NCBI GenBank assembly: GCA_016927865.1
Contig: JAFGLU010000117.1
Span: forward strand, 1 to 64,000
Direction: 5' to 3'
Length of the DNA stretch: 64,000 nt
Source: Anaerolineaceae bacterium
GTDB lineage: Bacteria; Chloroflexota; Anaerolineae; Anaerolineales; Anaerolineaceae
In this document: positions 1-64,000 of the stretch, one piece after another
Layout of the letters: the number at the start of each line of letters is the position of its first letter
Numbering within the stretch: position 1 is the stretch's first letter
Program-made: the position numbers and the translations under genes
The notes under the pieces: generated by a model
What the model was told of the DNA's origin: nothing
Database searches by the model: none
What the model saw: only the letters and a program-made list of their open reading frames with translations

Positions 1-77
1 CAGAACTGGTTGGCGCTCATCCAATTCGCCTGCGCTGATATCTTGTTCAACTTCGCATCCGATTTTTAGGATAGGTA

Positions 78-106
78 CTTAGGGTTTTCCGAACCCCTTA
101 GGGTCT
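78..106. repeat. Short repeat, copy 1 (overlaps a stop codon)
   Basis: This 29-bp stretch is nearly the same as the palindromic stretch at 1170-1203 read on the other strand; both contain GACCCTAAGGG followed by TTCGG and AAAACCC. It overlaps the stop codon and last codons of the membrane protein ending at 98, so the terminal Arg-Pro of that protein is encoded by the repeat. It probably forms a terminator hairpin for that gene. Confidence 0.5.
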
Positions 107-745
107 GTTATTCGCGTTCGGACGGCTGGTAGAAAAGAGGGTGGCTACGGCAAAGGCCAGGCCGATGAGGATCAAGGCGATGATCAAGATGGTTGGGGCG
201 CTGGTGAAGGCGGTGGGGACTGCCTGACCAACGCGGATCAATGCTGGGCCGAACAAGATCAGCAAGATGGCTGTAAGGGTCGTTAGAAGGAGCAGCCCTG
301 GGCGCCAGAGATTGCGCTTCAATACCAGCCAGGCATTTACTCCCAACAGGAGCGCGTAACTGCCTACGATCAACCAGCCCAGGCCGGTGGTGAACAGAAT
401 GCCCATGAACCGGGGGTTTACTAGCGAAATGACGATTGCCATCACGAGGGGGAAGAGGACGCTTAAGGCGAACATGCGCGAACGTTGATTGGCTGACATG
501 GCTAAATCTCCTTTCATTTGTGGATTTGCCAATACGAGATATTCGGTTAACACATTGACCGGCAACTCGCATAACTCATTCATCCACACGCCCGCCTTTG
601 TTTGGTGCCCGAACTGCCGAGGGTTGGCCAGTTTGGCATCGAAAACCTGCTGCAGTTCATCCCCAAACAGGCGGTAGTACTCCGCCGGATAGAGGTGGAT
701 CAGCCCGGCGTAGATGAGTTTGCTCAGGCTGCCGCGGTGGTTCAT
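98..745 (-). CDS. Membrane protein paired with a PadR regulator
   Basis: A 215-residue protein with a soluble N-terminal segment of about 85 residues (LYPAEYYRLFGDELQQVF, like the helical prefix found before ABC-type permeases) followed by four or five hydrophobic helices (about residues 90-205). Its ATG overlaps the PadR stop as ATGA, so the two are translationally coupled and probably regulated together. No catalytic motif is visible. Such PadR plus small membrane protein pairs are common in Chloroflexota and Acidobacteria and often sit beside transporters, but none is seen here. Function is unknown; the membrane location is well supported. Confidence 0.75.
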   Translation of the reverse strand: MNHRGSLSKLIYAGLIHLYPAEYYRLFGDELQQVFDAKLANPRQFGHQTKAGVWMNELCELPVNVLTEYLVLANPQMKGDLAMSANQRSRMFALSVLFPLVMAIVISLVNPRFMGILFTTGLGWLIVGSYALLLGVNAWLVLKRNLWRPGLLLLTTLTAILLILFGPALIRVGQAVPTAFTSAPTILIIALILIGLAFAVATLFSTSRPNANNRP

Positions 746-1095
746 GGGTGGTATTCGCTCCAGTTCAAGCGAGCTACCTGGAGGATCGAATTCAGCCGTT
801 CGATTTCGGCGGATAGGATGCTGCGGCCTAAGTCGGTCAGGCGGTAAGCCTTGCGGGGCAGGCCGGGAGCGTCAGAGGGCTGGTCGAGGTCGTCGAAGCG
901 CTCGATCCATTCCTGCTCCAGCAGGCGCTTTAGGGCGCCGTAGAGGGTGCCCGCGGTGAGGTTGATCCGCTCGCGGCTGAGCTCGTAAACATCCTTCATG
1001 ATGGCGTAACCGTGGCGCGGCTGTTGGGCCAGGCTGAGCAGGATGAAGAAGGTGGTTTCGGTCAGGGGCAGGTGTTGGGGAGGGGTGGAGTTCAT
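742..1095 (-). CDS. PadR-family transcriptional regulator
   Basis: A 117-residue winged-helix protein. The PadR signature is clear: LAQQPRHGYAIMKD near residue 20, then TAGTLYGALKRLLEQEWIER around residues 47-67 (recognition helix and wing), and a short C-terminal helix for dimerisation. PadR proteins usually repress their own operon and a neighbouring membrane or efflux gene. Here the downstream gene (98-745) overlaps by four bases, and a perfect 8-bp inverted repeat lies just upstream of the start codon, consistent with autoregulation. The ligand is not predictable. Confidence 0.9.
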   Translation of the reverse strand: MNSTPPQHLPLTETTFFILLSLAQQPRHGYAIMKDVYELSRERINLTAGTLYGALKRLLEQEWIERFDDLDQPSDAPGLPRKAYRLTDLGRSILSAEIERLNSILQVARLNWSEYHP

Positions 1096-1096
1096 T

Positions 1097-1130
1097 TATA
1101 TCGTCGCTCTATATATAGGTTAACGATATA
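1097..1130. promoter_or_regulatory. Candidate PadR operator
   Basis: TATATCGT (1097-1104) and ACGATATA (1123-1130) form a perfect inverted repeat spaced by 18 bp, directly before the PadR start codon at 1095. The spacer is A+T-rich (CTATATATAG) and could hold the -10 element. The position fits an autoregulatory operator, but the family consensus varies, so the assignment rests on symmetry and place. Confidence 0.5.
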
Positions 1131-1169
1131 TTAGCATTAAGCAGAAGTGGAGTCAAGTAGGGAAAAGAA

Positions 1170-1203
1170 AGACCCTAAGGGTTTCGGAAAACCCTTAGGG
1201 TCT
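1170..1203. terminator. Palindromic terminator, repeat copy 2
   Basis: A near-perfect hairpin: AGACCCTAAGGGTTT, loop CGG, then AAAACCCTTAGGGTCT. It lies just past the stop of the class II aldolase gene at 1213 on the minus strand, where it would end the aldolase-AOR transcript. It is the second copy of the repeat at 78-106. Confidence 0.6.
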
Positions 1204-1212
1204 AAAAAAGGG

Positions 1213-1824
1213 CTACCACTTGGAATAGTCTTTAGTCATGCCGCGGTATTCGATAAAGGGCTCGTTGATGATCTTGGCGGCGAGCTCGATCTGGCAGGAT
1301 TCTTCAAGGGTGGAGGACCAGTGGAAGGCTTCGTCGAGGGTTTGGCCGATTGCAAAGCTGCCGTGGCCGCGCAGCATGATGATTTTGTATTGGGCCAGAG
1401 CCTCGGCGACCTTGCGAGCCATTTCAGGCGAGCCGGAGGCGAACTCTTCGGTGACCACGGGGATCTTCTTGAGCAGGTAGGAGGCTTCGTTGTCGATGGG
1501 CACCAGTTCGTCGCGGGAGAGGGAGAAAGCGATAGCGGTGCGGGGGTGGCAGTGGACGACGGCCAGGGCGGGGGTGTTCATATAGATGGCGCGGTGGACG
1601 ACCAGTTCGGTGGAGGCCAGGGCCACACCGCTGTCGTTTTTCTCCAGGCCGGTTTCGATCAGGTCGTGCATCTTCAGGCGGCCCAATTGGGCGCCGCGGC
1701 GTTTGATGATGACCCGATCGCCCAGGCGGATGCTGAGGTTGCCGCCGTGCGAACTGATCATGCCGCCTTCATACAGGTCGCGGCCAATTTCACAAAACTG
1801 TTGGTAAATGCGTTCGTCGATCAT
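1213..1824 (-). CDS. Class II aldolase/adducin family protein
   Basis: A 203-residue protein of the L-fuculose-phosphate aldolase / adducin fold. The zinc and catalytic residues are visible: STE near residue 73 (catalytic Glu), VHCHPRT with metal ligands His91 and His93, and LRGHGSFAIG with a third His near residue 154. The start at 1824 is chosen because its ATG shares one base with the TGA of the upstream oxidoreductase gene, giving tight translational coupling; a longer reading upstream would run through that gene. The family cleaves or epimerises phosphorylated sugars, yielding small aldehydes. Pairing with an aldehyde:ferredoxin oxidoreductase suggests that the aldehyde released here is oxidised by the partner, which is inference. 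Confidence 0.85.
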   Translation of the reverse strand: MIDERIYQQFCEIGRDLYEGGMISSHGGNLSIRLGDRVIIKRRGAQLGRLKMHDLIETGLEKNDSGVALASTELVVHRAIYMNTPALAVVHCHPRTAIAFSLSRDELVPIDNEASYLLKKIPVVTEEFASGSPEMARKVAEALAQYKIIMLRGHGSFAIGQTLDEAFHWSSTLEESCQIELAAKIINEPFIEYRGMTKDYSKW

Positions 1825-3614
1825 CAGGCCACCTCCGTCATGTCCGCCAGGCTCAGGCCTTTGAGTTTGGCGGGTTTGGGAACACCGGATTCGTCCCAGC
1901 CGCGGGTGCGGTAGTATTCTTTGAGCATGGGCTCGAGCTGGCTGACCCAACCCTTGCTGGGGCCGTCGACCACGGGCTCTTCGAGCAGGCGTTTGGGCAG
2001 GGTGTCATCGGCACGGGTGAAGCCCTCGCGCAGGTTGTACAGGCGCTCGAGGTTGTAGATGCGCTCGCCGGTGCGGATCAAGTCGCCGGTGGCGTACTTG
2101 ATGCCGGTGACGGCGGAGAGGGTGCGGGCAAAGTACTCGTCGCCGACACCCATGTTGGTGAACTTGCACAGCACCAGCGAATCGATGGCGGCGGAGGCGT
2201 TTTGGTGCAGGATGACAAAGACGGACTTGCCCTGCACCTGGAAGCGGTCGATGAGCTTGGGCAGCCCCAACACCTCGAGGCCGAGCATGTTACCGCGCAT
2301 GTGGCAGCCGCCGCGGTTAGAGGTGGCATAGAGCAAGCCCTGGCCTTGCATGCCGCGTGGGTCGTAGGCGGGCAGTTCCATGCCCTTGACGTTCATGGAC
2401 AATTCCGGGCGCCCGCAGCGGCTGGCAAGGCGCAGCGAGCCGTCGGCCAGTTCGGCGCCAATATCCTGGCGCTGGGCCATTGCTTCGAGGGTGGGGGCCA
2501 GCAGGTCGGCGCGGCCAAAGCGCAGGTCGCTATCCAGCAGGCCCAGCTCGCTCAACTCCATGGCGCAGGCGATGGTGGAGCCGGCGGAGATGGTGTCGAA
2601 GCCAAGGTCGTTGCACAGGGCGTTGGCTTCGATGATGGCAGCCAGGTCGTTGATGCCGCACTGCGCCCCAAAGGCCCAGGTGGTTTCAAACTCGGGGCCT
2701 TCACCTTCCACCTTGTCGGTTTTGGTGATGCGTGTGCAGCCGATGGGGCAGGCCCAGCAGTGATCGTTCTTGACCAGGAATTTCTCGGTGAGGGCTTCGC
2801 CGGAGATGTCTTCGGCGTGCTCGAATTGGGATTGCCGGTGGTTGCGGGTGGGCAGCGCGCCGATGGTGTTGACGATGTGCAGCATGACCGACGTGCCGAA
2901 TTCGGGCAGAGCCTGGCTGGTGAGCGGACTGGCCTTGAGCAGCTTGCGCGCTTCGTAGAGCATGAACTTGAACATTTCCTGGTCGATGATTTCGGGTCTT
3001 TCGTTGCCTTCGACCACGATGGCTTTCAAGTTCTTGCTGCCCATGACGGCGCCGGGGCCGCCGCGGGCGGCGGAGCGCTGCCCGTCGTTCATGATGGCGG
3101 CCATGCAGCTAAGGTTTTCTCCTGCCGGGCCAATGCACAGCACGTTGCGCTTGTTGTTGTTCTGGCCCAACAGGGAAGTGGTCTCGCGGACGCGCTTGCC
3201 CCACAGGTGCGAGGCGTCCAGGATTTGCACGCCGTCGGGTTTGATTTCAATGTAGACGGGACGCACGGCTTTTCCGCGCACGATCAGCGCGTCGTACCCG
3301 GTGCGCTTGAACTGCATGCCCCAATAGCCGCCCGAGTTGGCATCCAGGACGGTGCCGGTGAGGGGGCTCTTTGTGCTAACCGAAAAGCGGTTGCTGGTTT
3401 GATAACCGGTGCCGGTGAGGGCACCGTTGGTAAAAATGAGTACATTTTCCGGTGAAAGAGGATCGACACCCGGGCCGACCTCATCCCACAACAAGCGCGC
3501 TCCCAGGCCGCGACCACCAATAAAGAGACGAGCCATTTCCATATCCAGGGGCGAGGTTTTTGTCTCGCCGCTGGATAAATTGATTTCCAGGACTTTTCCC
3601 ATCCAGCCACCCAT
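1824..3614 (-). CDS. Aldehyde:ferredoxin oxidoreductase
   Basis: A 596-residue tungsten/molybdenum pterin enzyme of the AOR family, which oxidises aldehydes to acids with ferredoxin as electron acceptor. The N-terminal domain (FIGGRGLGARLLWDE, RGGPGAVMGSKNLKAI) binds the bis-pterin cofactor. The [4Fe-4S] ligands are visible as CWACPIGC (Cys286, Cys289, Cys293) and Cys483 in LVLCKF. DPRGMQGQG and the ISAGSTIACAME stretch are also typical. The start at 3614 is favoured by a strong GGAGG seven bases upstream; a longer in-frame ATG at 3635 lacks one. It is coupled to the class II aldolase downstream, and the same promoter probably drives both. The true substrate cannot be read from sequence. Confidence 0.93.
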   Translation of the reverse strand: MGGWMGKVLEINLSSGETKTSPLDMEMARLFIGGRGLGARLLWDEVGPGVDPLSPENVLIFTNGALTGTGYQTSNRFSVSTKSPLTGTVLDANSGGYWGMQFKRTGYDALIVRGKAVRPVYIEIKPDGVQILDASHLWGKRVRETTSLLGQNNNKRNVLCIGPAGENLSCMAAIMNDGQRSAARGGPGAVMGSKNLKAIVVEGNERPEIIDQEMFKFMLYEARKLLKASPLTSQALPEFGTSVMLHIVNTIGALPTRNHRQSQFEHAEDISGEALTEKFLVKNDHCWACPIGCTRITKTDKVEGEGPEFETTWAFGAQCGINDLAAIIEANALCNDLGFDTISAGSTIACAMELSELGLLDSDLRFGRADLLAPTLEAMAQRQDIGAELADGSLRLASRCGRPELSMNVKGMELPAYDPRGMQGQGLLYATSNRGGCHMRGNMLGLEVLGLPKLIDRFQVQGKSVFVILHQNASAAIDSLVLCKFTNMGVGDEYFARTLSAVTGIKYATGDLIRTGERIYNLERLYNLREGFTRADDTLPKRLLEEPVVDGPSKGWVSQLEPMLKEYYRTRGWDESGVPKPAKLKGLSLADMTEVA

Positions 3615-3770
3615 AAATTTGCCTCCTGGCACCATTGGAACTGAGGTTCATTGGGGATTGTGGGGGAACTTCGTATGTTGTGGCGCGCGCGAGACAAAAC
3701 CACAGGCACTCAACGAGATGATGAATTCTCCACGGCATTCCCAGTGAGCCGAAGTAGATTTGATGAGAGG

Positions 3771-3798
3771 ATTATACCTTGCGTTAAGGAATTTTCAG
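3771..3798 (-). promoter_or_regulatory. Candidate promoter of the AOR-aldolase operon
   Basis: On the minus strand CTGAAA (3798-3793) and TATAAT (3776-3771) are separated by 16 bp. The -10 is perfect and the -35 matches four of six bases. It overlaps the 3' end of the phosphorylase gene and leaves a leader of about 150 bases before the AOR start. Confidence 0.45.
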
Positions 3799-6228
3799 GG
3801 GGCTGGTTTTCCAGATTTCGGTGGCATACTCGCGCACGGACCGATCAGAGGAGAAGAAGCCACTGCGAGCCGTATTGAGCATGGATTTGCAGTTCCAGCG
3901 GCGCAGATCGGCGTAAGCCTGGGCGGCTGACTCGGCGGCTTCGATGTAGGACGGGTAATCGGCCAGGAGCATGTACTCGTCTTTGTGGAGCAGCGAATCG
4001 ACCAACGAGCGGAAAATTTCGGGGTGCTGGGGTGAAAACAGACCTGAGGAGATGCTGTCCAGGGTCTGGCGCAACTCGGGGTAGCTCTGGTAGTAGTCCA
4101 TCGGATAGTAGCCGCCCTGGCGCAGGGTGAAAACCTCGTCGGCGGTCAGGCCGAAGAGGAAGAAGTTTTCGGCGCCCACCAGGCGGCGGATGTCGATGTT
4201 TGCGCCATCATAGGTGCCGAGGGTGACGGCGCCGTTGAGGGCGAATTTCATATTGCCGGTGCCGGAGGCTTCCATGCCGGCCAGCGAGATTTGCTCAGAG
4301 AGGTCGGCAGCCGGATAGATGCGCTCGGCCAGGCTGACGTTGAAGTTGGGGAAGTAGACTACTTTGAGCTTGCCATTAACCAGGGGATCGCGGTTGACCA
4401 CGTCGCCGACAGAGTTGATGAGTTTGATGATCAGCTTGGCGGTCTGATAACCGGGAGCAGCCTTGGCGCCAAAGATGAAGGTGCGCGGGGTGATCTTTAA
4501 TTCGGGGTTGTCGCGCAGGCGGTGGTAGAGGGTGACGATGTGCAGCACTTTGAGGAGCTGGCGTTTGTATTCGTGCAAGCGCTTTACCATCACATCAAAG
4601 ATCGAATTGGGATCGACCTCGATGTCCAGGCGGGATTGGATGAGGGCAGCCAGATCGCGCTTGTTGGCAAGTTTTACTTCGTGCCAGGCAGAGCAGAATT
4701 CGGTGTCGGTGACGTACTCTTCCAGGCGACGCAATTGTTCCAGGTCCGATAGCCAGCCCGAGCCGATACGGCTGGTGATGAGGTCTTTCAGGCGTGGATT
4801 GGCGATGTATAGGAAGCGGCGCGGGGTGACACCGTTGGTCTTGTTGTTGAATTTCTCGGGGAATAGCTCGTAGAAATCGGCCAGGGTGCGCGATTTGAGC
4901 AAGTCGGATTGCAGACCCGAGACGCCGTTGATGGAGTGACTGCCGATGGCAGCCAGGTAAGCCATGCGGACCCGCTTTTCGGGAGTTTCGCGGACGATGG
5001 ACATGCGCACAGCGCGGTTGGGGTCGTTGGGGAAGCGCTGGCGCAGATCCTGGAGGAAGCGGCTGTTGATTTCGTAGATGATCTCTAGATGGCGGGGGAG
5101 GAGCTGCTCAAAGATTTGCACCGGCCATTCTTCAAGTGCTTCGGGTAGGAGGGTGTGCAGGGTGTAGGCGAAGGTGCGCCGGGTGATGTCCCAGGCGTGA
5201 TCCCAGCGCAGCTTGTGCACATCGACCAGCAAGCGCATCAACTCGGCAATGGCGATGGTGGGGTGGGTGTCGTTGAGCTGGATGGCGGCTTTTTCGGGGA
5301 ATTGACTCCAGTCGCTGGGGTAGCGCGTGAGGTAGAAGCGCAGGATGTCGGCCAGGGAGCAAGCCACAAAGAAGTACTGCTGCTGCAAGCGGAGCAGCTT
5401 GCCCTGGGGGGTGGTGTCATCGGGGTAGAGGACTTTGGAGATGTTCTCCGAAAGCGTTTTCTGCTCAACGGCGCGAACATAATCGCCGGCGTTGAAAACC
5501 TGCAAATCGAAGGATTGGGTGGCGCGAGCGCTCCAAAGGCGCAGCGTGTTGACCAGGGGGCTGTTGAACCCTGGCACGAAGATGTTGTAGGGGACGCCAA
5601 TGATGCGCGTCTCGGGCATCCATTCGACGCAGTAGAGCTTGTTTTCGTCGAAGTAATGGCGGGTGCGCCCGCCAAAGGCGATTTCTACCTGCTCTTCGGG
5701 CTGGGGAAATTCCCAGGGAGCGCCGCGCCGCAGCCAGTCATCGGCCTGTTCCACCTGCCAGCCGTTCTGGAAAGATTGTTGGAAGATACCGTACTCGTAG
5801 CGGATGCCGTAGCCGACCGCCGGGTAGCCCAATGCCGCCAGGGAGTCCATGTAGCAAGAGGCCAGTCGCCCAAGGCCGCCGTTGCCCAATCCAGGCTCGG
5901 TTTCCTGCTCGGCAAGGGAGTCGAGATCGAGGTTGAATTCGGCCAGGGCTTGCCGGGCGATTTCGGTGAGGCCGGTGTTGAGCAGGTTGTTGTTGAGTTG
6001 TCGCCCGGGCAGGTACTCGGCGGAGAAGTAGTAGACCATCTTGGCGTCCTGGCGGTCGATGGCCGAGAGCGTGGTCAGCCAGCGAGACACGAGGTGCTCG
6101 CGGACGGTGTGGGCCAGGGCCAGGTAGAGGTCGTTGGCGTTGGCTCGCTCCAGGTCTTTACCCTGGTATGCCGAGAGGTTATCCAGAAATTCCTGACGAA
6201 AGGATTCGGGCGAGGGTGGATTATTCAT
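3784..6228 (-). CDS. glgP: Alpha-glucan (glycogen/maltodextrin) phosphorylase
   Basis: An 814-residue enzyme that phosphorolyses alpha-1,4-glucan to glucose 1-phosphate. The GT35 family features are strong: GNGGLGRLASCYMDS near residue 115, QLNDTHPTIAIAELMR, VKRLHEYKRQLL, and the pyridoxal-phosphate site EASGTGNMKFALNG with the Schiff-base lysine at about residue 661. Length matches bacterial glycogen phosphorylase. The start at 6228 gives the expected short N-terminus; a longer reading would run into tRNA-Val. It stands alone between the AOR operon and tRNA-Val. Together with the PPi-type PFK and FBP aldolase at 40-43 kb it suggests energy-sparing glycolysis of stored glucan. Confidence 0.96.
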   Translation of the reverse strand: MNNPPSPESFRQEFLDNLSAYQGKDLERANANDLYLALAHTVREHLVSRWLTTLSAIDRQDAKMVYYFSAEYLPGRQLNNNLLNTGLTEIARQALAEFNLDLDSLAEQETEPGLGNGGLGRLASCYMDSLAALGYPAVGYGIRYEYGIFQQSFQNGWQVEQADDWLRRGAPWEFPQPEEQVEIAFGGRTRHYFDENKLYCVEWMPETRIIGVPYNIFVPGFNSPLVNTLRLWSARATQSFDLQVFNAGDYVRAVEQKTLSENISKVLYPDDTTPQGKLLRLQQQYFFVACSLADILRFYLTRYPSDWSQFPEKAAIQLNDTHPTIAIAELMRLLVDVHKLRWDHAWDITRRTFAYTLHTLLPEALEEWPVQIFEQLLPRHLEIIYEINSRFLQDLRQRFPNDPNRAVRMSIVRETPEKRVRMAYLAAIGSHSINGVSGLQSDLLKSRTLADFYELFPEKFNNKTNGVTPRRFLYIANPRLKDLITSRIGSGWLSDLEQLRRLEEYVTDTEFCSAWHEVKLANKRDLAALIQSRLDIEVDPNSIFDVMVKRLHEYKRQLLKVLHIVTLYHRLRDNPELKITPRTFIFGAKAAPGYQTAKLIIKLINSVGDVVNRDPLVNGKLKVVYFPNFNVSLAERIYPAADLSEQISLAGMEASGTGNMKFALNGAVTLGTYDGANIDIRRLVGAENFFLFGLTADEVFTLRQGGYYPMDYYQSYPELRQTLDSISSGLFSPQHPEIFRSLVDSLLHKDEYMLLADYPSYIEAAESAAQAYADLRRWNCKSMLNTARSGFFSSDRSVREYATEIWKTSPLKIP

Positions 6229-6261
6229 AAGTGTTTTTGGGGAAGGGTGAAGAAAACGAGG

Positions 6262-6335
6262 TGGGCGGAACAGGACTCGAACCTGCGACCCCATCCTTGT
6301 AAGGGATGTGCTCTAACCGACTGAGCTATCCGCCC
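6262..6335 (-). tRNA. tRNA-Val (anticodon UAC)
   Basis: A full cloverleaf on the minus strand: acceptor GGGCGGA paired with TCCGCCC, D-arm with AGCTCAGTCGGTTAGAGC, anticodon stem CATCC/GGATG around loop CTTACAA (anticodon TAC), and T-arm GGTTCGAGTCC. The 3' CCA is not fully encoded. A TATAAT sits about 10 bases upstream on the same strand (6350-6345). Confidence 0.96.
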
Positions 6336-6648
6336 GGTAGACAAATTATACCGTGAATTGGGTAAGTATGCTAAACTTGCTAAGGATGCTAGAGTTGCAA
6401 AGTGCAAGAAGGATTTTCTCAAAGTCGGCAAAGACCCTCACCCTACCCTCTGCTAAAGCATGCTACGCGATCCCGGAGGGAGAGGGGAAAGACCAAGGGA
6501 GCAAGAGCTTCAATTGTCATAGTTTAATGTCGGGTTTCGCTGCGGAGTTATTGGATAGGCGATCTTGTTGGACCGCTCAACCCGACCTACGGTTTGGTAT
6601 TTAGTCATTCCAGTTTGAAACTGTTTTCTGAATAGCCAGGAGGGTCTC
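6336..6648. other. Intergenic region without a gene
   Basis: About 310 bp between tRNA-Val and the FAH-family gene. It holds the tRNA-Val -10 box and two pieces of common palindromic debris: CCCTCACCCTACCCTCT paired loosely with GGAGGGAGAGGGG (6434-6487), similar to a stretch near 52175, and a GTCGGGTTT ... AACCCGAC pair (6530-6590). I see no coding sequence. Confidence 0.6.
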
Positions 6649-7410
6649 ATGCGTTTTGTGCGTTTTTCGGTGGGCGACCGCGCCCCGCAGTATGGCTGGA
6701 TGTTTCAAGACAAGATCGGTGCTCTGGAAGGTGATCTGTTTGGTGAATACCGCCGCCTTGAAGCGGGGATGCCGCTGGAGCGGGTGCGCCTGTATGCACC
6801 GGTGATCCCCAGTAAGATCATTGCCGTGGGGCGCAACTACGCGGAACACGCCAAAGAGCAAAACGTGGAAGTGCCGGACATGCCTTTGATCTTTCTCAAG
6901 CCCCCTTCGTCCATCATTGGACCGGGAGAAAAAATTATCCTGCCGCCGCAATCGCAGCGGGTGGAGCACGAGGGTGAGCTGGCGGTGGTGATTGGCAAGC
7001 CGGGACGCTGGATTCCGGCAGAGAAGGCCCTGGAACACGTTTTTGGTTACACTTGCGCCAATGACGTGACTGCGCGGGATTTGCAGCGCCGGGATGGGCA
7101 GTGGACCCGCGGCAAGGGGTTTGACACCTTCTGCCCGCTGGGACCGTGGATAGAAACCGAACTGGATCCGGCGGATGCGCTGGTGGCATGCCGGGTTAAC
7201 GGTGAAATGCGGCAGATGGCATCGACGCGTGAAATGGTGTTCACCATTCCGCAGTTGATTGCCTTCATCTCTTCGGTGATGACCTTGCAGCCGGGCGATT
7301 TGATTCTGACCGGAACTCCGGCGGGGATTTCACCCCTGGAGGACGGTGATTCGGTTGAGGTGAGCGTGGAAGGGATTGGCGAACTGCGCAACCCGGTGGC
7401 GAAAGAGTAA
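6649..7410 (+). CDS. Fumarylacetoacetate hydrolase family protein
   Basis: A 253-residue FAH-fold enzyme, likely an acylpyruvase or 2-hydroxyhepta-2,4-diene-1,7-dioate isomerase/hydratase type that acts on beta-diketo acids. The GRNYAEHAKEQ motif (about residues 64-74), the metal ligands in EHEGELAVV and NDVTARDLQ, and the TGTPAGISPLEDGD loop are all present. The start is supported by GGAGG eight bases upstream. It is monocistronic and converges on the sortase-like gene, with a long palindrome between them. The substrate cannot be assigned; no degradation cluster surrounds it. Confidence 0.9.
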   Translation: MRFVRFSVGDRAPQYGWMFQDKIGALEGDLFGEYRRLEAGMPLERVRLYAPVIPSKIIAVGRNYAEHAKEQNVEVPDMPLIFLKPPSSIIGPGEKIILPPQSQRVEHEGELAVVIGKPGRWIPAEKALEHVFGYTCANDVTARDLQRRDGQWTRGKGFDTFCPLGPWIETELDPADALVACRVNGEMRQMASTREMVFTIPQLIAFISSVMTLQPGDLILTGTPAGISPLEDGDSVEVSVEGIGELRNPVAKE

Positions 7411-7412
7411 AT

Positions 7413-7469
7413 TTCCAAAATCAAACACAGCCCGGACGCGAAGCGTCCGGGCTGTGTTTGATTTTGGAA
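7413..7469. terminator. 57-bp palindrome between convergent genes
   Basis: Near-perfect palindrome with 27-base arms (TTCCAAAATCAAACACAGCC outward) closing on GGACGC-GAA-GCGTCC. It lies between the convergent FAH and sortase-like genes and would act as a two-way terminator. The arms are far longer than termination requires. Confidence 0.7.
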
Positions 7470-7479
7470 TATGAGAAGA

Positions 7480-8148
7480 TTATTCTTGGGCGAGGCCGAA
7501 GCTGGTGAAGGAGGCGGCGAAGAAGGTGTTCTGGACGATGGAGAGGAATTCCAGGTCGGCGGGCTCGGCGATGACGAACAGGCGGCCCCAGGAGGCGTTG
7601 CCGTTGGCTTCGATGCAGGTTTGCAGCACCAGTTGGCCATCACCATCGTAGATGTGGTAGAACAGATCGGTGGCGGAGAGCTTGCTTTGGGTGGCGGTGT
7701 CTACAAAGTCGGAGTAGGGGCTGGTGGGCTGCAAGGCCTGGTAGCGTTCCACTGCGGTGATCTGGAAGTAAGCTGTGTGGCCATCGCCGTATACGACGGT
7801 CAAAAACTGTCCAGCTTCCAGGTTGGAGAAGTGCGCGCCGGCGAGGGTGTTATGGGCTAGCAGCCCGGTGGTGCCGTAGCTGGAAGCCATGCCAAATTGG
7901 GTGAGGATTTCGGGCTGGCTGGATACAAACCCAGCATCTCCGGCGGGTTGTTGGACCACCGGAAGGGCAAAGACGCCGCTGGCATAGACGCCGGCTACCT
8001 GGTTGGCTGATCCGGCGGGCAGGGCCGCCACAAATTCGTTGAGTGTGACGACGGGAGCAGTGCTGGCGGCTAATGCCGGGCTGAGGTTGGAGAGCAAGAT
8101 CGCCACCCCGATGAGAACCGCTAGCAAGACTTTCCGAAAATTGTGCAT
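7480..8148 (-). CDS. Secreted sortase-like protein
   Basis: A 222-residue protein with a clear signal peptide (residues 1-27, MHNFRKVLLAVL... ending SPALA-A). The mature part has the sortase triad in the right order: His99 in LLAHNTLAG, Cys178 in LVLQTCIE, and Arg189 in SWGRLFVIAEP, with a GDG-turn strand between. Sortases are cysteine transpeptidases that cleave or attach surface proteins. This one lacks an obvious membrane anchor and any nearby substrate with a sorting signal, so it may be a soluble class E/F-like sortase or a sortase-fold protein with another role. The start at 8148 follows AGGAA; the longer frame upstream is not protein-like. Confidence 0.7.
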   Translation of the reverse strand: MHNFRKVLLAVLIGVAILLSNLSPALAASTAPVVTLNEFVAALPAGSANQVAGVYASGVFALPVVQQPAGDAGFVSSQPEILTQFGMASSYGTTGLLAHNTLAGAHFSNLEAGQFLTVVYGDGHTAYFQITAVERYQALQPTSPYSDFVDTATQSKLSATDLFYHIYDGDGQLVLQTCIEANGNASWGRLFVIAEPADLEFLSIVQNTFFAASFTSFGLAQE

Positions 8149-8503
8149 TTCTGTTCCTGATTCGTCGATTATTAGTAGAATTAATGTTAGATTTCGGTTT
8201 GTAGTATAGTTATTAATTCGTATTTTTGGAAGGCGTATAGGGAAGCTGTAAGGAGCCTGTAAGGAGTCCTCGGCGTCATGGCCGAAGACCAGCTTTGGTG
8301 AAGCTTTGCTCATGGAATAGCTGTTGAGCATTTGGCATTCTTGGCGGCTGATGATTTTGTGTTTTGGGGCGTTTTTTTGATCAAGGGCAATTGGAAAAAT
8401 TTGGGCGATGCGGCAACTGGGGATGGACGAGGGCTAGAAAATACTGGTATAATTTGTGGCGAAGTGTGGTTTCCACCCAGTCTTTGGACGAGGAGTTGTA
8501 CGT

Positions 8504-9265
8504 ATGTCTGGTCACTCAAAATGGGCGACGATTAAACGCAAAAAAGGCGCAACGGACGCAAAACGCGGTGCGATCTTTACCCGGTTAACCCGGGAGTTAG
8601 TGATGGCTGCGCGCGAAGGCGGCGGAGACCCGGACTCCAACTTCCGCTTGCGTTTGGCAGTGGATAAAGCTCGGGGCAGCAATATGCCCAAGGACAACAT
8701 CGAACGCGCCATTAAACGCGGAACCGGCGAAGCAAAAGACGGCGTTGTGTTTGAACAGGTTTATTATGAGGGCTACGGCCCGCACGGCGTGGCGATCATG
8801 ATCGAATGCGTCACTGAAAACAAGAACCGCACCGTGGCCGAAGTCCGGCACCTGCTCAGCCGCTCTGGCGGGAATTTGGGCGAAGGTGGATCGGTGGCGT
8901 GGCAGTTCAATCGCGTGGCCTATTTCTCGCTTCCGGCTGCGGGTGTGAACTTTGATAAGGTGTTTGAAGTGGCTGTGGAAGGCGGCGCCGAGGACGTGAG
9001 CCAGGACGATGAAACTATTGAAATCATCGCTCCGGTCGAGAACTTTAAGACCCTCATGGATGCTTTGCGGGCAGCCAAATTCACGCCCGAGGAAGCTGAA
9101 CTGCGCATGATTGCAACCAATGAAATGGAATTGTCTGTTGAACAGACGATGCAGGTCATGCGAACCATCGACTCGTTGGAAGAATTGGATGATGTGCAGA
9201 ACATTTATCACACGATGAAATTCTCTGACGAAGCGATGGCTGCTTTGGAGAGCGCGGAAGACTAG
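8504..9265 (+). CDS. yebC: YebC/PmpR-family protein (TACO1 family)
   Basis: A 253-residue conserved protein beginning MSGHSKWATIKRKKGATDAKR, the invariant family start, preceded by GAGGAG. The three-domain layout is intact, including NMPKDNIERAIKRGTG and YEGYGPHGVAIMIECVTENKNRT. Family members act as transcription regulators or, as in mitochondrial TACO1, as ribosome-associated factors that help translate proline-rich stretches. It is first in an operon with ruvC, an RNA methyltransferase and ruvA, a widely conserved arrangement. Confidence 0.96.
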   Translation: MSGHSKWATIKRKKGATDAKRGAIFTRLTRELVMAAREGGGDPDSNFRLRLAVDKARGSNMPKDNIERAIKRGTGEAKDGVVFEQVYYEGYGPHGVAIMIECVTENKNRTVAEVRHLLSRSGGNLGEGGSVAWQFNRVAYFSLPAAGVNFDKVFEVAVEGGAEDVSQDDETIEIIAPVENFKTLMDALRAAKFTPEEAELRMIATNEMELSVEQTMQVMRTIDSLEELDDVQNIYHTMKFSDEAMAALESAED

Positions 9266-9271
9266 CCAGTT

Positions 9272-9769
9272 ATGCTGGTCCTGGGGATTGATCCCGGCAC
9301 AGCTACGACGGGATATGGCCTGGTGCGTGAGACAGAGCAGGGCGACCTGGTTCTGGTTGAATACGGCGCCATTCTGACCCCCGCGGGCATGCCCCAGGAA
9401 GAACGTTTGCAAATGCTCTACGAGCGTCTCAATGAAATCATCCTTCTCCACCATCCCGATTGCGGGGCGGTGGAGAAGTTGTTTTTCCGGCGCAATGTCA
9501 CCACGGCTATCTCGGTGGGGCAGGCGCGCGGGGTAATTTTGCTGGCGATGGCGCAGCATCACATGGCGGTGGCTGAATACACGCCAATGGAAGTGAAGCA
9601 GGCAGTCAGTGGTTACGGTGGGGCCGACAAGCACCAGGTGCAGGTGATGGTGCAGGCGTTGTTGAACATGGATAAGCTGCCCAAACCCGACGATGCCGCC
9701 GATGCTTTGGCGATAGCCATTTGTCACCAGCACAGCGCCCGGATGAGCGGTTGGGGGGTGCCAGAATGA
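9272..9769 (+). CDS. ruvC: Holliday junction endonuclease RuvC
   Basis: A 165-residue RNase H-fold resolvase that cuts Holliday junctions. The catalytic acids are Asp7 (GIDPGT), Glu68 (AVEKLFF), and Asp141 and Asp144 (PDDAADALAIAICH). It begins six bases after yebC and overlaps the next gene as ATGA. RuvA is two genes downstream; RuvB, the motor of the complex, is not in the window. Confidence 0.96.
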   Translation: MLVLGIDPGTATTGYGLVRETEQGDLVLVEYGAILTPAGMPQEERLQMLYERLNEIILLHHPDCGAVEKLFFRRNVTTAISVGQARGVILLAMAQHHMAVAEYTPMEVKQAVSGYGGADKHQVQVMVQALLNMDKLPKPDDAADALAIAICHQHSARMSGWGVPE

Positions 9770-10572
9770 TCACCAGCGCGAGCAACGAACGTATCAAAGC
9801 CATCCGGCGGTTGCAGGAGCGCAAAGGCCGCCTGGAAAGCGGGCTGTTTTACCTGGAAGGGCTGCGCATTGTGGGGGAAGCGCTGGAGGCAGGCGCCGAG
9901 GTGGAGACGGTGGTGTTTGCCGCTGAGCTGCTGCGCAGCGAGTTTGGGCACACTTTGGTGGAAGAGTTTAGCGCGCAGGGTGGGCAGGTGCTGGAAGTGA
10001 GCCGGGAGGTGTTTGAGCGGTTGGCGCTCAAGGACGGGCCGCAGGGAATTGCTGCCGTGGTGCGCCAGCACTGGACTGGCCTGGATGAGGTCCGCGTGGC
10101 GCCGGGAAAGCCCTGGGTGGCGCTGGATTCGGTGGCCGACCCGGGCAACCTGGGCACTATCCTGCGCACCAATGATTCGGTTGGCGGGCAGGGGGTGATT
10201 TTGCTGGACCAATCCACCGATCCTTACGACCCTTCGGCGGTGCGCGGTAGCATGGGGGCGCTGTTTGACCAGAAGATCGTGCGTTGCAGCCTGGAGGAGT
10301 TTACGTCCTGGAAAGATTCCAGCGGCGCCGCTGTGGTGGGCACTTCGGGGACGGCGCAGATGGATTATCACGAATACCGCTACCCGGTTGGGATGGTGCT
10401 GCTGATGGGCAGCGAGCGGCAGGGCTTGCAGGAGCGCCACCTGGCCTTGTGCGATGCGCTGGTGCGCATCCCGATGGTGGGCAAGAGCGATTCGCTCAAT
10501 TTGGCGGTGGCGACAGCGGTGACGCTCTACGAGATGTTCAACCAGTGGCGAAGCGTGGGAGGAAAACCATGA
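9766..10572 (+). CDS. TrmH/SpoU-family RNA 2'-O-methyltransferase
   Basis: A 268-residue SPOUT methyltransferase. An N-terminal RNA-binding domain (residues 1-100, starting MITSASNERIKAIRRL) is followed by the knotted catalytic domain with motif 1 (PGNLGTILRTNDSVGG), motif 2 (LLMGSERQGL) and motif 3 (IPMVGKSDSLNLAVATAV). The family methylates ribose in rRNA or tRNA; the exact site is not predictable. It overlaps ruvC upstream and ruvA downstream, both as ATGA, so it is translated as part of the Ruv operon. The start at 9766 is chosen for that overlap. Confidence 0.92.
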   Translation: MITSASNERIKAIRRLQERKGRLESGLFYLEGLRIVGEALEAGAEVETVVFAAELLRSEFGHTLVEEFSAQGGQVLEVSREVFERLALKDGPQGIAAVVRQHWTGLDEVRVAPGKPWVALDSVADPGNLGTILRTNDSVGGQGVILLDQSTDPYDPSAVRGSMGALFDQKIVRCSLEEFTSWKDSSGAAVVGTSGTAQMDYHEYRYPVGMVLLMGSERQGLQERHLALCDALVRIPMVGKSDSLNLAVATAVTLYEMFNQWRSVGGKP

Positions 10573-11141
10573 TTGCAATTGTCCAAGGACCAGTGGCCGC
10601 CCTGACCGAGGGAGCGCTGGTGGTGATGGTAGGCGGGGTGGGCTTGCATGTGCATGTGACAATGCAGACGCGGGCTAAGGCGCGAATTGGCGAACATGTC
10701 TCACTGCATACGCATCTTGTGGTGCGCGAGGATTTGTTGGCCTTATATGGGTTTGAAGTGGAAGCCGAGCGCGAGTTGTTCATCCTCCTGCTGGGGGTGA
10801 GTGGGGTGGGGCCACGCATTGGGCTGGCTATCCTTTCGACGCTTTCCACGGATGCGATCCGGCGGGCGGTGTTGAGCGAGCAGGCCGAGGTGTTTGCGCG
10901 GGTGCCTGGCGTGGGCAAGCGCAATGCTCAAAAGATTCTCCTGCACCTGCAAGGTAAGATTAAGGGGGACGGGTTGGAAGCCGTGGCTGGCGTGAGCGAC
11001 ACAGACGAAGCCGTTCTGGATGCGCTGACCAGCCTGGGTTACAGCGTGGTGGAGGCGCAGGCAGCGCTGCAATCTATTCCGCGAGATGCTCCCGCGGATG
11101 TGGAAGAGAGATTGCGGATTGCGCTGCAATTTTTCTCCTAA
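10569..11141 (+). CDS. ruvA: Holliday junction DNA helicase subunit RuvA
   Basis: A 190-residue protein with the OB-fold N-domain (MIAIVQGPVAALTEGALVVM), two helix-hairpin-helix motifs (LLGVSGVGPRIGLAILS and FARVPGVGKRNAQKILLHL) and the C-terminal three-helix domain that contacts RuvB. Length is normal. It overlaps the methyltransferase gene by ATGA, which sets the start at 10569. It is the last gene of the yebC operon; RuvB must be encoded elsewhere. Confidence 0.95.
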   Translation: MIAIVQGPVAALTEGALVVMVGGVGLHVHVTMQTRAKARIGEHVSLHTHLVVREDLLALYGFEVEAERELFILLLGVSGVGPRIGLAILSTLSTDAIRRAVLSEQAEVFARVPGVGKRNAQKILLHLQGKIKGDGLEAVAGVSDTDEAVLDALTSLGYSVVEAQAALQSIPRDAPADVEERLRIALQFFS

Positions 11142-11164
11142 ATAGAGTTTGCAAAGGGTGAAAC

Positions 11165-11193
11165 TGGACAATTGTATACCTTTCAGGTATGAT
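11165..11193 (+). promoter_or_regulatory. Candidate sigma-70 promoter of the atp genes
   Basis: TGGACA (11165-11170) and TATGAT (11188-11193) are separated by exactly 17 bp, in the 117-bp gap between ruvA and atpA. A second possible -35 (TTGACA at 11197) follows. The leader to atpA would be about 60 bases and ends with GGAGG. Confidence 0.6.
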
Positions 11194-11258
11194 AGGTTGA
11201 CAAACCGGTTCAATCGGAAAAATTAGTGGGTGCGCCCGAATTGCCATGTGGAGGTTCA

Positions 11259-12926
11259 ATGTCAGATCTGGTTCAAAAGCTCAGCAGTGAATTACATGAA
11301 AAAATCCAAACTTACCAGACCGAACTTGAAGTACGCGACCTTGGGACGGTGACCGAGGCGGGTGATGGCATTGCCCGCGCGGATGGATTGGCGAAAGTGC
11401 GTTCGCAAGAACTGGTTGAGTTTGAGAATGGAGTCATGGGGATTGCCTTCAGCCTGGAACATGATTCGGTGGGTATCATCATTCTGGGTGATTACACATC
11501 GGTCAAGGAGGGCATGTTGGTGCACTCCACCGGGCGCATTGCCTCGGTGCCGGTAGGCAATGGACTGGTTGGCCGGGTGGTGAACTCGCTGGGCGAGCCT
11601 GTGGATGGCAAGGGCGCTCTGGACTTCAGCAGTTATCGCCCGATCGAACGAATTGCGGCCGGCGTAATTGCTCGCCAGGACGTGGATACGCCCGTCCAGA
11701 CGGGGTTGAAAGCGATTGATGCGATGATCCCGATTGGCCGCGGGCAGCGCGAACTGATCATTGGTGACCGCCAGACGGGTAAATCGGCTATTGCCATTGA
11801 TACGATCATCAATCAAAAAGGCAAGGATATGATCTGCGTCTACGTCGCCATCGGTCAGAAGAAATCGACTGTGGCGCGCACGGTAGCCTTGCTGGAACGC
11901 TACGGAGCGATGGAACATACCGTGGTTGTGATGGCAGCGGCGGATGAGACGGCAGCTATGCAGTATATTGCGCCGTATGCGGGCTGCGCCATTGGTGAGG
12001 AGTTCATGGAGCAGGGCAAGGACGCCCTGGTGGTGTATGACGATTTGAGCAAGCATGCCTGGGCATACCGGCAGGTGTCTTTGCTGCTGCGGCGCCCGCC
12101 GGGCCGCGAGGCATATCCTGGCGACTTGTTTTATTTGCACTCGCGCTTGCTGGAACGCGCCGTGCGCCTGGCCGACAAGTATGTAATTGTCCCGGCGAAT
12201 TTTACGGGTATGACGGCCCTGACCGGTGAGAGCGTAGACGGCCAAGTCTACGATGGACCAATCTCAAAACATCACGCCGAAGAGGCGTTGAAGGGTATGA
12301 ACTCGCCGGAGAATTACAAGGTGGTCAAGGTGCAGGGCAGCGGCGGCTCGCTGACGGCACTGCCGATCATCGAGACTCTGCTGGGCGATGTGTCGGCTTA
12401 CGTGCCGACCAACGTGATTTCGATCACCGACGGGCAGATTTATCTTGAGTCTGACCTGTTCAACGCGGGCATCCGCCCGGCGATCAATGTAGGTATTTCG
12501 GTTTCGCGCGTGGGTGGCTCGGCTCAAACCAAGGCTATCCGGCAGGTGGCTGGGCGTTTGCGCCTGGACATGGCTTCCTATCGTGCCCTGGCAGCCTTTG
12601 CGCAGTTCAGCGACAGCCTGGATAAAGCTACCCAGACTCAACTGATGCGCGGGCAGCATTTGCAGGAGATGCTTAAGCAGGCTCAATATGAGCCGGTGTC
12701 TTTGGAGAACGAAGTGATGGCATTGTTCGCCGGAACAAACGGCTTTACCGATCAGATCCCGCTGGATAAGATGCGTGCCTGGGAACAAGGGTTCATCCGT
12801 TATATGGAAACCAGCCACCCAGAGATCGGCAAGAGCATTCTCGAGAACAAACGCATCCTGGAGGATGTAGAAGTTAAACTGCGAGAAGCGGTTCAGGCTT
12901 ATAACGCGACCTGGTTGACGGCCTAA
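11259..12926 (+). CDS. atpA: F1F0 ATP synthase subunit alpha
   Basis: A 555-residue F1 alpha subunit with the P-loop [14 protein letters not shown], the [13 protein letters not shown] region, [14 protein letters not shown] and [13 protein letters not shown]. At about 555 residues it is some 40-45 longer than typical alpha subunits. The excess is an insertion at roughly residues 312-355, between [13 protein letters not shown] and [12 protein letters not shown], where the family normally has a short loop. The start at 11259 follows GGAGG. It is the first of four F1 genes; no F0 (a, c, b) or delta gene lies upstream, where ruvA is found instead. Confidence 0.96.
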
Positions 12927-12937
12927 GCGGGGTACCG

Positions 12938-15236
<2,299 letters not shown>

Positions 15237-15251
15237 GAGAAGGAGCCGCAA

Positions 15252-15668
15252 ATGCCTATCCGCTGTGAGATTGTCTCGCAAGACCGGATCGTCTACTCGG
15301 GCGATGCCGATATGGTCATCCTGCCGGGCGGGGATGGGGTGATGGGTATTCTCCCGCACCACACGCCGCTGCTGACGGTGCTACAATATGGCATTATCCG
15401 GGTGCGCGAAGGCAGCCAGGAGAGCGTGTTTACCGTGGCGGGTGGGGTGGCGGAAGTGCAACCTGATCAGGTGACCGTGCTGGCGGATGCGGCAGAAAAC
15501 ATCAACGAGATCAACCTGCAACGGGCCGAAGAGGCGCGCGTGCGGGCCGAACAGGCCTTGAAGGCAGGCGCTGGCAAGGATACCGACTCCTATCTCAAGA
15601 TTCAAGCAGCGCTGAAGCGCTCGAATTTGCGGATCGACGCGGCACGCCGCTACAAGCGCGCTCGATAA
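15252..15668 (+). CDS. atpC: F1F0 ATP synthase subunit epsilon
   Basis: A 138-residue epsilon subunit: an N-terminal beta-sandwich (MPIRCEIVSQDRIVYSGDADMV, GIRVREGSQ-like strands) and a C-terminal two-helix hairpin rich in Ala, Arg and Glu. It is the last gene of the alpha-gamma-beta-epsilon set, preceded by GGAGAAGGAG and followed at once by a strong hairpin. Confidence 0.94.
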   Translation: MPIRCEIVSQDRIVYSGDADMVILPGGDGVMGILPHHTPLLTVLQYGIIRVREGSQESVFTVAGGVAEVQPDQVTVLADAAENINEINLQRAEEARVRAEQALKAGAGKDTDSYLKIQAALKRSNLRIDAARRYKRAR

Positions 15669-15678
15669 TTTTTCAATC

Positions 15679-15720
15679 AAACAACTTCGCCGCCAATGTG
15701 TTTTGGCGGCGAAGTTGTTT
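15679..15720. terminator. Terminator hairpin after the atp genes
   Basis: A 42-bp palindrome with 16-base arms (AAACAACTTCGCCGCC and its complement) around a 10-base centre, 10 bases after the atpC stop. It is the likely end of the atp transcript. Confidence 0.75.
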
Positions 15721-15729
15721 AAGAATAGT

Positions 15730-15782
15730 CCGAAATTTAGGTGTATGCAGGTGCATTGCACCCGCATACACCTAAATTTCGG
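15730..15782. repeat. CCGAAWTT palindromic repeat, copy 1
   Basis: A 53-bp near-perfect palindrome. The outer arms are CCGAAATTTAGG and CCTAAATTTCGG; the centre is GGTGC-ATT-GCACC. One pair is mismatched (A15749 against C15763). It shares the outer motif with the palindromes at 16916, 31750 and 62227 but has a different middle. Confidence 0.75.
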
Positions 15783-15871
15783 GTTTACTTGCGCTATTTT
15801 CTATACAGCCCACTTTTTTCTGTGAAAACTGATACAATTCAGGCATACTTTTAGAAAGGGATTTGTGACCG

Positions 15872-16882
15872 ATGCCTTCATTATTTACCCGAGAGTTAGG
15901 AATCGACCTGGGGACATGTAATACGGTGATCGTCGAAGGCAACCAGGTGATGGTCGATGAGCCGACCGTGGTGGCGATTGTCGTAAATGAACAGAAAATC
16001 GTAGAAACGGGCAAAGCTGCCCGGGATATGTATGGGCGCGTCTCGGACACGATTGAGGTGGTGCGCCCGCTGCGCAACGGCGTGATTGCTGAATACGAAA
16101 TTACCGAGAAGCTGCTCAAACGCATGGTGCGCAATGTGGCTGGCGCGATGATGCTGTTCCCGCCGCGGATCATGCTGACCGCGCCGTATGGGATTACCAG
16201 CGTGGAAAGCCGCGCAGTGCACGAGGCCGGTTTGGGCGCCGGGCCGCGCGAGGTGTATATCGTCCCCCAGCCGCTGGCTGCTGCTTTGGGGGTGGATTTA
16301 CCCATTATGACCCCTTCAGGCAACATGATCTTGCTGCTGGGCGGGGGCACCTTCCAGGCGGCGGTGCTGGCTATGAATGACGTGGTGCGCGCCGAGACGC
16401 TGCGAACGGGCGGTCTGCGCATGGACGATGCCATTATTGATTACGTACGCAAGAAATATGGCGTAATCATTGGGCAGCCGACGGCAGAGCAACTCAAAAT
16501 TAAAATTGGCGCGGCGGTGCCGCAAGAAATTCAGCAGACGATGGAAGTGCAGGGCCAGGACCAGGTGACAGGCCTGCCGCGGCCCGTGGCGTTGACGACC
16601 GACGATATCGTCGATGCGCTGCAAGAGCCATTGCAGGAACTGGTGAACTGCGCCCGGCGGGTGCTGGAGCGCACTCCGCCTGAGTTAATCGCCGATATCA
16701 TCGACCGAGGCGTGGCCCTCTGCGGCGGTGTGGCCTTGACGCGGGGCATTGACAAATATCTGACCAAGGCGCTTGGCATTCCCGCTTACCAGGTGGACAA
16801 TCCAACTACCTGCACGGCTGAGGGGGCAGCGCGGGCGCTGGGTATGCGTGCGGCGCTGTCGCGAAGCTTGATGCCGACATAA
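15872..16882 (+). CDS. MreB/Mbl-like actin homologue with altered active site
   Basis: A 336-residue bacterial actin of the MreB family. Phosphate-1 (GIDLGTCNT, Asp12) and the adenosine region (ALCGGVALTRGIDKYL) are present. Two residues usually essential for ATP hydrolysis are changed: the Glu of the EP-AAA-G motif is Gln133 (VPQPLAAALG), and the Asp of phosphate-2 (DIGGGT) is Leu155 (LLLGGGT). It may bind nucleotide without normal turnover, which is inference. It stands alone, not with mreC/mreD, after the atp genes. It could be a paralogue with a scaffolding role rather than the main rod-shape protein. Confidence 0.85.
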   Translation: MPSLFTRELGIDLGTCNTVIVEGNQVMVDEPTVVAIVVNEQKIVETGKAARDMYGRVSDTIEVVRPLRNGVIAEYEITEKLLKRMVRNVAGAMMLFPPRIMLTAPYGITSVESRAVHEAGLGAGPREVYIVPQPLAAALGVDLPIMTPSGNMILLLGGGTFQAAVLAMNDVVRAETLRTGGLRMDDAIIDYVRKKYGVIIGQPTAEQLKIKIGAAVPQEIQQTMEVQGQDQVTGLPRPVALTTDDIVDALQEPLQELVNCARRVLERTPPELIADIIDRGVALCGGVALTRGIDKYLTKALGIPAYQVDNPTTCTAEGAARALGMRAALSRSLMPT

Positions 16883-16890
16883 AAAAACGT

Positions 16891-17000
16891 AATTACTCAG
16901 TGGGCGGAGAAAGTTTCCGAATTTGAGGTATTTGTGGGGTGCTTCGCACCCCACAAATACCTCAAATTCGGACTACTTCCACCTCGGGCTGAGTAGTTAC
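16891..17000. repeat. CCGAAWTT palindromic repeat, copy 2, with extended flanks
   Basis: The 57-bp core (16916-16972) has 27-base arms, TCCGAATTTGAGGT outward, closing on GGGGTGC-TTC-GCACCCC. Around it, AATTACTCAG (16891-16900) and CTGAGTAGTT (16990-16999) pair to make a larger nested palindrome of about 110 bp. The left flank and outer core match the copy at 62201 over roughly 40 bases. It lies between the convergent mreB-like and rex genes. Confidence 0.8.
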
Positions 17001-17016
17001 AAAAAACAACAAACAA

Positions 17017-17050
17017 CCCGGTGAGCACAAGCGCTTGCCGGGCTTTTTTT
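17017..17050 (+). terminator. Rho-independent terminator
   Basis: Stem CCCGGTGAGC against GCTTGCCGGG around ACAAGC, followed by seven T residues (17044-17050). It is a classical intrinsic terminator for the mreB-like gene and lies just past the palindromic repeat, which implies that the repeat itself is not needed for termination there. Confidence 0.8.
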
Positions 17051-17065
17051 GGTCTGAAGCACCCA

Positions 17066-17686
17066 TTAATCCAGGTAATAGGTCATACGTTGCAGGTAGA
17101 TGATGGGGTCGATATACTGCACATGGACATGGTCGGGCACGCTGAGGGTGATGGAAGCGTAATTGAGAATAGCGCGCACCCCGGCTTCAACCAGTTGATC
17201 GGCGACCGATTGGGCTGCGCGAACGGGCACGGTGAGCATGGCGATTTTGATTTTCTTCTCGCGTAAGACCGGCACCAACCTGGCTGAGTCCTGCACGGTT
17301 AGCGGACCGATGCGGGTGCCGATGTGGACGGGATCATTATCGAAGATGAGGGTGATGCGAAATCCGTGCTGGCCAAAGCCGGGGTAGTTGGCGATGGCGT
17401 GGCCCAGGTTGCCTGCGCCGACGAGGGCCATGGGCCAGACCCGGTCAACCTTGAGAATCTGCTGGAGTTGATGAACGAGGTAGGAGACAGAATAGCCTTT
17501 GCCCTGCTTGCCGAATTCGCCATACTGGGAGAGGTCTTTGCGGATTTGGGCCGCCGAGACACCCACGATTTCGCCCAATTCCTGGGAGGAGGTTGTTTGA
17601 GCACCGCTGAGCTGCAAGTGCTCGAGGGCTTGCAAATAGCGCGGCAAGCGCCCGACGACAATATCTGGAATATCTCGATCTGTCAT
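17066..17686 (-). CDS. rex: Redox-sensing transcriptional repressor Rex
   Basis: A 206-residue repressor that senses NADH/NAD+ balance. It has the N-terminal winged helix (IVVGRLPRYLQALEHL, SAAQIRKDLSQYGEFGKQGKGY), the Rossmann motif VGAGNLGHAIANY, and the C-terminal domain-swapped helix (DPIIYLQRMTYYLD). Rex controls fermentative and respiratory genes in anaerobes. It is monocistronic and has a possible Rex box upstream. Targets in this window could not be shown. Confidence 0.96.
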   Translation of the reverse strand: MTDRDIPDIVVGRLPRYLQALEHLQLSGAQTTSSQELGEIVGVSAAQIRKDLSQYGEFGKQGKGYSVSYLVHQLQQILKVDRVWPMALVGAGNLGHAIANYPGFGQHGFRITLIFDNDPVHIGTRIGPLTVQDSARLVPVLREKKIKIAMLTVPVRAAQSVADQLVEAGVRAILNYASITLSVPDHVHVQYIDPIIYLQRMTYYLD

Positions 17687-17820
17687 GCTCTACCTCAAAA
17701 TTTATGGCATTGAAAGGTGGCTCTCTCACCCCAAAATGCGGTACCTACCTTCTAACTTCAAGAAACACCGAAAGGTGAGGACAAGCAGTAATCGTATTCA
17801 CTTTATCATAAATTATGGAT

Positions 17821-17838
17821 TAGTGTAAATAGTCACAA
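17821..17838. promoter_or_regulatory. Possible Rex operator upstream of rex
   Basis: On the minus strand TTGTGA-CTATTT-ACACTA has one perfect Rex half-site (TTGTGA) and a second half matching four of six bases, with the correct 6-bp spacing. It overlaps a possible -35 (TTTACA) about 140 bases before the rex start. Rex autoregulation is common in the family; the site is imperfect. Confidence 0.35.
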
Positions 17839-17859
17839 GGATGAAAAAAGGGTGAAAGG

Positions 17860-17906
17860 CCAGAAACAAGACACCGGACGCTTCGCGTCCGGTGTCTTGT
17901 TTCTGG
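17860..17906. terminator. 47-bp palindromic terminator
   Basis: Perfect arms (CCAGAAACAAGACACCGGACG and complement) closing on CTTCG. It lies 15 bases after the stop of the zinc protease on the minus strand. It has the same GGACGC-type centre as the palindrome at 7413. Confidence 0.7.
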
Positions 17907-17920
17907 GAAAAATCTCGTTG

Positions 17921-18625
17921 TTAGTCGTCGCGGCTGCCCATCAGTAGGAAGGCGTAGTACATTAAGGTAGAGATGGCTTGCACGGCAGCGGCAACGTAGG
18001 TGAGAGCGGCGGCATTGAGCACGCTGTTGACCCCACCCATATTGGTGGCGTAAACCATGCCGCTGTCTGCAAGGATGGCCTTGGCGCGGCGAGATGCGTC
18101 AAACTCGACTGGCAGGGTGACCAGGGCAAAGGCGGCCGTGGCGCCGAAGAGGGCCAGCCCAACCCAGGCAACGGTATTGCCCAGGAGCAGGAGTCCGGCC
18201 AGGAAGATGATTGGACCGAGCCAGGAGCCAATTTGCACAGCGGGAACGATGGCGGTGCGGATGGTCAATGGCATGTAGCCATGCGCATGTTGAATGGCGT
18301 GACCGGCTTCGTGGGCGGCAATGCCCGCAGCGGCAACGCTGTTGGAGGCATACACATCGCGGCTCAAGCGCAAGACGCGTTTGGCGGGGTCGTAGTGGTC
18401 ACTGAGGAAGCCCTGCACGGGTTCGACTTCTACATCGTAAAGATTGTTGTAGTCCAGAATGCGGCGGGCCACTTCAGCGCCCTTCATACCGCTCATGTTG
18501 GCGACGCGAGAGTACTTCTTGATACTGCTCTGAACGCGGAACTGGGCCCAAAAGCCCAGCAGCAGCGCCGGCAAGCTGAACAAGAGGTAGAGGCCGTAAC
18601 CACCTAAAAATCCGTCCATTGACAT
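17921..18625 (-). CDS. Membrane zinc metallopeptidase, YugP family
   Basis: A 234-residue membrane protein of the YugP/DUF2 peptidase family. The zinc site is HEAGHAIQH (AAHEAGH near residue 105). Hydrophobic helices flank it at about residues 10-30, 120-150, 155-180 and 205-230. VLRLSRDVYASNSVAAAGIAAHE is typical. A second ATG six bases in (18619) has better spacing from GGAGT and may be the real start. Function in bacteria is poorly known; a role in membrane-protein quality control is likely. It is monocistronic. Confidence 0.9.
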   Translation of the reverse strand: MSMDGFLGGYGLYLLFSLPALLLGFWAQFRVQSSIKKYSRVANMSGMKGAEVARRILDYNNLYDVEVEPVQGFLSDHYDPAKRVLRLSRDVYASNSVAAAGIAAHEAGHAIQHAHGYMPLTIRTAIVPAVQIGSWLGPIIFLAGLLLLGNTVAWVGLALFGATAAFALVTLPVEFDASRRAKAILADSGMVYATNMGGVNSVLNAAALTYVAAAVQAISTLMYYAFLLMGSRDD

Positions 18626-18777
18626 TCACTCCTTCGTTAACAATAACACTTTTCAGGTACAACTGCACTGGTGTTAAATAGATGACCGGTGAGCAGTTAC
18701 ACTTCTTTTTTTCCTTGGATTAACTTTACCTGAAGATTATAAGAGAGAAATTAGAAAGGTGTATAGATTGTATAAAG

Positions 18778-18801
18778 AAAACCCTGGGGTTTCCAGGGTT
18801 T
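18778..18801 (-). terminator. Terminator after tRNA-Arg
   Basis: AAAACCCTGG and CCAGGGTTTT form a hairpin; read on the minus strand it ends in TTTTCTTT. It is five bases beyond the tRNA-Arg 3' end. Confidence 0.7.
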
Positions 18802-18805
18802 TGCG

Positions 18806-18880
18806 TGGCGCGCCTGCCGGGACTCGAACTCGGGCTTCCACCTCCGGAGGGTGGCGTGATGTCCACTTCACTACAGGCGC
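18806..18880 (-). tRNA. tRNA-Arg (anticodon CCG)
   Basis: On the minus strand the acceptor is GCGCCTG paired with CAGGCGC, with discriminator G and an encoded CCA. The anticodon stem is CCACC/GGTGG around CTCCGGA, giving anticodon CCG. The T-arm has GAGTTCGAGTC. Unlike the other two tRNAs here, CCA is encoded. Confidence 0.95.
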
Positions 18881-18935
18881 GTGTGTATGCGTATTATACC
18901 CCGAGACGGGAGCGTGGGCAAGGAATCGGCCGCAA

Positions 18936-19922
18936 TCAAGCCGCGGCGCGGGGGGATAGGCTGGCCAGTTCGGCGCGCAGCCGCTCTACGATGGCGCCGT
19001 TGCCGTCCTCTTCTCCCAGTCGGGTCAACTGGCGTTTCTTGTGAGCCAATTCGGCGCACACCTGGTAGAAGCGGCGGGTGGCGCGGAAGTTGGGGCTGCC
19101 CAGCGCGGTGAGCCCGGCCAGGTAGCTTTTGGTCGAGGAGCATGCCGTTTCATATTGACGCGAGGTGATCGTGCCTAGGGAGATCTCGTCTTTTAAAAAT
19201 TCGGCCAGCCACATTTTCTCACGAATGATCATGGCGACGCCAAACAAGAACAATAGCAGCCACCCAGACCAATCTACGAAGAAGCCGAACAGCATGCCCG
19301 CGCCGGATGCCAGGGTGGCCAGGGTGTTATGCAGGGAGTGAGTAAAAATGGCCGCACCCAGGCCCAGCAGCGGGGCGCCGATCTTGATCAGCCAGTTGGT
19401 ATTCATGCGGGCAATGGCCAGGCCGATGCCAAACAGGGCGGTGTAGGCAGGATGCTGCCAGCCCACCAGGCCAACCCGCACGAAGGTGAGGGCGAAGATA
19501 CCTTCCCAGCCGCTTTCCAGGTAGCCGTAGGTGTAGATGTAATAGGCATTTTCGGTGGCGGCAAAGCCCAGGGCGGTGATGCCGGCATAGACCATGCCAT
19601 CGAGGATAGAGTCGAATTCATGCCGGGCTAGCAGAAAAACCAGCAGGACGGCGAAGCCCTTAAGAATCTCCTCGACCACCGGGGCGATGATGGAACCGGA
19701 GGTCAATTCAGTGGCGGCTTCTGAACCGGTGATCACGAAGATGCTGATGCCCAGGATGGTGTTGATGATGAAAGCGCCGCCGGCTGCAACCACCGCGCCC
19801 CAGGTGAAAACGGCGCCCAGTAAAATTTTGGGTTCTTTCTCGTAGCGGTCCAGCCAGTTGATGATGCTTGCAAACAGCAACATCGGCGCAAAGCCTAAGA
19901 AAATGGAAGCCAACACGCCCAT
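18936..19922 (-). CDS. PrsW-family intramembrane metalloprotease
   Basis: A 328-residue multi-spanning membrane protein (about eight helices). The PrsW/CAAX-like motifs are present in order: APVVEEILKG near residue 85, FDSILDGMVYAGITALGFAATEN near 105-127, and HSLHN near 200. PrsW proteases cut anti-sigma factors or other membrane proteins. The C-terminal ~75 residues form a charged, soluble helical tail (TRRFYQVCAELAHKKRQL). The ATG at 19922 follows GAGGTGC; a TTG one codon upstream is less likely. No sigma/anti-sigma pair is nearby. Confidence 0.9.
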   Translation of the reverse strand: MGVLASIFLGFAPMLLFASIINWLDRYEKEPKILLGAVFTWGAVVAAGGAFIINTILGISIFVITGSEAATELTSGSIIAPVVEEILKGFAVLLVFLLARHEFDSILDGMVYAGITALGFAATENAYYIYTYGYLESGWEGIFALTFVRVGLVGWQHPAYTALFGIGLAIARMNTNWLIKIGAPLLGLGAAIFTHSLHNTLATLASGAGMLFGFFVDWSGWLLLFLFGVAMIIREKMWLAEFLKDEISLGTITSRQYETACSSTKSYLAGLTALGSPNFRATRRFYQVCAELAHKKRQLTRLGEEDGNGAIVERLRAELASLSPRAAA

Positions 19923-21726
19923 CAAGCACCTCTATTTGCTCAGATAGGGCCAATGATACCAGACAAAAAGCGACCAGGAAAAAAGGAATAACCCCGGATA
20001 TTTTTTCAGGGGTTATTCGGTCTGGGAATAAAGACCATCCGCGCCTCCCGGCTCGGGTACAGATTGGCTTGGCAATGTTTGGGTATGTCTCCGTTCAAAC
20101 CATGGGTGCGGAATAACAAAGCGATAATGGAATCCTCGGTGGTCATGAGGTTGTTCCTTTTGCTTTAAGGTCCTCATAATTCTTTTGTCCCGAGCTGGAT
20201 TTTTTATATAGCGGCATAAATTTTGTCTTGAATATGAACTTCATTCCTGAGAAAGAGCGGACGTCTGACAATGGTCTATCAATGAACATCCTTGAAATTG
20301 CACATGCGGCCTATTTTGTGCCTTGAATGGTAATGAAAGGCAGTTTGCAGGTTTCTCAACCCTTAAAACCACCCTGTTCTAAGGCATTTTGGGGCAGAAA
20401 TAGGCATTTTGTGTCGAAGGTAACTCTACAAACCAGAATACACTTCTCTTCATGTACTCCGGCGAATAGTGCATTCTGCTAGCAGGCACACTGAACGGCT
20501 AGCGCGGGAAAGCAGAATCGAGTTTGCCGAGCACAAACCAACACGGTATTCATGTACTCGGTAAGCAGCTTGCCCTGCGAGCATAGGCTCACTTGGCTGT
20601 GAACAAGTTGTTCGCTGGTAGGATACATTGTGAAGTGGGTATACACAGGAGATTATTCCCAAACAGGAAAACGACTTCCTCGTACAGCCGAGAACACGCA
20701 AGCGAACTGCAAACTGTAAGCCGCCGTCGTGGTCGTGACTGTCCCGATTATGAAATAACCATTGGTTGGTCACAAAGGAGGGATTTGTTTCAGGTGTGGA
20801 ACCTGATGACTGCAATCTGCTAGCAAGGCTACAGCGTGCCGACACCATTGCCCGCATAGGCGAGCTGGTTTTCGAGTGACCAGAAGGTAGAGGTTCCAGA
20901 AAGCGAGATTGCGCTTATTGATTTCTGCAAAGTTGTTATGGACTGGTTTTCCTGCGCACAACCGCTGATTATCTAGGCCGGTTTGCCTTCTGGAAGGGCC
21001 AACAAGGCGCTTAATTGAGCTTAAAGATATTTTCCCATGTGCATGGCAGGAATAGGTGCTTGAAAACGCCTCCTGTGAGGCGACAAGATGCCCTATGTTT
21101 GGATTGGATCGCCGCAGCATAGCCGAGCTCCAGACCGCACGCCGTCAGCGTGTTCTGCTCCTTGTGAACAGGGTGCATTTCCCACGCAGGGGATCCTAGA
21201 AACCAGCTTTTTTAACAGCTTCCCTGGATGCCGGAATTTGTTTGAGCTTTGTATTCTGAGCGGAGGGAACAGTTCTCTGGTAGATTTGTAGACAGTTTTC
21301 GTTTGCAAGCAGCGGGCTTATGGGAGTGCAGGTCTTGGCTTTCCGGCAAACCGGGTTTCGAGATTGCAAGAATACGTACGTAATGCGTGTTCTCGATAGA
21401 ATAGTTATCTTCAGTGTTAACTGCCCATTTCAGTACGATAAATGGCTGAAGAGGGGGTGTTTTGAGGGGGATTGGTACGCCAAAACTGCTTTTGTAATTA
21501 TTCAAGGTAAAGAAAGCAACCGAGATGTACGTTCTGCAGGAATTTTAAGGAGTGGGTTTTGACAAAACAGCGGTTTTTTCGAAAGAAAAGATTAATCTCA
21601 AGGCATGAAAGATAGTAATAAGTTGCATCTTCAGATGTTCGCATTGGCAACGGTTACGCGTTTCCTGTTAGGATCTAGTGAGTTTCAGATATTCTGGCAT
21701 GAGAATCCATATGGTACCGATTCTAA
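19923..21726. other. 1.8 kb gene-poor region
   Basis: No convincing gene in either strand, although flanking DNA is dense. It is more A+T-rich than neighbours and has only short, compositionally odd frames. A hairpin (AATAACCCC/GGGGTTATT) lies at 19985-20017. On the plus strand around 20787-20877 a short frame reads GVEPDDCNLLARLQRADTIA then RIG, reminiscent of the lead-in to a GGDEF motif (RIGGDEF) but broken soon after. The stretch is best described as decayed DNA, perhaps a pseudogene remnant; I do not see tmRNA, RNase P or rRNA motifs. Confidence 0.5.
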
Positions 21727-21758
21727 CCTCCCCCATTTTCAGAAGAAAATGGGGGAGG
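21727..21758. terminator. Terminator of the HtrA gene
   Basis: CCTCCCCCATTTTC and GAAAATGGGGGAGG form a perfect 14-bp stem with a four-base loop, 16 bases past the htrA stop. Confidence 0.75.
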
Positions 21759-21773
21759 AGAAAGAGGAGCCGG

Positions 21774-22919
21774 TTATTGGCGCTGTGTTTCGCCCAGGGT
21801 GACGGTCAATGTTTCCTCAGACCGGCCGCGCATGACGGTGAAGTTCACCTGGTCGCCCGGCTGGAAGGCGTATAGCACATTCAAGAAGGATGTACCTTCA
21901 TTTAGGGTGGTGTCACCGATCTTTACGATGATGTCTCCGCGCTGGAGACCCGCTTTGGCGGCGGGGCTGCCCGAGACAACGTCGGTGAGGTATACGCCCC
22001 ATTCAGCGGGTAGATCATAGCGGGCTGCGATGTTGGGGTTGATGGCTTGCCACTGCGCGCCCAGGTAGGGACGGGAAAAGTACCCTTGTTGGATGATCTG
22101 CTCGGCCACCACGGCAGCGGTGTTGGTGGGGATGGCAAAGCCCAGGCCTTCGGCGACCGTTCCGCTCTGGCTGTTGCGCACCACCAGGGTGTTGATGCCG
22201 ACGACCTCGCCAGCCAGGTTGAGCAGCGGACCGCCCGAATTGCCCTGGTTGATGGCGGCATCGGTTTGGATGAGGTTCTCGATCTGGTAACCGTAGCCGG
22301 TGTCGATGGTGCGACCGGTGGCGCTGACCACGCCGGTGGTGACTGTGTTCATAAATTCGCCAAGCGGCGAACCGATGGCGATGACAGTTTCGCCGGGGTC
22401 CATCTCATCGGAGTTTCCCAAGGTGACCCAGGCCGGGGCCGACGACTCGGTTTTCAATACGGCCAGGTCGGCGTAAATGTCGGTGCCAATGAGCGATGCG
22501 GGCACCTGGGTTCCATCGGATAAGATGACGGACAGATCGGTAGCGTCCTCAACAACGTGGTTGTTGGTGAGCAAGTAGCCATCCTGGGAGATGAAGAAGC
22601 CTGTGCCGCTGACGGTGGAGTCGCTGGCCTGGCCGAAAAAGGTCATTTGGCCGGGGACCGTGCCGACGACGGTGACTACAGCAGGGCCGACTTTTTGCAC
22701 GGCCTGGGTGATGCTGGTTTCTATGTTGGTGGAGTCAACCACCAACTGGTTTGGGGATGGTGTTCCAGCGGATACGGCCTGATCGGCGAGCGCAGGCACG
22801 GTTTGATTCATTAAGGCAACCCGATAAACGGCCAGCCCGCCGGCCAGGGCTCCACCTAACGCGGATACTCCGGCTACGACCATGACCACAAAGGCATAAA
22901 AAACGCGTTTCCAAGACAT
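21774..22919 (-). CDS. Membrane-anchored HtrA/DegP-type serine protease
   Basis: A 381-residue protease with one N-terminal membrane helix (residues 7-33), a trypsin-like domain and one PDZ domain (about 290-380). The triad is His121 (LTNNHVVEDA), Asp151 (IYADLAVLK) and Ser228 (NQGNSGGPLL). A PDZ domain with GDIIVKIGDTTLNEG follows. It acts outside the cytoplasmic membrane in protein quality control. The start is well supported by AGGAGG. It is monocistronic. Confidence 0.95.
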   Translation of the reverse strand: MSWKRVFYAFVVMVVAGVSALGGALAGGLAVYRVALMNQTVPALADQAVSAGTPSPNQLVVDSTNIETSITQAVQKVGPAVVTVVGTVPGQMTFFGQASDSTVSGTGFFISQDGYLLTNNHVVEDATDLSVILSDGTQVPASLIGTDIYADLAVLKTESSAPAWVTLGNSDEMDPGETVIAIGSPLGEFMNTVTTGVVSATGRTIDTGYGYQIENLIQTDAAINQGNSGGPLLNLAGEVVGINTLVVRNSQSGTVAEGLGFAIPTNTAAVVAEQIIQQGYFSRPYLGAQWQAINPNIAARYDLPAEWGVYLTDVVSGSPAAKAGLQRGDIIVKIGDTTLNEGTSFLNVLYAFQPGDQVNFTVMRGRSEETLTVTLGETQRQ

Positions 22920-23133
22920 AGTACCTCCTTATCATGCGGCTTTGGGACCTTATTGAGCGGTTCCCTTTGGCCTACAATCAAACATATTTTAAGTTTTCAA
23001 TATTAGATGTCCATAAAAATCCATGGCTTTGTACAAGCTTGTCGGATTTTCAAGTGCATCTTGTTTCACGATGAACTATAGCCATTGCCGGAAGCGGAAT
23101 GGTTTAAAGTTGGTTTAATTCCCGAAAAAGAAA

Positions 23134-23172
23134 AAGCCTCCCATCCAAACCGTTAGTTTGATTGAGAGGCCT
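23134..23172 (-). terminator. Terminator of the DUF255 gene
   Basis: Read on the minus strand, GAAGGCCTC pairs with GAGGCTTTTTC, with inner CAAAC/GTTTG, followed by a T-rich tail. It lies 20-60 bases past the stop at 23195. Confidence 0.65.
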
Positions 23173-23194
23173 TCATGTTTTTTTCGGTGAAAGA

Positions 23195-25237
23195 TTAAGT
23201 GGCCAACTGGGCTGCCAGTTCTTCTGGGGTGCTGATCGGTTGGAGACAGACAAAACCCTGGCAGACATAGGCGGTGGCATTGCCATACCGTGGGGGACGA
23301 TCGGCCAGCAGGGCGGGGGCGCTTAGCGATGGCGGAAAGGCAGAGATGGCAGCGACCAGATTAGGACGATAGGTTGACCAAAGGACATCGACCAGTTTTT
23401 GGAGAGCGGGGTCGGCTGGATTGCCAACCAGCGCCACCTGGCGAACCGGCTCCAGTGCGAGGTGGGCAGCCGCCAACCACTGGCCAAAGGCGGTGGGGTG
23501 ACGCACGAAGGCTTCCTGCAGGGCAGCCAGGGCGGATTCGGCGCGCTCGCGCAAGTCGGCGCTACCGGAGTATTCGGCTAAGAGCAGCATGGCCTGGGCT
23601 GCCAGGGCATTGCCCGAAGGGGTGGCATTATCTTGGTAGTCTTTGGGCCGGGAAATGAGCGGGGCGGCGTCGGCGCGGGTGTCGAAGAAACCTCCGGCGG
23701 GGTCGGCGTAACCGGCTTGCATTTCGTCCATCAACGAAAGGGCGGCGGAATACCAGCGCGGGTCGGGGTCGGATTGATATAGTGCTAGCAGTCCCAGGAT
23801 CAGCCCGGCGTAATCTTCCAGGTAGGCGTCCAGGTGGGCCTGACCGGCGCGCCAGGAGCGCAGCAATCGGTCGGTGGGGTGGAGGGCAGAAAGCAGAAAA
23901 GCAGCATTCTTTTGCGCGGCGGCGAGATAGTCGGGGCGATGGAGCGCGCGGGCGGCTTCGGCAAAGGTCACCAGTGCCAGAGCGTTCCATGAGACCAGCA
24001 CTTTGTCGTCGGTAGCGGGGCGCGGGCGGACTGAACGGGCTTGCAGGAGGGCTAGGTGGGCGCTGCGCAGTTCCTGGCGGAGTGTGTCGGGGTTCAAGTC
24101 CAAAGCGGAGGCCAGGTCGGGGAGATCGGCGCGGCGCTGGAGGATGAAGCGCGGGCCAAAATTGCCGCCCTGGGGCAGGTCATAGACCTGCTGGAAACGC
24201 TCCAGCAGTCCCAGCGGGGCGAGAACCTCAGCCAGATCTTCGGGCGACCAGATGTAAAACAAGCCCTCGTGACCTTCTGAGTCGGCGTCCAGGCTGGAGT
24301 AGAAACCGCCCAGGGGGTCGGTCAGCTCGCGAAGGATAAAATCGAGGGTTTCGGTGCAGGTGTCGCGGAAATCCACGTTACCGGTGAGCTGGTAGGCGTG
24401 CAGGTAGGCACGGGCGAGCTGGGCGTTGTCGTAAAGCATTTTCTCAAAGTGCGGCGCCAGCCAGCGGTCGTCGGTGCTGTAGCGGTGAAAGCCACCCCCG
24501 ACCACGTCGTACATGCCACCGCGGGACATGATGCGCAGGTTGTGATTGGCGGCATCCAAGGCGCGTTTTTCGCCCCTTGCGCTTCGCAGAAGGAGGTACT
24601 CGATGGACATGGGCTGGGGGAAGCGGGGGGCGCGGCCCCAACCGCCCTGAGTCCAATCGTAGGAACCGAGCAGAGATTGGGTGAGCTGCTCGAGCAAGCC
24701 GGGGCGAAGGGTGTGGGCGGGGTCGGTGTTCCAGCGGGTGAGGCTGGCGATGTGCTCGGCCAGGCTTTGCCCGGCGCGAACAATCTCGGCGCGGTCATTC
24801 TCCCAGGCGCGGGCCGCGGAAAGAAGCACTTCACGGAAGGCGGGCATGCCGTGGCGGCGCACGGGGGGAAAGTAGGTGCCGCCGTAGAAGGGTTCGCCGT
24901 TGGGGGTGAGGAAGACGCTCATGGGCCAGCCGCCCTGCCCGGTCATGGTGACGACGGCGTTCATGTAGATGCCGTCCAGGTCGGGGCGCTCTTCACGGTC
25001 GACCTTGATGCTTACAAAATGCTCGTTGAGAATGGCGGCGGTTTCGGTGTCGGAGAAAGATTCATGCTCCATCACGTGGCACCAGTGGCAGGCGGCATAG
25101 CCGATGGATAGAAAGATGGGTTTTTGCTCCTGCTGGGCTTTTTCCAGGGCCTGGGGACCCCAGGGGTGCCAGTCCACGGGGTTGTGGGCGTGCTGGAGCA
25201 GGTAGGGGGAGGTTTCGTGGATTAAATGGTTGGGCAT
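23195..25237 (-). CDS. Thioredoxin-domain protein, YyaL/DUF255 family
   Basis: A 680-residue protein with an N-terminal thioredoxin-like domain ([20 protein letters not shown], then [13 protein letters not shown] with a CxxC pair near residue 50) and a long C-terminal alpha/alpha barrel like N-acylglucosamine 2-epimerases ([34 protein letters not shown]). The family is the bacterial counterpart of SPATA20; its reaction is unknown. A start three codons earlier (25246) is also possible and has AAGAGAG upstream; the family usually begins MPN. Monocistronic. Confidence 0.93.
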
Positions 25238-25246
25238 GAGGATCAC

Positions 25247-25710
25247 TCTCTTGGTTGCATACGAGATTTGGGCGGCAAACGACCATATCTCGAGTAATAA
25301 TATCGGATTTCTGGGTAGATTATAGCTGGGCGGCAGGGAGATTTCCAGTCGAGATTCCTAGTCAAATCAGCGCGGTAAAGATCCCAGAATAGGTGAATAT
25401 TGTCGAGCCCGTCGCCTGGGATAGTTGGCACGGGGTTTGTTTGGTGGGGTAGCGTGGATTGCGCAATCCCCGTAAAAGATGTCTGGGTTGAACACGGTCG
25501 CGCGGGCTAAAGCCCTTGCTCAGTTCACAGAAGCCAGGTGGTTGCTCCTTGGAAATATCCAGGCGAGTTGGCTAGGTGTTTGTATCAAACTGGTATGAAG
25601 GTCACCTTCTATATCGACAACTTTTACGTACATACGTGTAACCGCTTAACGCAACGTTGTGAGGGTTTCGGTGTATACTCTTTAAATCATTCCAGGTTTG
25701 GGAGGTTCTT
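25247..25710. other. Intergenic region without a gene
   Basis: About 460 bp with no credible frame. It includes a GCGCGGGCTAAAGCCC hairpin (25499-25515) of a common dispersed kind, and near 25674 a TATACT box about 37 bases before the next gene, whose start has GGGAGG. Confidence 0.5.
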
Positions 25711-26838
25711 ATGTTGACTGTTCAAAAGGTGGATTTGTCGAACCGCGCGGAGGTGAACCGCTTTGTCCAATTTCACTACGATCTATACAAGGGAACTCCG
25801 CAGTGGGTGCCGCCTTTTTATATGGACATCCGCATGATGTTGAACCCGCAGAAGCACCCCTTCTACGAGCATTCGGAGGGGGATTTCTTTGTGGCGATGC
25901 GCGGGAAGGAAGTGGTGGGGCGGCTGGGCGTGTTGGAAAACAAGCCGTTCAACAAGTACCACGGCACACGCAAGGCCCAGTTCTACCTGTTCGACACGGT
26001 GGATGATCTGGAAGTATCCAGGGCCTTGTTTGACCGGGCTATGGAATGGTGCAAGGCGCGCGGACTGGACACGCTGGTGGGGCCGAAAGGCTTGAGCGGT
26101 TTCGACGGCTATGGGATTCAGGTGGAGGGATTTGAACTGCGCCAGATGATGACGATGATGCAGTATAACTTCCCCTATTACCCGCAGTTGATGGAGAAAA
26201 TGGGTTTTGAGAAAGAGGTTGATTTCGTCTCGTGCTACCTGGCTCGAGAACATTTCGATATTCCTGAAAAGGCCAAGGAAGTGGCGCGGCGTGTTCGGGA
26301 GAAAGGCAATTTTCGCGTGGTCAGTTTTAAGTCAAAAGCGGAACTGAAGCGCTATGCCGTCCAATTTGGCGAGACGTACAATAAAACTTTTGTCAATAAC
26401 TGGGAGTATTATCCCCTGACCGAGCGGGAAATCAAATTTGCGGTGGATACCATCCTGACGGTTGCGGTTCCACAGTACATTAAGTTCATTGCCCACGGGG
26501 ATGATCTGGTCGGCTTCTTGCTGGGCTTTCCGGATATTTCCTCGGCGCTGCAGCGGCAGGGTGGGCGGATCACGCCTTGGGGGCTTGCCGATATTATGCT
26601 GGAGTTCAAGAAGACGCGTTTCATCTCGTTGAACGGGGTGGGTGTGCTACCGGAATACAAGGGACGCGGCGCGGTGGCGCTGTTATACGATGAGATGTCC
26701 AAGGTGCTGCAAGAGTCACCTTTTGCGGAAGGCGAATTGACCCAGATGGCCGAAACTGCCAAAGAAGTGCGCATCGAGCTGGTCACTTACGGAGCCAAGC
26801 CCTGGAAGAATCACCGGATATATACCAAAGCAGTGTAG
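25711..26838 (+). CDS. GNAT-like acetyltransferase family protein
   Basis: A 375-residue protein. The N-terminal half (FVQFHYDLYKGTPQWVPPF, GRLGVLENKPFN) and the C-terminal half (SLNGVGVLPEYKGRGAVALL) look like two GNAT-fold modules; the latter contains a plausible acetyl-CoA loop (YKGRGA). Related conserved proteins are found in Chloroflexota and other bacteria without a known substrate. The start follows GGGAGG. It is a single gene ended by a strong hairpin. The fold is fairly sure, the function unknown. Confidence 0.8.
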   Translation: MLTVQKVDLSNRAEVNRFVQFHYDLYKGTPQWVPPFYMDIRMMLNPQKHPFYEHSEGDFFVAMRGKEVVGRLGVLENKPFNKYHGTRKAQFYLFDTVDDLEVSRALFDRAMEWCKARGLDTLVGPKGLSGFDGYGIQVEGFELRQMMTMMQYNFPYYPQLMEKMGFEKEVDFVSCYLAREHFDIPEKAKEVARRVREKGNFRVVSFKSKAELKRYAVQFGETYNKTFVNNWEYYPLTEREIKFAVDTILTVAVPQYIKFIAHGDDLVGFLLGFPDISSALQRQGGRITPWGLADIMLEFKKTRFISLNGVGVLPEYKGRGAVALLYDEMSKVLQESPFAEGELTQMAETAKEVRIELVTYGAKPWKNHRIYTKAV

Positions 26839-26982
26839 CGGTTGCGCGGATGGTAAGCGGCCAGAAAAGGTTGTGCCAGGATTTCAGTCGGCTAAGCCAC
26901 CTGCTCCGGTGGGTTGAAACCCTTCCTCAGTATACGGAAACCCCTGCGGGGTTATTGTAATCACTAACACATCGGCATAAAG

Positions 26983-27016
26983 AACCGGGCGGCGTTTTTT
27001 GCTACGCCGCCCGGTT
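26983..27016. terminator. Terminator hairpin
   Basis: AACCGGGCGGCGT and ACGCCGCCCGGTT form a perfect 13-bp stem with an eight-base T-rich loop, between the GNAT-like gene and the glycosyltransferase cluster. Confidence 0.7.
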
Positions 27017-27069
27017 TGTTAATAACTTGAAAAGAACCGCAAATCGACGGGCTGGGTATAATCATTTCT

Positions 27070-28614
27070 ATGAGGAAATCATCGAACTGGTTTGCGGTTT
27101 TGATTGTTGTTTTGGCCTTGGCGGCGCGGATCATCCCCGGACCGCGCACCATTGACGACTCGTTCATCACCTTCCGCTATGCACGCAATCTGCTGAGCGG
27201 GGAAGGCTTTGTGTATAACCCCGGGCAGCGGGTGATGGGCACGACCACACCGCTGTATACCTTCTTGATGGCGGGTATGGCTGCCCTGACGGGCGGGCCG
27301 AAAGCAGACTTTCCGGCTCTGGCATTGGGTTTAAATGCGGTCGCAGACGCGGTGACCTGCCTGCTGCTGTGGCAGTTGGGCAAGCGCTTTGGGTCGCAGC
27401 GGGCGGGGGCAGTGGCGGCGGTGCTGTGGGCGGTGGCGCCGTTCTCGGTGACGTTTGCCATTGGCGGCCTGGAAACCAGCGTGTATGTGCTATTGATCAC
27501 TGCCACTGCTTATTTTTACGTTGAAAAGCGCTATGTGTGGACGGCCCTGGCGGCGGCGCTGGCGCTGCTGACGCGGGTGGATGCGCTGATCCTGTTCGCG
27601 CCGCTGGGTTTGGATTGGCTGGTGCGAATTTTGCGCAAGCAGGAGAAATGGCTGGTTTGGCAGGTGTGGCTGGCGTTTCTTCTGCCGACCGTGGCCTGGT
27701 ATGGGTTTGCTACGCTGTACTTTGGCAGCCCGTTCCCTCATTCGGTGTCGGCCAAACTGGTCACGTACCGGCTTGAGGAAGGCGCGTCTCTCATCCGGCT
27801 GATCCAGCATTATGCTAACCCCTTCTTTGAGTACAACACGTTTCGGGCGGTGGGCACGGGGCTGGGGCTGGTTCTGTACCCCTTCCTGTTTGGTCTTGGG
27901 GCGATCAAAGCATTTCGCAGTGAGGCACGCAGCCTGCCGTGGATCATCTACCCCTGGTTGTATTTGTTGGCCTTTGCCATTCCTAATCCGTTGATCTTCC
28001 GCTGGTACCTGACCCCGCCGCTTCCGGCGTACTTCCTGTTCATCCTGATCGGCCTGGACCGGGTTTTGACGGGTATTTTTAGCGCCAGGATGAAACCGGG
28101 GGTGGAACCGGCAGGCTGGCGAGTGTGGGCGCCGTTGATTTTGCTGGCAGCCTGGCCTTTGGGCTTGACCATGACCGAGTGGCGGCTGCACACCAATCAT
28201 GGGGTTGACCGGCCCGCGCCGGATATGGCCTATATTCAACTCGAGTTGTACTACCGGCAGGTGGCGGACGAAATTGCTCCCACGTTGAACGCGGATTCGG
28301 TCCTGGCGGCGGGAGACGTGGGCGTGCTGGGGTTCTACACCCCGGCCAGAATCCTGGATACCGTTGGGTTGAACTCGCCCGAGTCTTTGAATTACTACCC
28401 ACTGGATGAATCACTGTACGAGATTAACTATGCGGTTGCGCCGGCTTTGATCCGAGATATGCAGCCGGATGCGGTGGTTATTTTAGAAGTGTATGGGCGG
28501 CTGGGGCTGCTCAAAGAGCCCTGGTTCGCGGAGCAGTACCGGCTGCGAACGAAAGTTGAAACGGATATGTACGGCAGCGATGGAATGCTGGTGTTTGAAA
28601 GGAGCCAACCGTGA
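27070..28614 (+). CDS. GT-C membrane glycosyltransferase-like protein (1)
   Basis: A 514-residue protein with about ten membrane helices. The first outer loop carries TIDDSFITFRYARNLLSGEG, with the Asp pair typical of GT-C enzymes that use polyprenyl-phosphate sugars. The C-terminal domain contains AGDVGVLGFYTPARILDTVG and NSPES, a pattern also found in the protein at 37719, so these two are paralogues. A perfect TATAAT ends seven bases before the ATG and no ribosome-binding site is seen, so the transcript may be leaderless. It starts a coupled gene run (GTGA overlap with the next). It probably adds sugars to a surface glycan or protein; the acceptor is unknown. Confidence 0.82.
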   Translation: MRKSSNWFAVLIVVLALAARIIPGPRTIDDSFITFRYARNLLSGEGFVYNPGQRVMGTTTPLYTFLMAGMAALTGGPKADFPALALGLNAVADAVTCLLLWQLGKRFGSQRAGAVAAVLWAVAPFSVTFAIGGLETSVYVLLITATAYFYVEKRYVWTALAAALALLTRVDALILFAPLGLDWLVRILRKQEKWLVWQVWLAFLLPTVAWYGFATLYFGSPFPHSVSAKLVTYRLEEGASLIRLIQHYANPFFEYNTFRAVGTGLGLVLYPFLFGLGAIKAFRSEARSLPWIIYPWLYLLAFAIPNPLIFRWYLTPPLPAYFLFILIGLDRVLTGIFSARMKPGVEPAGWRVWAPLILLAAWPLGLTMTEWRLHTNHGVDRPAPDMAYIQLELYYRQVADEIAPTLNADSVLAAGDVGVLGFYTPARILDTVGLNSPESLNYYPLDESLYEINYAVAPALIRDMQPDAVVILEVYGRLGLLKEPWFAEQYRLRTKVETDMYGSDGMLVFERSQP

Positions 28615-30209
28615 TTCGGGGGAAGCGCGGGTTCATCCTGATTTTGGCGCTGATTCTTTTGGTCTCCGCAGCCTGGAAGGTATTGCTGCAAGTGTGGGAT
28701 GTGGTGCCCTTAAACTCGGATGAGGCCATTGTGGCGCTGATGGCGCGGCATATCTTGCAAGGACAGCACATGACCTGGTTTTACGGGCAGCATTACATGG
28801 GCAGCCTGGACGCTTACCTGATCGCGGGCGGGTTTGCTTTGTTCGGCGAGCAGGCGTGGGTGATCCGGCTGGTGCAGGGATTGCTGTACATGGGCACCCT
28901 GGTGACCACGGTGCTGCTGGGGCGAGAGGCTTTTGGAAGTTGGAAAAGCGGATTGCTGGCAGCGGGGCTGCTGGCCATCCCTACGGTCAACCTGACACTG
29001 TATACCACTGCCACGTTGGGCGGGTATGGGGAAACCCTGCTGTTGGGTAATTTGGTGCTGTGGCTGACCCTGAAACTTGCCCGGCGTTTCGATTGGCGTT
29101 GGATGCTGCCGTGGGGCGTGTTCGCGGGGTTGGGACTGTGGACGATGGACTTGTCCTTGATTTTTAGCGGCCCGGCAGCGTTGTACTTGCTGTGGGCATT
29201 GGTGAAAAAGAAAGACTCCCGGGCCATTGCCCAGGCGTTGCTGGCGGGTGGCACGGGCCTGTTGATAGGGGCGTTGCCCTGGTGGATCTATGCGTTGCGG
29301 CATGGGGTGGCGGGGTTGTTGTTCGACACCCTGGTGCAGGGCGGGCTGTATGAAGACGCGCCCTTCCTGGCCCGCGCGGGGATGCACCTGGTTAATTTTC
29401 TTCTGCTGGGAGTGCCGGCGGCATTGGGATTGCGCCCGACCTGGGAGGTGCGCTGGTTGGCGCTGCCGCTGATCCCTCTGGTATTGGCGTTCTGGGTGGT
29501 AGTGCTGGTCTTTGCCTGGAAGCAGGCCGGCAAAAACACGCCGAGCCGCTCGCCGTACTGGTTGTTGTGGACCATCGTTTTGGGGTTGTCGCTGGCTTTC
29601 GTGTTCACCCCCTTTGGGGCAGACCCCAGCGGGCGCTATTTGCTGCCGTTGAGCGTGCCGCTGGCGTTGTTCGCGGCGCAGTTCATCCTGGAAATGAAGC
29701 TGCCGCGCTGGCTGCGCTTTGCCATCTCGGCAGTGTTGATTGTTTTTCATGTGTGGGGCAACGTGGATTGCGCTTTGCGTAACCCGCCGGGGATAACGCC
29801 GCAGTTTGACTTGAAGGCGGGGGTGGATCACCGCTACGATGCGGAACTGATCGCATTCCTGCGCAGCGAAGGCGAGTTGCGCGGATATAGCAACTACTGG
29901 CTGGCCTTCCCACTGGCTTTCAAGACTGGAGAAGAGATCATCTACGAGCCGCGCCTGCCTTACCACCAGGATTTACGCTATACCCGCGTCGATTCGCGAA
30001 TGCCGGCTTATGCGGAAGCGGTGCAGGCCAGTGAAAAAGTGGCTTATATCGCCGGGGACACACCGCTGCTCATCGAGCGGCTGCGGGCGGGGTTGAATAC
30101 TCTGGAGGTGACCTACATGGAAAAGGTCATCGGCGATTATCACATCTTCTATCGCCTGTCGCGAGCGGTGCGGCCTGAAGAATTGAACCTGGGCGAGGCG
30201 AGTCAATGA
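28611..30209 (+). CDS. GT-C membrane glycosyltransferase-like protein (2)
   Basis: A 532-residue protein of the GT39-like superfamily with about ten helices. The first loop reads LNSDEAIVALMARHILQG followed by YGQHYMGSLDAYL, with acidic residues where catalysis is expected. The GTG start overlaps the previous stop as GTGA and the next gene overlaps as ATGA, so three genes are translated in series. The C-terminal soluble part is about 100 residues. The donor is presumably a lipid-linked sugar. Confidence 0.82.
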   Translation: MIRGKRGFILILALILLVSAAWKVLLQVWDVVPLNSDEAIVALMARHILQGQHMTWFYGQHYMGSLDAYLIAGGFALFGEQAWVIRLVQGLLYMGTLVTTVLLGREAFGSWKSGLLAAGLLAIPTVNLTLYTTATLGGYGETLLLGNLVLWLTLKLARRFDWRWMLPWGVFAGLGLWTMDLSLIFSGPAALYLLWALVKKKDSRAIAQALLAGGTGLLIGALPWWIYALRHGVAGLLFDTLVQGGLYEDAPFLARAGMHLVNFLLLGVPAALGLRPTWEVRWLALPLIPLVLAFWVVVLVFAWKQAGKNTPSRSPYWLLWTIVLGLSLAFVFTPFGADPSGRYLLPLSVPLALFAAQFILEMKLPRWLRFAISAVLIVFHVWGNVDCALRNPPGITPQFDLKAGVDHRYDAELIAFLRSEGELRGYSNYWLAFPLAFKTGEEIIYEPRLPYHQDLRYTRVDSRMPAYAEAVQASEKVAYIAGDTPLLIERLRAGLNTLEVTYMEKVIGDYHIFYRLSRAVRPEELNLGEASQ

Positions 30210-31729
30210 AACATGCAAACCTCGAGAGGCTGGCGGCTACCGTGTTGCCCAGCCTGAAGAATGTGTTGTGGATTGGGGCTTTTCTGGGCGCTATTGGCCT
30301 GGGGCCGCAGATGATGAATATTGATGGGGACTTGGGGCGGCACCTGACCATCGGTGGCTATATTCTGGACTCCGGCACGGTTCCGCTGGCAGATTTGTTC
30401 TCACATACGATGCTTGGAATGGAATTGACTCCTCACGAATGGTTGGCGCAAGCCATTTTTGCGCTGGCGGAGCGCTGGATGGGGCTGAACGGGGTGGTGC
30501 TTGTGACTGCCCTGGTGATCGCGACGGCATTTGCCGTGGTGCTGCGGCGGGCCTTGCGCGAAGGCAGCGGCATGCTGTCGGCGTTGGGCATGGTCATCCT
30601 GGCAGTGGCGACATCGAGCCTGCATTGGCTGACCCGCCCACACGTCTTCACGTTTTTGATGGTTGCGGTGTGGCTGGATGGTTTGCAGCAACTGCGGCAG
30701 GGCAAGCGCGGCGCGCTGGTGTGGATGCCGCTGGTCATGCTGATTTGGGCCAACCTGCACGGCGCGTTCATCGCGGGTTTCATGCTGTGGCTGATGTACG
30801 GCGCGGGGTATGCCTGGGAGCGCTGGGTGGAAAAGCATGCCGATGGCCCCAAGGGCTACGGGAAGCGCTGGCTGGCGCTTGGGGGCCTGTCGGCCCTGAT
30901 TACGTTGATCAACCCGGCGGGTGTGAAGCTGTGGACCACCAGCGTGGGTTACCTGGGAAATAGTTATCTGGTGAATCACACGGCGGAGTATTTGTCGCCG
31001 GATTTTCACGACGCCAGCACCTGGCCGTTCTTATTGATGATCCTGGTGGCGCTGGCCTTGGCAGGTTTTGCGGGCAAGCGTTGGAAGATGACCGACGCGC
31101 TGGTGCTGACCGGCTGGGCAGCGATGGGCTTGTACTCGGTGCGCAATGCGCCGCTGTTTGCACTGGCGGCAGCTCCGCTGCTGGCTACGGCGGCGACAGG
31201 TTGGCTGAAGGATTTGGGCAAGCGCTTGCGCTGGGCCGACAAACTGCACCGCCTGGACGGGCGCTTGCTGGCGACCGAATCCAGGCTGCCGGGGTACCTG
31301 TGGCCTTTCCTGGCGATCGTCTTAGTCACGGCGGGCTTTTCCAGCGGGGCCAGGCTGGATTTTGCCCGGACAGGCAACCGCTTTGACCCTGAAGTGTTTC
31401 CGGTGGCGGCGGCGGAATGGGTGAAAGCTAACCCGCAAGCAGGGGAGATGTTCAATTATTTTCCCTGGGGGGGCTATATGCTGCACGAAGCATGGCCCGA
31501 GCGGCGCGTGTTCATCGACGGGCAGACCGACTTTTATGGAGCTGATCTGACCCGTGAGTACGAAATTGCGCTGACCGCTGCCGAGGGCTGGGAGACGGTT
31601 TTGGAGAAATATGAAGTGGCCTGGGTGCTGATGCCGCCTGAGACGCGGCTGGCGAAGGCGTTAGGGGAACAGGCGAACTGGCAAGAGTTGTATCGTGACG
31701 ACACGGCGGTAATTTTCCGGCGAGAGTAA
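30206..31729 (+). CDS. Polytopic membrane protein, GT-C-like (3)
   Basis: A 507-residue membrane protein with about ten helices. The loop after the first helix contains NIDGDLGRHLTIGGYILDSG and TPHEWLAQAIFAL; the C-terminal part has NYFPWGGYMLHEAWPERRVFIDGQTDFYG-like text, which recurs in a wide family of uncharacterised GT-C-like proteins. It is the last of three coupled genes and is followed by a palindromic repeat that separates it from the convergent nitrilase gene. Role in surface polysaccharide assembly is inferred from its neighbours. Confidence 0.78.
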   Translation: MKHANLERLAATVLPSLKNVLWIGAFLGAIGLGPQMMNIDGDLGRHLTIGGYILDSGTVPLADLFSHTMLGMELTPHEWLAQAIFALAERWMGLNGVVLVTALVIATAFAVVLRRALREGSGMLSALGMVILAVATSSLHWLTRPHVFTFLMVAVWLDGLQQLRQGKRGALVWMPLVMLIWANLHGAFIAGFMLWLMYGAGYAWERWVEKHADGPKGYGKRWLALGGLSALITLINPAGVKLWTTSVGYLGNSYLVNHTAEYLSPDFHDASTWPFLLMILVALALAGFAGKRWKMTDALVLTGWAAMGLYSVRNAPLFALAAAPLLATAATGWLKDLGKRLRWADKLHRLDGRLLATESRLPGYLWPFLAIVLVTAGFSSGARLDFARTGNRFDPEVFPVAAAEWVKANPQAGEMFNYFPWGGYMLHEAWPERRVFIDGQTDFYGADLTREYEIALTAAEGWETVLEKYEVAWVLMPPETRLAKALGEQANWQELYRDDTAVIFRRE

Positions 31730-31749
31730 CGCGGCGTGGGTTGTAGAAA

Positions 31750-31804
31750 TCCGAAATTGAGGAGAGCGCGGGTGCGAAGCACCCGCGCTCTCCTCAATTT
31801 CGGA
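31750..31804. repeat. CCGAAWTT palindromic repeat, copy 3
   Basis: A 55-bp perfect palindrome: TCCGAAATTGAGGAGAGCGC outward, centre GGGTGC-GAA-GCACCC. It shares the outer motif of the copies at 15730, 16916 and 62227. It lies between convergent genes, where it could stop transcription from both sides. Confidence 0.75.
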
Positions 31805-31824
31805 GTCTTTCTCAAGCAGGGAAG

Positions 31825-32604
31825 TTAGTAAAACTCGGGGCGGCGGTCGGCGAAGACTGGCAAGGCGCGCCGGGCGCGTTCGATTTGATCGGTATCAATC
31901 TCGGCACTGACCAGTTCTTCCTCGGTGGCCGAACCTTCAGCCAGACATTCTCCCCACGGCGAGATGACGGCGCTGTCGCCGCCGAAGAGCGCATCTCCGC
32001 TGGGGCCGACACAGTTGCAGGCGAAGGTGAAGCACAGGTTTTCAATCGCTCGCGCTCGCAGCAAGGTTTGCCAGTGAACCAGGCGGCGCGCAGGCCATTC
32101 GGCGCTGAGAGCCAGCGCAACGGCTCCGTCCAATGCGTATCGACGGAACAACTCGGGGAAGCGCAGGTCGTAACACACCGCCAGACCGGTGGCCCCCCAG
32201 GAGGCTGAGACGATCTCGCGCTTGTCTCCGGAAAGCAAGTACCGATCCTCGTCCATGGGGGCAAAAAGGTGAATTTTCCGGTAGAAGACGGGCTCGGGCA
32301 GGTCGGGGGCTACCCAGGCAAACGAGTTGTAGATGCCCTCGGGGGTGCTTTCCAGAAGGGAGCCGCCGATAGTGAGATCCAGTTGCCGGGATAGGCGGCT
32401 GAGTTCGGCGAGAATTTCGGGCGTGACGGCGGCATGGCGAGCGACCTCGGGCAGATCGTAGCCACAGGGCCACAATTCGGGTAGCAAGACGAGTTTGCTG
32501 CCGCGCCGGGCCGCTTCGGCAATCATTTGCGTGGCCACACGCAGGTTGGATGGGATATCTCCTAATTGAATGTGGAGTTGGGCCAAGGCGATCGAGAATT
32601 TCAT
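31825..32604 (-). CDS. Nitrilase-superfamily carbon-nitrogen hydrolase
   Basis: A 259-residue amidase of the nitrilase superfamily. The Glu-Lys-Cys triad is Glu43 (LLPELWPCGYD), Lys110 (FYRKIHLF) and Cys144 (AVCYDLRFPELFR). The sequence resembles omega-amidase/YafV-type enzymes that act on small amides such as alpha-ketoglutaramate. The start at 32604 follows a strong GGAGG; a longer reading upstream would run into the divergent GT2 gene. It interrupts the glycosyltransferase cluster and is probably unrelated to it. Confidence 0.92.
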   Translation of the reverse strand: MKFSIALAQLHIQLGDIPSNLRVATQMIAEAARRGSKLVLLPELWPCGYDLPEVARHAAVTPEILAELSRLSRQLDLTIGGSLLESTPEGIYNSFAWVAPDLPEPVFYRKIHLFAPMDEDRYLLSGDKREIVSASWGATGLAVCYDLRFPELFRRYALDGAVALALSAEWPARRLVHWQTLLRARAIENLCFTFACNCVGPSGDALFGGDSAVISPWGECLAEGSATEEELVSAEIDTDQIERARRALPVFADRRPEFY

Positions 32605-32663
32605 CGAGCCTCCGTAAGGTTGGAAGGGCAGCTTTTCGCTATAATAAATACAGAGCGTGAACA

Positions 32664-33407
32664 ATGAACTATATTTTACTACCGGCGTACAACGAAGAAA
32701 AAGATTTGCCTCCCTTGCTTGAGCGGGTGGAAGCGGCGATGGCAGGCCAGGACTACCATGTTTTGGTGGTGAACGATGGCAGCCAGGATGCCACCCTTTC
32801 CATCGCGCGGCTGTGGGCTGAACGAATGCCACTGACGGTTTTAGATCATGGGGTGAACAAGGGGTTAGGCCAGGCCATGCTGACGGGCTTGACCCATGCA
32901 GCAGAGGTAGCCGGGCAGGATGACCTGGTGGTGGCAATGGACGCGGACAATACACACGACCCGGCTTTGATCCTGCGCATGGCCGAGCAGATCCGGGCTG
33001 GAAGCGACGTGGTCATTGCTTCGCGCTATACGCCAGGCGGGGAGGAGATTGGGCTCGCGCCAATCCGAAAGGTGCTGAGCCGGGGGGCCAGCTTCCTGCT
33101 GCGTTTGTTCTTCCCGATTCGCGGGGCGCTGGACTATACTTGCGGATTCCGCGCCTATACGGTGGCCATCCTGCGCCGAGCCTTTGCGCGTTTTGGGAAA
33201 GAAGGGCTGATCGAAGAGAGCGGGTTCACCTGTATGGCAGAATTGCTGATCAAGTTGAGCCTGATAGGCGCCAGGGTTGGCGAAGCGCCGTTGGTATTGC
33301 GCTACGATCTGAAATCGGGAAAAAGCAAGATGAAATTCGCCCGCACGATTTGGCGATATGGTGTTTTAATTGCCCGATTGAAGAAGTTGAAACCTGACCT
33401 TGCATAG
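32664..33407 (+). CDS. Family 2 glycosyltransferase, polyprenol-phosphate sugar synthase type
   Basis: A 247-residue GT-A enzyme. It has LLPAYNEEKDLPPLLERV, VVNDGSQDAT, and VVAMDADNTHDPALI with the metal-binding DxD, then GFRAYTVAILRRAF. No membrane helix is visible, so it is like soluble dolichol-phosphate mannose synthases. It would make a polyprenyl-phosphate sugar, the donor needed by the GT-C proteins around it. A perfect TATAAT (32640-32645) lies 18 bases before the ATG. Confidence 0.9.
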   Translation: MNYILLPAYNEEKDLPPLLERVEAAMAGQDYHVLVVNDGSQDATLSIARLWAERMPLTVLDHGVNKGLGQAMLTGLTHAAEVAGQDDLVVAMDADNTHDPALILRMAEQIRAGSDVVIASRYTPGGEEIGLAPIRKVLSRGASFLLRLFFPIRGALDYTCGFRAYTVAILRRAFARFGKEGLIEESGFTCMAELLIKLSLIGARVGEAPLVLRYDLKSGKSKMKFARTIWRYGVLIARLKKLKPDLA

Positions 33408-33415
33408 GAAGGGAC

Positions 33416-34660
33416 ATGAGGAAACAGCAACAAGCACTGATTGTATCGATCGTGTTGGTGATCCTGTTGATTGGGCTGGCCGCAGGCATGACCTGGGCGA
33501 ATTACAGGTATTCGCAGTCGAGCCCTGGGGGAAACGATTTCCTGGTTTATTGGATGACTACACGGAATATCTTTGAAGAGGGCCTCAGCCCTTACAGCGC
33601 AGAGTCGAGGTTGCGCGTGCAAGAGTTTGCCTACGGGCGGGCGGCCAAAGCGGGTGAGCACGAGATGGGCATGGCCTATCCGTTGTATTCGGTGGCTTTG
33701 TTTGCGCCTTTCACCCTGGCAAAGGATTTTGATTTGGCCCGTGCTTTGTGGATGACCGTTCTTGAAGCGGCATTGATCGGGCTGGCTTTGTTGAGCCCGC
33801 GGATCATGCGCTGGAAGCCTGCGCCGTGGATGATGGCGCTACTGATTATCTTTTCGCTGTTATGGTATTTTGGCTTGCGCGCCTTGATCAACGGTAACGC
33901 AGTCATTCTGGTGGCACTGTGCCTGGCAGGGGGCTTGCTGGCAATGCGCGGCGGGCATGACGAACTGGCAGGCGTGTTGTTTGCCTTCTCCACCATCAAA
34001 CCACAGGTGGTGGTTGTGGTGCTGGCCTGGATCATGATTTGGGGTTTCAAGCAACGGCGCTGGCGGATGGTGGGGTGGTTAGTTGGTACCGTGGTGCTGC
34101 TTTCGGGCAGCGCAATGCTGATCATGCCGGACTGGATCTTGCAAAACTTAGGCGAGGTGCTGCGTTACCCCGAGTACAACCCACCCGGAAATCCGGCAGC
34201 GGTGTTCGCGGAGTGGTGGCCGAATTTCGGCGAGCGACTGGGCTGGGCTCTGTCTGCGGTGGTGGGATTGGTGATGCTGGCGGAATGGTGGACAAACCGG
34301 AAGAGAGATATACGGGCGTTCTTGTGGGTCACCGCCTTGACGCTGGTCATCTCGCCGTGGATTGGCATCCAGACCGACCCTGGTAACCTGGTGGTGTTGT
34401 TCGTGCCGCTGGTGGTGGTGTTTGCGTTGTTGGCTGAACGCTCCCCGCGCGGGGTGGCGGTAATTTTGCCCCTTGTACTGCTCATTCTGATGGTTGGTCT
34501 GTGGGTGATCTTTCTGAATACCATCGAGTACAACGGTCAACCCGAGCAGAGTTCGATCATGTTCTTCCCGCTGCCCACATTCTTGCTCATCCTACTCTAT
34601 TGGGTGCGTTATTGGGCGGTGAAGCCGCTAAAGTTCTGGTCGGAACAAGTGGATATCTAG
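33416..34660 (+). CDS. DUF2029 (GT87-type) membrane glycosyltransferase-like protein
   Basis: A 414-residue membrane protein with about ten helices. GGNDFLVYWMTTRNIFEEGLSPYS near residue 40 is typical of the DUF2029/GT87 family of polyprenyl-phosphate-mannose-dependent transferases, as is ALINGNAVILVALCLAGGL and FSTIKPQ. It begins nine bases after the GT2 gene and shares GGAAGGG as ribosome-binding site, so the donor synthase and this transferase are probably co-translated. Confidence 0.85.
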   Translation: MRKQQQALIVSIVLVILLIGLAAGMTWANYRYSQSSPGGNDFLVYWMTTRNIFEEGLSPYSAESRLRVQEFAYGRAAKAGEHEMGMAYPLYSVALFAPFTLAKDFDLARALWMTVLEAALIGLALLSPRIMRWKPAPWMMALLIIFSLLWYFGLRALINGNAVILVALCLAGGLLAMRGGHDELAGVLFAFSTIKPQVVVVVLAWIMIWGFKQRRWRMVGWLVGTVVLLSGSAMLIMPDWILQNLGEVLRYPEYNPPGNPAAVFAEWWPNFGERLGWALSAVVGLVMLAEWWTNRKRDIRAFLWVTALTLVISPWIGIQTDPGNLVVLFVPLVVVFALLAERSPRGVAVILPLVLLILMVGLWVIFLNTIEYNGQPEQSSIMFFPLPTFLLILLYWVRYWAVKPLKFWSEQVDI

Positions 34661-34662
34661 TC

Positions 34663-36183
34663 GTGGAAGCGGCGAAGCGCCTCTTTGATTGGGTGAAGCA
34701 ACGACCGCTGTGGGTCATTCTGGGGGTAGGCCTACTTATTCGGCTGGTGAACATCCAGTCCAGACCGATCCAGTATGATGATATGTTCAGTTTCTTCCTT
34801 GCGCGGCGTAGTCTGGGAGATATTATTGCCGGGACAGCTGCTGATACTATGCCGCCGCTGTTTTATTTCATTCTGCATTTTTGGCAAATGATTTCGCAGG
34901 AAGTCTGGTTTTTGCGCCTGCTGAGCGTGATCTTCAGCCTGGTGGCGATTGGGCTGCTGTATGGACTGACAAGACAGTTGTTTGGCACGCCGACGGCTGC
35001 CTGGGCGGCATTTTTGGCGGCGATTTCTCCGTTTCAGTATTACCATGCGCAGGATATTCGTAATTATTCCTTCTTGCTGGTTACTCAACTAGGCTTCGCC
35101 TGGTTTGCCGCGCGGCTGTGGCTGCGCGATCAAGGTGAATTGTCCAGCGGGAAGGAAGGCTGGGACTGGTTTGTTCTGATTGTTTGCGGGGCAGCCAGCT
35201 TGTACACCCATAACATTGCTGTGCTGGCCCTGGGCATGCCAAACCTGTTCTTGCTGTTCAAGCGGCGCTGGCGTTTGTTCGGAAAACTGGTGCTGGCTCA
35301 GGTCGTGATCGTGGCTATCAACCTGCCGTGGCTGATTCTGCTGCCTGAGCAGTTAGCCAAGGTGCAACGCGCCTGGAGCCTTTGGCGGCCGGGTTTAGCG
35401 GACGTTGTCCAGGCGGCGATCATGGTGACGGCTGGACTGCCGCTGCAGGGCGTTTGGCTGGCCATTGCTGCGCTGTTGACGGTGGAGTCTCTGGCGCTGG
35501 TGGTGCTGGTTCTGGCGCGGCAGCGTTCGACGGAGGGCAAAAAGGGCGGGGTGTTGTATCTGACCTGCTTTGCGTTGGGCTTGCCGGCGGCGATTTTTGT
35601 GCTGTCGTACATCGTCAAGCCCATCTTCGTGCCGCGTGGTTTTATCGTGGCGTCGATGACTTATTATGCGCTGGTGGCAGCGGCAATTGTGAGAGGTTGG
35701 GGGAACGGGGCGGGCAAGCTGGTTGCGGCGGGGTTCATCCTTTCGGCGTTGATTGGCCTGCCCAGCCAGTTTAACTTTGACGGTTTCCCACGTGTCCAGT
35801 TGGATAAGGCCACGGCGGCTATCGCGGCCCAGATCCAGCCCGGCGAAGTGGTGGTGCATGACAACAAGCTGAGTTACTTCCCGGGGGCGTTTTATGCGCC
35901 CGGCTTGCCGCAGGTGTTTGTGGCTGATGAGCCCGGCAGTGGGAACGATACCTTTGCGCCAGACTCGCAGAAGGCGATGGATATTTTTCCGCAGCCGGAT
36001 CTGGTAACTGCGGTGGGAGATCATGCAGGGGTGTACTTTGTGGTTTACAGCCGCACGATCGCCGAATACCAGGCGATGGGCCTGGAGAACCATCCCAGCC
36101 TGGATTGGCTAGAGAAGCAGTACACGCCTGTGGGGCGGGAAGTCTTCCGGGATGTGGAGGTGTACTATTTCGTCCAGCGCTAG
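34663..36183 (+). CDS. GT39-like membrane glycosyltransferase (4)
   Basis: A 506-residue polytopic protein. The first loop has RPIQYDDMFSFFLARRSLGD with an Asp pair, then DTMPPLFYFILHFW, typical of ArnT/PMT-like enzymes. The reading frame is open well into the preceding gene; the GTG at 34663, three bases after the previous stop, is the most economical start, but no good ribosome-binding site is visible there and a later GTG is possible. C-terminal soluble domain of about 140 residues contains VHDNKLSYFPGAFY. Confidence 0.8.
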   Translation: MEAAKRLFDWVKQRPLWVILGVGLLIRLVNIQSRPIQYDDMFSFFLARRSLGDIIAGTAADTMPPLFYFILHFWQMISQEVWFLRLLSVIFSLVAIGLLYGLTRQLFGTPTAAWAAFLAAISPFQYYHAQDIRNYSFLLVTQLGFAWFAARLWLRDQGELSSGKEGWDWFVLIVCGAASLYTHNIAVLALGMPNLFLLFKRRWRLFGKLVLAQVVIVAINLPWLILLPEQLAKVQRAWSLWRPGLADVVQAAIMVTAGLPLQGVWLAIAALLTVESLALVVLVLARQRSTEGKKGGVLYLTCFALGLPAAIFVLSYIVKPIFVPRGFIVASMTYYALVAAAIVRGWGNGAGKLVAAGFILSALIGLPSQFNFDGFPRVQLDKATAAIAAQIQPGEVVVHDNKLSYFPGAFYAPGLPQVFVADEPGSGNDTFAPDSQKAMDIFPQPDLVTAVGDHAGVYFVVYSRTIAEYQAMGLENHPSLDWLEKQYTPVGREVFRDVEVYYFVQR

Positions 36184-37735
36184 GCTGTACGGTGGCCTGT
36201 TTGCTGCTGGATTGCTGCTAATGGTACTGGCAGGCATATTGCAGCGCGCGCCGGGATATATGGACGCGGAGTACTACTACACTACAGCGCAAGGGGTGGC
36301 AGATGGAAGAGGTTTCTGGCAACCTTTTGCGTGGAATTACCTGGACGAGCCCGAGGGTTTACCGCAACCTTCTCATACCTATTGGATGCCGCTCGTGTCG
36401 CTGCTGGCAGCGGGTGGGTTGATGATGGGCGGGGGTTGGTGGGCGGCGCGGCTGCCTTTGTGGCTGGTAGCGGCCTGCGTGCCGCCTTTGGCTGCCTGGA
36501 TGGCGGTCAAGCTGGGCGGGACGAGCAAGGAGATGCTCCTTGCGGGGGTGTTTGCGCTGTTGCCGGGGTTTTACCTGGCCTACATGCCCACTACCGACGC
36601 TTTTGGCCTGTATATGGTTCTGGGTGCTTTAGCAGCATTTGTGGGATGCGGGGAAGGCCGCCCGCGAATTCGGCTGCTGGCTTACGGCCTGCTGGCCGGG
36701 CTGCTGCACCTGACCCGCGCCGATGGCATCTTATGGCTGGGGGGCGGGTTGCTGCTGGCAGCCTGGCGAGGGCAACTGTGGAAGGGCGGTTTGCGCGAAA
36801 CCGCCCTGCTGGCGCTGCTGTGCGTGGCGGGGTACCTGCTGCCGATGGGCGCATGGTATGGTCGCAACTGGCAGGAATGGGGCAGCCTGTTCCCGCCGGG
36901 AAACAGCCGCACGTTGTGGCTGACGCAATATGAGGATACGTTCCTCTACCCTGCCGGATTGCTGACCGCCGAACGCTGGCTGGCGCAGGGTTGGGCAGCG
37001 CATTTGGGGGCTATCTGGCGGGCGCTGACGGCCAATTTGCAGACCTTGCTGGCGGTGCAGGGGCAGGTGGTGCTGCTGCCGTTCGCGGCGCTGGGGTTGT
37101 GGCGAGGGCGGCGGAACCCGCTGGTGCGTTTTAGCTTGCTGATGCTGGCACTGACCTTTGTCTTGATGACGGTTATGTTCCCCTTTGCGGGGACCAACGG
37201 CTCCTATTTTCACTCTGGCGCGGCTTTTCAGGCGTTGCTGTGGGCGGCGGCTGCTGTGGGAATTCACCCCGCGGCGTTGTGGTATGCTCAACGGCGCAAG
37301 CTGGACACCGAAAAGCGCATTGAGCGCTTTGCCATTGTGCTGGCGGTTGTGGTCCTGGTACTTATGTCGTCCGGGCTGTATTTGAACCGGGTGGCAGGGG
37401 ATGGGGGGCAGCAAGCCGGGTGGAACGATGGCTTGGAGAATTACGCGGCCATAGAAGCGGAATTGGCACGACAGGGTGCTAAGCCAGGGGATTCGGTGAT
37501 GGTGAATAATCCGCCGGGTTACTTCCTGGCGAGTGGTCGGACAAGCGTGGTGATCCCTTATGGCAGCGAAGCGATGGCAAGGGAGGCTGCACAGCAATAC
37601 CAGGTGAAGTACTTGATTCTGGAGGCGGCGAATTCGGCGCATTTGGGGGAACTGTATACACAGCCTGCCGACAGGCCGGGTTTTGACTACTTGATTACGA
37701 TTGGGGCAGTACAGATCTATGAATTCAAAGACTGA
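36152..37735 (+). CDS. GT-C membrane glycosyltransferase-like protein (5)
   Basis: A 527-residue polytopic protein. The first loop after helix 1 contains APGYMDAEYYYTTAQGVADG and LPQPSHTYWMPLVSLLA; acidic residues sit in the usual place. The start at 36152 overlaps the end of the previous gene by 32 bases; it is the only ATG before the first helix, but a non-ATG start nearer the stop cannot be excluded. The C-terminal soluble part includes GDSVMVNNPPGYFLASGR, a pattern seen in related uncharacterised proteins. Confidence 0.78.
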   Translation: MWRCTISSSARLYGGLFAAGLLLMVLAGILQRAPGYMDAEYYYTTAQGVADGRGFWQPFAWNYLDEPEGLPQPSHTYWMPLVSLLAAGGLMMGGGWWAARLPLWLVAACVPPLAAWMAVKLGGTSKEMLLAGVFALLPGFYLAYMPTTDAFGLYMVLGALAAFVGCGEGRPRIRLLAYGLLAGLLHLTRADGILWLGGGLLLAAWRGQLWKGGLRETALLALLCVAGYLLPMGAWYGRNWQEWGSLFPPGNSRTLWLTQYEDTFLYPAGLLTAERWLAQGWAAHLGAIWRALTANLQTLLAVQGQVVLLPFAALGLWRGRRNPLVRFSLLMLALTFVLMTVMFPFAGTNGSYFHSGAAFQALLWAAAAVGIHPAALWYAQRRKLDTEKRIERFAIVLAVVVLVLMSSGLYLNRVAGDGGQQAGWNDGLENYAAIEAELARQGAKPGDSVMVNNPPGYFLASGRTSVVIPYGSEAMAREAAQQYQVKYLILEAANSAHLGELYTQPADRPGFDYLITIGAVQIYEFKD

Positions 37736-39194
37736 TCGTCTGGCTCCCTGGATCGTTGGGCTGGCCGCCGCTGTTGCACTGGGGGGGTATTTGTTTGCCT
37801 CCGGCAGACTGGAAGGGCCGGGTTTTCCGCTGGATGACGCCTGGATCCATCAAACCTATGCGCGTAACCTGGCTGAGCGAGGTGAATGGTCATTTGTGGC
37901 GGGTCAGACCTCGGGTGGGTCGACAGCGCCGCTGTGGTCGAGCTTGCTTGCGGCAGGGCATATATTGGGTCGTGGGACGCCTTATGCCTGGACATACGTG
38001 CTCGGTTTGCTGGGGCTGCTTGGGTTGGGGTTGGCTGGAGAAGGTTTCTTCCGGCGCGAGACCGGGCAAGGCGGTTGGCTGCCCTGGGCGGGCATCTTCC
38101 TGGCGGGGGAGTGGCATATGGTCTGGGCGGCAGGCTCGGGAATGGAAACGGCCTGGATGGGGGCGCTGGTGTTGCTGGCCTTGTGGGCGCTGGGCGCTCG
38201 AAAACTGCGCTGGGAACTGCTGGGCGTGTTGATTGGTTTTATGGTATGGGTGCGGCCGGATGGAATCACGCTGCTTGGGCCGGCATTGCTGGTGCTGGTG
38301 TTGGGTTCAAAAAGCTGGGGAGAACGCTGGATGAGCGCGGCCCGGCTGGCAGTAGGAATTGCGCTGCTGTTCGCCCCTTACTTGTTGTTTAACCATCTGG
38401 TGCAGGGAAGCTGGTGGCCGAACACCTTTTACGCCAAGCAGGCCGAATACGCGGCCCTGCAGACGGCTCCGCTGTTGGCCAGAATTCTTACCGAACTGTC
38501 CCTGCCGCTAATTGGAGCCGGGCTGCTGCTGGCGCCTGGTTTTGTCTACTTCGCCTGGGTGAGCTTGCGCGAAAAGCGCTGGGCCGGATTGGGCGCGGTG
38601 CTGTGGTTCCTGGGGTATGCGGGGTTGTATGCCTGGCGACTACCGGCTACTTACCAGTATGGGCGGTACCTGATGCCGGCCATGCCGGTGTATTTCGTGT
38701 GCGGGGTGGTAGGTGTGGCGCTGTTGGTATCCAGAATGCGCGCCGGCCGGGCAGGCCGCCTGAGCGCCTTGGGGTGGGTGGCGCTAATCGCGGCGCTGTG
38801 GGCGGGGTTTTATGGCCTTGGCATGACCCGTTACAGCCAGGATGTGGCTATTATTGAGACGGAGATGGTCGCGGCGGCGCGCTGGGTGGCGAAGAACACC
38901 CCAGAAGATACTTTGATCGCGGCGCATGATATTGGTGCGCTGGGGTATTTTTCCCAAAGGGACCTGGTGGATTTGGCCGGGCTGGTTTCGCCCGAGGTTA
39001 TCCCATTTATACGAGATGAAGCGGAAATTGCCTCGTATCTGGACCAGCGCGGGGTGGCTTATTTGATGACGTTTCCGGGGTGGTATTCAAAGTTGCCAGT
39101 CGGCCGAGAAATCCTCTGGCAGAGTGAGGGGGAGTATTCACCGCAGGCCGGCGGAGAGAATATGACCATTTACCGCTGGAGACGCTCTGATTAG
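37719..39194 (+). CDS. GT-C membrane glycosyltransferase-like protein (6)
   Basis: A 491-residue polytopic protein related to the one at 27070. It has FPLDDAWIHQTYARNLAERG and GGSTAPLWSSLLA, and in the C-terminal domain AAHDIGALGYFSQRDLVDLAG followed by SPE. The start overlaps the previous stop by 17 bases. It closes the second coupled run of the cluster (GT2, DUF2029, and three GT-C genes). About ten helices are expected. Confidence 0.82.
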   Translation: MNSKTDRLAPWIVGLAAAVALGGYLFASGRLEGPGFPLDDAWIHQTYARNLAERGEWSFVAGQTSGGSTAPLWSSLLAAGHILGRGTPYAWTYVLGLLGLLGLGLAGEGFFRRETGQGGWLPWAGIFLAGEWHMVWAAGSGMETAWMGALVLLALWALGARKLRWELLGVLIGFMVWVRPDGITLLGPALLVLVLGSKSWGERWMSAARLAVGIALLFAPYLLFNHLVQGSWWPNTFYAKQAEYAALQTAPLLARILTELSLPLIGAGLLLAPGFVYFAWVSLREKRWAGLGAVLWFLGYAGLYAWRLPATYQYGRYLMPAMPVYFVCGVVGVALLVSRMRAGRAGRLSALGWVALIAALWAGFYGLGMTRYSQDVAIIETEMVAAARWVAKNTPEDTLIAAHDIGALGYFSQRDLVDLAGLVSPEVIPFIRDEAEIASYLDQRGVAYLMTFPGWYSKLPVGREILWQSEGEYSPQAGGENMTIYRWRRSD

Positions 39195-39350
39195 CTGTAA
39201 GAATAGAGACCCGCAAGGGTGTATATTATTTCGACCCTTCGGGTGAAAAATGGTTGCCTGTATGAACCACTCATAGTATACTTGTTTCGTTCCCGTGTTA
39301 AGGTATCACCACTGTTAATTTAATTCCAATTTCGTGGCAGGAGTGTGTCA

Positions 39351-40424
39351 ATGGACCTGCAAGTCAGTACCGGAGCGGAAGACGGTCAGTCGCAATTCGA
39401 ACAGGAGTTGCAGGCCGAATATGATCAGGCCAAAAATACCCTGGGCGAAGTCAGCTTAATGCTGGCCCAAAGCCAGGCCGAGTTGAATAAGCTGACCCAG
39501 CGGAATGCGGCGATCAATGCGCAATTGCAGCAGGTGCAGGCTCAATTTGAGTCCATTCCGCGCGCCGACATCAAAGCTGCATATGTTGCGGCGCTAGATG
39601 CGCAACAACGTCTTTTGGTGATGCGCGGCCAGCTCGAGAAATTGCAGGGAGATGAAGCGAACCTGCGCAAGATTGTTAGCGTCATCGACCGTGCCCGAGA
39701 AGTGATGAGCAATCCGGGGCAATCAAAAGGCGGCGGAGGGATCCGATCGGCTGCTGGCGGGGCTGCTTCACTGGAAATGACTATCAACGCACAGGAAGCC
39801 GAGCGACAACGCCTTTCAAGGCAAATGCACGACGGCCCGGCGCAAACCCTGTCGAATTTTATCGTTCAAACCGAAATTACCGCGCGGATGTTGGATTTGG
39901 ACCAGGCCAGGGCGAAAGAAGAGATGGTCAACCTGAAGGCCGCGGCCATGAATACGTTTAAAGAAGTGCGGACCTTTATCTTTGAACTGCGCCCGATGAT
40001 GCTGGATGATCTGGGTTTATTCCCCACGATCAAGCGTTATGTGGAAAGCTTCAAGGAGCAGACGGGCTGCGATGTGAACATTTCGGTGAAAGGCAGTGAG
40101 CGGCGCTTGCAACCTTTCTTGGAAGTGATGCTTTTCCGCGCCCTGCAGGAATTGATCGGGAATGCGTACCGGCATAATATGGAAAATATTAGCAAGGTGC
40201 AGGTGAATATCACCGTCGTTTTGGACGACACCCTGTGCCGGGTCACCGTAAACGATAGCGGAAAGGGCTTTGACCCGGAAGTTGTTGATCAAAGCGGGCA
40301 TATTGGCCTCAAGCTGATCCGTGAACGGGTGGAAATGCTGGGCGGCTACATGGAAATTGACTCGGGGGTTGGGCGGGGGGCGCGCATCGCGTTCCAGGTG
40401 CCGGCTCTGGAGACACAAAGCTAA
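39351..40424 (+). CDS. Soluble sensor histidine kinase, DegS/NarL-type
   Basis: A 357-residue kinase without membrane helices. The first ~130 residues are a long coiled coil ([20 protein letters not shown]); a HisKA_3 box follows, with [19 protein letters not shown] (His160), and then a HATPase_c domain with [12 protein letters not shown] and DSGKGFDPE. This resembles B. subtilis DegS, which pairs with a NarL-type response regulator. No regulator is adjacent, so it is an orphan here. The ATG at 39351 is two codons after a GTG; GGCAGGAG precedes both. Confidence 0.92.
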
Positions 40425-40458
40425 GGATATTCATTTTTTATCTCTTGAGGAGGCATTT

Positions 40459-41628
40459 ATGACAAAAACGATTGGTGTTCTAACCGGGGGTGGTGATGTT
40501 CCAGGGTTGAATCCGGCCATTAAGGCTTTATCGATGGGCGCCATGGAAATGGGTTACCGGGTTGTGGGGATTCGCCGTGGATGGGGCGGTTTGCTCAATT
40601 ACAATTTGGATGAGCCCTCGACCCATGATTATTATATTCGTCCGTTAACCCGGGATAGCGTGCGAACGATTGACCGCACTGGCGGTACCTTCCTGCACAC
40701 TTCGCGCACCAACCCGCAAAAGGTTTCTCCTGGCGCGACCCCGGATTTTCTGAAGAATTCTTCCTGGGGCAAGCCGGTTCCCGACAGCAACCTGACCGAT
40801 TACACCGATTACGTCATGAAAGTCATTGAACACCTGGGCATCGATGTGCTGTGCCCTATCGGTGGTGATGACACGCTGAGCTTTGGCGTGCGCCTGCACC
40901 GCGAAGGTATCCCGGTGGTGGCCCTGCCCAAGACGATGGATAACGACGTCTTCGGTACCGATTACTGTATCGGGTTCTCTACGGCTGTGACGCGCTCGGT
41001 GGAATTCATTACCAACATGCGCACTTCGGTGGGCTCGCACGAGCGCATCGGTATTGTGGAGCTGTTTGGCCGCAACTCTGGCGAAACCAGCTTGATCAGT
41101 GCTTACCTGTCCTATGTGGACCGCGCGGTCATCAGCGAAGTGCCTTTTGATGTGCACCGGCTGGCCAACTATCTGGTGGAAGACAAGCGCAACAACCCCT
41201 CCAACTACGCCATCATGACCATTTCTGAAGGCGGCATTATGGAAGGCGGCGAAGTGATTGAGACCGGCGAAGCGGATGCTTACGGGCATCGCAAACTGGG
41301 CGGCGTGGGCGAGATGTTGGCCGAGCAGATCAAACAGATCACCGGGCAGAATATCATGTACCAGCAGCTAGGTTATTTGATGCGCTCCGGCGCGCCGGAT
41401 TCGCTTGACCGCATGGTGGCCATGTCTTTCGGCAATCTGGCCATTCAACTGATCCGCCGTAACGAAACCGGCAAGATGTGCGCCCTGCACGGTGGCAAGT
41501 ACACCACCGTTCCGGTGGAGATGGTTCTGGCTGGAAAGAAGCGCGTGGATGTGACCAGCTATTATGATATTGAGCACTACCGCCCGAAGATTCGCGACTT
41601 TATGGGCGTGCCGATGTTCTTGAGCTAA
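40459..41628 (+). CDS. Phosphofructokinase, PPi-type signature
   Basis: A 389-residue phosphofructokinase ([17 protein letters not shown]). The nucleotide-site residues point to pyrophosphate as donor: IGGDDT has Asp138 where ATP enzymes have Gly, and LPKTMDND has Lys158 where E. coli PFK has Gly124. These two substitutions mark PPi-dependent enzymes. The reaction would be reversible and serve both glycolysis and gluconeogenesis. GAGGAGG precedes the start. It is followed by FBP aldolase after a hairpin. Confidence 0.92.
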
Positions 41629-41633
41629 TTTTT

Positions 41634-41665
41634 TATCCCCTGCCGGAAATCTCCGGCGGGGGATA
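41634..41665 (+). terminator. Hairpin between PFK and aldolase genes
   Basis: TATCCCCTGCCGG and CCGGCGGGGGATA form a 13-bp stem (one G-T type pair) with a six-base loop, with TTTTTT before rather than after it. It may stabilise or partly end the PFK message ahead of the aldolase gene. Confidence 0.5.
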
Positions 41666-41685
41666 CTTATGCAAAGGAGATTCCT

Positions 41686-42636
41686 ATGATCGTAACCACC
41701 AAAAAACTCTTCGAAGCTGCTTATGGAAAGTATGCCATTGGCGCCTACAACATCAACAACCTGGAGCAGTGCATGGGTTTGTTTCAGGGGAATGTCGACA
41801 GCAAGGCTCCGTTCATCATTCAAATCAGCAAGGGCGCGCGCAAGTACAGCGACAAGCGCATGCTCGAAGCGATGATTCGGGCGGCGGACGAGATTTTCCC
41901 CGAAGCCATCTTCGCGGTGCACCTGGATCACGGCGATGAGGCCACCTGCATCGACTGCATCGAGAGCGGTTTCTACAGCTCGGTGATGATTGATGCTTCA
42001 CACGAGGATTTTGAGACCAATATTGCCATCACCAAGAAGATCGTTGATCTGGCGCATGCCCGCGGGATTGTGGTGGAAGCTGAGTTGGGACAGTTGGGCG
42101 GCGTGGAAGAGCACGTGGCGGTGGACGAATCTAACGCCAAGCTTACCGATCCCAAGAACGCTAAGGAATTTGTCGAGCGCTCCGGCTGCGATTCGCTGGC
42201 TGTCGCCATCGGCACCAGCCACGGCGCTTTCAAGTTCAGCGGGACGCAGGGCCTGCGCTTTGACGTGCTGGGTGAAATTCAGAAAGTGCTGCCGGGCTTC
42301 CCCCTGGTGATGCATGGTTCCAGCTCGGTGCCGCAGGAAGAGGTCGCGCGCATCAATGCCGCGGGTGGCAATTTGAAAGGCGCAAAGGGTGTGGATGCGA
42401 CCCAGTTCCGCCGCGCTGCCGAGTTGGGCGTGACCAAGATCAACATCGACACGGACGGCCGCCTGGTTTGGACCCGTGTGCATCGCGAGTATTTCCTGGC
42501 GAAGCCGGAAGAATTCGATCTGCGCCCGATTGGCAAAGTGTTCATGGCTGAATATGCCAAGTTCATCGCTCAGAAAAACGATTATCTTGGCAGCGCAGGG
42601 CAACTGGATGCGCTGCGCCAGATGCTGAGCAAATAA
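41686..42636 (+). CDS. Class II fructose-bisphosphate aldolase
   Basis: A 316-residue zinc aldolase that splits fructose 1,6-bisphosphate. The metal-site region is HLDHGDEATC, followed by MIDASHEDFETN, GTSHGAFKF and VMHGSSSVP, the latter near the phosphate loop. NIDTDGRLVW is also typical. It follows the PFK gene by 57 bases with AAAGGAG before the start and probably shares its promoter, placing two successive glycolytic steps together. Length is normal for the family. Confidence 0.94.
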   Translation: MIVTTKKLFEAAYGKYAIGAYNINNLEQCMGLFQGNVDSKAPFIIQISKGARKYSDKRMLEAMIRAADEIFPEAIFAVHLDHGDEATCIDCIESGFYSSVMIDASHEDFETNIAITKKIVDLAHARGIVVEAELGQLGGVEEHVAVDESNAKLTDPKNAKEFVERSGCDSLAVAIGTSHGAFKFSGTQGLRFDVLGEIQKVLPGFPLVMHGSSSVPQEEVARINAAGGNLKGAKGVDATQFRRAAELGVTKINIDTDGRLVWTRVHREYFLAKPEEFDLRPIGKVFMAEYAKFIAQKNDYLGSAGQLDALRQMLSK

Positions 42637-42647
42637 TTCATCTATTG

Positions 42648-42677
42648 ATCCAGGCGGGCGCGAAAACCCGCCTGGAT
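42648..42677. terminator. Terminator of the PFK-aldolase genes
   Basis: ATCCAGGCGGG and CCCGCCTGGAT make a perfect 11-bp stem with loop CGCGAAAA, 11 bases after the aldolase stop. Confidence 0.7.
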
Positions 42678-42778
42678 GCTTGAACCGTAACATATCTTTT
42701 CGATCACACCCCACCCCTGTATCCCCTCCCCACGCGCAAGCGTCTGGGTAAAATTTTTTGGGGCGTGGGGAGGGGAAT

Positions 42779-42831
42779 AAGAGATACAAAAGAGTGAGGG
42801 GCAGTACGCCCCTCACTCTTTTGTATCTCTT
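42779..42831. repeat. 53-bp palindrome before the Nudix gene
   Basis: Perfect arms of 24 bases (AAGAGATACAAAAGAGTGAG outward) around AGTAC. It lies between two genes in the same direction, so it is not simply a two-way terminator. Confidence 0.65.
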
Positions 42832-42892
42832 ACTTTCTTTGTGCTTAACTGTGTAGAGTAGCCGCAAAATATGAGGAGTTGACTTTTGTCAT

Positions 42893-43393
42893 ATGCCAAA
42901 AGCTGAACAAGGAATAACGGCGAAACGATATCAGATCATTCCGCGCACGTTGATTTTTGTGACGCGCGGCGATGCGGTGCTGTTGATCTGTGGCGCGCCA
43001 ACCAAGCGCCTGTGGGCGGGAAAGTATAACGGGATTGGCGGGCACCTGGAGCGCGGCGAGGATGTGCTGAGCGCGGCGCGGCGCGAGCTGGCCGAAGAAA
43101 CCGGCTTGCAGGTGAACGACTTGCGCCTGGTGGGCACGGTGCTGGTGGATGTGGAAGAGATGACCGGCATCGGTCTGTACGTCTTTTGTGGGGAATACAG
43201 CGGCGGTGAGGTGGTCGAATCGGCGGAAGGTCGCCCGGAATGGGTGCCGGTCGATGAATTGTCCGTCTTGCCGCTGGTGGAAGACCTTGTGAGCATCCTG
43301 CCGCGCGCGCTGGCAGCCAGGCAAGGCACGCCTTTCTCGGCGCGCTCGTTTTATGACGAGCAAGAGCGCCTGACCGTGGCGTTTGGAGAGTGA
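42893..43393 (+). CDS. Nudix hydrolase
   Basis: A 166-residue Nudix protein. The box GHLERGEDVLSAARRELAEE followed by TG fits the GX5EX7REUXEEXGU pattern. The N-terminal PRTLIFVTRGDAVLLICGA and WVPVDELSVLPLVEDL fit 8-oxo-dGTP or dihydroneopterin-triphosphate type members. It ends two bases before the next gene's ATG, so the two are co-translated. The substrate is uncertain. Confidence 0.9.
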   Translation: MPKAEQGITAKRYQIIPRTLIFVTRGDAVLLICGAPTKRLWAGKYNGIGGHLERGEDVLSAARRELAEETGLQVNDLRLVGTVLVDVEEMTGIGLYVFCGEYSGGEVVESAEGRPEWVPVDELSVLPLVEDLVSILPRALAARQGTPFSARSFYDEQERLTVAFGE

Positions 43394-43395
43394 AC

Positions 43396-45057
43396 ATGAG
43401 CGGTGAAGTTGCTTTGGATCGTGCCAGCGGGTACTTTGTGCGCGGCGGGCAGCGATTCATTCCGGTGGGGGTGAATTACTGGCCGGGAAGCTGCGGCGTG
43501 GAGATGTGGCGTGAGTGGCCGGAAGAGGAAATGCGCGCCGATTTGGATTTGGTGACCCGGCTGGAATTAAACACGCTGCGCTTCTTTTTGCGCTGGCAGG
43601 ATTTTGAGCCGGAGTTGGGGCATTACAATGAAGCGATGTTTGCCCGGTTGGAGCAGTTCTTGGGGTGGTGCCGGAGAAGGGACTTGTGCGCGCATCCATC
43701 GGTGTTTGTGGGCTGGATGAGTGGCGCAGCTTTCCGACCGGATTGGTTCGCGGGGCGCAATCTGTTCTCCGATCTTGCCCTGGTCGAGCGGGCGGAGGCC
43801 TTCTGTCGGAAGTTGAGCCCCATCTTTGCCAGGTTCAGCGACTGCATCCTGGCGGTTGATTTGGGCAACGAGCTGGACTGCCTGGAGGAAAGTAAGCAGG
43901 CTGCTCCGGCGGCGGTGCGCGATTGGTGCGGGCGAGTGGCAACTGCGCTGCGATCAGAATACCCGCAGGTTATTCTGATCTCGGGCTGCGACCACAATCA
44001 GGTCATTCAGGATACTGGCTGGCGGTTGGGAGACATGCCCGGCATGGACCTGTACTCCATGCACGGTTACCCGGTACCGGCCTGGCATTCGCTGGGCTTT
44101 GACGGGATGACCGACCCGCTGGCGGCGGAACTGCTGGCGGGGTATACCGGGGTGGCTCGCAGCTTTGGCCCGGTGCTGCTGCAGGAGTTCGGCACGATTG
44201 TCACCTTTGGCAAGGAGCAGCAGGAGGGCTATTTGCAACGTCTGCTGCCGGCCTGTTGGGCGGCAGGGGCGAACGGCTTTCTGTGGTGGTGTTTCCGGGA
44301 TATTCGCGCCAGGGTCAGACCGTATCTTTCTAACGGTTTTGAGGCTACCTTGGGCTTGGTAGATGAGCAAGGGCGGGTGAAGCCGGGTTTGCAGCCTTTT
44401 TTGGATTTCGGGCGCGGATTGCAAGCCCAGCCTGTACCAGTAGTGAATGACTTGGACACGGCTGTGTTTATCTCCAGCCAGTATTATCACCGCGACAATC
44501 AGGATTGCCCCGGGCACGAACCGGGTATGGAGTCTGGGGGCATCTTGTTGGCTCGGCATTTCCTCCAGCAGTTGGGACGCAGGGTGGGCTTTGTGCAAGG
44601 GAACCAGCAGGTGCCCGATGGCGTGAAGACGTTGGTAGTGGCGGGGGCACATCTACGCGTGGACGAGGCTGAAGTTTTGATCGAGTGGGTTAGGGAAGGC
44701 GGAACGCTGATCTGGCACGGGCCGGACGCGTTTAATTGGGGCCCGGCTTACAACGACTTGACCGGCGCGAAGCCGGTGCAGTATCGCAGCAATCGGGCGG
44801 TTTTATTCGAATTGGGTGGGACAGCCTGGAGATTAGACACTTTTCCACGCGGGCTGTGTCTGGAGGTGCAGGCAGAAAGCGCCGAGGTGCTGGCCAGAGA
44901 TGAGCGCGGGCTGCCGGTGATATTGAAGAACCGATTGGGCCAGGGTCAGGTGGTTGTGGCGCTGCCGCAGGTAGAGGGGACGATTGCGAAGGTCAGCGCA
45001 GACCCGCAGCAGCGTGAGGGCTGGGGCCTTTTCTACAAGCTTATGCTGGAGGCGTAA
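43396..45057 (+). CDS. Clan GH-A glycoside hydrolase with GATase-like domain
   Basis: A 553-residue enzyme. The N-terminal (beta/alpha)8 barrel is like GH5/GH42 enzymes: FIPVGVNYWPGSCGVEMW, then catalytic acid Glu159 in LAVDLGNELD and nucleophile Glu264 in LLQEFGT. The C-terminal region (from about 360) has VVAGAHLRVDEAEVLIEWV and REGGTLIWHG, like the glutamine-amidotransferase-like domain of beta-galactosidases. It lacks a signal peptide and is probably cytoplasmic. GGAGAG precedes the ATG; the GTG two codons earlier overlaps the Nudix stop. A beta-galactosidase, beta-mannosidase or similar activity is likely; the exact one is not. Confidence 0.85.
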   Translation: MSGEVALDRASGYFVRGGQRFIPVGVNYWPGSCGVEMWREWPEEEMRADLDLVTRLELNTLRFFLRWQDFEPELGHYNEAMFARLEQFLGWCRRRDLCAHPSVFVGWMSGAAFRPDWFAGRNLFSDLALVERAEAFCRKLSPIFARFSDCILAVDLGNELDCLEESKQAAPAAVRDWCGRVATALRSEYPQVILISGCDHNQVIQDTGWRLGDMPGMDLYSMHGYPVPAWHSLGFDGMTDPLAAELLAGYTGVARSFGPVLLQEFGTIVTFGKEQQEGYLQRLLPACWAAGANGFLWWCFRDIRARVRPYLSNGFEATLGLVDEQGRVKPGLQPFLDFGRGLQAQPVPVVNDLDTAVFISSQYYHRDNQDCPGHEPGMESGGILLARHFLQQLGRRVGFVQGNQQVPDGVKTLVVAGAHLRVDEAEVLIEWVREGGTLIWHGPDAFNWGPAYNDLTGAKPVQYRSNRAVLFELGGTAWRLDTFPRGLCLEVQAESAEVLARDERGLPVILKNRLGQGQVVVALPQVEGTIAKVSADPQQREGWGLFYKLMLEA

Positions 45058-45628
45058 CTTCTTCTTCGGGTAGGGCGCGTTCATAGAACACCAGCAGGGT
45101 GCTGCCGTATTTGCGCTGTTCGAACTCGACCAGTTGTTTGAGTGGTTGCGGAGAATATTCCACCGGGTCGATTTGCACGATGACCCAGGAGGAGTCGTTC
45201 ATCCAACCGGGATGCTCGTCTACGAGGCGCAGAGCGCGCTCCCACATGCCTTTGTACTGCGGCGGGGCGATGTAGATGTAGTCAAAATCGCGGTCGGGTG
45301 CGCGGCCCAGGTAGGCGAAGGCATCGGCCAGATGAACCTGCCCCAGTTCTTTGAGGTGGGTGGTTTCCAGGTTGGCGCGGATGGTGTCCACGGCGGAACG
45401 GTGCAGATCCAGGAAGCGGCAGTATGCGGCGCCGCGACTGAGCGCTTCCAGGCCGACCGAGCCGGTGCCGCCGAAGAGGTCGAGGAAAGACGCGTCGACC
45501 ACGTCTGTGCCCAGGATGTTGAAGAGTGCCTCTTTGACAATATCCGTGATGGGGCGGGTGGTGTCGCCGGGGACGTCTTTCAGGCGGATGCCGCGGGCTT
45601 TTCCGGAGATGATGCGGGGGTTGGCCAT
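45041..45628 (-). CDS. rsmD: RsmD-family 16S rRNA guanine-N2 methyltransferase
   Basis: A 195-residue SAM-dependent enzyme that methylates a 16S rRNA guanine (G966 in E. coli). RIISGKARGIRLKDVPG, RPITDIVKEALFNIL and DLFGGTGSVGLEALSRGA are characteristic. The catalytic motif, usually DPPY, reads IAPPQY (Ala121) here. It overlaps the 3' end of the glycosidase gene by 17 bases, on the opposite strand. It starts seven bases after the AAA gene and is last in the operon. Confidence 0.92.
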   Translation of the reverse strand: MANPRIISGKARGIRLKDVPGDTTRPITDIVKEALFNILGTDVVDASFLDLFGGTGSVGLEALSRGAAYCRFLDLHRSAVDTIRANLETTHLKELGQVHLADAFAYLGRAPDRDFDYIYIAPPQYKGMWERALRLVDEHPGWMNDSSWVIVQIDPVEYSPQPLKQLVEFEQRKYGSTLLVFYERALPEEEVTPPA

Positions 45629-45635
45629 GGGTTGC

Positions 45636-46814
45636 TCACATTTTCTGGATGAGCTTGTGCAGCTCGTCTTCTTCTTTGCGCCGGTGTTCAAAGTAATCGA
45701 CCATGAACTCGGAGCGGCGCAGGCGCAGCGCCATCGGCGCCACCAGGCGCAAGTCGTCCAAAGATACCTGGGCACGGGCATCGGCGGCAGCAAGGGCGCG
45801 GGCGGCTTCAAACAGGGTGATTTCGGCACGCAGCGAGTCGATGCGCATTTCCTGAATAATGGTGGTTCCAGCCTTTGTGATGGAAGCAGGGATTTCTACC
45901 CGTCCCAGCAGCGTGCGAGCGGCTTGAATTTCATCACGGGCCAGAAGGGTTTCGGGTTGAAACTGGGCCACGGCTGCGCGGGGGTTCACGCGGTAAGCCC
46001 GCGAGCGCTGGTAGGCTTCAACGCGTTCGGTGGGGTCTTCTAGCCCGCGAACGATCACCCGCAGGCCAAAGCGGTCCATGATCTGAGGGCGCAGATTACC
46101 TTCTTCAGGGTTCATGGAGCCCACCAGGTTGAAGCGGGCGCGGTAGGAGGCCGAAATAGCGCCCCGGCGAACGGTGTAAACGCCCGATGCGGCGGCATCC
46201 AGAATGGCGTTGACGATGTCGTCGTTGAGCAGGTTGACTTCGTCGACGTAGAGGACGTTGAGGTCAGCGTTGGCCAGGATGCCGCGCTGGAGGCGGACGC
46301 GCTTGTGCGCTTCGGCTTTATCGTCCAGCCAGCCGACCACATCCTCAATGCTGGCGTGCAGGGGAAGTTCAATCAGGCGAACTCGGTCGGAGGTGGTGAG
46401 GGGTAGGCCTTCGCCGAACTTGCGCGCGCAGTCGGGGCAGACAGCATCCATGCCGCCAGAGAGAATATCTTCGGGCAGGCAGCCGTAGAAGCAGTTGCTG
46501 CGCTCAACCGAGGGGAGCAGCTCGACCAGGCTGCGGGCGGTGGTGGTTTTCCCGGTGCCGCGCGGCCCCACCAGCAACACACCACTGACCAGGGGGTTGA
46601 TGATGGAGAGGAGCAGGGACAGCTTCATTTCCTGCTGGCCCACCAGGGCCAGGAAGGGGAAGGGCATGACGTCTGCCAGACCGGCGTCTTCGTGGGGCAG
46701 GTCGGCTTGAAAGTCGCGCCCGGTAACCAGGTCGATCAGTTCGCGCAGCGATCGAACGGTGCGGACGTAACCGGTTTCTTTTTCTCCCAGAGCAGAGTCG
46801 TTATACTCTGACAT
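45636..46814 (-). CDS. Magnesium chelatase subunit I-like AAA+ ATPase
   Basis: A 392-residue AAA+ protein like BchI/ChlI. It has the Walker A GPRGTGKTTTARSL, Walker B VLYVDEVNLL, FNLVGSMNPEEG (sensor 1) and RPQIMDRFGLRV. A Cys-rich insertion (CFYGC and CPDC, near residues 110-130) is typical of the BchI type. No BchD, BchH or other chlorophyll or cobalamin gene is near, so a role as a general MoxR/ChlI-like chaperone is likely. AGGAG precedes the start. Confidence 0.88.
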   Translation of the reverse strand: MSEYNDSALGEKETGYVRTVRSLRELIDLVTGRDFQADLPHEDAGLADVMPFPFLALVGQQEMKLSLLLSIINPLVSGVLLVGPRGTGKTTTARSLVELLPSVERSNCFYGCLPEDILSGGMDAVCPDCARKFGEGLPLTTSDRVRLIELPLHASIEDVVGWLDDKAEAHKRVRLQRGILANADLNVLYVDEVNLLNDDIVNAILDAAASGVYTVRRGAISASYRARFNLVGSMNPEEGNLRPQIMDRFGLRVIVRGLEDPTERVEAYQRSRAYRVNPRAAVAQFQPETLLARDEIQAARTLLGRVEIPASITKAGTTIIQEMRIDSLRAEITLFEAARALAAADARAQVSLDDLRLVAPMALRLRRSEFMVDYFEHRRKEEDELHKLIQKM

Positions 46815-46843
46815 GTTGCACGCTCCTAATGAAACGGCTTGCG

Positions 46844-47299
46844 TTAGCTGACGTCGTTATACGTCCAGTAGCGGTTGGCGAGGAAGTTCCACATCATCAC
46901 CACCAGCACCGCGATCGCCAGGGCGATGTTGTGCCCGGCAAAGGTGGGACTGAGGAAGAAGGTCTTGGGCAGGTTCTTGTCGAAGAAGGCGATCAGCACT
47001 TTCTCTAGCCAGGCGAACAAGGGGGTGCGGATGCCCAGGCCAATCAGGCTGACCACGGCAAATTGGATGACTTGCCTGGAGACGTTCTTGCTGCGCGAAT
47101 CTGGATAGGTCCAGAAACGGTTCCACAGGAAGTTGCTGGTGACAGCGGCTGTGAAAGAGAGGACCGAAGACAAAACAGCGGCGAGTTTAAAAATGCCGGT
47201 GAGGATGTTGAAGGCGCCAAAGTCAACCACGGCGCCAATGACACCCACGACGGCGAAGCGCAAAAAGCGGCTTCGTTCTTGTGGATTGGTGAGGATCAT
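46844..47299 (-). CDS. GtrA-family membrane protein
   Basis: A 151-residue protein with four hydrophobic helices, starting [20 protein letters not shown] and containing NRFWTYPD and [12 protein letters not shown], the duplicated GtrA motif. GtrA proteins flip polyprenyl-phosphate sugars across the membrane for surface glycans. The ATG overlaps the stop of the decarboxylase gene as ATGA. That link with a nucleotide-sugar enzyme fits the glycan role. Confidence 0.9.
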
Positions 47300-48255
47300 T
47301 CCAAGCCCATTTTTTGACGGAAGTACGGCACGGTCAGAGCGATTCCTTGTTCCAGAGATACTTTCGGTTCCCATTGTAATAATTCCTTCGCACGAGTAAT
47401 ATCTGGCCTGCGGCGTTGAGGGTCATCCCCCAGGCGCAGGGCCGGTTGTGATGTGATTCCAGATGAATTGCCAACAATACGATTGATGGTCTGAGCAAAT
47501 TCGATCATATTCATTTCGTTGGGGTTGCCAATATTGACCGGGTTGTGCTCGTCAGACATGAGCAGGCGATAAATACCATCGACGAGGTCGCTGACAAAGC
47601 AGAAGCTGCGCGTTTGCTGGCCATCACCATAGACGGTGAGGGGCTCGCCGCGGATGGCCTGCTGGATAAAATTGGGCACCACACGACCGTCATCCAGGCG
47701 CATGCGCGGTCCGTAAGTGTTGAAGATACGCACAATGCTCGTGTTGAGGCCGTGGTAGCCGTGGTAGGCCATTGTGAGGGCTTCAGCGAAGCGTTTGGCT
47801 TCATCGTACACCGAGCGAACGCCGATGGGGTCTACGTGCCCCCAGTAGGTTTCTTTCTGGGGATGCTCCAGCGGGTCGCCATAGATCTCGCTGGTAGAAG
47901 CCAGCAGGTAGCGGGCATTGTGCGCGCGGGCTACGCCCAGGGTGTTGTGGGTGCCCAGGGCACCGGCTTTCATGGTTTGAATGGGCAGGTTGGTGTAGCC
48001 GTAGGGGGAGGCGGGATTGGGGCTGGCGGGCGAGGCGAAGTGCATGACGGCCTGCACCTTGCCGGGGACGAAGATAAAGTTTGAGACATCGTGGCGGATA
48101 AAGGTGAAGTTGGGGTTGCCGGCCAAGTGTTCCAGGTTGTCGGGGCTGCCGGTGATGAAGTTGTCCATTCCGATGACAAAATGACCCTCATTGATTAGCT
48201 TTTCACACAGGTGAGAGCCCAGGAAGCCGGCTGCGCCGGTAATTAAAACGCGCAT
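47296..48255 (-). CDS. UDP-glucuronate decarboxylase-like SDR
   Basis: A 319-residue extended short-chain dehydrogenase. It has [20 protein letters not shown] (NAD-binding GxxGxxG), [21 protein letters not shown], and the [11 protein letters not shown] catalytic Tyr-Lys pair, a set typical of UDP-glucuronic acid decarboxylases that make UDP-xylose. AGGAG lies before the ATG at 48255. It is coupled to GtrA. The product could feed the glycan cluster at 27-39 kb, which is inference. Confidence 0.92.
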
Positions 48256-48286
48256 GGAAGTTTTTCTCCTCATTGTTTCCGGTGGG

Positions 48287-49897
48287 CTACCAATCGATGT
48301 GCTGGATCAGGCCGTCGCCGGTGATTTGCTGGTATTCCCGCGTGGCGGGATCGATCAGATACAGGTTGCCATCATACAACGCGGCCAGGCGGTAATTTCC
48401 ATCGGAGAATGTCTCGGGCGACCAGATCACCGATTGGGGCTCGAGGCCGTTCATATCTTCGGCAGGAAACAGCACCTGGGGGTTGGATCCGTCGCGGTCG
48501 ATGACCGCCAGGCGGTAGCGGCCTGTTTCGCTCAGTTCGGGGAAAATGGCTTGCAGATAGGCTACCTGGAAGCCGCCGTCTTCGAGGGCGGGGGAAGTCA
48601 CCGGGTAAGCGAACATGCCACTTTGCTCAACCAGTTTCAGCAAGGGGCCGTCGAGGATTGCGGCAGACAGATCGAAAAGGGGCGAGGCTTCGGCGTTCTC
48701 CAGGCCGGGCTTGGCCTGGTGGGTGACCAGGTACAGGCTGCTGCCAGAGGGTGCCCAGGCCAAACCGCTGACCCAGGCCCAATCGCCTCCGGTCTGGTAG
48801 GGGAGGATATCGACCAGGGAAGTGAGTTCTCCGGTGTCCAGGTCGACCAGCCCGGCGCCATCGGGGCGGGCATAGGCCAGCCGATCTCCCTCGGGAGACC
48901 AGGCAAAGGAGGTGCCCCACCAGCCGTAGGTGCCACCAGAACTGCCCTCAATGAGCTGGGTGCGTTTGATATACATTCCTGAGGCGGCATACGAAACAAT
49001 CCACAAGTCATTGTTGGCCTGCCAGCCGGGGGCGGTGGCGCGGGGTTCCACGGTGGAATAGGCGATGGTGAGGAGTTGATTGGGGACCCAATCAACAAAA
49101 TGGACAATGTTGCTGACGCGCAGGTCCACAGGTTCAGCGCCTTCCTCGGTGATGTTGACCATCCACAAGGTGTTGATCTCTTCGTCGGGAGCGGCGGTTG
49201 ATTTGCGAGTGAACAGCAGCCAGTCTCGCTCGGGAGAGAGGGAGAATACGTATCCATCCAGGTCACCGGAGGTGACCAGCGGCGTGCGCACGCCAGTATT
49301 ACTGTCCATGGACCAGGCGTTGCCGCCCGCCAGGTAAACAAGGCGCCCGGGGATGGGGATGGGGGTGAAGGGACGTTGAACGCCCACCATGACGATTTCG
49401 GCGCGGGGTTCTTTGATCAGTTCCGACTTGAATACGGTACGAGCCAGGGGCTGGCCATCTTCGTAGATCTGGCGGTAGGTGACCTGCTGGACTCCGTTCA
49501 CACCCAATTGGATGATGCGCTCCTGCTTTTCGGGCAGCGATTCGTTGCGCACGATCTGCCGGTCGAAGGGGATGGTTGTTTCCTCAATTTCAAACTCTTC
49601 GCGGACACGCACAACGATGATTATTGCATTCGGCGAGAGCACGGTATAGCCAGCCGGGTTGACCCGATCAAGGGTGTTGAGTGTCACGCCATTGCGATCC
49701 AGCACATTCTGAACGGTGTCGCCTTCGGACGCCTGGATGGTGGTTTGTTTGCCGTCGGCCTGAAGGGTGACAGAGAAGGATTCGGTTGGTTTTGGTGAGA
49801 GCGGCAGGCAAGCGGATAGCACCAGCGTCGTTAGAACGAGCAACGCGGCAGTTGTGATGGTCAAGATGCTGGCTGGCTGTGGTCGGCGGTTGTTCAT
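48287..49897 (-). CDS. Lipoprotein with DUF348, G5 and beta-propeller domains
   Basis: A 536-residue lipoprotein. The signal peptide ends in the lipobox VLSAC (Cys about residue 30). A DUF348 ubiquitin-like domain follows ([20 protein letters not shown]), then a G5 domain ([26 protein letters not shown], about residues 100-175), then a WD40/TolB-like propeller ([34 protein letters not shown]). G5 domains bind cell-wall glycans. The mix of a wall-binding module and a propeller suggests an envelope sensor or scaffold. It leads the decarboxylase-GtrA operon. Confidence 0.88.
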
Positions 49898-49931
49898 AAA
49901 TCGGGTATAATCGGTGCGTTGCCTGTTGAGC

Positions 49932-50492
49932 TTAAGGTTGGGCCATCTGCCCGGTAAGGGTCATGACGCCTTCGCCAATGGTGACGCTCTGAACGTCGAG
50001 CCTGCGCCCGTCTACGGAGGTCAGATCTTGCATGTTGGTATTCATGGTGTCATTGATCTGGGTGATGACCCGGTCAGGCAGGGGCAGCGCGCCCAATTTG
50101 GCGTCTTGTACTTCAACCGTCAACCTGCCGTTGGCAACGTAGGCAGAGAAAACGACCGTAGCCTGGGCAGTGAGTTTCTCAATGGTGATATCTCCGCTCA
50201 TTTCAATGTTGCCGTTGGTCAAGCGGACTTGGGGATTTAAGAAAGCAACGTCGCTTTGTTGCCCCAGTTGCCTGGCGAAGTAAGAAGTCAACTGAGTGTC
50301 TGTGATGGTCAAGGTGACCAAGTTGCCGGCTTCGAGATCGGCGGCAGCCGTCGCCAACTGGTCCTCCAAGGCTTGTGCCTGGGCAGGGTCCACTGGAATG
50401 GCGGTGGGTGTGGGAGGTAGGTCGCGAGTGGGTAAACCGCAGGCGACGCTAGTTAAGACAAGTACCAATAGAAAAAACGAAATTCGTTTCAT
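49932..50492 (-). CDS. Small lipoprotein
   Basis: A 186-residue protein with a lipoprotein signal (LVLTSVAC, Cys about residue 18) followed by a Pro/Thr-rich linker. The rest is predicted beta-rich (VTLTITDTQLTSYFARQ, IEMSGDITIEKL), like a lipid-binding or LolA-like fold. No family is clear. It is 34 bases upstream of the G5 lipoprotein and possibly in the same operon. Confidence 0.72.
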   Translation of the reverse strand: MKRISFFLLVLVLTSVACGLPTRDLPPTPTAIPVDPAQAQALEDQLATAAADLEAGNLVTLTITDTQLTSYFARQLGQQSDVAFLNPQVRLTNGNIEMSGDITIEKLTAQATVVFSAYVANGRLTVEVQDAKLGALPLPDRVITQINDTMNTNMQDLTSVDGRRLDVQSVTIGEGVMTLTGQMAQP

Positions 50493-50536
50493 TATTCTAA
50501 TCCTAAGAAATGTGAATTTTACCGCTCAATTATAGC

Positions 50537-51118
50537 ATGACTGAACAAACCCAACCCCTTACGAATTTGCAACTCCGCGCAGCGCTTGAAGCGCTGTTGT
50601 TTGTGGCTGCCGGCCCGGTGACCCCGGCCCAGTTGGCCGAAGCGCTTGACCAGAAAGGCGAGACCGTTGAAGAGGCGCTGCGCGCATTGGGCGAAGAATA
50701 CGCCGATGGGCGCGGGCTGAGCTTGCAATGGCACGGTGGGCGGGTGCAATTGACCAGCGCCGCCGGGTTTTCCGCCCAGGTGGAAAAGTTTCTGGGGCTT
50801 GAGGCCACTGCCCGCTTGAGCCGGGCCGGGCTGGAGACCCTGGCAATTGTAGCATACCGCCAGCCGGTGACGCGTCCGACGATTGACGGCATTCGCGGGG
50901 TGAACAGCGATGGCGTGATGAAAAGCCTGCTGGGCAAGGGGCTCATTCAAGAGGTGGGGCGATCGGAAGGTCCGGGAAGGCCCATTCTGTATGGGACGAC
51001 CAGCGAATTCTTGCAGCATTTTGGGCTGTCATCTTTGATCGAGTTGCCGCCTTATGATATTCCGGATGAGGATGAACTTGGAGAGGAAGAACCCAAGAAC
51101 GGAATCCTGAAGGATTAA
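50537..51118 (+). CDS. scpB: Segregation and condensation protein B
   Basis: A 193-residue protein with two winged helices. RAALEALLFVAAGPVTPAQLAEAL, ARLSRAGLETLAIVAYRQPV and PTIDGIRGVNSDGVMKSLL are diagnostic of ScpB. It works with ScpA and SMC in chromosome segregation. ScpA is not found next to it, which is unusual. It has no evident ribosome-binding site. The pseudouridine synthase gene follows, a common neighbour. Confidence 0.95.
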   Translation: MTEQTQPLTNLQLRAALEALLFVAAGPVTPAQLAEALDQKGETVEEALRALGEEYADGRGLSLQWHGGRVQLTSAAGFSAQVEKFLGLEATARLSRAGLETLAIVAYRQPVTRPTIDGIRGVNSDGVMKSLLGKGLIQEVGRSEGPGRPILYGTTSEFLQHFGLSSLIELPPYDIPDEDELGEEEPKNGILKD

Positions 51119-51148
51119 TTTCACGGCGATCGAGTATAATGTTAATAT

Positions 51149-52135
51149 ATGGAAGAACGAGTGCAGAAAATCTTGGCGCGGGCCGGTTATGGTTCGCGTC
51201 GTTCGTGTGAAGAGTTGATCGAGCAGGGCCGGGTGAAAATCAACGGCCAGGCTGCCATTTTGGGCTCCAAAGCGGATGCCACCAAAGACAAAATCACCGT
51301 GGACGGGTCCGCCATCCCGCAGGCCGAAGCGAATGTGTACATTGCGCTGCATAAGCCGCGCGGGGTGATTTCGGCGGTGGACGCCCCCGGCGACCCGCGC
51401 CCGACGGTGCGGGACCTGGTGCAGGTGGCAGAGGCCGTCTACCCGGTTGGACGGCTGGACGTGGAAAGCGAAGGTTTGATTCTGCTGACCAATGACGGCG
51501 AATTGACCAATAAACTCACTCATCCGCGCTTTGGACACCAGAAAGAGTACCGCGTGCTGGTGGCGAAACATCCTGATGATGATCAGTTGGAAGCTTTCAG
51601 GCGCGGTGTGGTGCTGGAAGATGGTTATAAAACATCTCCGGCGGATGTGCGCGTGGAGACTACCCAGGGCAAAGGCTCGTGGTTGAACGTGGTGCTGCGC
51701 GAAGGCCGCAAGCGGCAGATCCGTGAGACTTGCGCAACCATTGGGCTACCCGTGGTGCGTATCGTGCGCGTGCGGATTGGCACGCTGCGCCTGGGCGATT
51801 TGAAACCCCGCGAGTGGCGGCACTTGACCAGCGGTGAGCTGCGGGCGCTGCAGGAAGGCAAAGAGACCACGCGGCCCACGCGGCGGGTTGCGCCAAACGA
51901 GAAGTTCAACCGCAAGGCAGTGGAACAGCGCACAGAACACCGACCCACAAGCGAGTCAAGGACCCGCTCTGGTGATAGCCAACCCCGCCCGAGAACTGGA
52001 ACGAACCGAACACCCTCGACTGGGCGACCGGCTAGCAGGCCGGGGCCTGGCCAAACATCAAGACCGAGTAGCCGGCAGGGGCCCAAACCGGGCGGAAGGC
52101 CAGCAGCCAAGCCGCGACCTAAGCGGAATTCGTAA
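51149..52135 (+). CDS. RsuA/RluB-family pseudouridine synthase with basic tail
   Basis: A 328-residue protein. An N-terminal S4 domain (VQKILARAGYGSRRSCEELI) precedes the synthase domain with catalytic Asp104 in GRLDVESEGL, and EYRVLVAKHP and GRKRQIRETCATIG are typical. The last ~90 residues are a disordered tail rich in Arg, Pro, Ser and Thr. It modifies rRNA, probably 23S. TATAAT (51135-51140) ends eight bases before the ATG and no Shine-Dalgarno is seen, so it may be leaderless. Confidence 0.93.
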   Translation: MEERVQKILARAGYGSRRSCEELIEQGRVKINGQAAILGSKADATKDKITVDGSAIPQAEANVYIALHKPRGVISAVDAPGDPRPTVRDLVQVAEAVYPVGRLDVESEGLILLTNDGELTNKLTHPRFGHQKEYRVLVAKHPDDDQLEAFRRGVVLEDGYKTSPADVRVETTQGKGSWLNVVLREGRKRQIRETCATIGLPVVRIVRVRIGTLRLGDLKPREWRHLTSGELRALQEGKETTRPTRRVAPNEKFNRKAVEQRTEHRPTSESRTRSGDSQPRPRTGTNRTPSTGRPASRPGPGQTSRPSSRQGPKPGGRPAAKPRPKRNS

Positions 52136-52242
52136 AATCCGAAGTCTACTACGATCTTGGGGAAGGGTTCGCCCTCACCCTGCCCTCTCCCTGGCACCCC
52201 TACGGGTGGCCGAAGCGGCAGGGAGAAGGGGCAGAAGTTGAA

Positions 52243-52288
52243 CACAAAAGCAAGATGCGGCGCGTTCGCGCCGCATCTTGCTTTTGTG
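52243..52288. terminator. 46-bp palindrome between convergent genes
   Basis: Perfect palindrome (CACAAAAGCAAGATGCGGCG outward) closing on GCGTTCGC. It separates the pseudouridine synthase and the NERD-like gene, which converge. A CCCTCACCCTGCCCTCT / AGGGAGAAGGGG pair lies before it (52173-52230). Confidence 0.7.
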
Positions 52289-52290
52289 AA

Positions 52291-52980
52291 TTAATTTCCT
52301 TCTTTGGGAAGCAGTTCGACCAGCGGGGCCAGTGCTTCGGAGCGCACGGGGGCCTCTTTGGCGCGGCGGCGAACGACATCCTTGAGCTTATCCACTTCGA
52401 GCGTGATATAGGGCGCGTCGGGCGCATCCACGCTGGCCTTGGGGTTGGTGAACACCAGGACTGGACGCACCTCGGGCATATCTTGACCGGGAAGGTTCTT
52501 TTTTAGATAGCGTTTCATGTCTTCAGCGTAGGAAATCGCTTCCATGTCGGGGCGGCCCAGGCTTTCTTGCCCAAACAAGCGGCTGAAGGTGCCCACCCCG
52601 GCCTGGCGGTATTTTTTTCCGTCAAAGGTGATTCGCCCGCCCTGGTACATAGGCACCAGCACCCAAATACCCTGCGGGCCAACCAGCAGATGCTGGACAG
52701 GTGAGGTGAAGTTGTACAGGGTGTACTTGTCGTCCAGGCCCTTCAATCCACTGGTGATGCGCTCATCAGGGTGTGGCATCCGCCCCCAGCGGTTGGTGAA
52801 GTACATGCCGACCTGCGAGAGGAGCAGGCCGACCAGCAGGGCGCCAAAGGAAAGGTTTAGGTTGTCTCCGTTGAAGGAGAGAGCAAACCCGCCCACCAGG
52901 ATGACCAGGCTAGCCAGGGTCGAGTAATTACCGATTTTGCGATATCGATTGATCTTTTTTGTGTTCGCGACGATTTTCAT
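52291..52980 (-). CDS. NERD-like membrane-anchored protein
   Basis: A 229-residue protein with two hydrophobic helices near the N-terminus (about residues 21-40 and 47-65), then a soluble domain with GLDDKYTLYNF, VQHLLVGPQGIWVLVP and GGRITFDGKKYRQ. This matches the layout of nuclease-related (NERD) domains. The start at 52980 is used because the upstream frame is not protein-like and overlaps plsX. The role is unknown. Ten bases separate it from plsX. Confidence 0.7.
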   Translation of the reverse strand: MKIVANTKKINRYRKIGNYSTLASLVILVGGFALSFNGDNLNLSFGALLVGLLLSQVGMYFTNRWGRMPHPDERITSGLKGLDDKYTLYNFTSPVQHLLVGPQGIWVLVPMYQGGRITFDGKKYRQAGVGTFSRLFGQESLGRPDMEAISYAEDMKRYLKKNLPGQDMPEVRPVLVFTNPKASVDAPDAPYITLEVDKLKDVVRRRAKEAPVRSEALAPLVELLPKEGN

Positions 52981-52990
52981 GTTTTTGTTA

Positions 52991-53995
52991 TCACTCAGGA
53001 GACGATAGGTTGGATTGGATGGCACCGCGCATGGCTTCGAGCAGGTCGCTCTGCACCGCCTGGCGGGCGATGCGGATGGCGCTGTAGATGGCGCGGGCAT
53101 TGGAACGGCCATGACCGACGAAGACCAGCCCGTCGATGCCCAGCAGCGGGGCGGCGCCGATTTCTTCGGGTTCCATCATTTTCTTGAGGTTGCCGAAAGC
53201 TGGTTTGGCCAAGGCCGCGCCCAATTTGTAGATGAACTTGGAGGTCAGTTCTTTCTTGAGCGAGTCGATCAGCAGTCTGGCCACGGCTTCGCTGCTCTTG
53301 AGCAGGACGTTGCCGGTAAACCCATCGGTGACGACAACATCCACCTTACCCTGGAACAACTCCTTGGCTTCCACGTTGCCGATGAAGTTGATCGGCGCGG
53401 TTTGGAGGAGGGGGAAGGTGTCTTTGACCAGTTGGTTGCCTTTCATCGACTCTTCGCCGTTGGAGAGCAGCCCCACACGCGGCTCGGCGATGTTGAGCAG
53501 CTTTTCGGCGTACAGACTGCCCATGATGGCGAACTGCACCAGAAATTCGGGGCGGCAGTCGGCGTTGGCGCCGATGTCGACCACCGCGCAGAAGCCGGTT
53601 TTGGTGGGGAAGACGGCTGTCAGGCCGGGACGCTGGACGCCTTTGATGCGGCCCAGGGTGCGCAGGCCGTTGAACATGGCCCCACCGGTGTTGCCTGCGG
53701 TGACAAAGGCACTGCCCTGGCCGGTTTTGACCAGTTCCAGGCCCACGGCCATTGAATTCAAGGGCTTTTTGCGGGCTCCGTCCACGGGCTTATCGGTCAT
53801 CTCGAGGACATCGGGCGCATGAACGATGCGCACCGGCAAGCCGCTTTTGTTGAGCTCGGCCAGGCGCGAGCCGATTAATTCTTCGTTCCCGACCAGAATG
53901 ATTTCCTCGCCGAAGTCGCGAGCGGCATCGAGCGCTCCCTGGATTTCGGGCCCGGGATAATCATCGCTGCCCATTGCGTCCAAAATGATGGTCAT
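52991..53995 (-). CDS. plsX: Phosphate acyltransferase PlsX
   Basis: A 334-residue enzyme that makes acyl-phosphate for phospholipid synthesis. The start MTIILDAMGSDDYPGPEIQG is diagnostic, as are AFVTAGNTGGAMFNGL, GVLLSNGEES-like text, and DGFTGNVLLKSSEAV. AGAGGAAA precedes the ATG at 53995. The tRNA-Leu gene is divergent from it. No fab genes follow. Confidence 0.95.
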   Translation of the reverse strand: MTIILDAMGSDDYPGPEIQGALDAARDFGEEIILVGNEELIGSRLAELNKSGLPVRIVHAPDVLEMTDKPVDGARKKPLNSMAVGLELVKTGQGSAFVTAGNTGGAMFNGLRTLGRIKGVQRPGLTAVFPTKTGFCAVVDIGANADCRPEFLVQFAIMGSLYAEKLLNIAEPRVGLLSNGEESMKGNQLVKDTFPLLQTAPINFIGNVEAKELFQGKVDVVVTDGFTGNVLLKSSEAVARLLIDSLKKELTSKFIYKLGAALAKPAFGNLKKMMEPEEIGAAPLLGIDGLVFVGHGRSNARAIYSAIRIARQAVQSDLLEAMRGAIQSNLSSPE

Positions 53996-54095
53996 AAGTT
54001 TTCCTCTCGTGATAAGATGCGGCCGCCGCCGGAATTGGGTGACATCTGTCAGCAAGCCTTGTGTGGAATATCGGGGAGAACCCGCTGCCGGATGC

Positions 54096-54123
54096 TTGAC
54101 AATCACCCAGAGCCGATTATAAT
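54096..54123 (+). promoter_or_regulatory. Consensus promoter of tRNA-Leu
   Basis: TTGACA (54096-54101) and TATAAT (54118-54123), both perfect, are separated by 16 bp. The tRNA begins 13 bases after the -10. It is the best promoter match in the window. Confidence 0.85.
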
Positions 54124-54135
54124 ACATCCACACCC

Positions 54136-54217
54136 GCGCTGGTGCTGGAACTGGCAGACAGGCATGGTTGAGGGCCATGTGGGGAGACCCGTGGAGGTTC
54201 AAGTCCTCTCCAGCGCA
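54136..54217 (+). tRNA. tRNA-Leu (anticodon GAG)
   Basis: A class II tRNA with a long variable arm. The acceptor GCGCTGG pairs with CCAGCGC, the anticodon stem CATGG/CCATG surrounds TTGAGGG (anticodon GAG), the variable arm is TGTGGGGAGACCCGT, and the T-arm has GGTTCAAGTCC. CCA is not encoded. Its last 15 bases lie within the 17-bp direct repeat that bounds the mobile element; the gene is intact after integration. Confidence 0.96.
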
Positions 54218-54219
54218 CA
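54203..54219 (+). other. attL: Attachment site, left (tRNA side)
   Basis: GTCCTCTCCAGCGCACA at the 3' end of tRNA-Leu recurs exactly at 62132-62148. A tRNA 3' end is the classical target of tyrosine recombinases, and such an enzyme lies near the other copy. Which base is the crossover cannot be told. Confidence 0.85.
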
Positions 54220-54270
54220 AAATAGTCATTAAGTTATGTGATTTTGGTGATTTTTGTCACCACCCTCCCC

Positions 54271-54300
54271 AAAAAGCCCGCTTCCGAGGGCTTTTTTTGT
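54271..54300 (+). terminator. Terminator inside the element, after tRNA-Leu
   Basis: AAAAAGCCC and GGGCTTTTT with loop GCTTCCGA, followed by more T. It would now end the tRNA-Leu transcript and, reading the other way, the small genes from 54444. Confidence 0.75.
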
Positions 54301-54443
54301 TATGAGTTGATTCGGTTGTAAAGGTTCCAGTTTCAACGCTTGGGGAATGGTATCAGTAAGCGGTGACCGGGTCACGGTTATCTTCAGCGCAGTCACCCCG
54401 AAGGGGCGGACCGTAAACCGAACAATCAGGTCGAAAGCGTCAG

Positions 54444-54710
54444 TCAATCTTTGTTTTCTTGTTCGAGTTTCGCCACAATTTCGGAAAGTAACCGTTTTTC
54501 CGATTCTGTAAGGCATCCCGGCGCTAGTCTGGAGATTTTCTCTCCGCCCATCGCAACGCATCTAGCAATTGCCGCTTCGTCCCCTTTACTGATAAGCTCT
54601 AGTTCCCGAGTACTAAATTTAGCCCAAAACGCTTTATATTGATCCCGGCGAGCTTGCCAGTGGGCGCGAGCCCGATTTTGTAAACGGTCAATTCGTGGCT
54701 TCTGGGTCAT
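54444..54710 (-). CDS. Small hypothetical protein of the element
   Basis: An 88-residue charged, helical protein (RAHWQARRDQYKAFWAKF, ELELISKGDEAAIARC). It overlaps the HTH gene upstream by 23 bases, which suggests a real gene in a tight phage-like run. I do not recognise the family. It is the last gene before the left boundary. Confidence 0.55.
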   Translation of the reverse strand: MTQKPRIDRLQNRARAHWQARRDQYKAFWAKFSTRELELISKGDEAAIARCVAMGGEKISRLAPGCLTESEKRLLSEIVAKLEQENKD

Positions 54711-55074
54711 TCAGCATCTCCTCTATTCGGTCTAGGCGAGCCGATAATAGGGTCGTTTCGTGTAAGCGGGCGTGATTGGTGAATATCGCGTTTACAACCT
54801 TTATTCTTTGGGCCGGGGTGGTCCTTGATGACTTGAGCAACTTTTGCAATTCGTCGGCCCCTTCCCCCAACAATGCTGAAAGCCTCCCTAATGCACCACG
54901 AACTAGCTCGTTTCGGGCCGCTTCCAGGGCCACCTTAAAAATTTCGTCGTCGTGCATCCATCGATAAACGGTTCTTGGTGATACATTTGCCGTGTTTGCG
55001 GCCTGTTCGATGGTTCCGCCCGTCATCAAGGCAGTTATGCAAATTTGCTGCTTTGGAGTGACATTTTCGGCCAT
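54688..55074 (-). CDS. HTH protein, small-terminase-like
   Basis: A 128-residue protein with a clear N-terminal helix-turn-helix (TIEQAANTANVSPRTVYRWM, residues 20-39) and then helical text (EIFKVALEAARNELVRG). The arrangement of KQQICITALMTGG before the HTH is like phage small terminase subunits and the phBC6A51-type HTH proteins found in prophages and satellites. No large terminase is present. The last part is a helical tail. Confidence 0.65.
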   Translation of the reverse strand: MAENVTPKQQICITALMTGGTIEQAANTANVSPRTVYRWMHDDEIFKVALEAARNELVRGALGRLSALLGEGADELQKLLKSSRTTPAQRIKVVNAIFTNHARLHETTLLSARLDRIEEMLNDPEATN

Positions 55075-55084
55075 TCTCGGAAGC

Positions 55085-55528
55085 CTAAAACTTAATCGAC
55101 CGTCTAGAGGCAGCGTTTCCGGCGATCTGACCGAGTACCATCTGGGTTAGCATTTGGGCGCGAATGGCAGGCCATGCCTGCTCAAAGTCAACAGATGATC
55201 CGCCTGCTGCTTGCCATTTTAGGGACGCACGTTCCTTTAATTCGGCTTCCTGTGAGGCGCGGGCCTCTTCCAGTAAACGGCTGCTTTCAGATTCCCGTTC
55301 GACGCTTCGGTTTTTTATAGCTTCGAGGGAGGCGCGAGCCTTTGTGAGTGCCGTTATATAACGGCCTTCATGCCCTGCAAGTTTGGCCTTTAGGGTTGTG
55401 GTTTCGGGCTCAAATCCGGATTTTTCGGAAGAGGCTATTTCATCTTCAAGACGGGCCTTGATGGTCCGATATTCGGCCTCTAAAACGTCTACACGCTTTT
55501 GGGCTTGTGATACGGTTTCTTCTGGCAT
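55085..55528 (-). CDS. Coiled-coil hypothetical protein of the element
   Basis: A 147-residue protein almost entirely helical and rich in Glu, Ala, Lys and Arg (QKRVDVLEAEYRTIKARLED, SRLLEEARASQEAELKE), so a long coiled coil. It has AAAGGAAC before its start and lies 10 bases upstream of the HTH gene. It resembles phage scaffold or structural accessory proteins in composition only. Function unknown. Confidence 0.6.
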   Translation of the reverse strand: MPEETVSQAQKRVDVLEAEYRTIKARLEDEIASSEKSGFEPETTTLKAKLAGHEGRYITALTKARASLEAIKNRSVERESESSRLLEEARASQEAELKERASLKWQAAGGSSVDFEQAWPAIRAQMLTQMVLGQIAGNAASRRSIKF

Positions 55529-55595
55529 TTGTACGGTTCCTTTCTTTTCGAATAAATTGCGGGCGTAAGCCCGAACTTACTGGTTATCCTTAATA

Positions 55596-55623
55596 TTGGT
55601 TTTTCTTACAGTTGGTTTTTCTT
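55596..55623. repeat. A+T-rich direct repeats beside the iterons
   Basis: TTGGTTTTTCTT occurs at 55596-55607 and again at 55612-55623. Together with neighbouring TTAATATT it forms an A+T-rich patch next to the 21-bp repeats, as at the unwinding region of iteron-type origins. Confidence 0.5.
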
Positions 55624-55659
55624 TAAGTACCCTGGCGACTTCGGTCCTATTTCGTGTGG

Positions 55660-55722
55660 GTACTGGGCCGCTTCATTACAGTACCAGACCGTTTCACTAC
55701 GGTACTAGGTGGTTTCTCGATT
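55660..55722. repeat. Three tandem 21-bp repeats (iteron-like)
   Basis: GTACTGGGCCGCTTCATTAC, GTACCAGACCGTTTCACTAC and GTACTAGGTGGTTTC begin at 55660, 55681 and 55702, exactly 21 bp apart. The first two match at 15 of 21 positions and all differences are transitions. The third overlaps the end of the Rep-like gene. Position and period fit origin iterons. Confidence 0.55.
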
Positions 55723-56235
55723 AACTACATAATCGACAATCGCCATCGCTGACTGAACATCCCCCTCTTGAATGTACGATAAATACGCTTTCTTTTCTTC
55801 TTTGCTATCAAGTAGGTTGAGGTTTTCATAAACCGCATTGTTTGCGGTCCAAATATTCTTGACCTTTACCACCACGGAGGGAAATTCACCGTGAAAGCTG
55901 CGTTTCTCGGACGAAACCAATCCCCATTTCTCTAACTCTTTTCTGGCGCGGGTCAAGGTCGATTTTGAAATACACAAACGTTTACAAATCCTTTCGCTGC
56001 TTTCCCAGCACGCCCCGCCATCGCCCTCGCCCGTCACCCGTTTGTAATGGGCATACAAGCGGAAGGCGACGGTAGAAAGGGGAAGATCATCAACCAAGTT
56101 CGGAAGCATGGTAAAGAAACGCGGTTCCGCGTTTTCGGCGATTATTAGGGTATCTTGCTGGTTTTGGCTTGTCGATGTTCCTGACATTATCGATTCCTGC
56201 CTCGCATCCTTATTAGGTGGTATCGCTTCAGTCAT
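55705..56235 (-). CDS. Rep-like helix-turn-helix protein
   Basis: A 176-residue protein. FFTMLPNLVDDLPLSTVAFRLY followed by HYKRVTGEGDGGACWES and SERICKRLCISKSTLTRARK (winged-helix recognition region, residues 85-105) is the layout of HTH replication proteins of small plasmids, phages and conjugative elements. Iteron-like repeats lie at its 3' end. It overlaps the upstream ribbon-helix-helix gene by eight bases. It is probably the replication initiator or a regulator of the element. Confidence 0.7.
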   Translation of the reverse strand: MTEAIPPNKDARQESIMSGTSTSQNQQDTLIIAENAEPRFFTMLPNLVDDLPLSTVAFRLYAHYKRVTGEGDGGACWESSERICKRLCISKSTLTRARKELEKWGLVSSEKRSFHGEFPSVVVKVKNIWTANNAVYENLNLLDSKEEKKAYLSYIQEGDVQSAMAIVDYVVNRETT

Positions 56236-56434
56236 TCTCCGGCTGATTCGGGGACTGTGATCCCTTTGTGCCAGATTCCTCGGTTACGGCGCGGGCCGTT
56301 TTCATAGCTTCTGCCATACTGATAACTGCAAAACGGACGGCAGCGGTTCTGGAAAGCCCCGTTATTGATTGCAGTTTATCGAGTGCCGTGGCGGTCTTTT
56401 GGTTCATGCTGATGTGTAAAGGGGGGTGGGGCAT
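56228..56434 (-). CDS. Small ribbon-helix-helix-like protein
   Basis: A 68-residue protein, LHISMNQKTATALDKLQSIT then GLSRTAAVRFAVISMAEAM, matching the strand-helix-helix pattern of Arc/CopG regulators. It overlaps the Rep-like gene by eight bases. A CopG-type repressor next to a Rep gene is common in small replicons and would control copy number, which is inference. Confidence 0.65.
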   Translation of the reverse strand: MPHPPLHISMNQKTATALDKLQSITGLSRTAAVRFAVISMAEAMKTARAVTEESGTKGSQSPNQPEND

Positions 56435-56458
56435 TGTGATTATCCTTTGCTAGAATAT

Positions 56459-56725
56459 ATGTTCTGTTTATACATACGGATTATAGCTCAATCACTGGAC
56501 CAAACCGAACGGAAAATAAAATTGTTGCTGGGATGGTATGCTAACCGTAAAGAGGTTAGGTTTTATTTAAGAATAGGCGCGATTGCAATTCTGCTTTATG
56601 GGTATTGGATGTGGCGTGCCTTTGCCTTGCAGATGGTAAGCTTTCATAAAGAGTACGTGGATTTACAAGTATTGGGAAGATGCCTGGCTCAAACTGATAT
56701 CTTTGTTATTGACGCTCATCAATAG
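56459..56725 (+). CDS. Possible small membrane protein
   Basis: A frame of 88 residues from the ATG at 56459 with one hydrophobic helix (LRIGAIAILLYGYWMWRAFAL). It lies between divergent genes. There is no clear ribosome-binding site and no recognised family, so it may not be a gene. Confidence 0.35.
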   Translation: MFCLYIRIIAQSLDQTERKIKLLLGWYANRKEVRFYLRIGAIAILLYGYWMWRAFALQMVSFHKEYVDLQVLGRCLAQTDIFVIDAHQ

Positions 56726-56781
56726 GGAAGTCCGGTAGACAATACTTCTTAATTTTGGGTCTATACTAACTCTATAAGGAT

Positions 56782-57762
56782 ATGGAGGAATACTTGAAAC
56801 TATCTTCTCGAACAATAGCTGATTTATCCGAAATAGTGTGTGGGAATTCCGGAAAAGAAGTTAGTAATTTTCCATACAGAAGCAGTTCAAAACTTACTCG
56901 CTTTTTCACCAATTGTGATTTGAATTACATCCATAGTGGTGAAACAAGGAATTATTGGGTGGAAAAGGTGCTCCTCGAACTTAATTCCGGTTTAGCTTCG
57001 ACCCCTACATTGCCCAGCGATTCCATTATTAGGGTGATCCAAGAATTACTCAATGTGTCCGAATTTGAAGGATTAGAACTAGATAGAAATAAAGCCTGTG
57101 AATTTTTGAATAAAGTGCTTATTCGTGAAGGTATTGAAGCTTACTTTGACGTATCGGGTAGGTGTTTTGTAAGGTCATTAAATTCACAGGTAACCTCAGA
57201 ATTTTCGAAAGTCCAACCTCGACCGCTTTCAGCAAGTGAGTTGTCAAAAAGACAGGAAATCGAAGAATTTTTAGGAGCTGCATCCGAGGATGAAATTATA
57301 GAGAAATTATTGGTTCCGATGTTCCGTCAGTTAGGTTTTTTGAGAGTAGTACCAACGGGACACCGTGAGAAAAACCTTGAGTTTGGAAAAGATATTTGGA
57401 TGAAATACCGCTTACCTACTGGACATTTTATTTATTTTGTTGCCCAGGTTAAAAAAGATAAAATTGATTCCGCGGGCAAAGATATAAATAGCAATATCAG
57501 TGGCATTTTAAGCCAAGCACGAATGGCTTTAGATTATCCTGTATTTGATCCTGAGACAAACAGGAAACATCTAGTAGACCATGTTTACATAATCTCTGGC
57601 AGTATCATTACAAAACCTGCAAGGCTATTGCTTATTGAGCACTTGGACAAAGAAGCCCGCAGACACATTATATTTATGGACAGAGATGAAATATTGGACT
57701 TGGGTGCAATAACAGCGATTAATGTGCAACAAAAAGATGAAGGGATAGATTTGCCTTTCTAG
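56782..57762 (+). CDS. Putative defence protein with Mrr-like nuclease domain
   Basis: A 326-residue protein. The N-terminal half (KLTRFFTNCDLNYIHSGETR, NYWVEKVLLELN, IIRVIQELL) resembles the N-terminal domain shared by AbiJ-type abortive-infection proteins. The C-terminal half is a restriction-endonuclease-like fold, with Glu200/Asp204 (LEFGKDIWMKY) and Gln222-Val-Lys224 (FVAQVKKDKID) as a PD-(D/E)xK site of the Mrr type. A GGAGG just inside the start codon would better serve the TTG at 56794. It is A+T-rich, convergent with the restriction-modification pair, and probably an independent anti-phage gene. Confidence 0.65.
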   Translation: MEEYLKLSSRTIADLSEIVCGNSGKEVSNFPYRSSSKLTRFFTNCDLNYIHSGETRNYWVEKVLLELNSGLASTPTLPSDSIIRVIQELLNVSEFEGLELDRNKACEFLNKVLIREGIEAYFDVSGRCFVRSLNSQVTSEFSKVQPRPLSASELSKRQEIEEFLGAASEDEIIEKLLVPMFRQLGFLRVVPTGHREKNLEFGKDIWMKYRLPTGHFIYFVAQVKKDKIDSAGKDINSNISGILSQARMALDYPVFDPETNRKHLVDHVYIISGSIITKPARLLLIEHLDKEARRHIIFMDRDEILDLGAITAINVQQKDEGIDLPF

Positions 57763-57897
57763 AAAATTTTTGAAAATCTGTAGAACAACGTAATGCAAAC
57801 AATGCTTTCGATAATTGCGGTTATCGGAACCCAATAATCTTCGTTATCTGCTTACAAAGTCATACAAGGGTTAATCAAAAAATCCAGCGGAAAGTTT

Positions 57898-58767
57898 CTA
57901 CTGAAGAAGGTAGTTTTTAAGAAATTCAAGAGCATCGTTTTTGCTATGAAAATTACCTTCGATATGGTCATCGTTGATGTATTTTATATATACTTCATAT
58001 CGATATAGGGGTGCTCGAGAATCATCCTCGTTATAAGTGTCTATAAACTCAATAGCTTTCCCAACCGTTTCAAACTCAAGTAAACTGCCATGTAGCGGAA
58101 GTATACGGACAAGAATAATCTTCTTCTTAATAGAAGTCTCTAGTTTGTCCATAAATTGTTTTACTGCTACATAGTTTTGTTCAACAAGAATGGCTGGCAA
58201 TAGATTTTTTTGTTCTTGAGATAAATCTTCCCATTTGGATACTTTTTCTTGAAAAACATTGTCTGGCGTATCTTCATCGTAAAAAGCGTCAATACCTACT
58301 TCTGCAAAAGCATTTATAACGTTGCTATAAGGAAAAAATAATACTGTAAACCCCAACGATAATAATTGTTGGAATGCACCTTCTGTAAACTCGCCTGCTA
58401 AGATAACTCCTAAAAATGGGGAGTTATTCTGGTATTTAGCTGATAATGGGACTATTGCGCCTTGAATCTCTTGTGCTTTATTTCTTGAATGTTTTGTATA
58501 TCTTCTCCATGCTGCTTCAATAAAAGCGACAGGTTCCCCGGTTCTATTTTGCGAACCATTTCTTTCTATTACAAAATCCAAATCATGAGTATTTCCATCT
58601 AAATCTTGCCAACTGACTTTGTTCCTTCCCTGTCTAGCTAACCTTTTCCCTCTCTTGTCTAAGAAGAGGTTATTATTTTGGCAAAATTCTGCAAGAAACG
58701 GTTCAATGGCTAGTTCCAGAACGTCTCCTATTATTTGGCCGAATTTGTGAGATGGAGAGTTAGCCAT
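57898..58767 (-). CDS. Putative type II restriction endonuclease
   Basis: A 289-residue protein next to a DNA methyltransferase. The segment DGNTHDLDFVIERNG followed by VAFIEAAWRRYTKHSRNKAQE has the acidic residues (Asp62/Asp64, Glu84) of a PD-(D/E)xK-type site, with the EAAWRR ending known in several restriction enzymes. The rest is helical/beta text without a clear family. It starts three bases after the methyltransferase stop. A+T-rich. The recognition site is not predictable. Confidence 0.72.
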   Translation of the reverse strand: MANSPSHKFGQIIGDVLELAIEPFLAEFCQNNNLFLDKRGKRLARQGRNKVSWQDLDGNTHDLDFVIERNGSQNRTGEPVAFIEAAWRRYTKHSRNKAQEIQGAIVPLSAKYQNNSPFLGVILAGEFTEGAFQQLLSLGFTVLFFPYSNVINAFAEVGIDAFYDEDTPDNVFQEKVSKWEDLSQEQKNLLPAILVEQNYVAVKQFMDKLETSIKKKIILVRILPLHGSLLEFETVGKAIEFIDTYNEDDSRAPLYRYEVYIKYINDDHIEGNFHSKNDALEFLKNYLLQ

Positions 58768-58770
58768 ATT

Positions 58771-60084
58771 TCATCCCTCAACCCAAAGACGTCCTTCATG
58801 CAATGGAACGCGATGTTTTCTGTTTTTCCATTTTATGTTTCTATCTCTAAGCTTCTCAAATGTGTAACTATAAAAACCAGCTTCGATAGCTAAATCGCCA
58901 AGCCACTTCTCTACAGGAACGTATATACCATAAGGAGCAGAGTCACCTATGACAAAACAAACTTTAGCGCCTTTCTTGCACATTCTCCTAAGTTCTATCC
59001 AAGACTTTGCCATATCAGAAAAATATGCTGCTATCATTGTGTGATAATGTTTCTTCCCACCATGTGAGTTTCTTTCTACCGCTAATTTTGTGCAAACATC
59101 TGTTAATTCTGGTCGTATTGGCTGAAGTTCATCGCGGCTTAGGATTTCTTCAAGGTTTAATTTTTCTTTAGATGCGTGCTGAGATGAAGAAACGATTAAG
59201 TTCTGTCTGACTGTTTCATGCAAATCCCCCCAAGACTTCACGTCTCCCCAAAAACTCATTTCAAATCTTGTTGCATCGGCATAATCGTAATTGTTAGCAT
59301 ATGGTGGTGATGTAATCACAATATCGATACTTTCACTTAGTACTACTTTACAATTCCTGGCGTCTCCTAAAACTACTTCTGAAAGTGAGTTCTTATACTT
59401 TTTCTGGTAGGAGTACATATCTGCTAACATTAAATCTACTTGATATTTATATGCTTCGAATGGATTATGCGTAACCTTTTTGGTCCTATTGGGAAGTATA
59501 TATTGCCATTGAGCAGTTCCTGCCGAAGAGGTTTGACGTAAAATTGATGTTATCGCTAACCAAATCAGCTCAGAAATCGGGGTTCCATCATCTTGTTCAA
59601 TCCAAGAAGTTTTAATTTTGCTCAGTTGCTCTAGGATTTCGGTCGAAAAGCATCTAACAATTAATTCCGGATATATGCTAAGGTGATGTTCTAATTTAAT
59701 AGCGTTATCCAGAACTTTTCTTGCTCTTTCAGAAAAATTATCTATTGATTGATCCCAATTTAGTTTTGCTTTTGTTATCCTGGCGACGAAAGGATGGGCT
59801 TCAATCCCGATACTTTTTAACCTGCAAGCATCAGCCCCAAGAAGAGTTGTCCCCGAACCAACGAACGGGTCTAGGAGTGTTGATGAGCCATTCTCTTTAT
59901 TGTCGTAGAGAAGATTTTCCACCCATTCTGCAGAAAAACCAGCTGAATATCGGAACCAACGATGAACTGGGAGTTTCATGTTATCCACGAAAGTCCCAGA
60001 ACGATTATCTTTCTTTTCGTTAGGTTTGTCTTCTGGTGATTTATCTGGAAATAATGGTAGCGCCCATTGAGTATAGTCTGCCAT
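58771..60084 (-). CDS. DNA methyltransferase (N4-cytosine/N6-adenine type)
   Basis: A 437-residue SAM-dependent enzyme. Motif I is DPFVGSGTT (residues 72-80) and motif IV is TSPPYANNYDY (SPPY at 259-262), the latter more common in N4-cytosine enzymes. The ~180-residue spacer probably holds the target-recognition domain. It is the first gene of the pair with the restriction enzyme and would protect the host DNA. TATAAT ends six bases before its ATG, so the message may be leaderless. Confidence 0.9.
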   Translation of the reverse strand: MADYTQWALPLFPDKSPEDKPNEKKDNRSGTFVDNMKLPVHRWFRYSAGFSAEWVENLLYDNKENGSSTLLDPFVGSGTTLLGADACRLKSIGIEAHPFVARITKAKLNWDQSIDNFSERARKVLDNAIKLEHHLSIYPELIVRCFSTEILEQLSKIKTSWIEQDDGTPISELIWLAITSILRQTSSAGTAQWQYILPNRTKKVTHNPFEAYKYQVDLMLADMYSYQKKYKNSLSEVVLGDARNCKVVLSESIDIVITSPPYANNYDYADATRFEMSFWGDVKSWGDLHETVRQNLIVSSSQHASKEKLNLEEILSRDELQPIRPELTDVCTKLAVERNSHGGKKHYHTMIAAYFSDMAKSWIELRRMCKKGAKVCFVIGDSAPYGIYVPVEKWLGDLAIEAGFYSYTFEKLRDRNIKWKNRKHRVPLHEGRLWVEG

Positions 60085-60090
60085 AGCTTG

Positions 60091-60141
60091 ATTATATTGT
60101 ATGAGCTCACATTATCTTCATATTTTAATATTCGAATATTA
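60091..60141 (-). promoter_or_regulatory. Promoter and palindrome before the methyltransferase
   Basis: A perfect TATAAT on the minus strand (60096-60091) is six bases from the ATG at 60084. About 30 bases further up is TAATATTCGAATATTA (60126-60141), a perfect 16-bp palindrome that could be an operator, as in many restriction-modification loci. Confidence 0.45.
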
Positions 60142-60279
60142 GTTTAACCGAATTCACACAATTACTACACCTAATCCAGCGGAGACAGCATCAGAAGGAC
60201 CACTAAGGGGTCCTTGGGCCTTTTAAGTCTTTCTATTTGCTTGTGCACATTTTGTAATTCTTGAGCCTTGTAATACAAA

Positions 60280-60316
60280 AACGGTCTGCTCTAGTTCTTA
60301 GCGGACCGGTTTTTTA
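60280..60316. terminator. Terminator after the recombinase gene
   Basis: AAACGGTCTGC and GCGGACCGGTTTTTT form a stem with T-runs on both sides, 90 bases past the recombinase stop on the minus strand. The 324-bp gap between the methyltransferase and recombinase genes also holds an AAGGACC/GGTCCTT hairpin (60195-60215) but no gene. Confidence 0.65.
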
Positions 60317-60408
60317 TTGCCCTGTAATTGGTAAACAGCTTTTAAGACCGCGGTAGAGGTGGTGCTCCCGTCGCGTGAATACGCGCCTTAAAGCTGACAA
60401 ACAAAGGA

Positions 60409-61620
60409 TCACTTACCTTGTTTCTGAAGATCCAATAACGCCCGCCCAAAAGCCTCTAAGAATCGCGGGTCACTCAAGAGGCCCTGAAAATCAACGGGCA
60501 CGGCTTGTGGGGTGGGGTGGTGGTTGCCAGTCAAGCCCGACAATATCTCCCTCGCGTTTTCGGCTGACAAGTTACCATAAACCCCGTCTGTGATGTTTAT
60601 GCTAGAGTGCATGAGGTTTTGTGAAACGGCTTTCAATTCCGCAATATCTTTGGCGTTCTTGACACCATAAACCGCGTGCCCGTGCCGCAATTTGTGCGGA
60701 GACTTATAAGCGACTCCGGCGATATTACAGACCGTTTTCATAGTATCGACAAAAGGCACTCTTTTGGCGGCTGCTTTCGCGGGCAGCAATAAGCCATCGT
60801 CAATAATCGCCGTGCCCCATGTGTTGAGACTTGCGCACCACCGGCGAGTTGTCGGGGCATTTTCACGGACAATTGCGTCCCATTTCTTGACGGGTTCCAT
60901 TAATTCGGGAATAGGCAAAAAGCCAGTAATAGCGGCCTTCCTAAATTTGGTAAGAACGCCCATAGACGGGTCTTGTCTCACGGTCAATCGTTCCAGGTCA
61001 ACACATGAAACGGGCAAAGACAAAAAAGCCGTAATCCTCATGCCCGTAAGATACAAAAAACAGATTGATGCCTGAGCCCGCAATAACGCAAGATTTAACC
61101 TGCCATGTTTTCCAGGTTTGGCGAGTTCTTCCAGGTCCATCCCATCGAGGCGCTCGATCTGCAATTTTTCGTCAGGGATATTTGCGATTTTCAAAGCATC
61201 TTCAAGGGTCCATGCTTCGATGGTTTTTAGTTGCGCACCATCACGGGCGGCCTTTCTGGAGGGCTGAATAGACTCTATCCATAGTTGCTTTACGTCTTTG
61301 TAACGATTCGGGTACTCGGCCTTTGCCCATGTATAAAACATCCTGACTTGACCGCAAATTTTTTGTTGAGTCGCAAACGCAAGCGGCTTGCCGATTTTCG
61401 CGGCCTGCCAGCGGGTATCGTTGCGGACCGTCAAAAGGTAGTTAGGTAGTGTTGGTTTTTCCTTGCGGGGGGCTTGCGGCAGCGGGATATTGTCAGCCCA
61501 AAGAAGCAAGTGCTTAAGATAAACCTCGAATCCCCGGATTGTTAAAGGGTCTTTTTGCTCGACTTCGGACTGGTAGCGAATAAATGCCTTCACATCATGG
61601 TAGTTTTGGCGCTCGATCAT
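60409..61620 (-). CDS. Tyrosine recombinase/integrase
   Basis: A 403-residue site-specific recombinase. The catalytic set is Arg195 (LTGMRITAF), His309 and Arg312 (SPHKLRHGHAVYG), His338 (LMHSSINITDG) and Tyr348 (VYGNLS). An N-terminal SAM-like core-binding region precedes it. It would drive integration at tRNA-Leu. It lies at the distal end of the element and overlaps the HTH/zinc-ribbon gene as ATGA. Confidence 0.93.
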   Translation of the reverse strand: MIERQNYHDVKAFIRYQSEVEQKDPLTIRGFEVYLKHLLLWADNIPLPQAPRKEKPTLPNYLLTVRNDTRWQAAKIGKPLAFATQQKICGQVRMFYTWAKAEYPNRYKDVKQLWIESIQPSRKAARDGAQLKTIEAWTLEDALKIANIPDEKLQIERLDGMDLEELAKPGKHGRLNLALLRAQASICFLYLTGMRITAFLSLPVSCVDLERLTVRQDPSMGVLTKFRKAAITGFLPIPELMEPVKKWDAIVRENAPTTRRWCASLNTWGTAIIDDGLLLPAKAAAKRVPFVDTMKTVCNIAGVAYKSPHKLRHGHAVYGVKNAKDIAELKAVSQNLMHSSINITDGVYGNLSAENAREILSGLTGNHHPTPQAVPVDFQGLLSDPRFLEAFGRALLDLQKQGK

Positions 61621-62039
61621 TTCTTGCCCCCTAAAGAAGCAAATCTTCCGATATTACGCTCACACAATGGGCACGTGGCAATTTTTAGGTAAACGCCTTT
61701 TCGGGCAATTGGCTTGCGGCGAAAGTCAGACGCCTCAAACCATGAATTACAATGGCGGCAAAAGAAGTCATTTTCCCCTACAACGTGCTCCGGGCTTTTT
61801 GCCTTTCCTTTTTCTATCGTGCTTTCGAGCCATGTTTTTAGATCTGTTCCAACAATCCAAAAATGCCCGGTATCATCACATCGAGCGGGAAGGCCGGATG
61901 GTATCCATGAGTTGTAAATGGTCGCAGTGGTTACACCTAATTCGTCAGCTAATTCGGACGGTTTATACTCCATAGGGAGAAGGTTCCTTGCCTTTTGCAA
62001 TCCACCTGCCTTAAGTCTTGGGGTCCTTACTTCTTGCAT
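61617..62039 (-). CDS. Excisionase-like HTH protein with zinc ribbon
   Basis: A 140-residue protein. A MerR/excisionase-like HTH (YKPSELADELGVTTATIYNS) is followed by a basic region and a zinc ribbon (FFCRHCNSWF ... CPLCERN). AGAGG before the ATG at 62039 supports that start. It is coupled to the recombinase and probably controls direction of recombination or binds the attachment site. The zinc ribbon is uncommon for excisionases. Confidence 0.75.
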   Translation of the reverse strand: MQEVRTPRLKAGGLQKARNLLPMEYKPSELADELGVTTATIYNSWIPSGLPARCDDTGHFWIVGTDLKTWLESTIEKGKAKSPEHVVGENDFFCRHCNSWFEASDFRRKPIARKGVYLKIATCPLCERNIGRFASLGGKK

Positions 62040-62131
62040 AATTCCTCTTTTCTTGTGGGTGAGTTTGGTTATTAAACAAACGCCCGCGTTAGATGGGGAC
62101 AAAAACGTATAAAATCACTGTTACATTATGC

Positions 62132-62148
62132 GTCCTCTCCAGCGCACA
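62132..62148 (+). other. attR: Attachment site, right (distal)
   Basis: Exact second copy of GTCCTCTCCAGCGCACA from the tRNA-Leu 3' end (54203-54219), lacking the rest of the tRNA. It lies about 90 bases upstream of the excisionase-like start. Confidence 0.85.
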
Positions 62149-62152
62149 CAAG

Positions 62153-62175
62153 AGCCGCAATCAAGCGGCTTTTTT
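62153..62175 (+). terminator. Displaced tRNA-Leu terminator
   Basis: AGCCGC-AATCAA-GCGGCT with five T residues. It follows attR at the distance expected for a tRNA terminator, although no gene now precedes it. It is probably the host terminator separated from tRNA-Leu by integration. Confidence 0.75.
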
Positions 62176-62200
62176 GTTTCCCGAGTTGCAGGAGTATCAT

Positions 62201-62307
62201 AACTACTCGGTGGGTGAGAAAAATCTCTGAATTTGAGGTTTGTGTGCGGGGCTTCGCCCCGCACACAAACCTCAAATTCAGGCTTTCCCGGCTTCGGTAA
62301 GTGGGAA
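62201..62307. repeat. CCGAAWTT palindromic repeat, copy 4, with extended flanks
   Basis: The 55-bp core (62227-62281) has arms CTGAATTTGAGG outward and centre GGGGC-TTC-GCCCC. The left flank AACTACTCGGTGGGTGAG matches AATTACTCAGTGGGCGGAG of the copy at 16891. The centres of the two copies differ but each remains self-complementary. About 300 bp here holds no gene. Confidence 0.8.
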
Positions 62308-62407
62308 CTATTGCTGTGAACCTTGCGTGATTCAGCAAAAAAGAGATAATAGAGAAAAGATCGTCCAACGGGAGGGGAGAAGGTCCGTTGGGAACTAAGG
62401 AGAGGGG

Positions 62408-64000
62408 ATGTCTGGTCAAAGCATTTTACTCGTAGATGACGACCGCAGCATTGCCCGGTTATGCCAGCGCTTGTTGGAGCGTGCAGAGTACGAAGTGATT
62501 GCTTGCACCGATCCGACCGATGCGTTGCGCGTGCTTGCATCCCGCAAGATGGATTTATTGATATCGGATATTCGCATGCCGGTGATGGACGGCTTTGAGC
62601 TGATCTCGCGCTGCAAGCAGATTCAACCCTCGCTGGCGGTGCTGGTGATGACTGGGTTCGGTTCTGTGGACACAGCCATTCAGGCTCTTTACCGCGGCGT
62701 GGACGGGTTGATCCTTAAGCCCTTTGAGAACACCACCGATTTGGTACGGGTGGTGCAGCGCGTGTTGGATGAGAGCCGCCAGAAGCAGGACGCAGCTCGC
62801 GCTCAGGCGCTGCGGCCTTTGTTTGACGTCACTGAAAAACTACTCTCGCAAACCTCTCCGGAAGCGTTGGAAGAGATGCTTCCACAAACGATGGAGCATG
62901 TGTTCAACGCGCCTTTTGCCGGGGTCATTCAGACAGACGGCGAGCAAGGAGCGGGGCGGCTGGTGATGGGCGCGGGGCTGCCTGCGGTGGAGGACGGAAC
63001 CTATTCTGCCTGGGAAAAAATGGCTGGTCTTCTTTCTAGGGTAGAATCAGCGTCGATTTTTAGCACAGCCGGTCCCGGAGATGTTGATATGCGTGCCTGC
63101 CTGGAGGAATTGTCCTGGTCGGGCTGTATGGCGTCGGTTGTGCTGCGCAATGAGCAGCAATTTGTCTTCTTCACCGGCAGGCAGGCCGACAGTCCTCCTT
63201 TTACGGAATCGGACTTGGAGTTGTTTGGTATTTTGGCCCGCCAGGCGGTGGTTGCCATGGAAAACAACCGCCTGTATACCGATCTGCGTAATTCGATTAC
63301 CCAGTTGGAGGAATCGCAGCGGGCATTGATCCAGGCTGAGAAAATGGCCGCGGTGGGCAGACTTTCGGCCACCCTGGCGCACGAGATTAACAACCCGCTG
63401 CAGGCAGTGCGCAACTGCCTGCATCTGGCCAACCGTTCCGATATCGGCGCGGAACAGCGCATGAATTATTTGGCGATGACCACGACCGAGGTGGACCGTC
63501 TTGTGAGCACCGTGCGGCACCTGCTCGATTTCTACCGGCCGGGCGTGCTGGTGAAGGAAGATGTGAATCTCGATAATGTGGTCGAGCGTGTGTTGTATTT
63601 GCTGCGGGCGCAGATGGAATCGCAACATGTACAGGTGGCTTTGGCTTTTGAGGAAGGTCTGCCGCGCATCTTGGGCGTCAAGAACCAGATCCAGCAGGTG
63701 GTCTTTAACCTTTTGCTCAATGCCATGGACGCGATGGAAAGCGCAAGTGGTGAGAAGTGCATTTGGATCGAAGGTGCGGTGACGGGTAAAGGTTGGGTGG
63801 TGTTCAGCGTTGAAGACAGCGGCACGGGTGTGTCTGCAGAAATGCGTGATAAATTATTTGAGCCTTTTGTGAGCTCAAAAAAACAAGGTACAGGTCTTGG
63901 TTTGTCGGTAAGTTATGGTATTATCGAAAATCATGGGGGGACGATGCAGCTTGGGCAACCCAAGCATGGTCAGGGGGCGCGGTTTGAAGTGTTATTACCA
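62408..64000 (+). CDS. Hybrid response regulator/histidine kinase (3' end outside window)
   Basis: An open frame of 531 codons with no stop before the window ends. Domain order: REC (ILLVDDDRSIARL, phospho-acceptor Asp54 in LLISDIRMPVMDGFE, Lys in LILKPFE), a GAF-like middle region (about residues 140-300), HisKA (LSATLAHEINNPLQAVRN, His325), and HATPase_c (QVVFNLLLNAMDAM, DSGTGVS, GTGLGLSVSYGIIENHGG). No membrane helix is seen. An N-terminal receiver before a kinase suggests that it takes a phosphate or signal from another kinase. AAGGAG precedes the ATG. Confidence 0.92.
   Translation, partial: MSGQSILLVDDDRSIARLCQRLLERAEYEVIACTDPTDALRVLASRKMDLLISDIRMPVMDGFELISRCKQIQPSLAVLVMTGFGSVDTAIQALYRGVDGLILKPFENTTDLVRVVQRVLDESRQKQDAARAQALRPLFDVTEKLLSQTSPEALEEMLPQTMEHVFNAPFAGVIQTDGEQGAGRLVMGAGLPAVEDGTYSAWEKMAGLLSRVESASIFSTAGPGDVDMRACLEELSWSGCMASVVLRNEQQFVFFTGRQADSPPFTESDLELFGILARQAVVAMENNRLYTDLRNSITQLEESQRALIQAEKMAAVGRLSATLAHEINNPLQAVRNCLHLANRSDIGAEQRMNYLAMTTTEVDRLVSTVRHLLDFYRPGVLVKEDVNLDNVVERVLYLLRAQMESQHVQVALAFEEGLPRILGVKNQIQQVVFNLLLNAMDAMESASGEKCIWIEGAVTGKGWVVFSVEDSGTGVSAEMRDKLFEPFVSSKKQGTGLGLSVSYGIIENHGGTMQLGQPKHGQGARFEVLLP

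Follow-up and report, generated by a model that had tools for sequence, protein, structure and literature searches.

Most of what is known about phage satellites comes from Staphylococcus, Streptococcus, Enterobacterales and Vibrio. Elements of the PICI/SaPI type carry an integrase at one end, a replication gene, an optional terS and cargo genes within 12-15 kb, and they have no structural or lytic genes (PMC6092414). The Streptococcus satellite phage Javan294 (10.4 kb, MK448406; PMC6813308) has its int gene at the opposite end from a TerS-like gene and encodes a VapE-type primase. The PICMIs of Vibrionaceae reside at fis and carry a primase and AlpA, and no terS for packaging is described in the text of the paper (PMC10803314). 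We found no report of a published phage satellite in Chloroflexi in a literature search of incomplete coverage, and a search combining Chloroflexota with satellites and helper phages matched only a preprint on YprA helicases.

Here we describe a segment of 7,929 bp located within a tRNA-Leu gene of an uncultured Anaerolineaceae bacterium, in a window of 64 kb (the whole stretch of DNA analysed). Similar to PICIs, the element has an integrase at one end, a replication-like gene, a terS-like gene and cargo, with no structural or lytic genes. It differs from them by the absence of a primase and by its integrase/HTH-zinc-ribbon pair, which belongs almost only to Chloroflexota elements and phages. 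It was not filed as a PICI, because its 7.9 kb are below the typical 12-15 kb and no clear master regulator (Stl or AlpA) was recognised by homology. With Javan294 it shares a 128-aa TerS-like gene in second-last position, an overlapping gene thereafter (76 aa in Javan294) and an int gene at the other end, but Javan294 has the VapE-type primase, an unrelated integrase and a TerS protein 26% identical to that of the window, and it comes from another phylum. PICMIs are also very small satellites with defence cargo, and their int gene and excision gene iolg overlap by 4 nt, as do the Int and HTH/zinc-ribbon genes here. Nevertheless, fis, primase and AlpA distinguish them from the window element, which was not filed as a PICMI because it has no primase and its site is tRNA-Leu. 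Filing as an IME was rejected as well, since no relaxase family was detected in the element.

Borders and gene content of the element

The features of the element and of its borders are as follows.

54136-54218, plus strand: tRNA-Leu(GAG), integration target (ARAGORN)
54203-54219, no strand: attachment core on the tRNA side, 17-bp exact repeat (repeat search and empty sites)
54271-54296, plus strand: terminator-like stem, element-borne, now after the tRNA (absent from empty sites)
54444-54710, minus strand: small protein of 88 aa, overlapping the TerS-like gene by 23 nt (homologue in L274)
54688-55074, minus strand: small-terminase-like (TerS) protein, 128 aa (PHROG 2538/3218/4044, Javan294, structure)
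55085-55528, minus strand: coiled-coil protein with a C-terminal AGGSxxDFxxxWP motif (conserved partner upstream of TerS)
55627-55705, no strand: GTAC repeats, three spaced 21 bp, at the 3' end of the Rep-like gene (possible origin, weak)
55705-56235, minus strand: replication-initiator-like (Rep-like) winged-HTH protein, 176 aa (HTH_36, 3.1e-7; PHROG 428 replication initiation, 1.4e-8)
56228-56434, minus strand: ribbon-helix-helix (RHH)-like regulator, operon head (weak PSK_trans_fac/RHH_1 matches)
56782-57762, plus strand: PD-(D/E)xK nuclease-like protein, candidate defence gene, 326 aa (44 plasmid homologues, KD...QVKK)
57898-58767, minus strand: type II restriction endonuclease (PADLOC REase_II, 1.8e-67)
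58771-60084, minus strand: type II DNA methyltransferase, N6/N4 class (PADLOC MTase_II, 2.6e-123; N6_N4_Mtase, 1.3e-12)
60409-61620, minus strand: tyrosine recombinase, Int1 family (Phage_integrase, 5e-8; conserved R, HxxR, H and Y columns)
61617-62102, minus strand: MerR/Xis-type winged HTH with four-Cys zinc ribbon (adjacency to Int, invariant Cys, model)
62132-62148, no strand: distal attachment core (repeat search)
62150-62173, plus strand: displaced host terminator of tRNA-Leu (stem search and empty sites)

At the sequence level, the element forms a discrete insertion at the tRNA-Leu(GAG) 3' end, and this tRNA gene is preceded by a perfect match to a sigma-70-type promoter (54096-54123). 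The 17-bp repeat of the tRNA 3' end, GTCCTCTCCAGCGCACA, is exact at both limits; no further copy was found in the window with up to two mismatches allowed, and no shuffled sequence contained two matches to it. The G+C content is 43.3% in the element versus 58.7% in its left flank. The preliminary description had proposed to look for an empty tRNA-Leu(GAG) site, and such a site was found in three congeneric genomes (L052, L053 and L054). In these, plsX and tRNA-Leu(GAG) are followed, with no insert, by a GC-rich hairpin bearing a run of Ts and then by a response-regulator/kinase gene, which is 55-56% identical to the window gene at 62408. In a genome of the same family (L055), whose tRNA is 98% identical, the hairpin following the tRNA is GCCGCAATTGCGGCTTTTTTT, and the hairpin directly outside the distal repeat in the window is GCCGCAATCAAGCGGCTTTTTT. 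This gene row and the L055 hairpin support the outer stem as the displaced tRNA terminator and fix the borders of the element. The preliminary description had thus rightly placed the repeats, a terminator inside the element and the original tRNA terminator beyond the distal repeat, the latter being directly supported by the empty sites of the relatives. Directly downstream of the displaced terminator, the window also contains a perfect 26-bp inverted repeat with a 3-nt loop (62227-62281).

The Int and HTH/zinc-ribbon genes overlap by 4 nt, and the second may start at ATG 62039 or TTG 62102. The Int family is found almost only in Chloroflexota records, plus 42 IMG/VR loci; a handful of records under other titles, Bacteroidetes and Atribacteria among them, might reflect mis-binning. 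A winged-HTH/four-Cys zinc-ribbon gene adjoins Int in 92 of 100 loci, upstream in 90 of those 92, and the family is also present on viral contigs of 30-40 kb. As to attachment sites, which in PICIs are ones that prophages do not use, no tRNA-Leu(GAG) was found among 80 Int1 loci, but the relative in G201 described below has its tRNA-Gln site in common with its phage. In the model of the partner protein (pLDDT 91), the winged HTH resembles MerR/BldC/excisionase-type domains (BldC, Z 6.2; RdfS excisionase, Z 5.0) and the zinc ribbon resembles the NrdR type (Z 4.6). Of 37 members, 13 match Pfam HTH_17, which is among the AlpA models applied to PICMIs, and the window protein matches it weakly. The partner is likely a recombination directionality factor.

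The genes of the operon are arranged in the order RHH-like, Rep-like, coiled-coil, TerS-like and overlapping small gene; its TerS-like and Rep-like genes had been overlooked in the preliminary description. The TerS-like protein matches small-terminase PHROGs at about 1e-8, and small-terminase PHROG matches were also obtained for the seven homologues first found. A tblastn search of 50,697 phage records yielded a sole match, the second-last gene of Javan294 (E 9e-3), and a profile of the other TerS members recovers that gene at 4.4e-25. No homologue was found among 72,556 plasmids, and a PDB sequence search gave only chance-level matches. The AlphaFold model resembles phBC6A51 (2ao9, Z 9.0), the DNA-binding domain of SF6 G1P (Z 7.4) and the small terminases of PaP3, NV1, Sf6 and G20C (Z 5.4-6.5), moderate values that for a helical protein are supportive, not proof, of a small-terminase fold. 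It is the agreement of sequence, fold and gene position that gives weight to the predicted small-terminase-like identity, an assignment by distant similarity in a family whose members are 26-34% identical to one another.

As for the other genes of the operon, the 88-aa protein has a homologue in the TerS element L274 (E 1.4e-5), L273 (E 2.7e-6) and L109 (E 6.5e-4) have coiled-coil homologues immediately ahead of TerS, and RHH-like genes occupy the same place in relatives. The Rep-like protein has 176 residues versus 323 in L116 and could be truncated. Four GTAC motifs are present within 80 bp at the end of its gene, but about 7% of shuffles also show such a cluster, which makes it a weak lead for a replication origin. 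The Rep-like and nuclease-like genes each have one relative in 200 genomes, and neither is thus a hallmark of the family.

The restriction-modification (R-M) pair and the nuclease-like gene make up 3.3 of the 7.9 kb. A PDB sequence search with the endonuclease gave chance-level matches only. The nuclease-like protein has no match in profile libraries; its homologues on 44 plasmids are 40-44% identical to it, some of them in defence-rich regions with Abi, S-4TM and ABC-three-component genes. The conserved KD...QVKK of this family (a D...QxK pattern) fits a PD-(D/E)xK nuclease, with the active site judged by eye, and a role in defence is plausible. No large terminase, portal, capsid, tail, lysis, relaxase or conjugation families were detected in the element by Pfam, PHROGs and NCBIfam scans. 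Nor does a PHROG 2 search, positive in control genomes, reveal a large terminase in the window's own genome, an 84.5% complete MAG. Scans of viral contigs with single element proteins or with alignment A4 found no relatives, alignment A1 being too divergent for pattern scans. The gene content given in the preliminary description, namely a tyrosine recombinase coupled to an HTH/zinc-ribbon partner, an R-M pair and neither conjugation nor capsid genes, was recovered in full at the same positions. Of its separate nuclease-type defence gene, the nuclease-like pattern stands, while defence is a candidate role.

Related elements in Chloroflexota

With the TerS profile, the family was detected in 22 of 400 genomes of the order and, at a stricter cut-off, in 17 of 400 genomes sampled across the phylum. 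Twelve loci are bounded by exact tRNA repeats of at least 39 bp and span 4-11.6 kb, at tRNAs for Gly, Val, Pro, Leu, Met and Arg. Their 104 tested proteins include 18 integrases, and some others are prim-pol or primases; for PHROG families, the best 25 of 63 were considered. The 23 Pfam families matched in these 12 elements include neither a large terminase nor a portal, a major capsid or a relaxase. The coiled-coil/TerS/small-gene module is kept in L273 and L109, and L273 has the order of the window, with Rep-like, coiled-coil, TerS, overlapping small gene and att. A small ORF overlapping the stop of TerS by 4-35 nt was seen in the majority of 20 loci. Outside the order, L302 and L307 are also TerS elements with flanking tRNA repeats, the repeated unit of L302 being a pair of whole tRNA-Ser genes. 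In two genomes (G004 and G007) with a clear large terminase, it is encoded away from the TerS-like gene, either on a separate contig or at a distance of about 1 Mb. One 11.6-kb TerS element at tRNA-Leu(TAA) (L114, G086) harbours internal tape-measure and minor-head genes (11101-13221); it may have captured late genes from a helper, or it may be a prophage in partial decay.

The IMG/VR contig IMGVR_UViG_3300045970_000560 (G201; 42,459 bp) holds a complete 36-kb phage with TerS-TerL-portal-major-capsid, tail-like and M23-peptidase-like genes and an integrase, Int2, that belongs to a different type. Next to Int2 is a segment of 6,002 bp bounded by TGCTGGGGCACCTGG, whose TerS and Int are 34% and 43% identical to those of the window and which also holds an HTH-zinc-ribbon gene and a coiled-coil protein. 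On one side, the core runs into a tRNA-Gln-like stretch, apparently without the 5' acceptor strand, whose tRNA identity was judged by eye in the absence of an ARAGORN call; such 5' trimming seems as expected of a phage attachment site. Segment and phage have this tRNA-Gln site in common. At the contig end, the right end of the segment is followed by the core and by its left end, a junction that either an excised circle or a tandem copy would produce, although an assembly artefact is possible. This composite is reminiscent of helper-embedded PICIs (PMC10111431), as it links a phage genome with a relative of the window element. In contrast to them, the join is at the tRNA-derived attachment site of the phage and not inside a late gene, and the window element itself lies outside any phage.

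The Int/HTH-zinc-ribbon pair occurs in other settings as well. Four loci (L167, L191, L194 and L161) carry it between repeats of tRNA-Met or other tRNAs, with similar layouts in L170, L176, L178, L185, L187 and L193. Such elements measure 5.5-10 kb, are found at tRNA-Met, Asn and Pro, and often contain a PHROG 453 replication initiator; L185, L187 and L191 have a P-loop gene resembling, by eye, a filamentous-phage morphogenesis ATPase. They are possibly ssDNA prophages and their satellites. In a recurrent arrangement of the family (L072, L076, L078, L080, L083 and L085), a second recombinase (about 21% similar) faces the pair beside tRNA-Met. The window's own genome has a second pair on a 20-kb contig (L077, G000:C24, 4285-5758), whose borders were not found. 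Stand-alone frames of 128-134 aa, whose similarity to Int is limited to its N-terminal 119 residues, were seen in about 12 places, e.g. G033:C1:1445099-1445422 and G030:C18:1452-1775.

Possible lifestyles of the element

The preliminary description had proposed a small integrative mobilisable element or a phage satellite not described in this phylum; our literature search agrees with the latter point. Between the two options, the TerS-like and replication-initiator-like genes and the absence of structural genes and relaxase favour the satellite. We consider it probable, judging from sequence, that the element is a TerS-type phage satellite of PICI-like anatomy equipped with a type II R-M pair and a nuclease-like gene. 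An integrase and a putative replication module are present, the packaging-type gene is TerS-like by sequence and fold, and structural and lytic genes are absent, as they are from the relatives except L114. Against this reading weigh the distant similarity behind the TerS assignment, the large terminase not found in the window's own incomplete genome, the short Rep-like protein and the absence of a clear master regulator. Having no coat genes but a packaging-type gene and anti-virus genes, it would most likely spread inside the particles of other viruses. On a broader scale, we lean slightly towards the view that Chloroflexota have their own widespread lineage of small TerS-type satellites, for which tailed phages from this phylum would serve as helpers and of which the G201 contig would show a natural satellite-helper composite. 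Members of this lineage would be about 4-12 kb long, with TerS usually followed by the overlapping small gene, swapped integrases and replication genes, and optional defence cargo.

Alternatively, the element might be a self-integrating defence island that does without phage particles and moves rarely, by natural uptake or passive hitch-hiking, its TerS-like protein acting in segregation or as a DNA-binding regulator. Integration apart, all functions are predicted, cargo takes up a large share of the element, and the complete phage in G201 has its own TerS beside TerL, so that a second TerS-like protein may act otherwise. However, to redirect packaging a satellite would require just such an additional TerS. 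The alignment of the window protein with a satellite-phage gene covers its full length, and many unrelated integrations retain the TerS-like gene as the end of a replication operon. We thus regard this alternative as unlikely, and decay of a tailed prophage as more doubtful still. In that scenario, the structural genes were lost, integrase, Rep and TerS were left, and the defence cargo was added later, which would be in line with the Int/HTH-zinc-ribbon family on phage-sized contigs, the short Rep-like protein and the related element that keeps minor-head and tape-measure genes. Exact repeats at both ends and intact reading frames argue against it, and decay would have had to occur independently in each of a dozen elements that show this capsid-less layout at different tRNAs.

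Elements carrying only an oriT exist, and small size, tRNA site and cargo would suit one that borrows a conjugation machine. We nevertheless deem a mobilisable element of this kind very improbable: no relaxase or conjugation family was detected in the element (Pfam, PHROGs, NCBIfam) or in the 12 relatives (Pfam), the TerS-like gene would be left without explanation, and the plasmid collection contains no TerS homologue.

If the element is a phage satellite, a helper phage or a stress signal would switch it on. Int would excise the circle, with its MerR/Xis-like partner as directionality factor, and the Rep-like protein would initiate replication. The TerS-like protein might then mark the element's own DNA for the large terminase of the helper phage, so that helper capsids are filled with it. 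After entry into a new cell, recombination by Int between the 17-bp core and tRNA-Leu would restore the 3' end of the tRNA, and the element-borne terminator would take the place of the displaced one. The R-M pair and the nuclease-like gene may protect the carrier, and hence the satellite, against other phages.

The sequenced composite would point to a helper, and the TerS profile of this work can be used to seek more members. A recurrent satellite-like lineage, if true, would extend this lifestyle to Chloroflexota, whose phages are little known, and it would offer a route for R-M and other defence genes among mostly uncultured bacteria.
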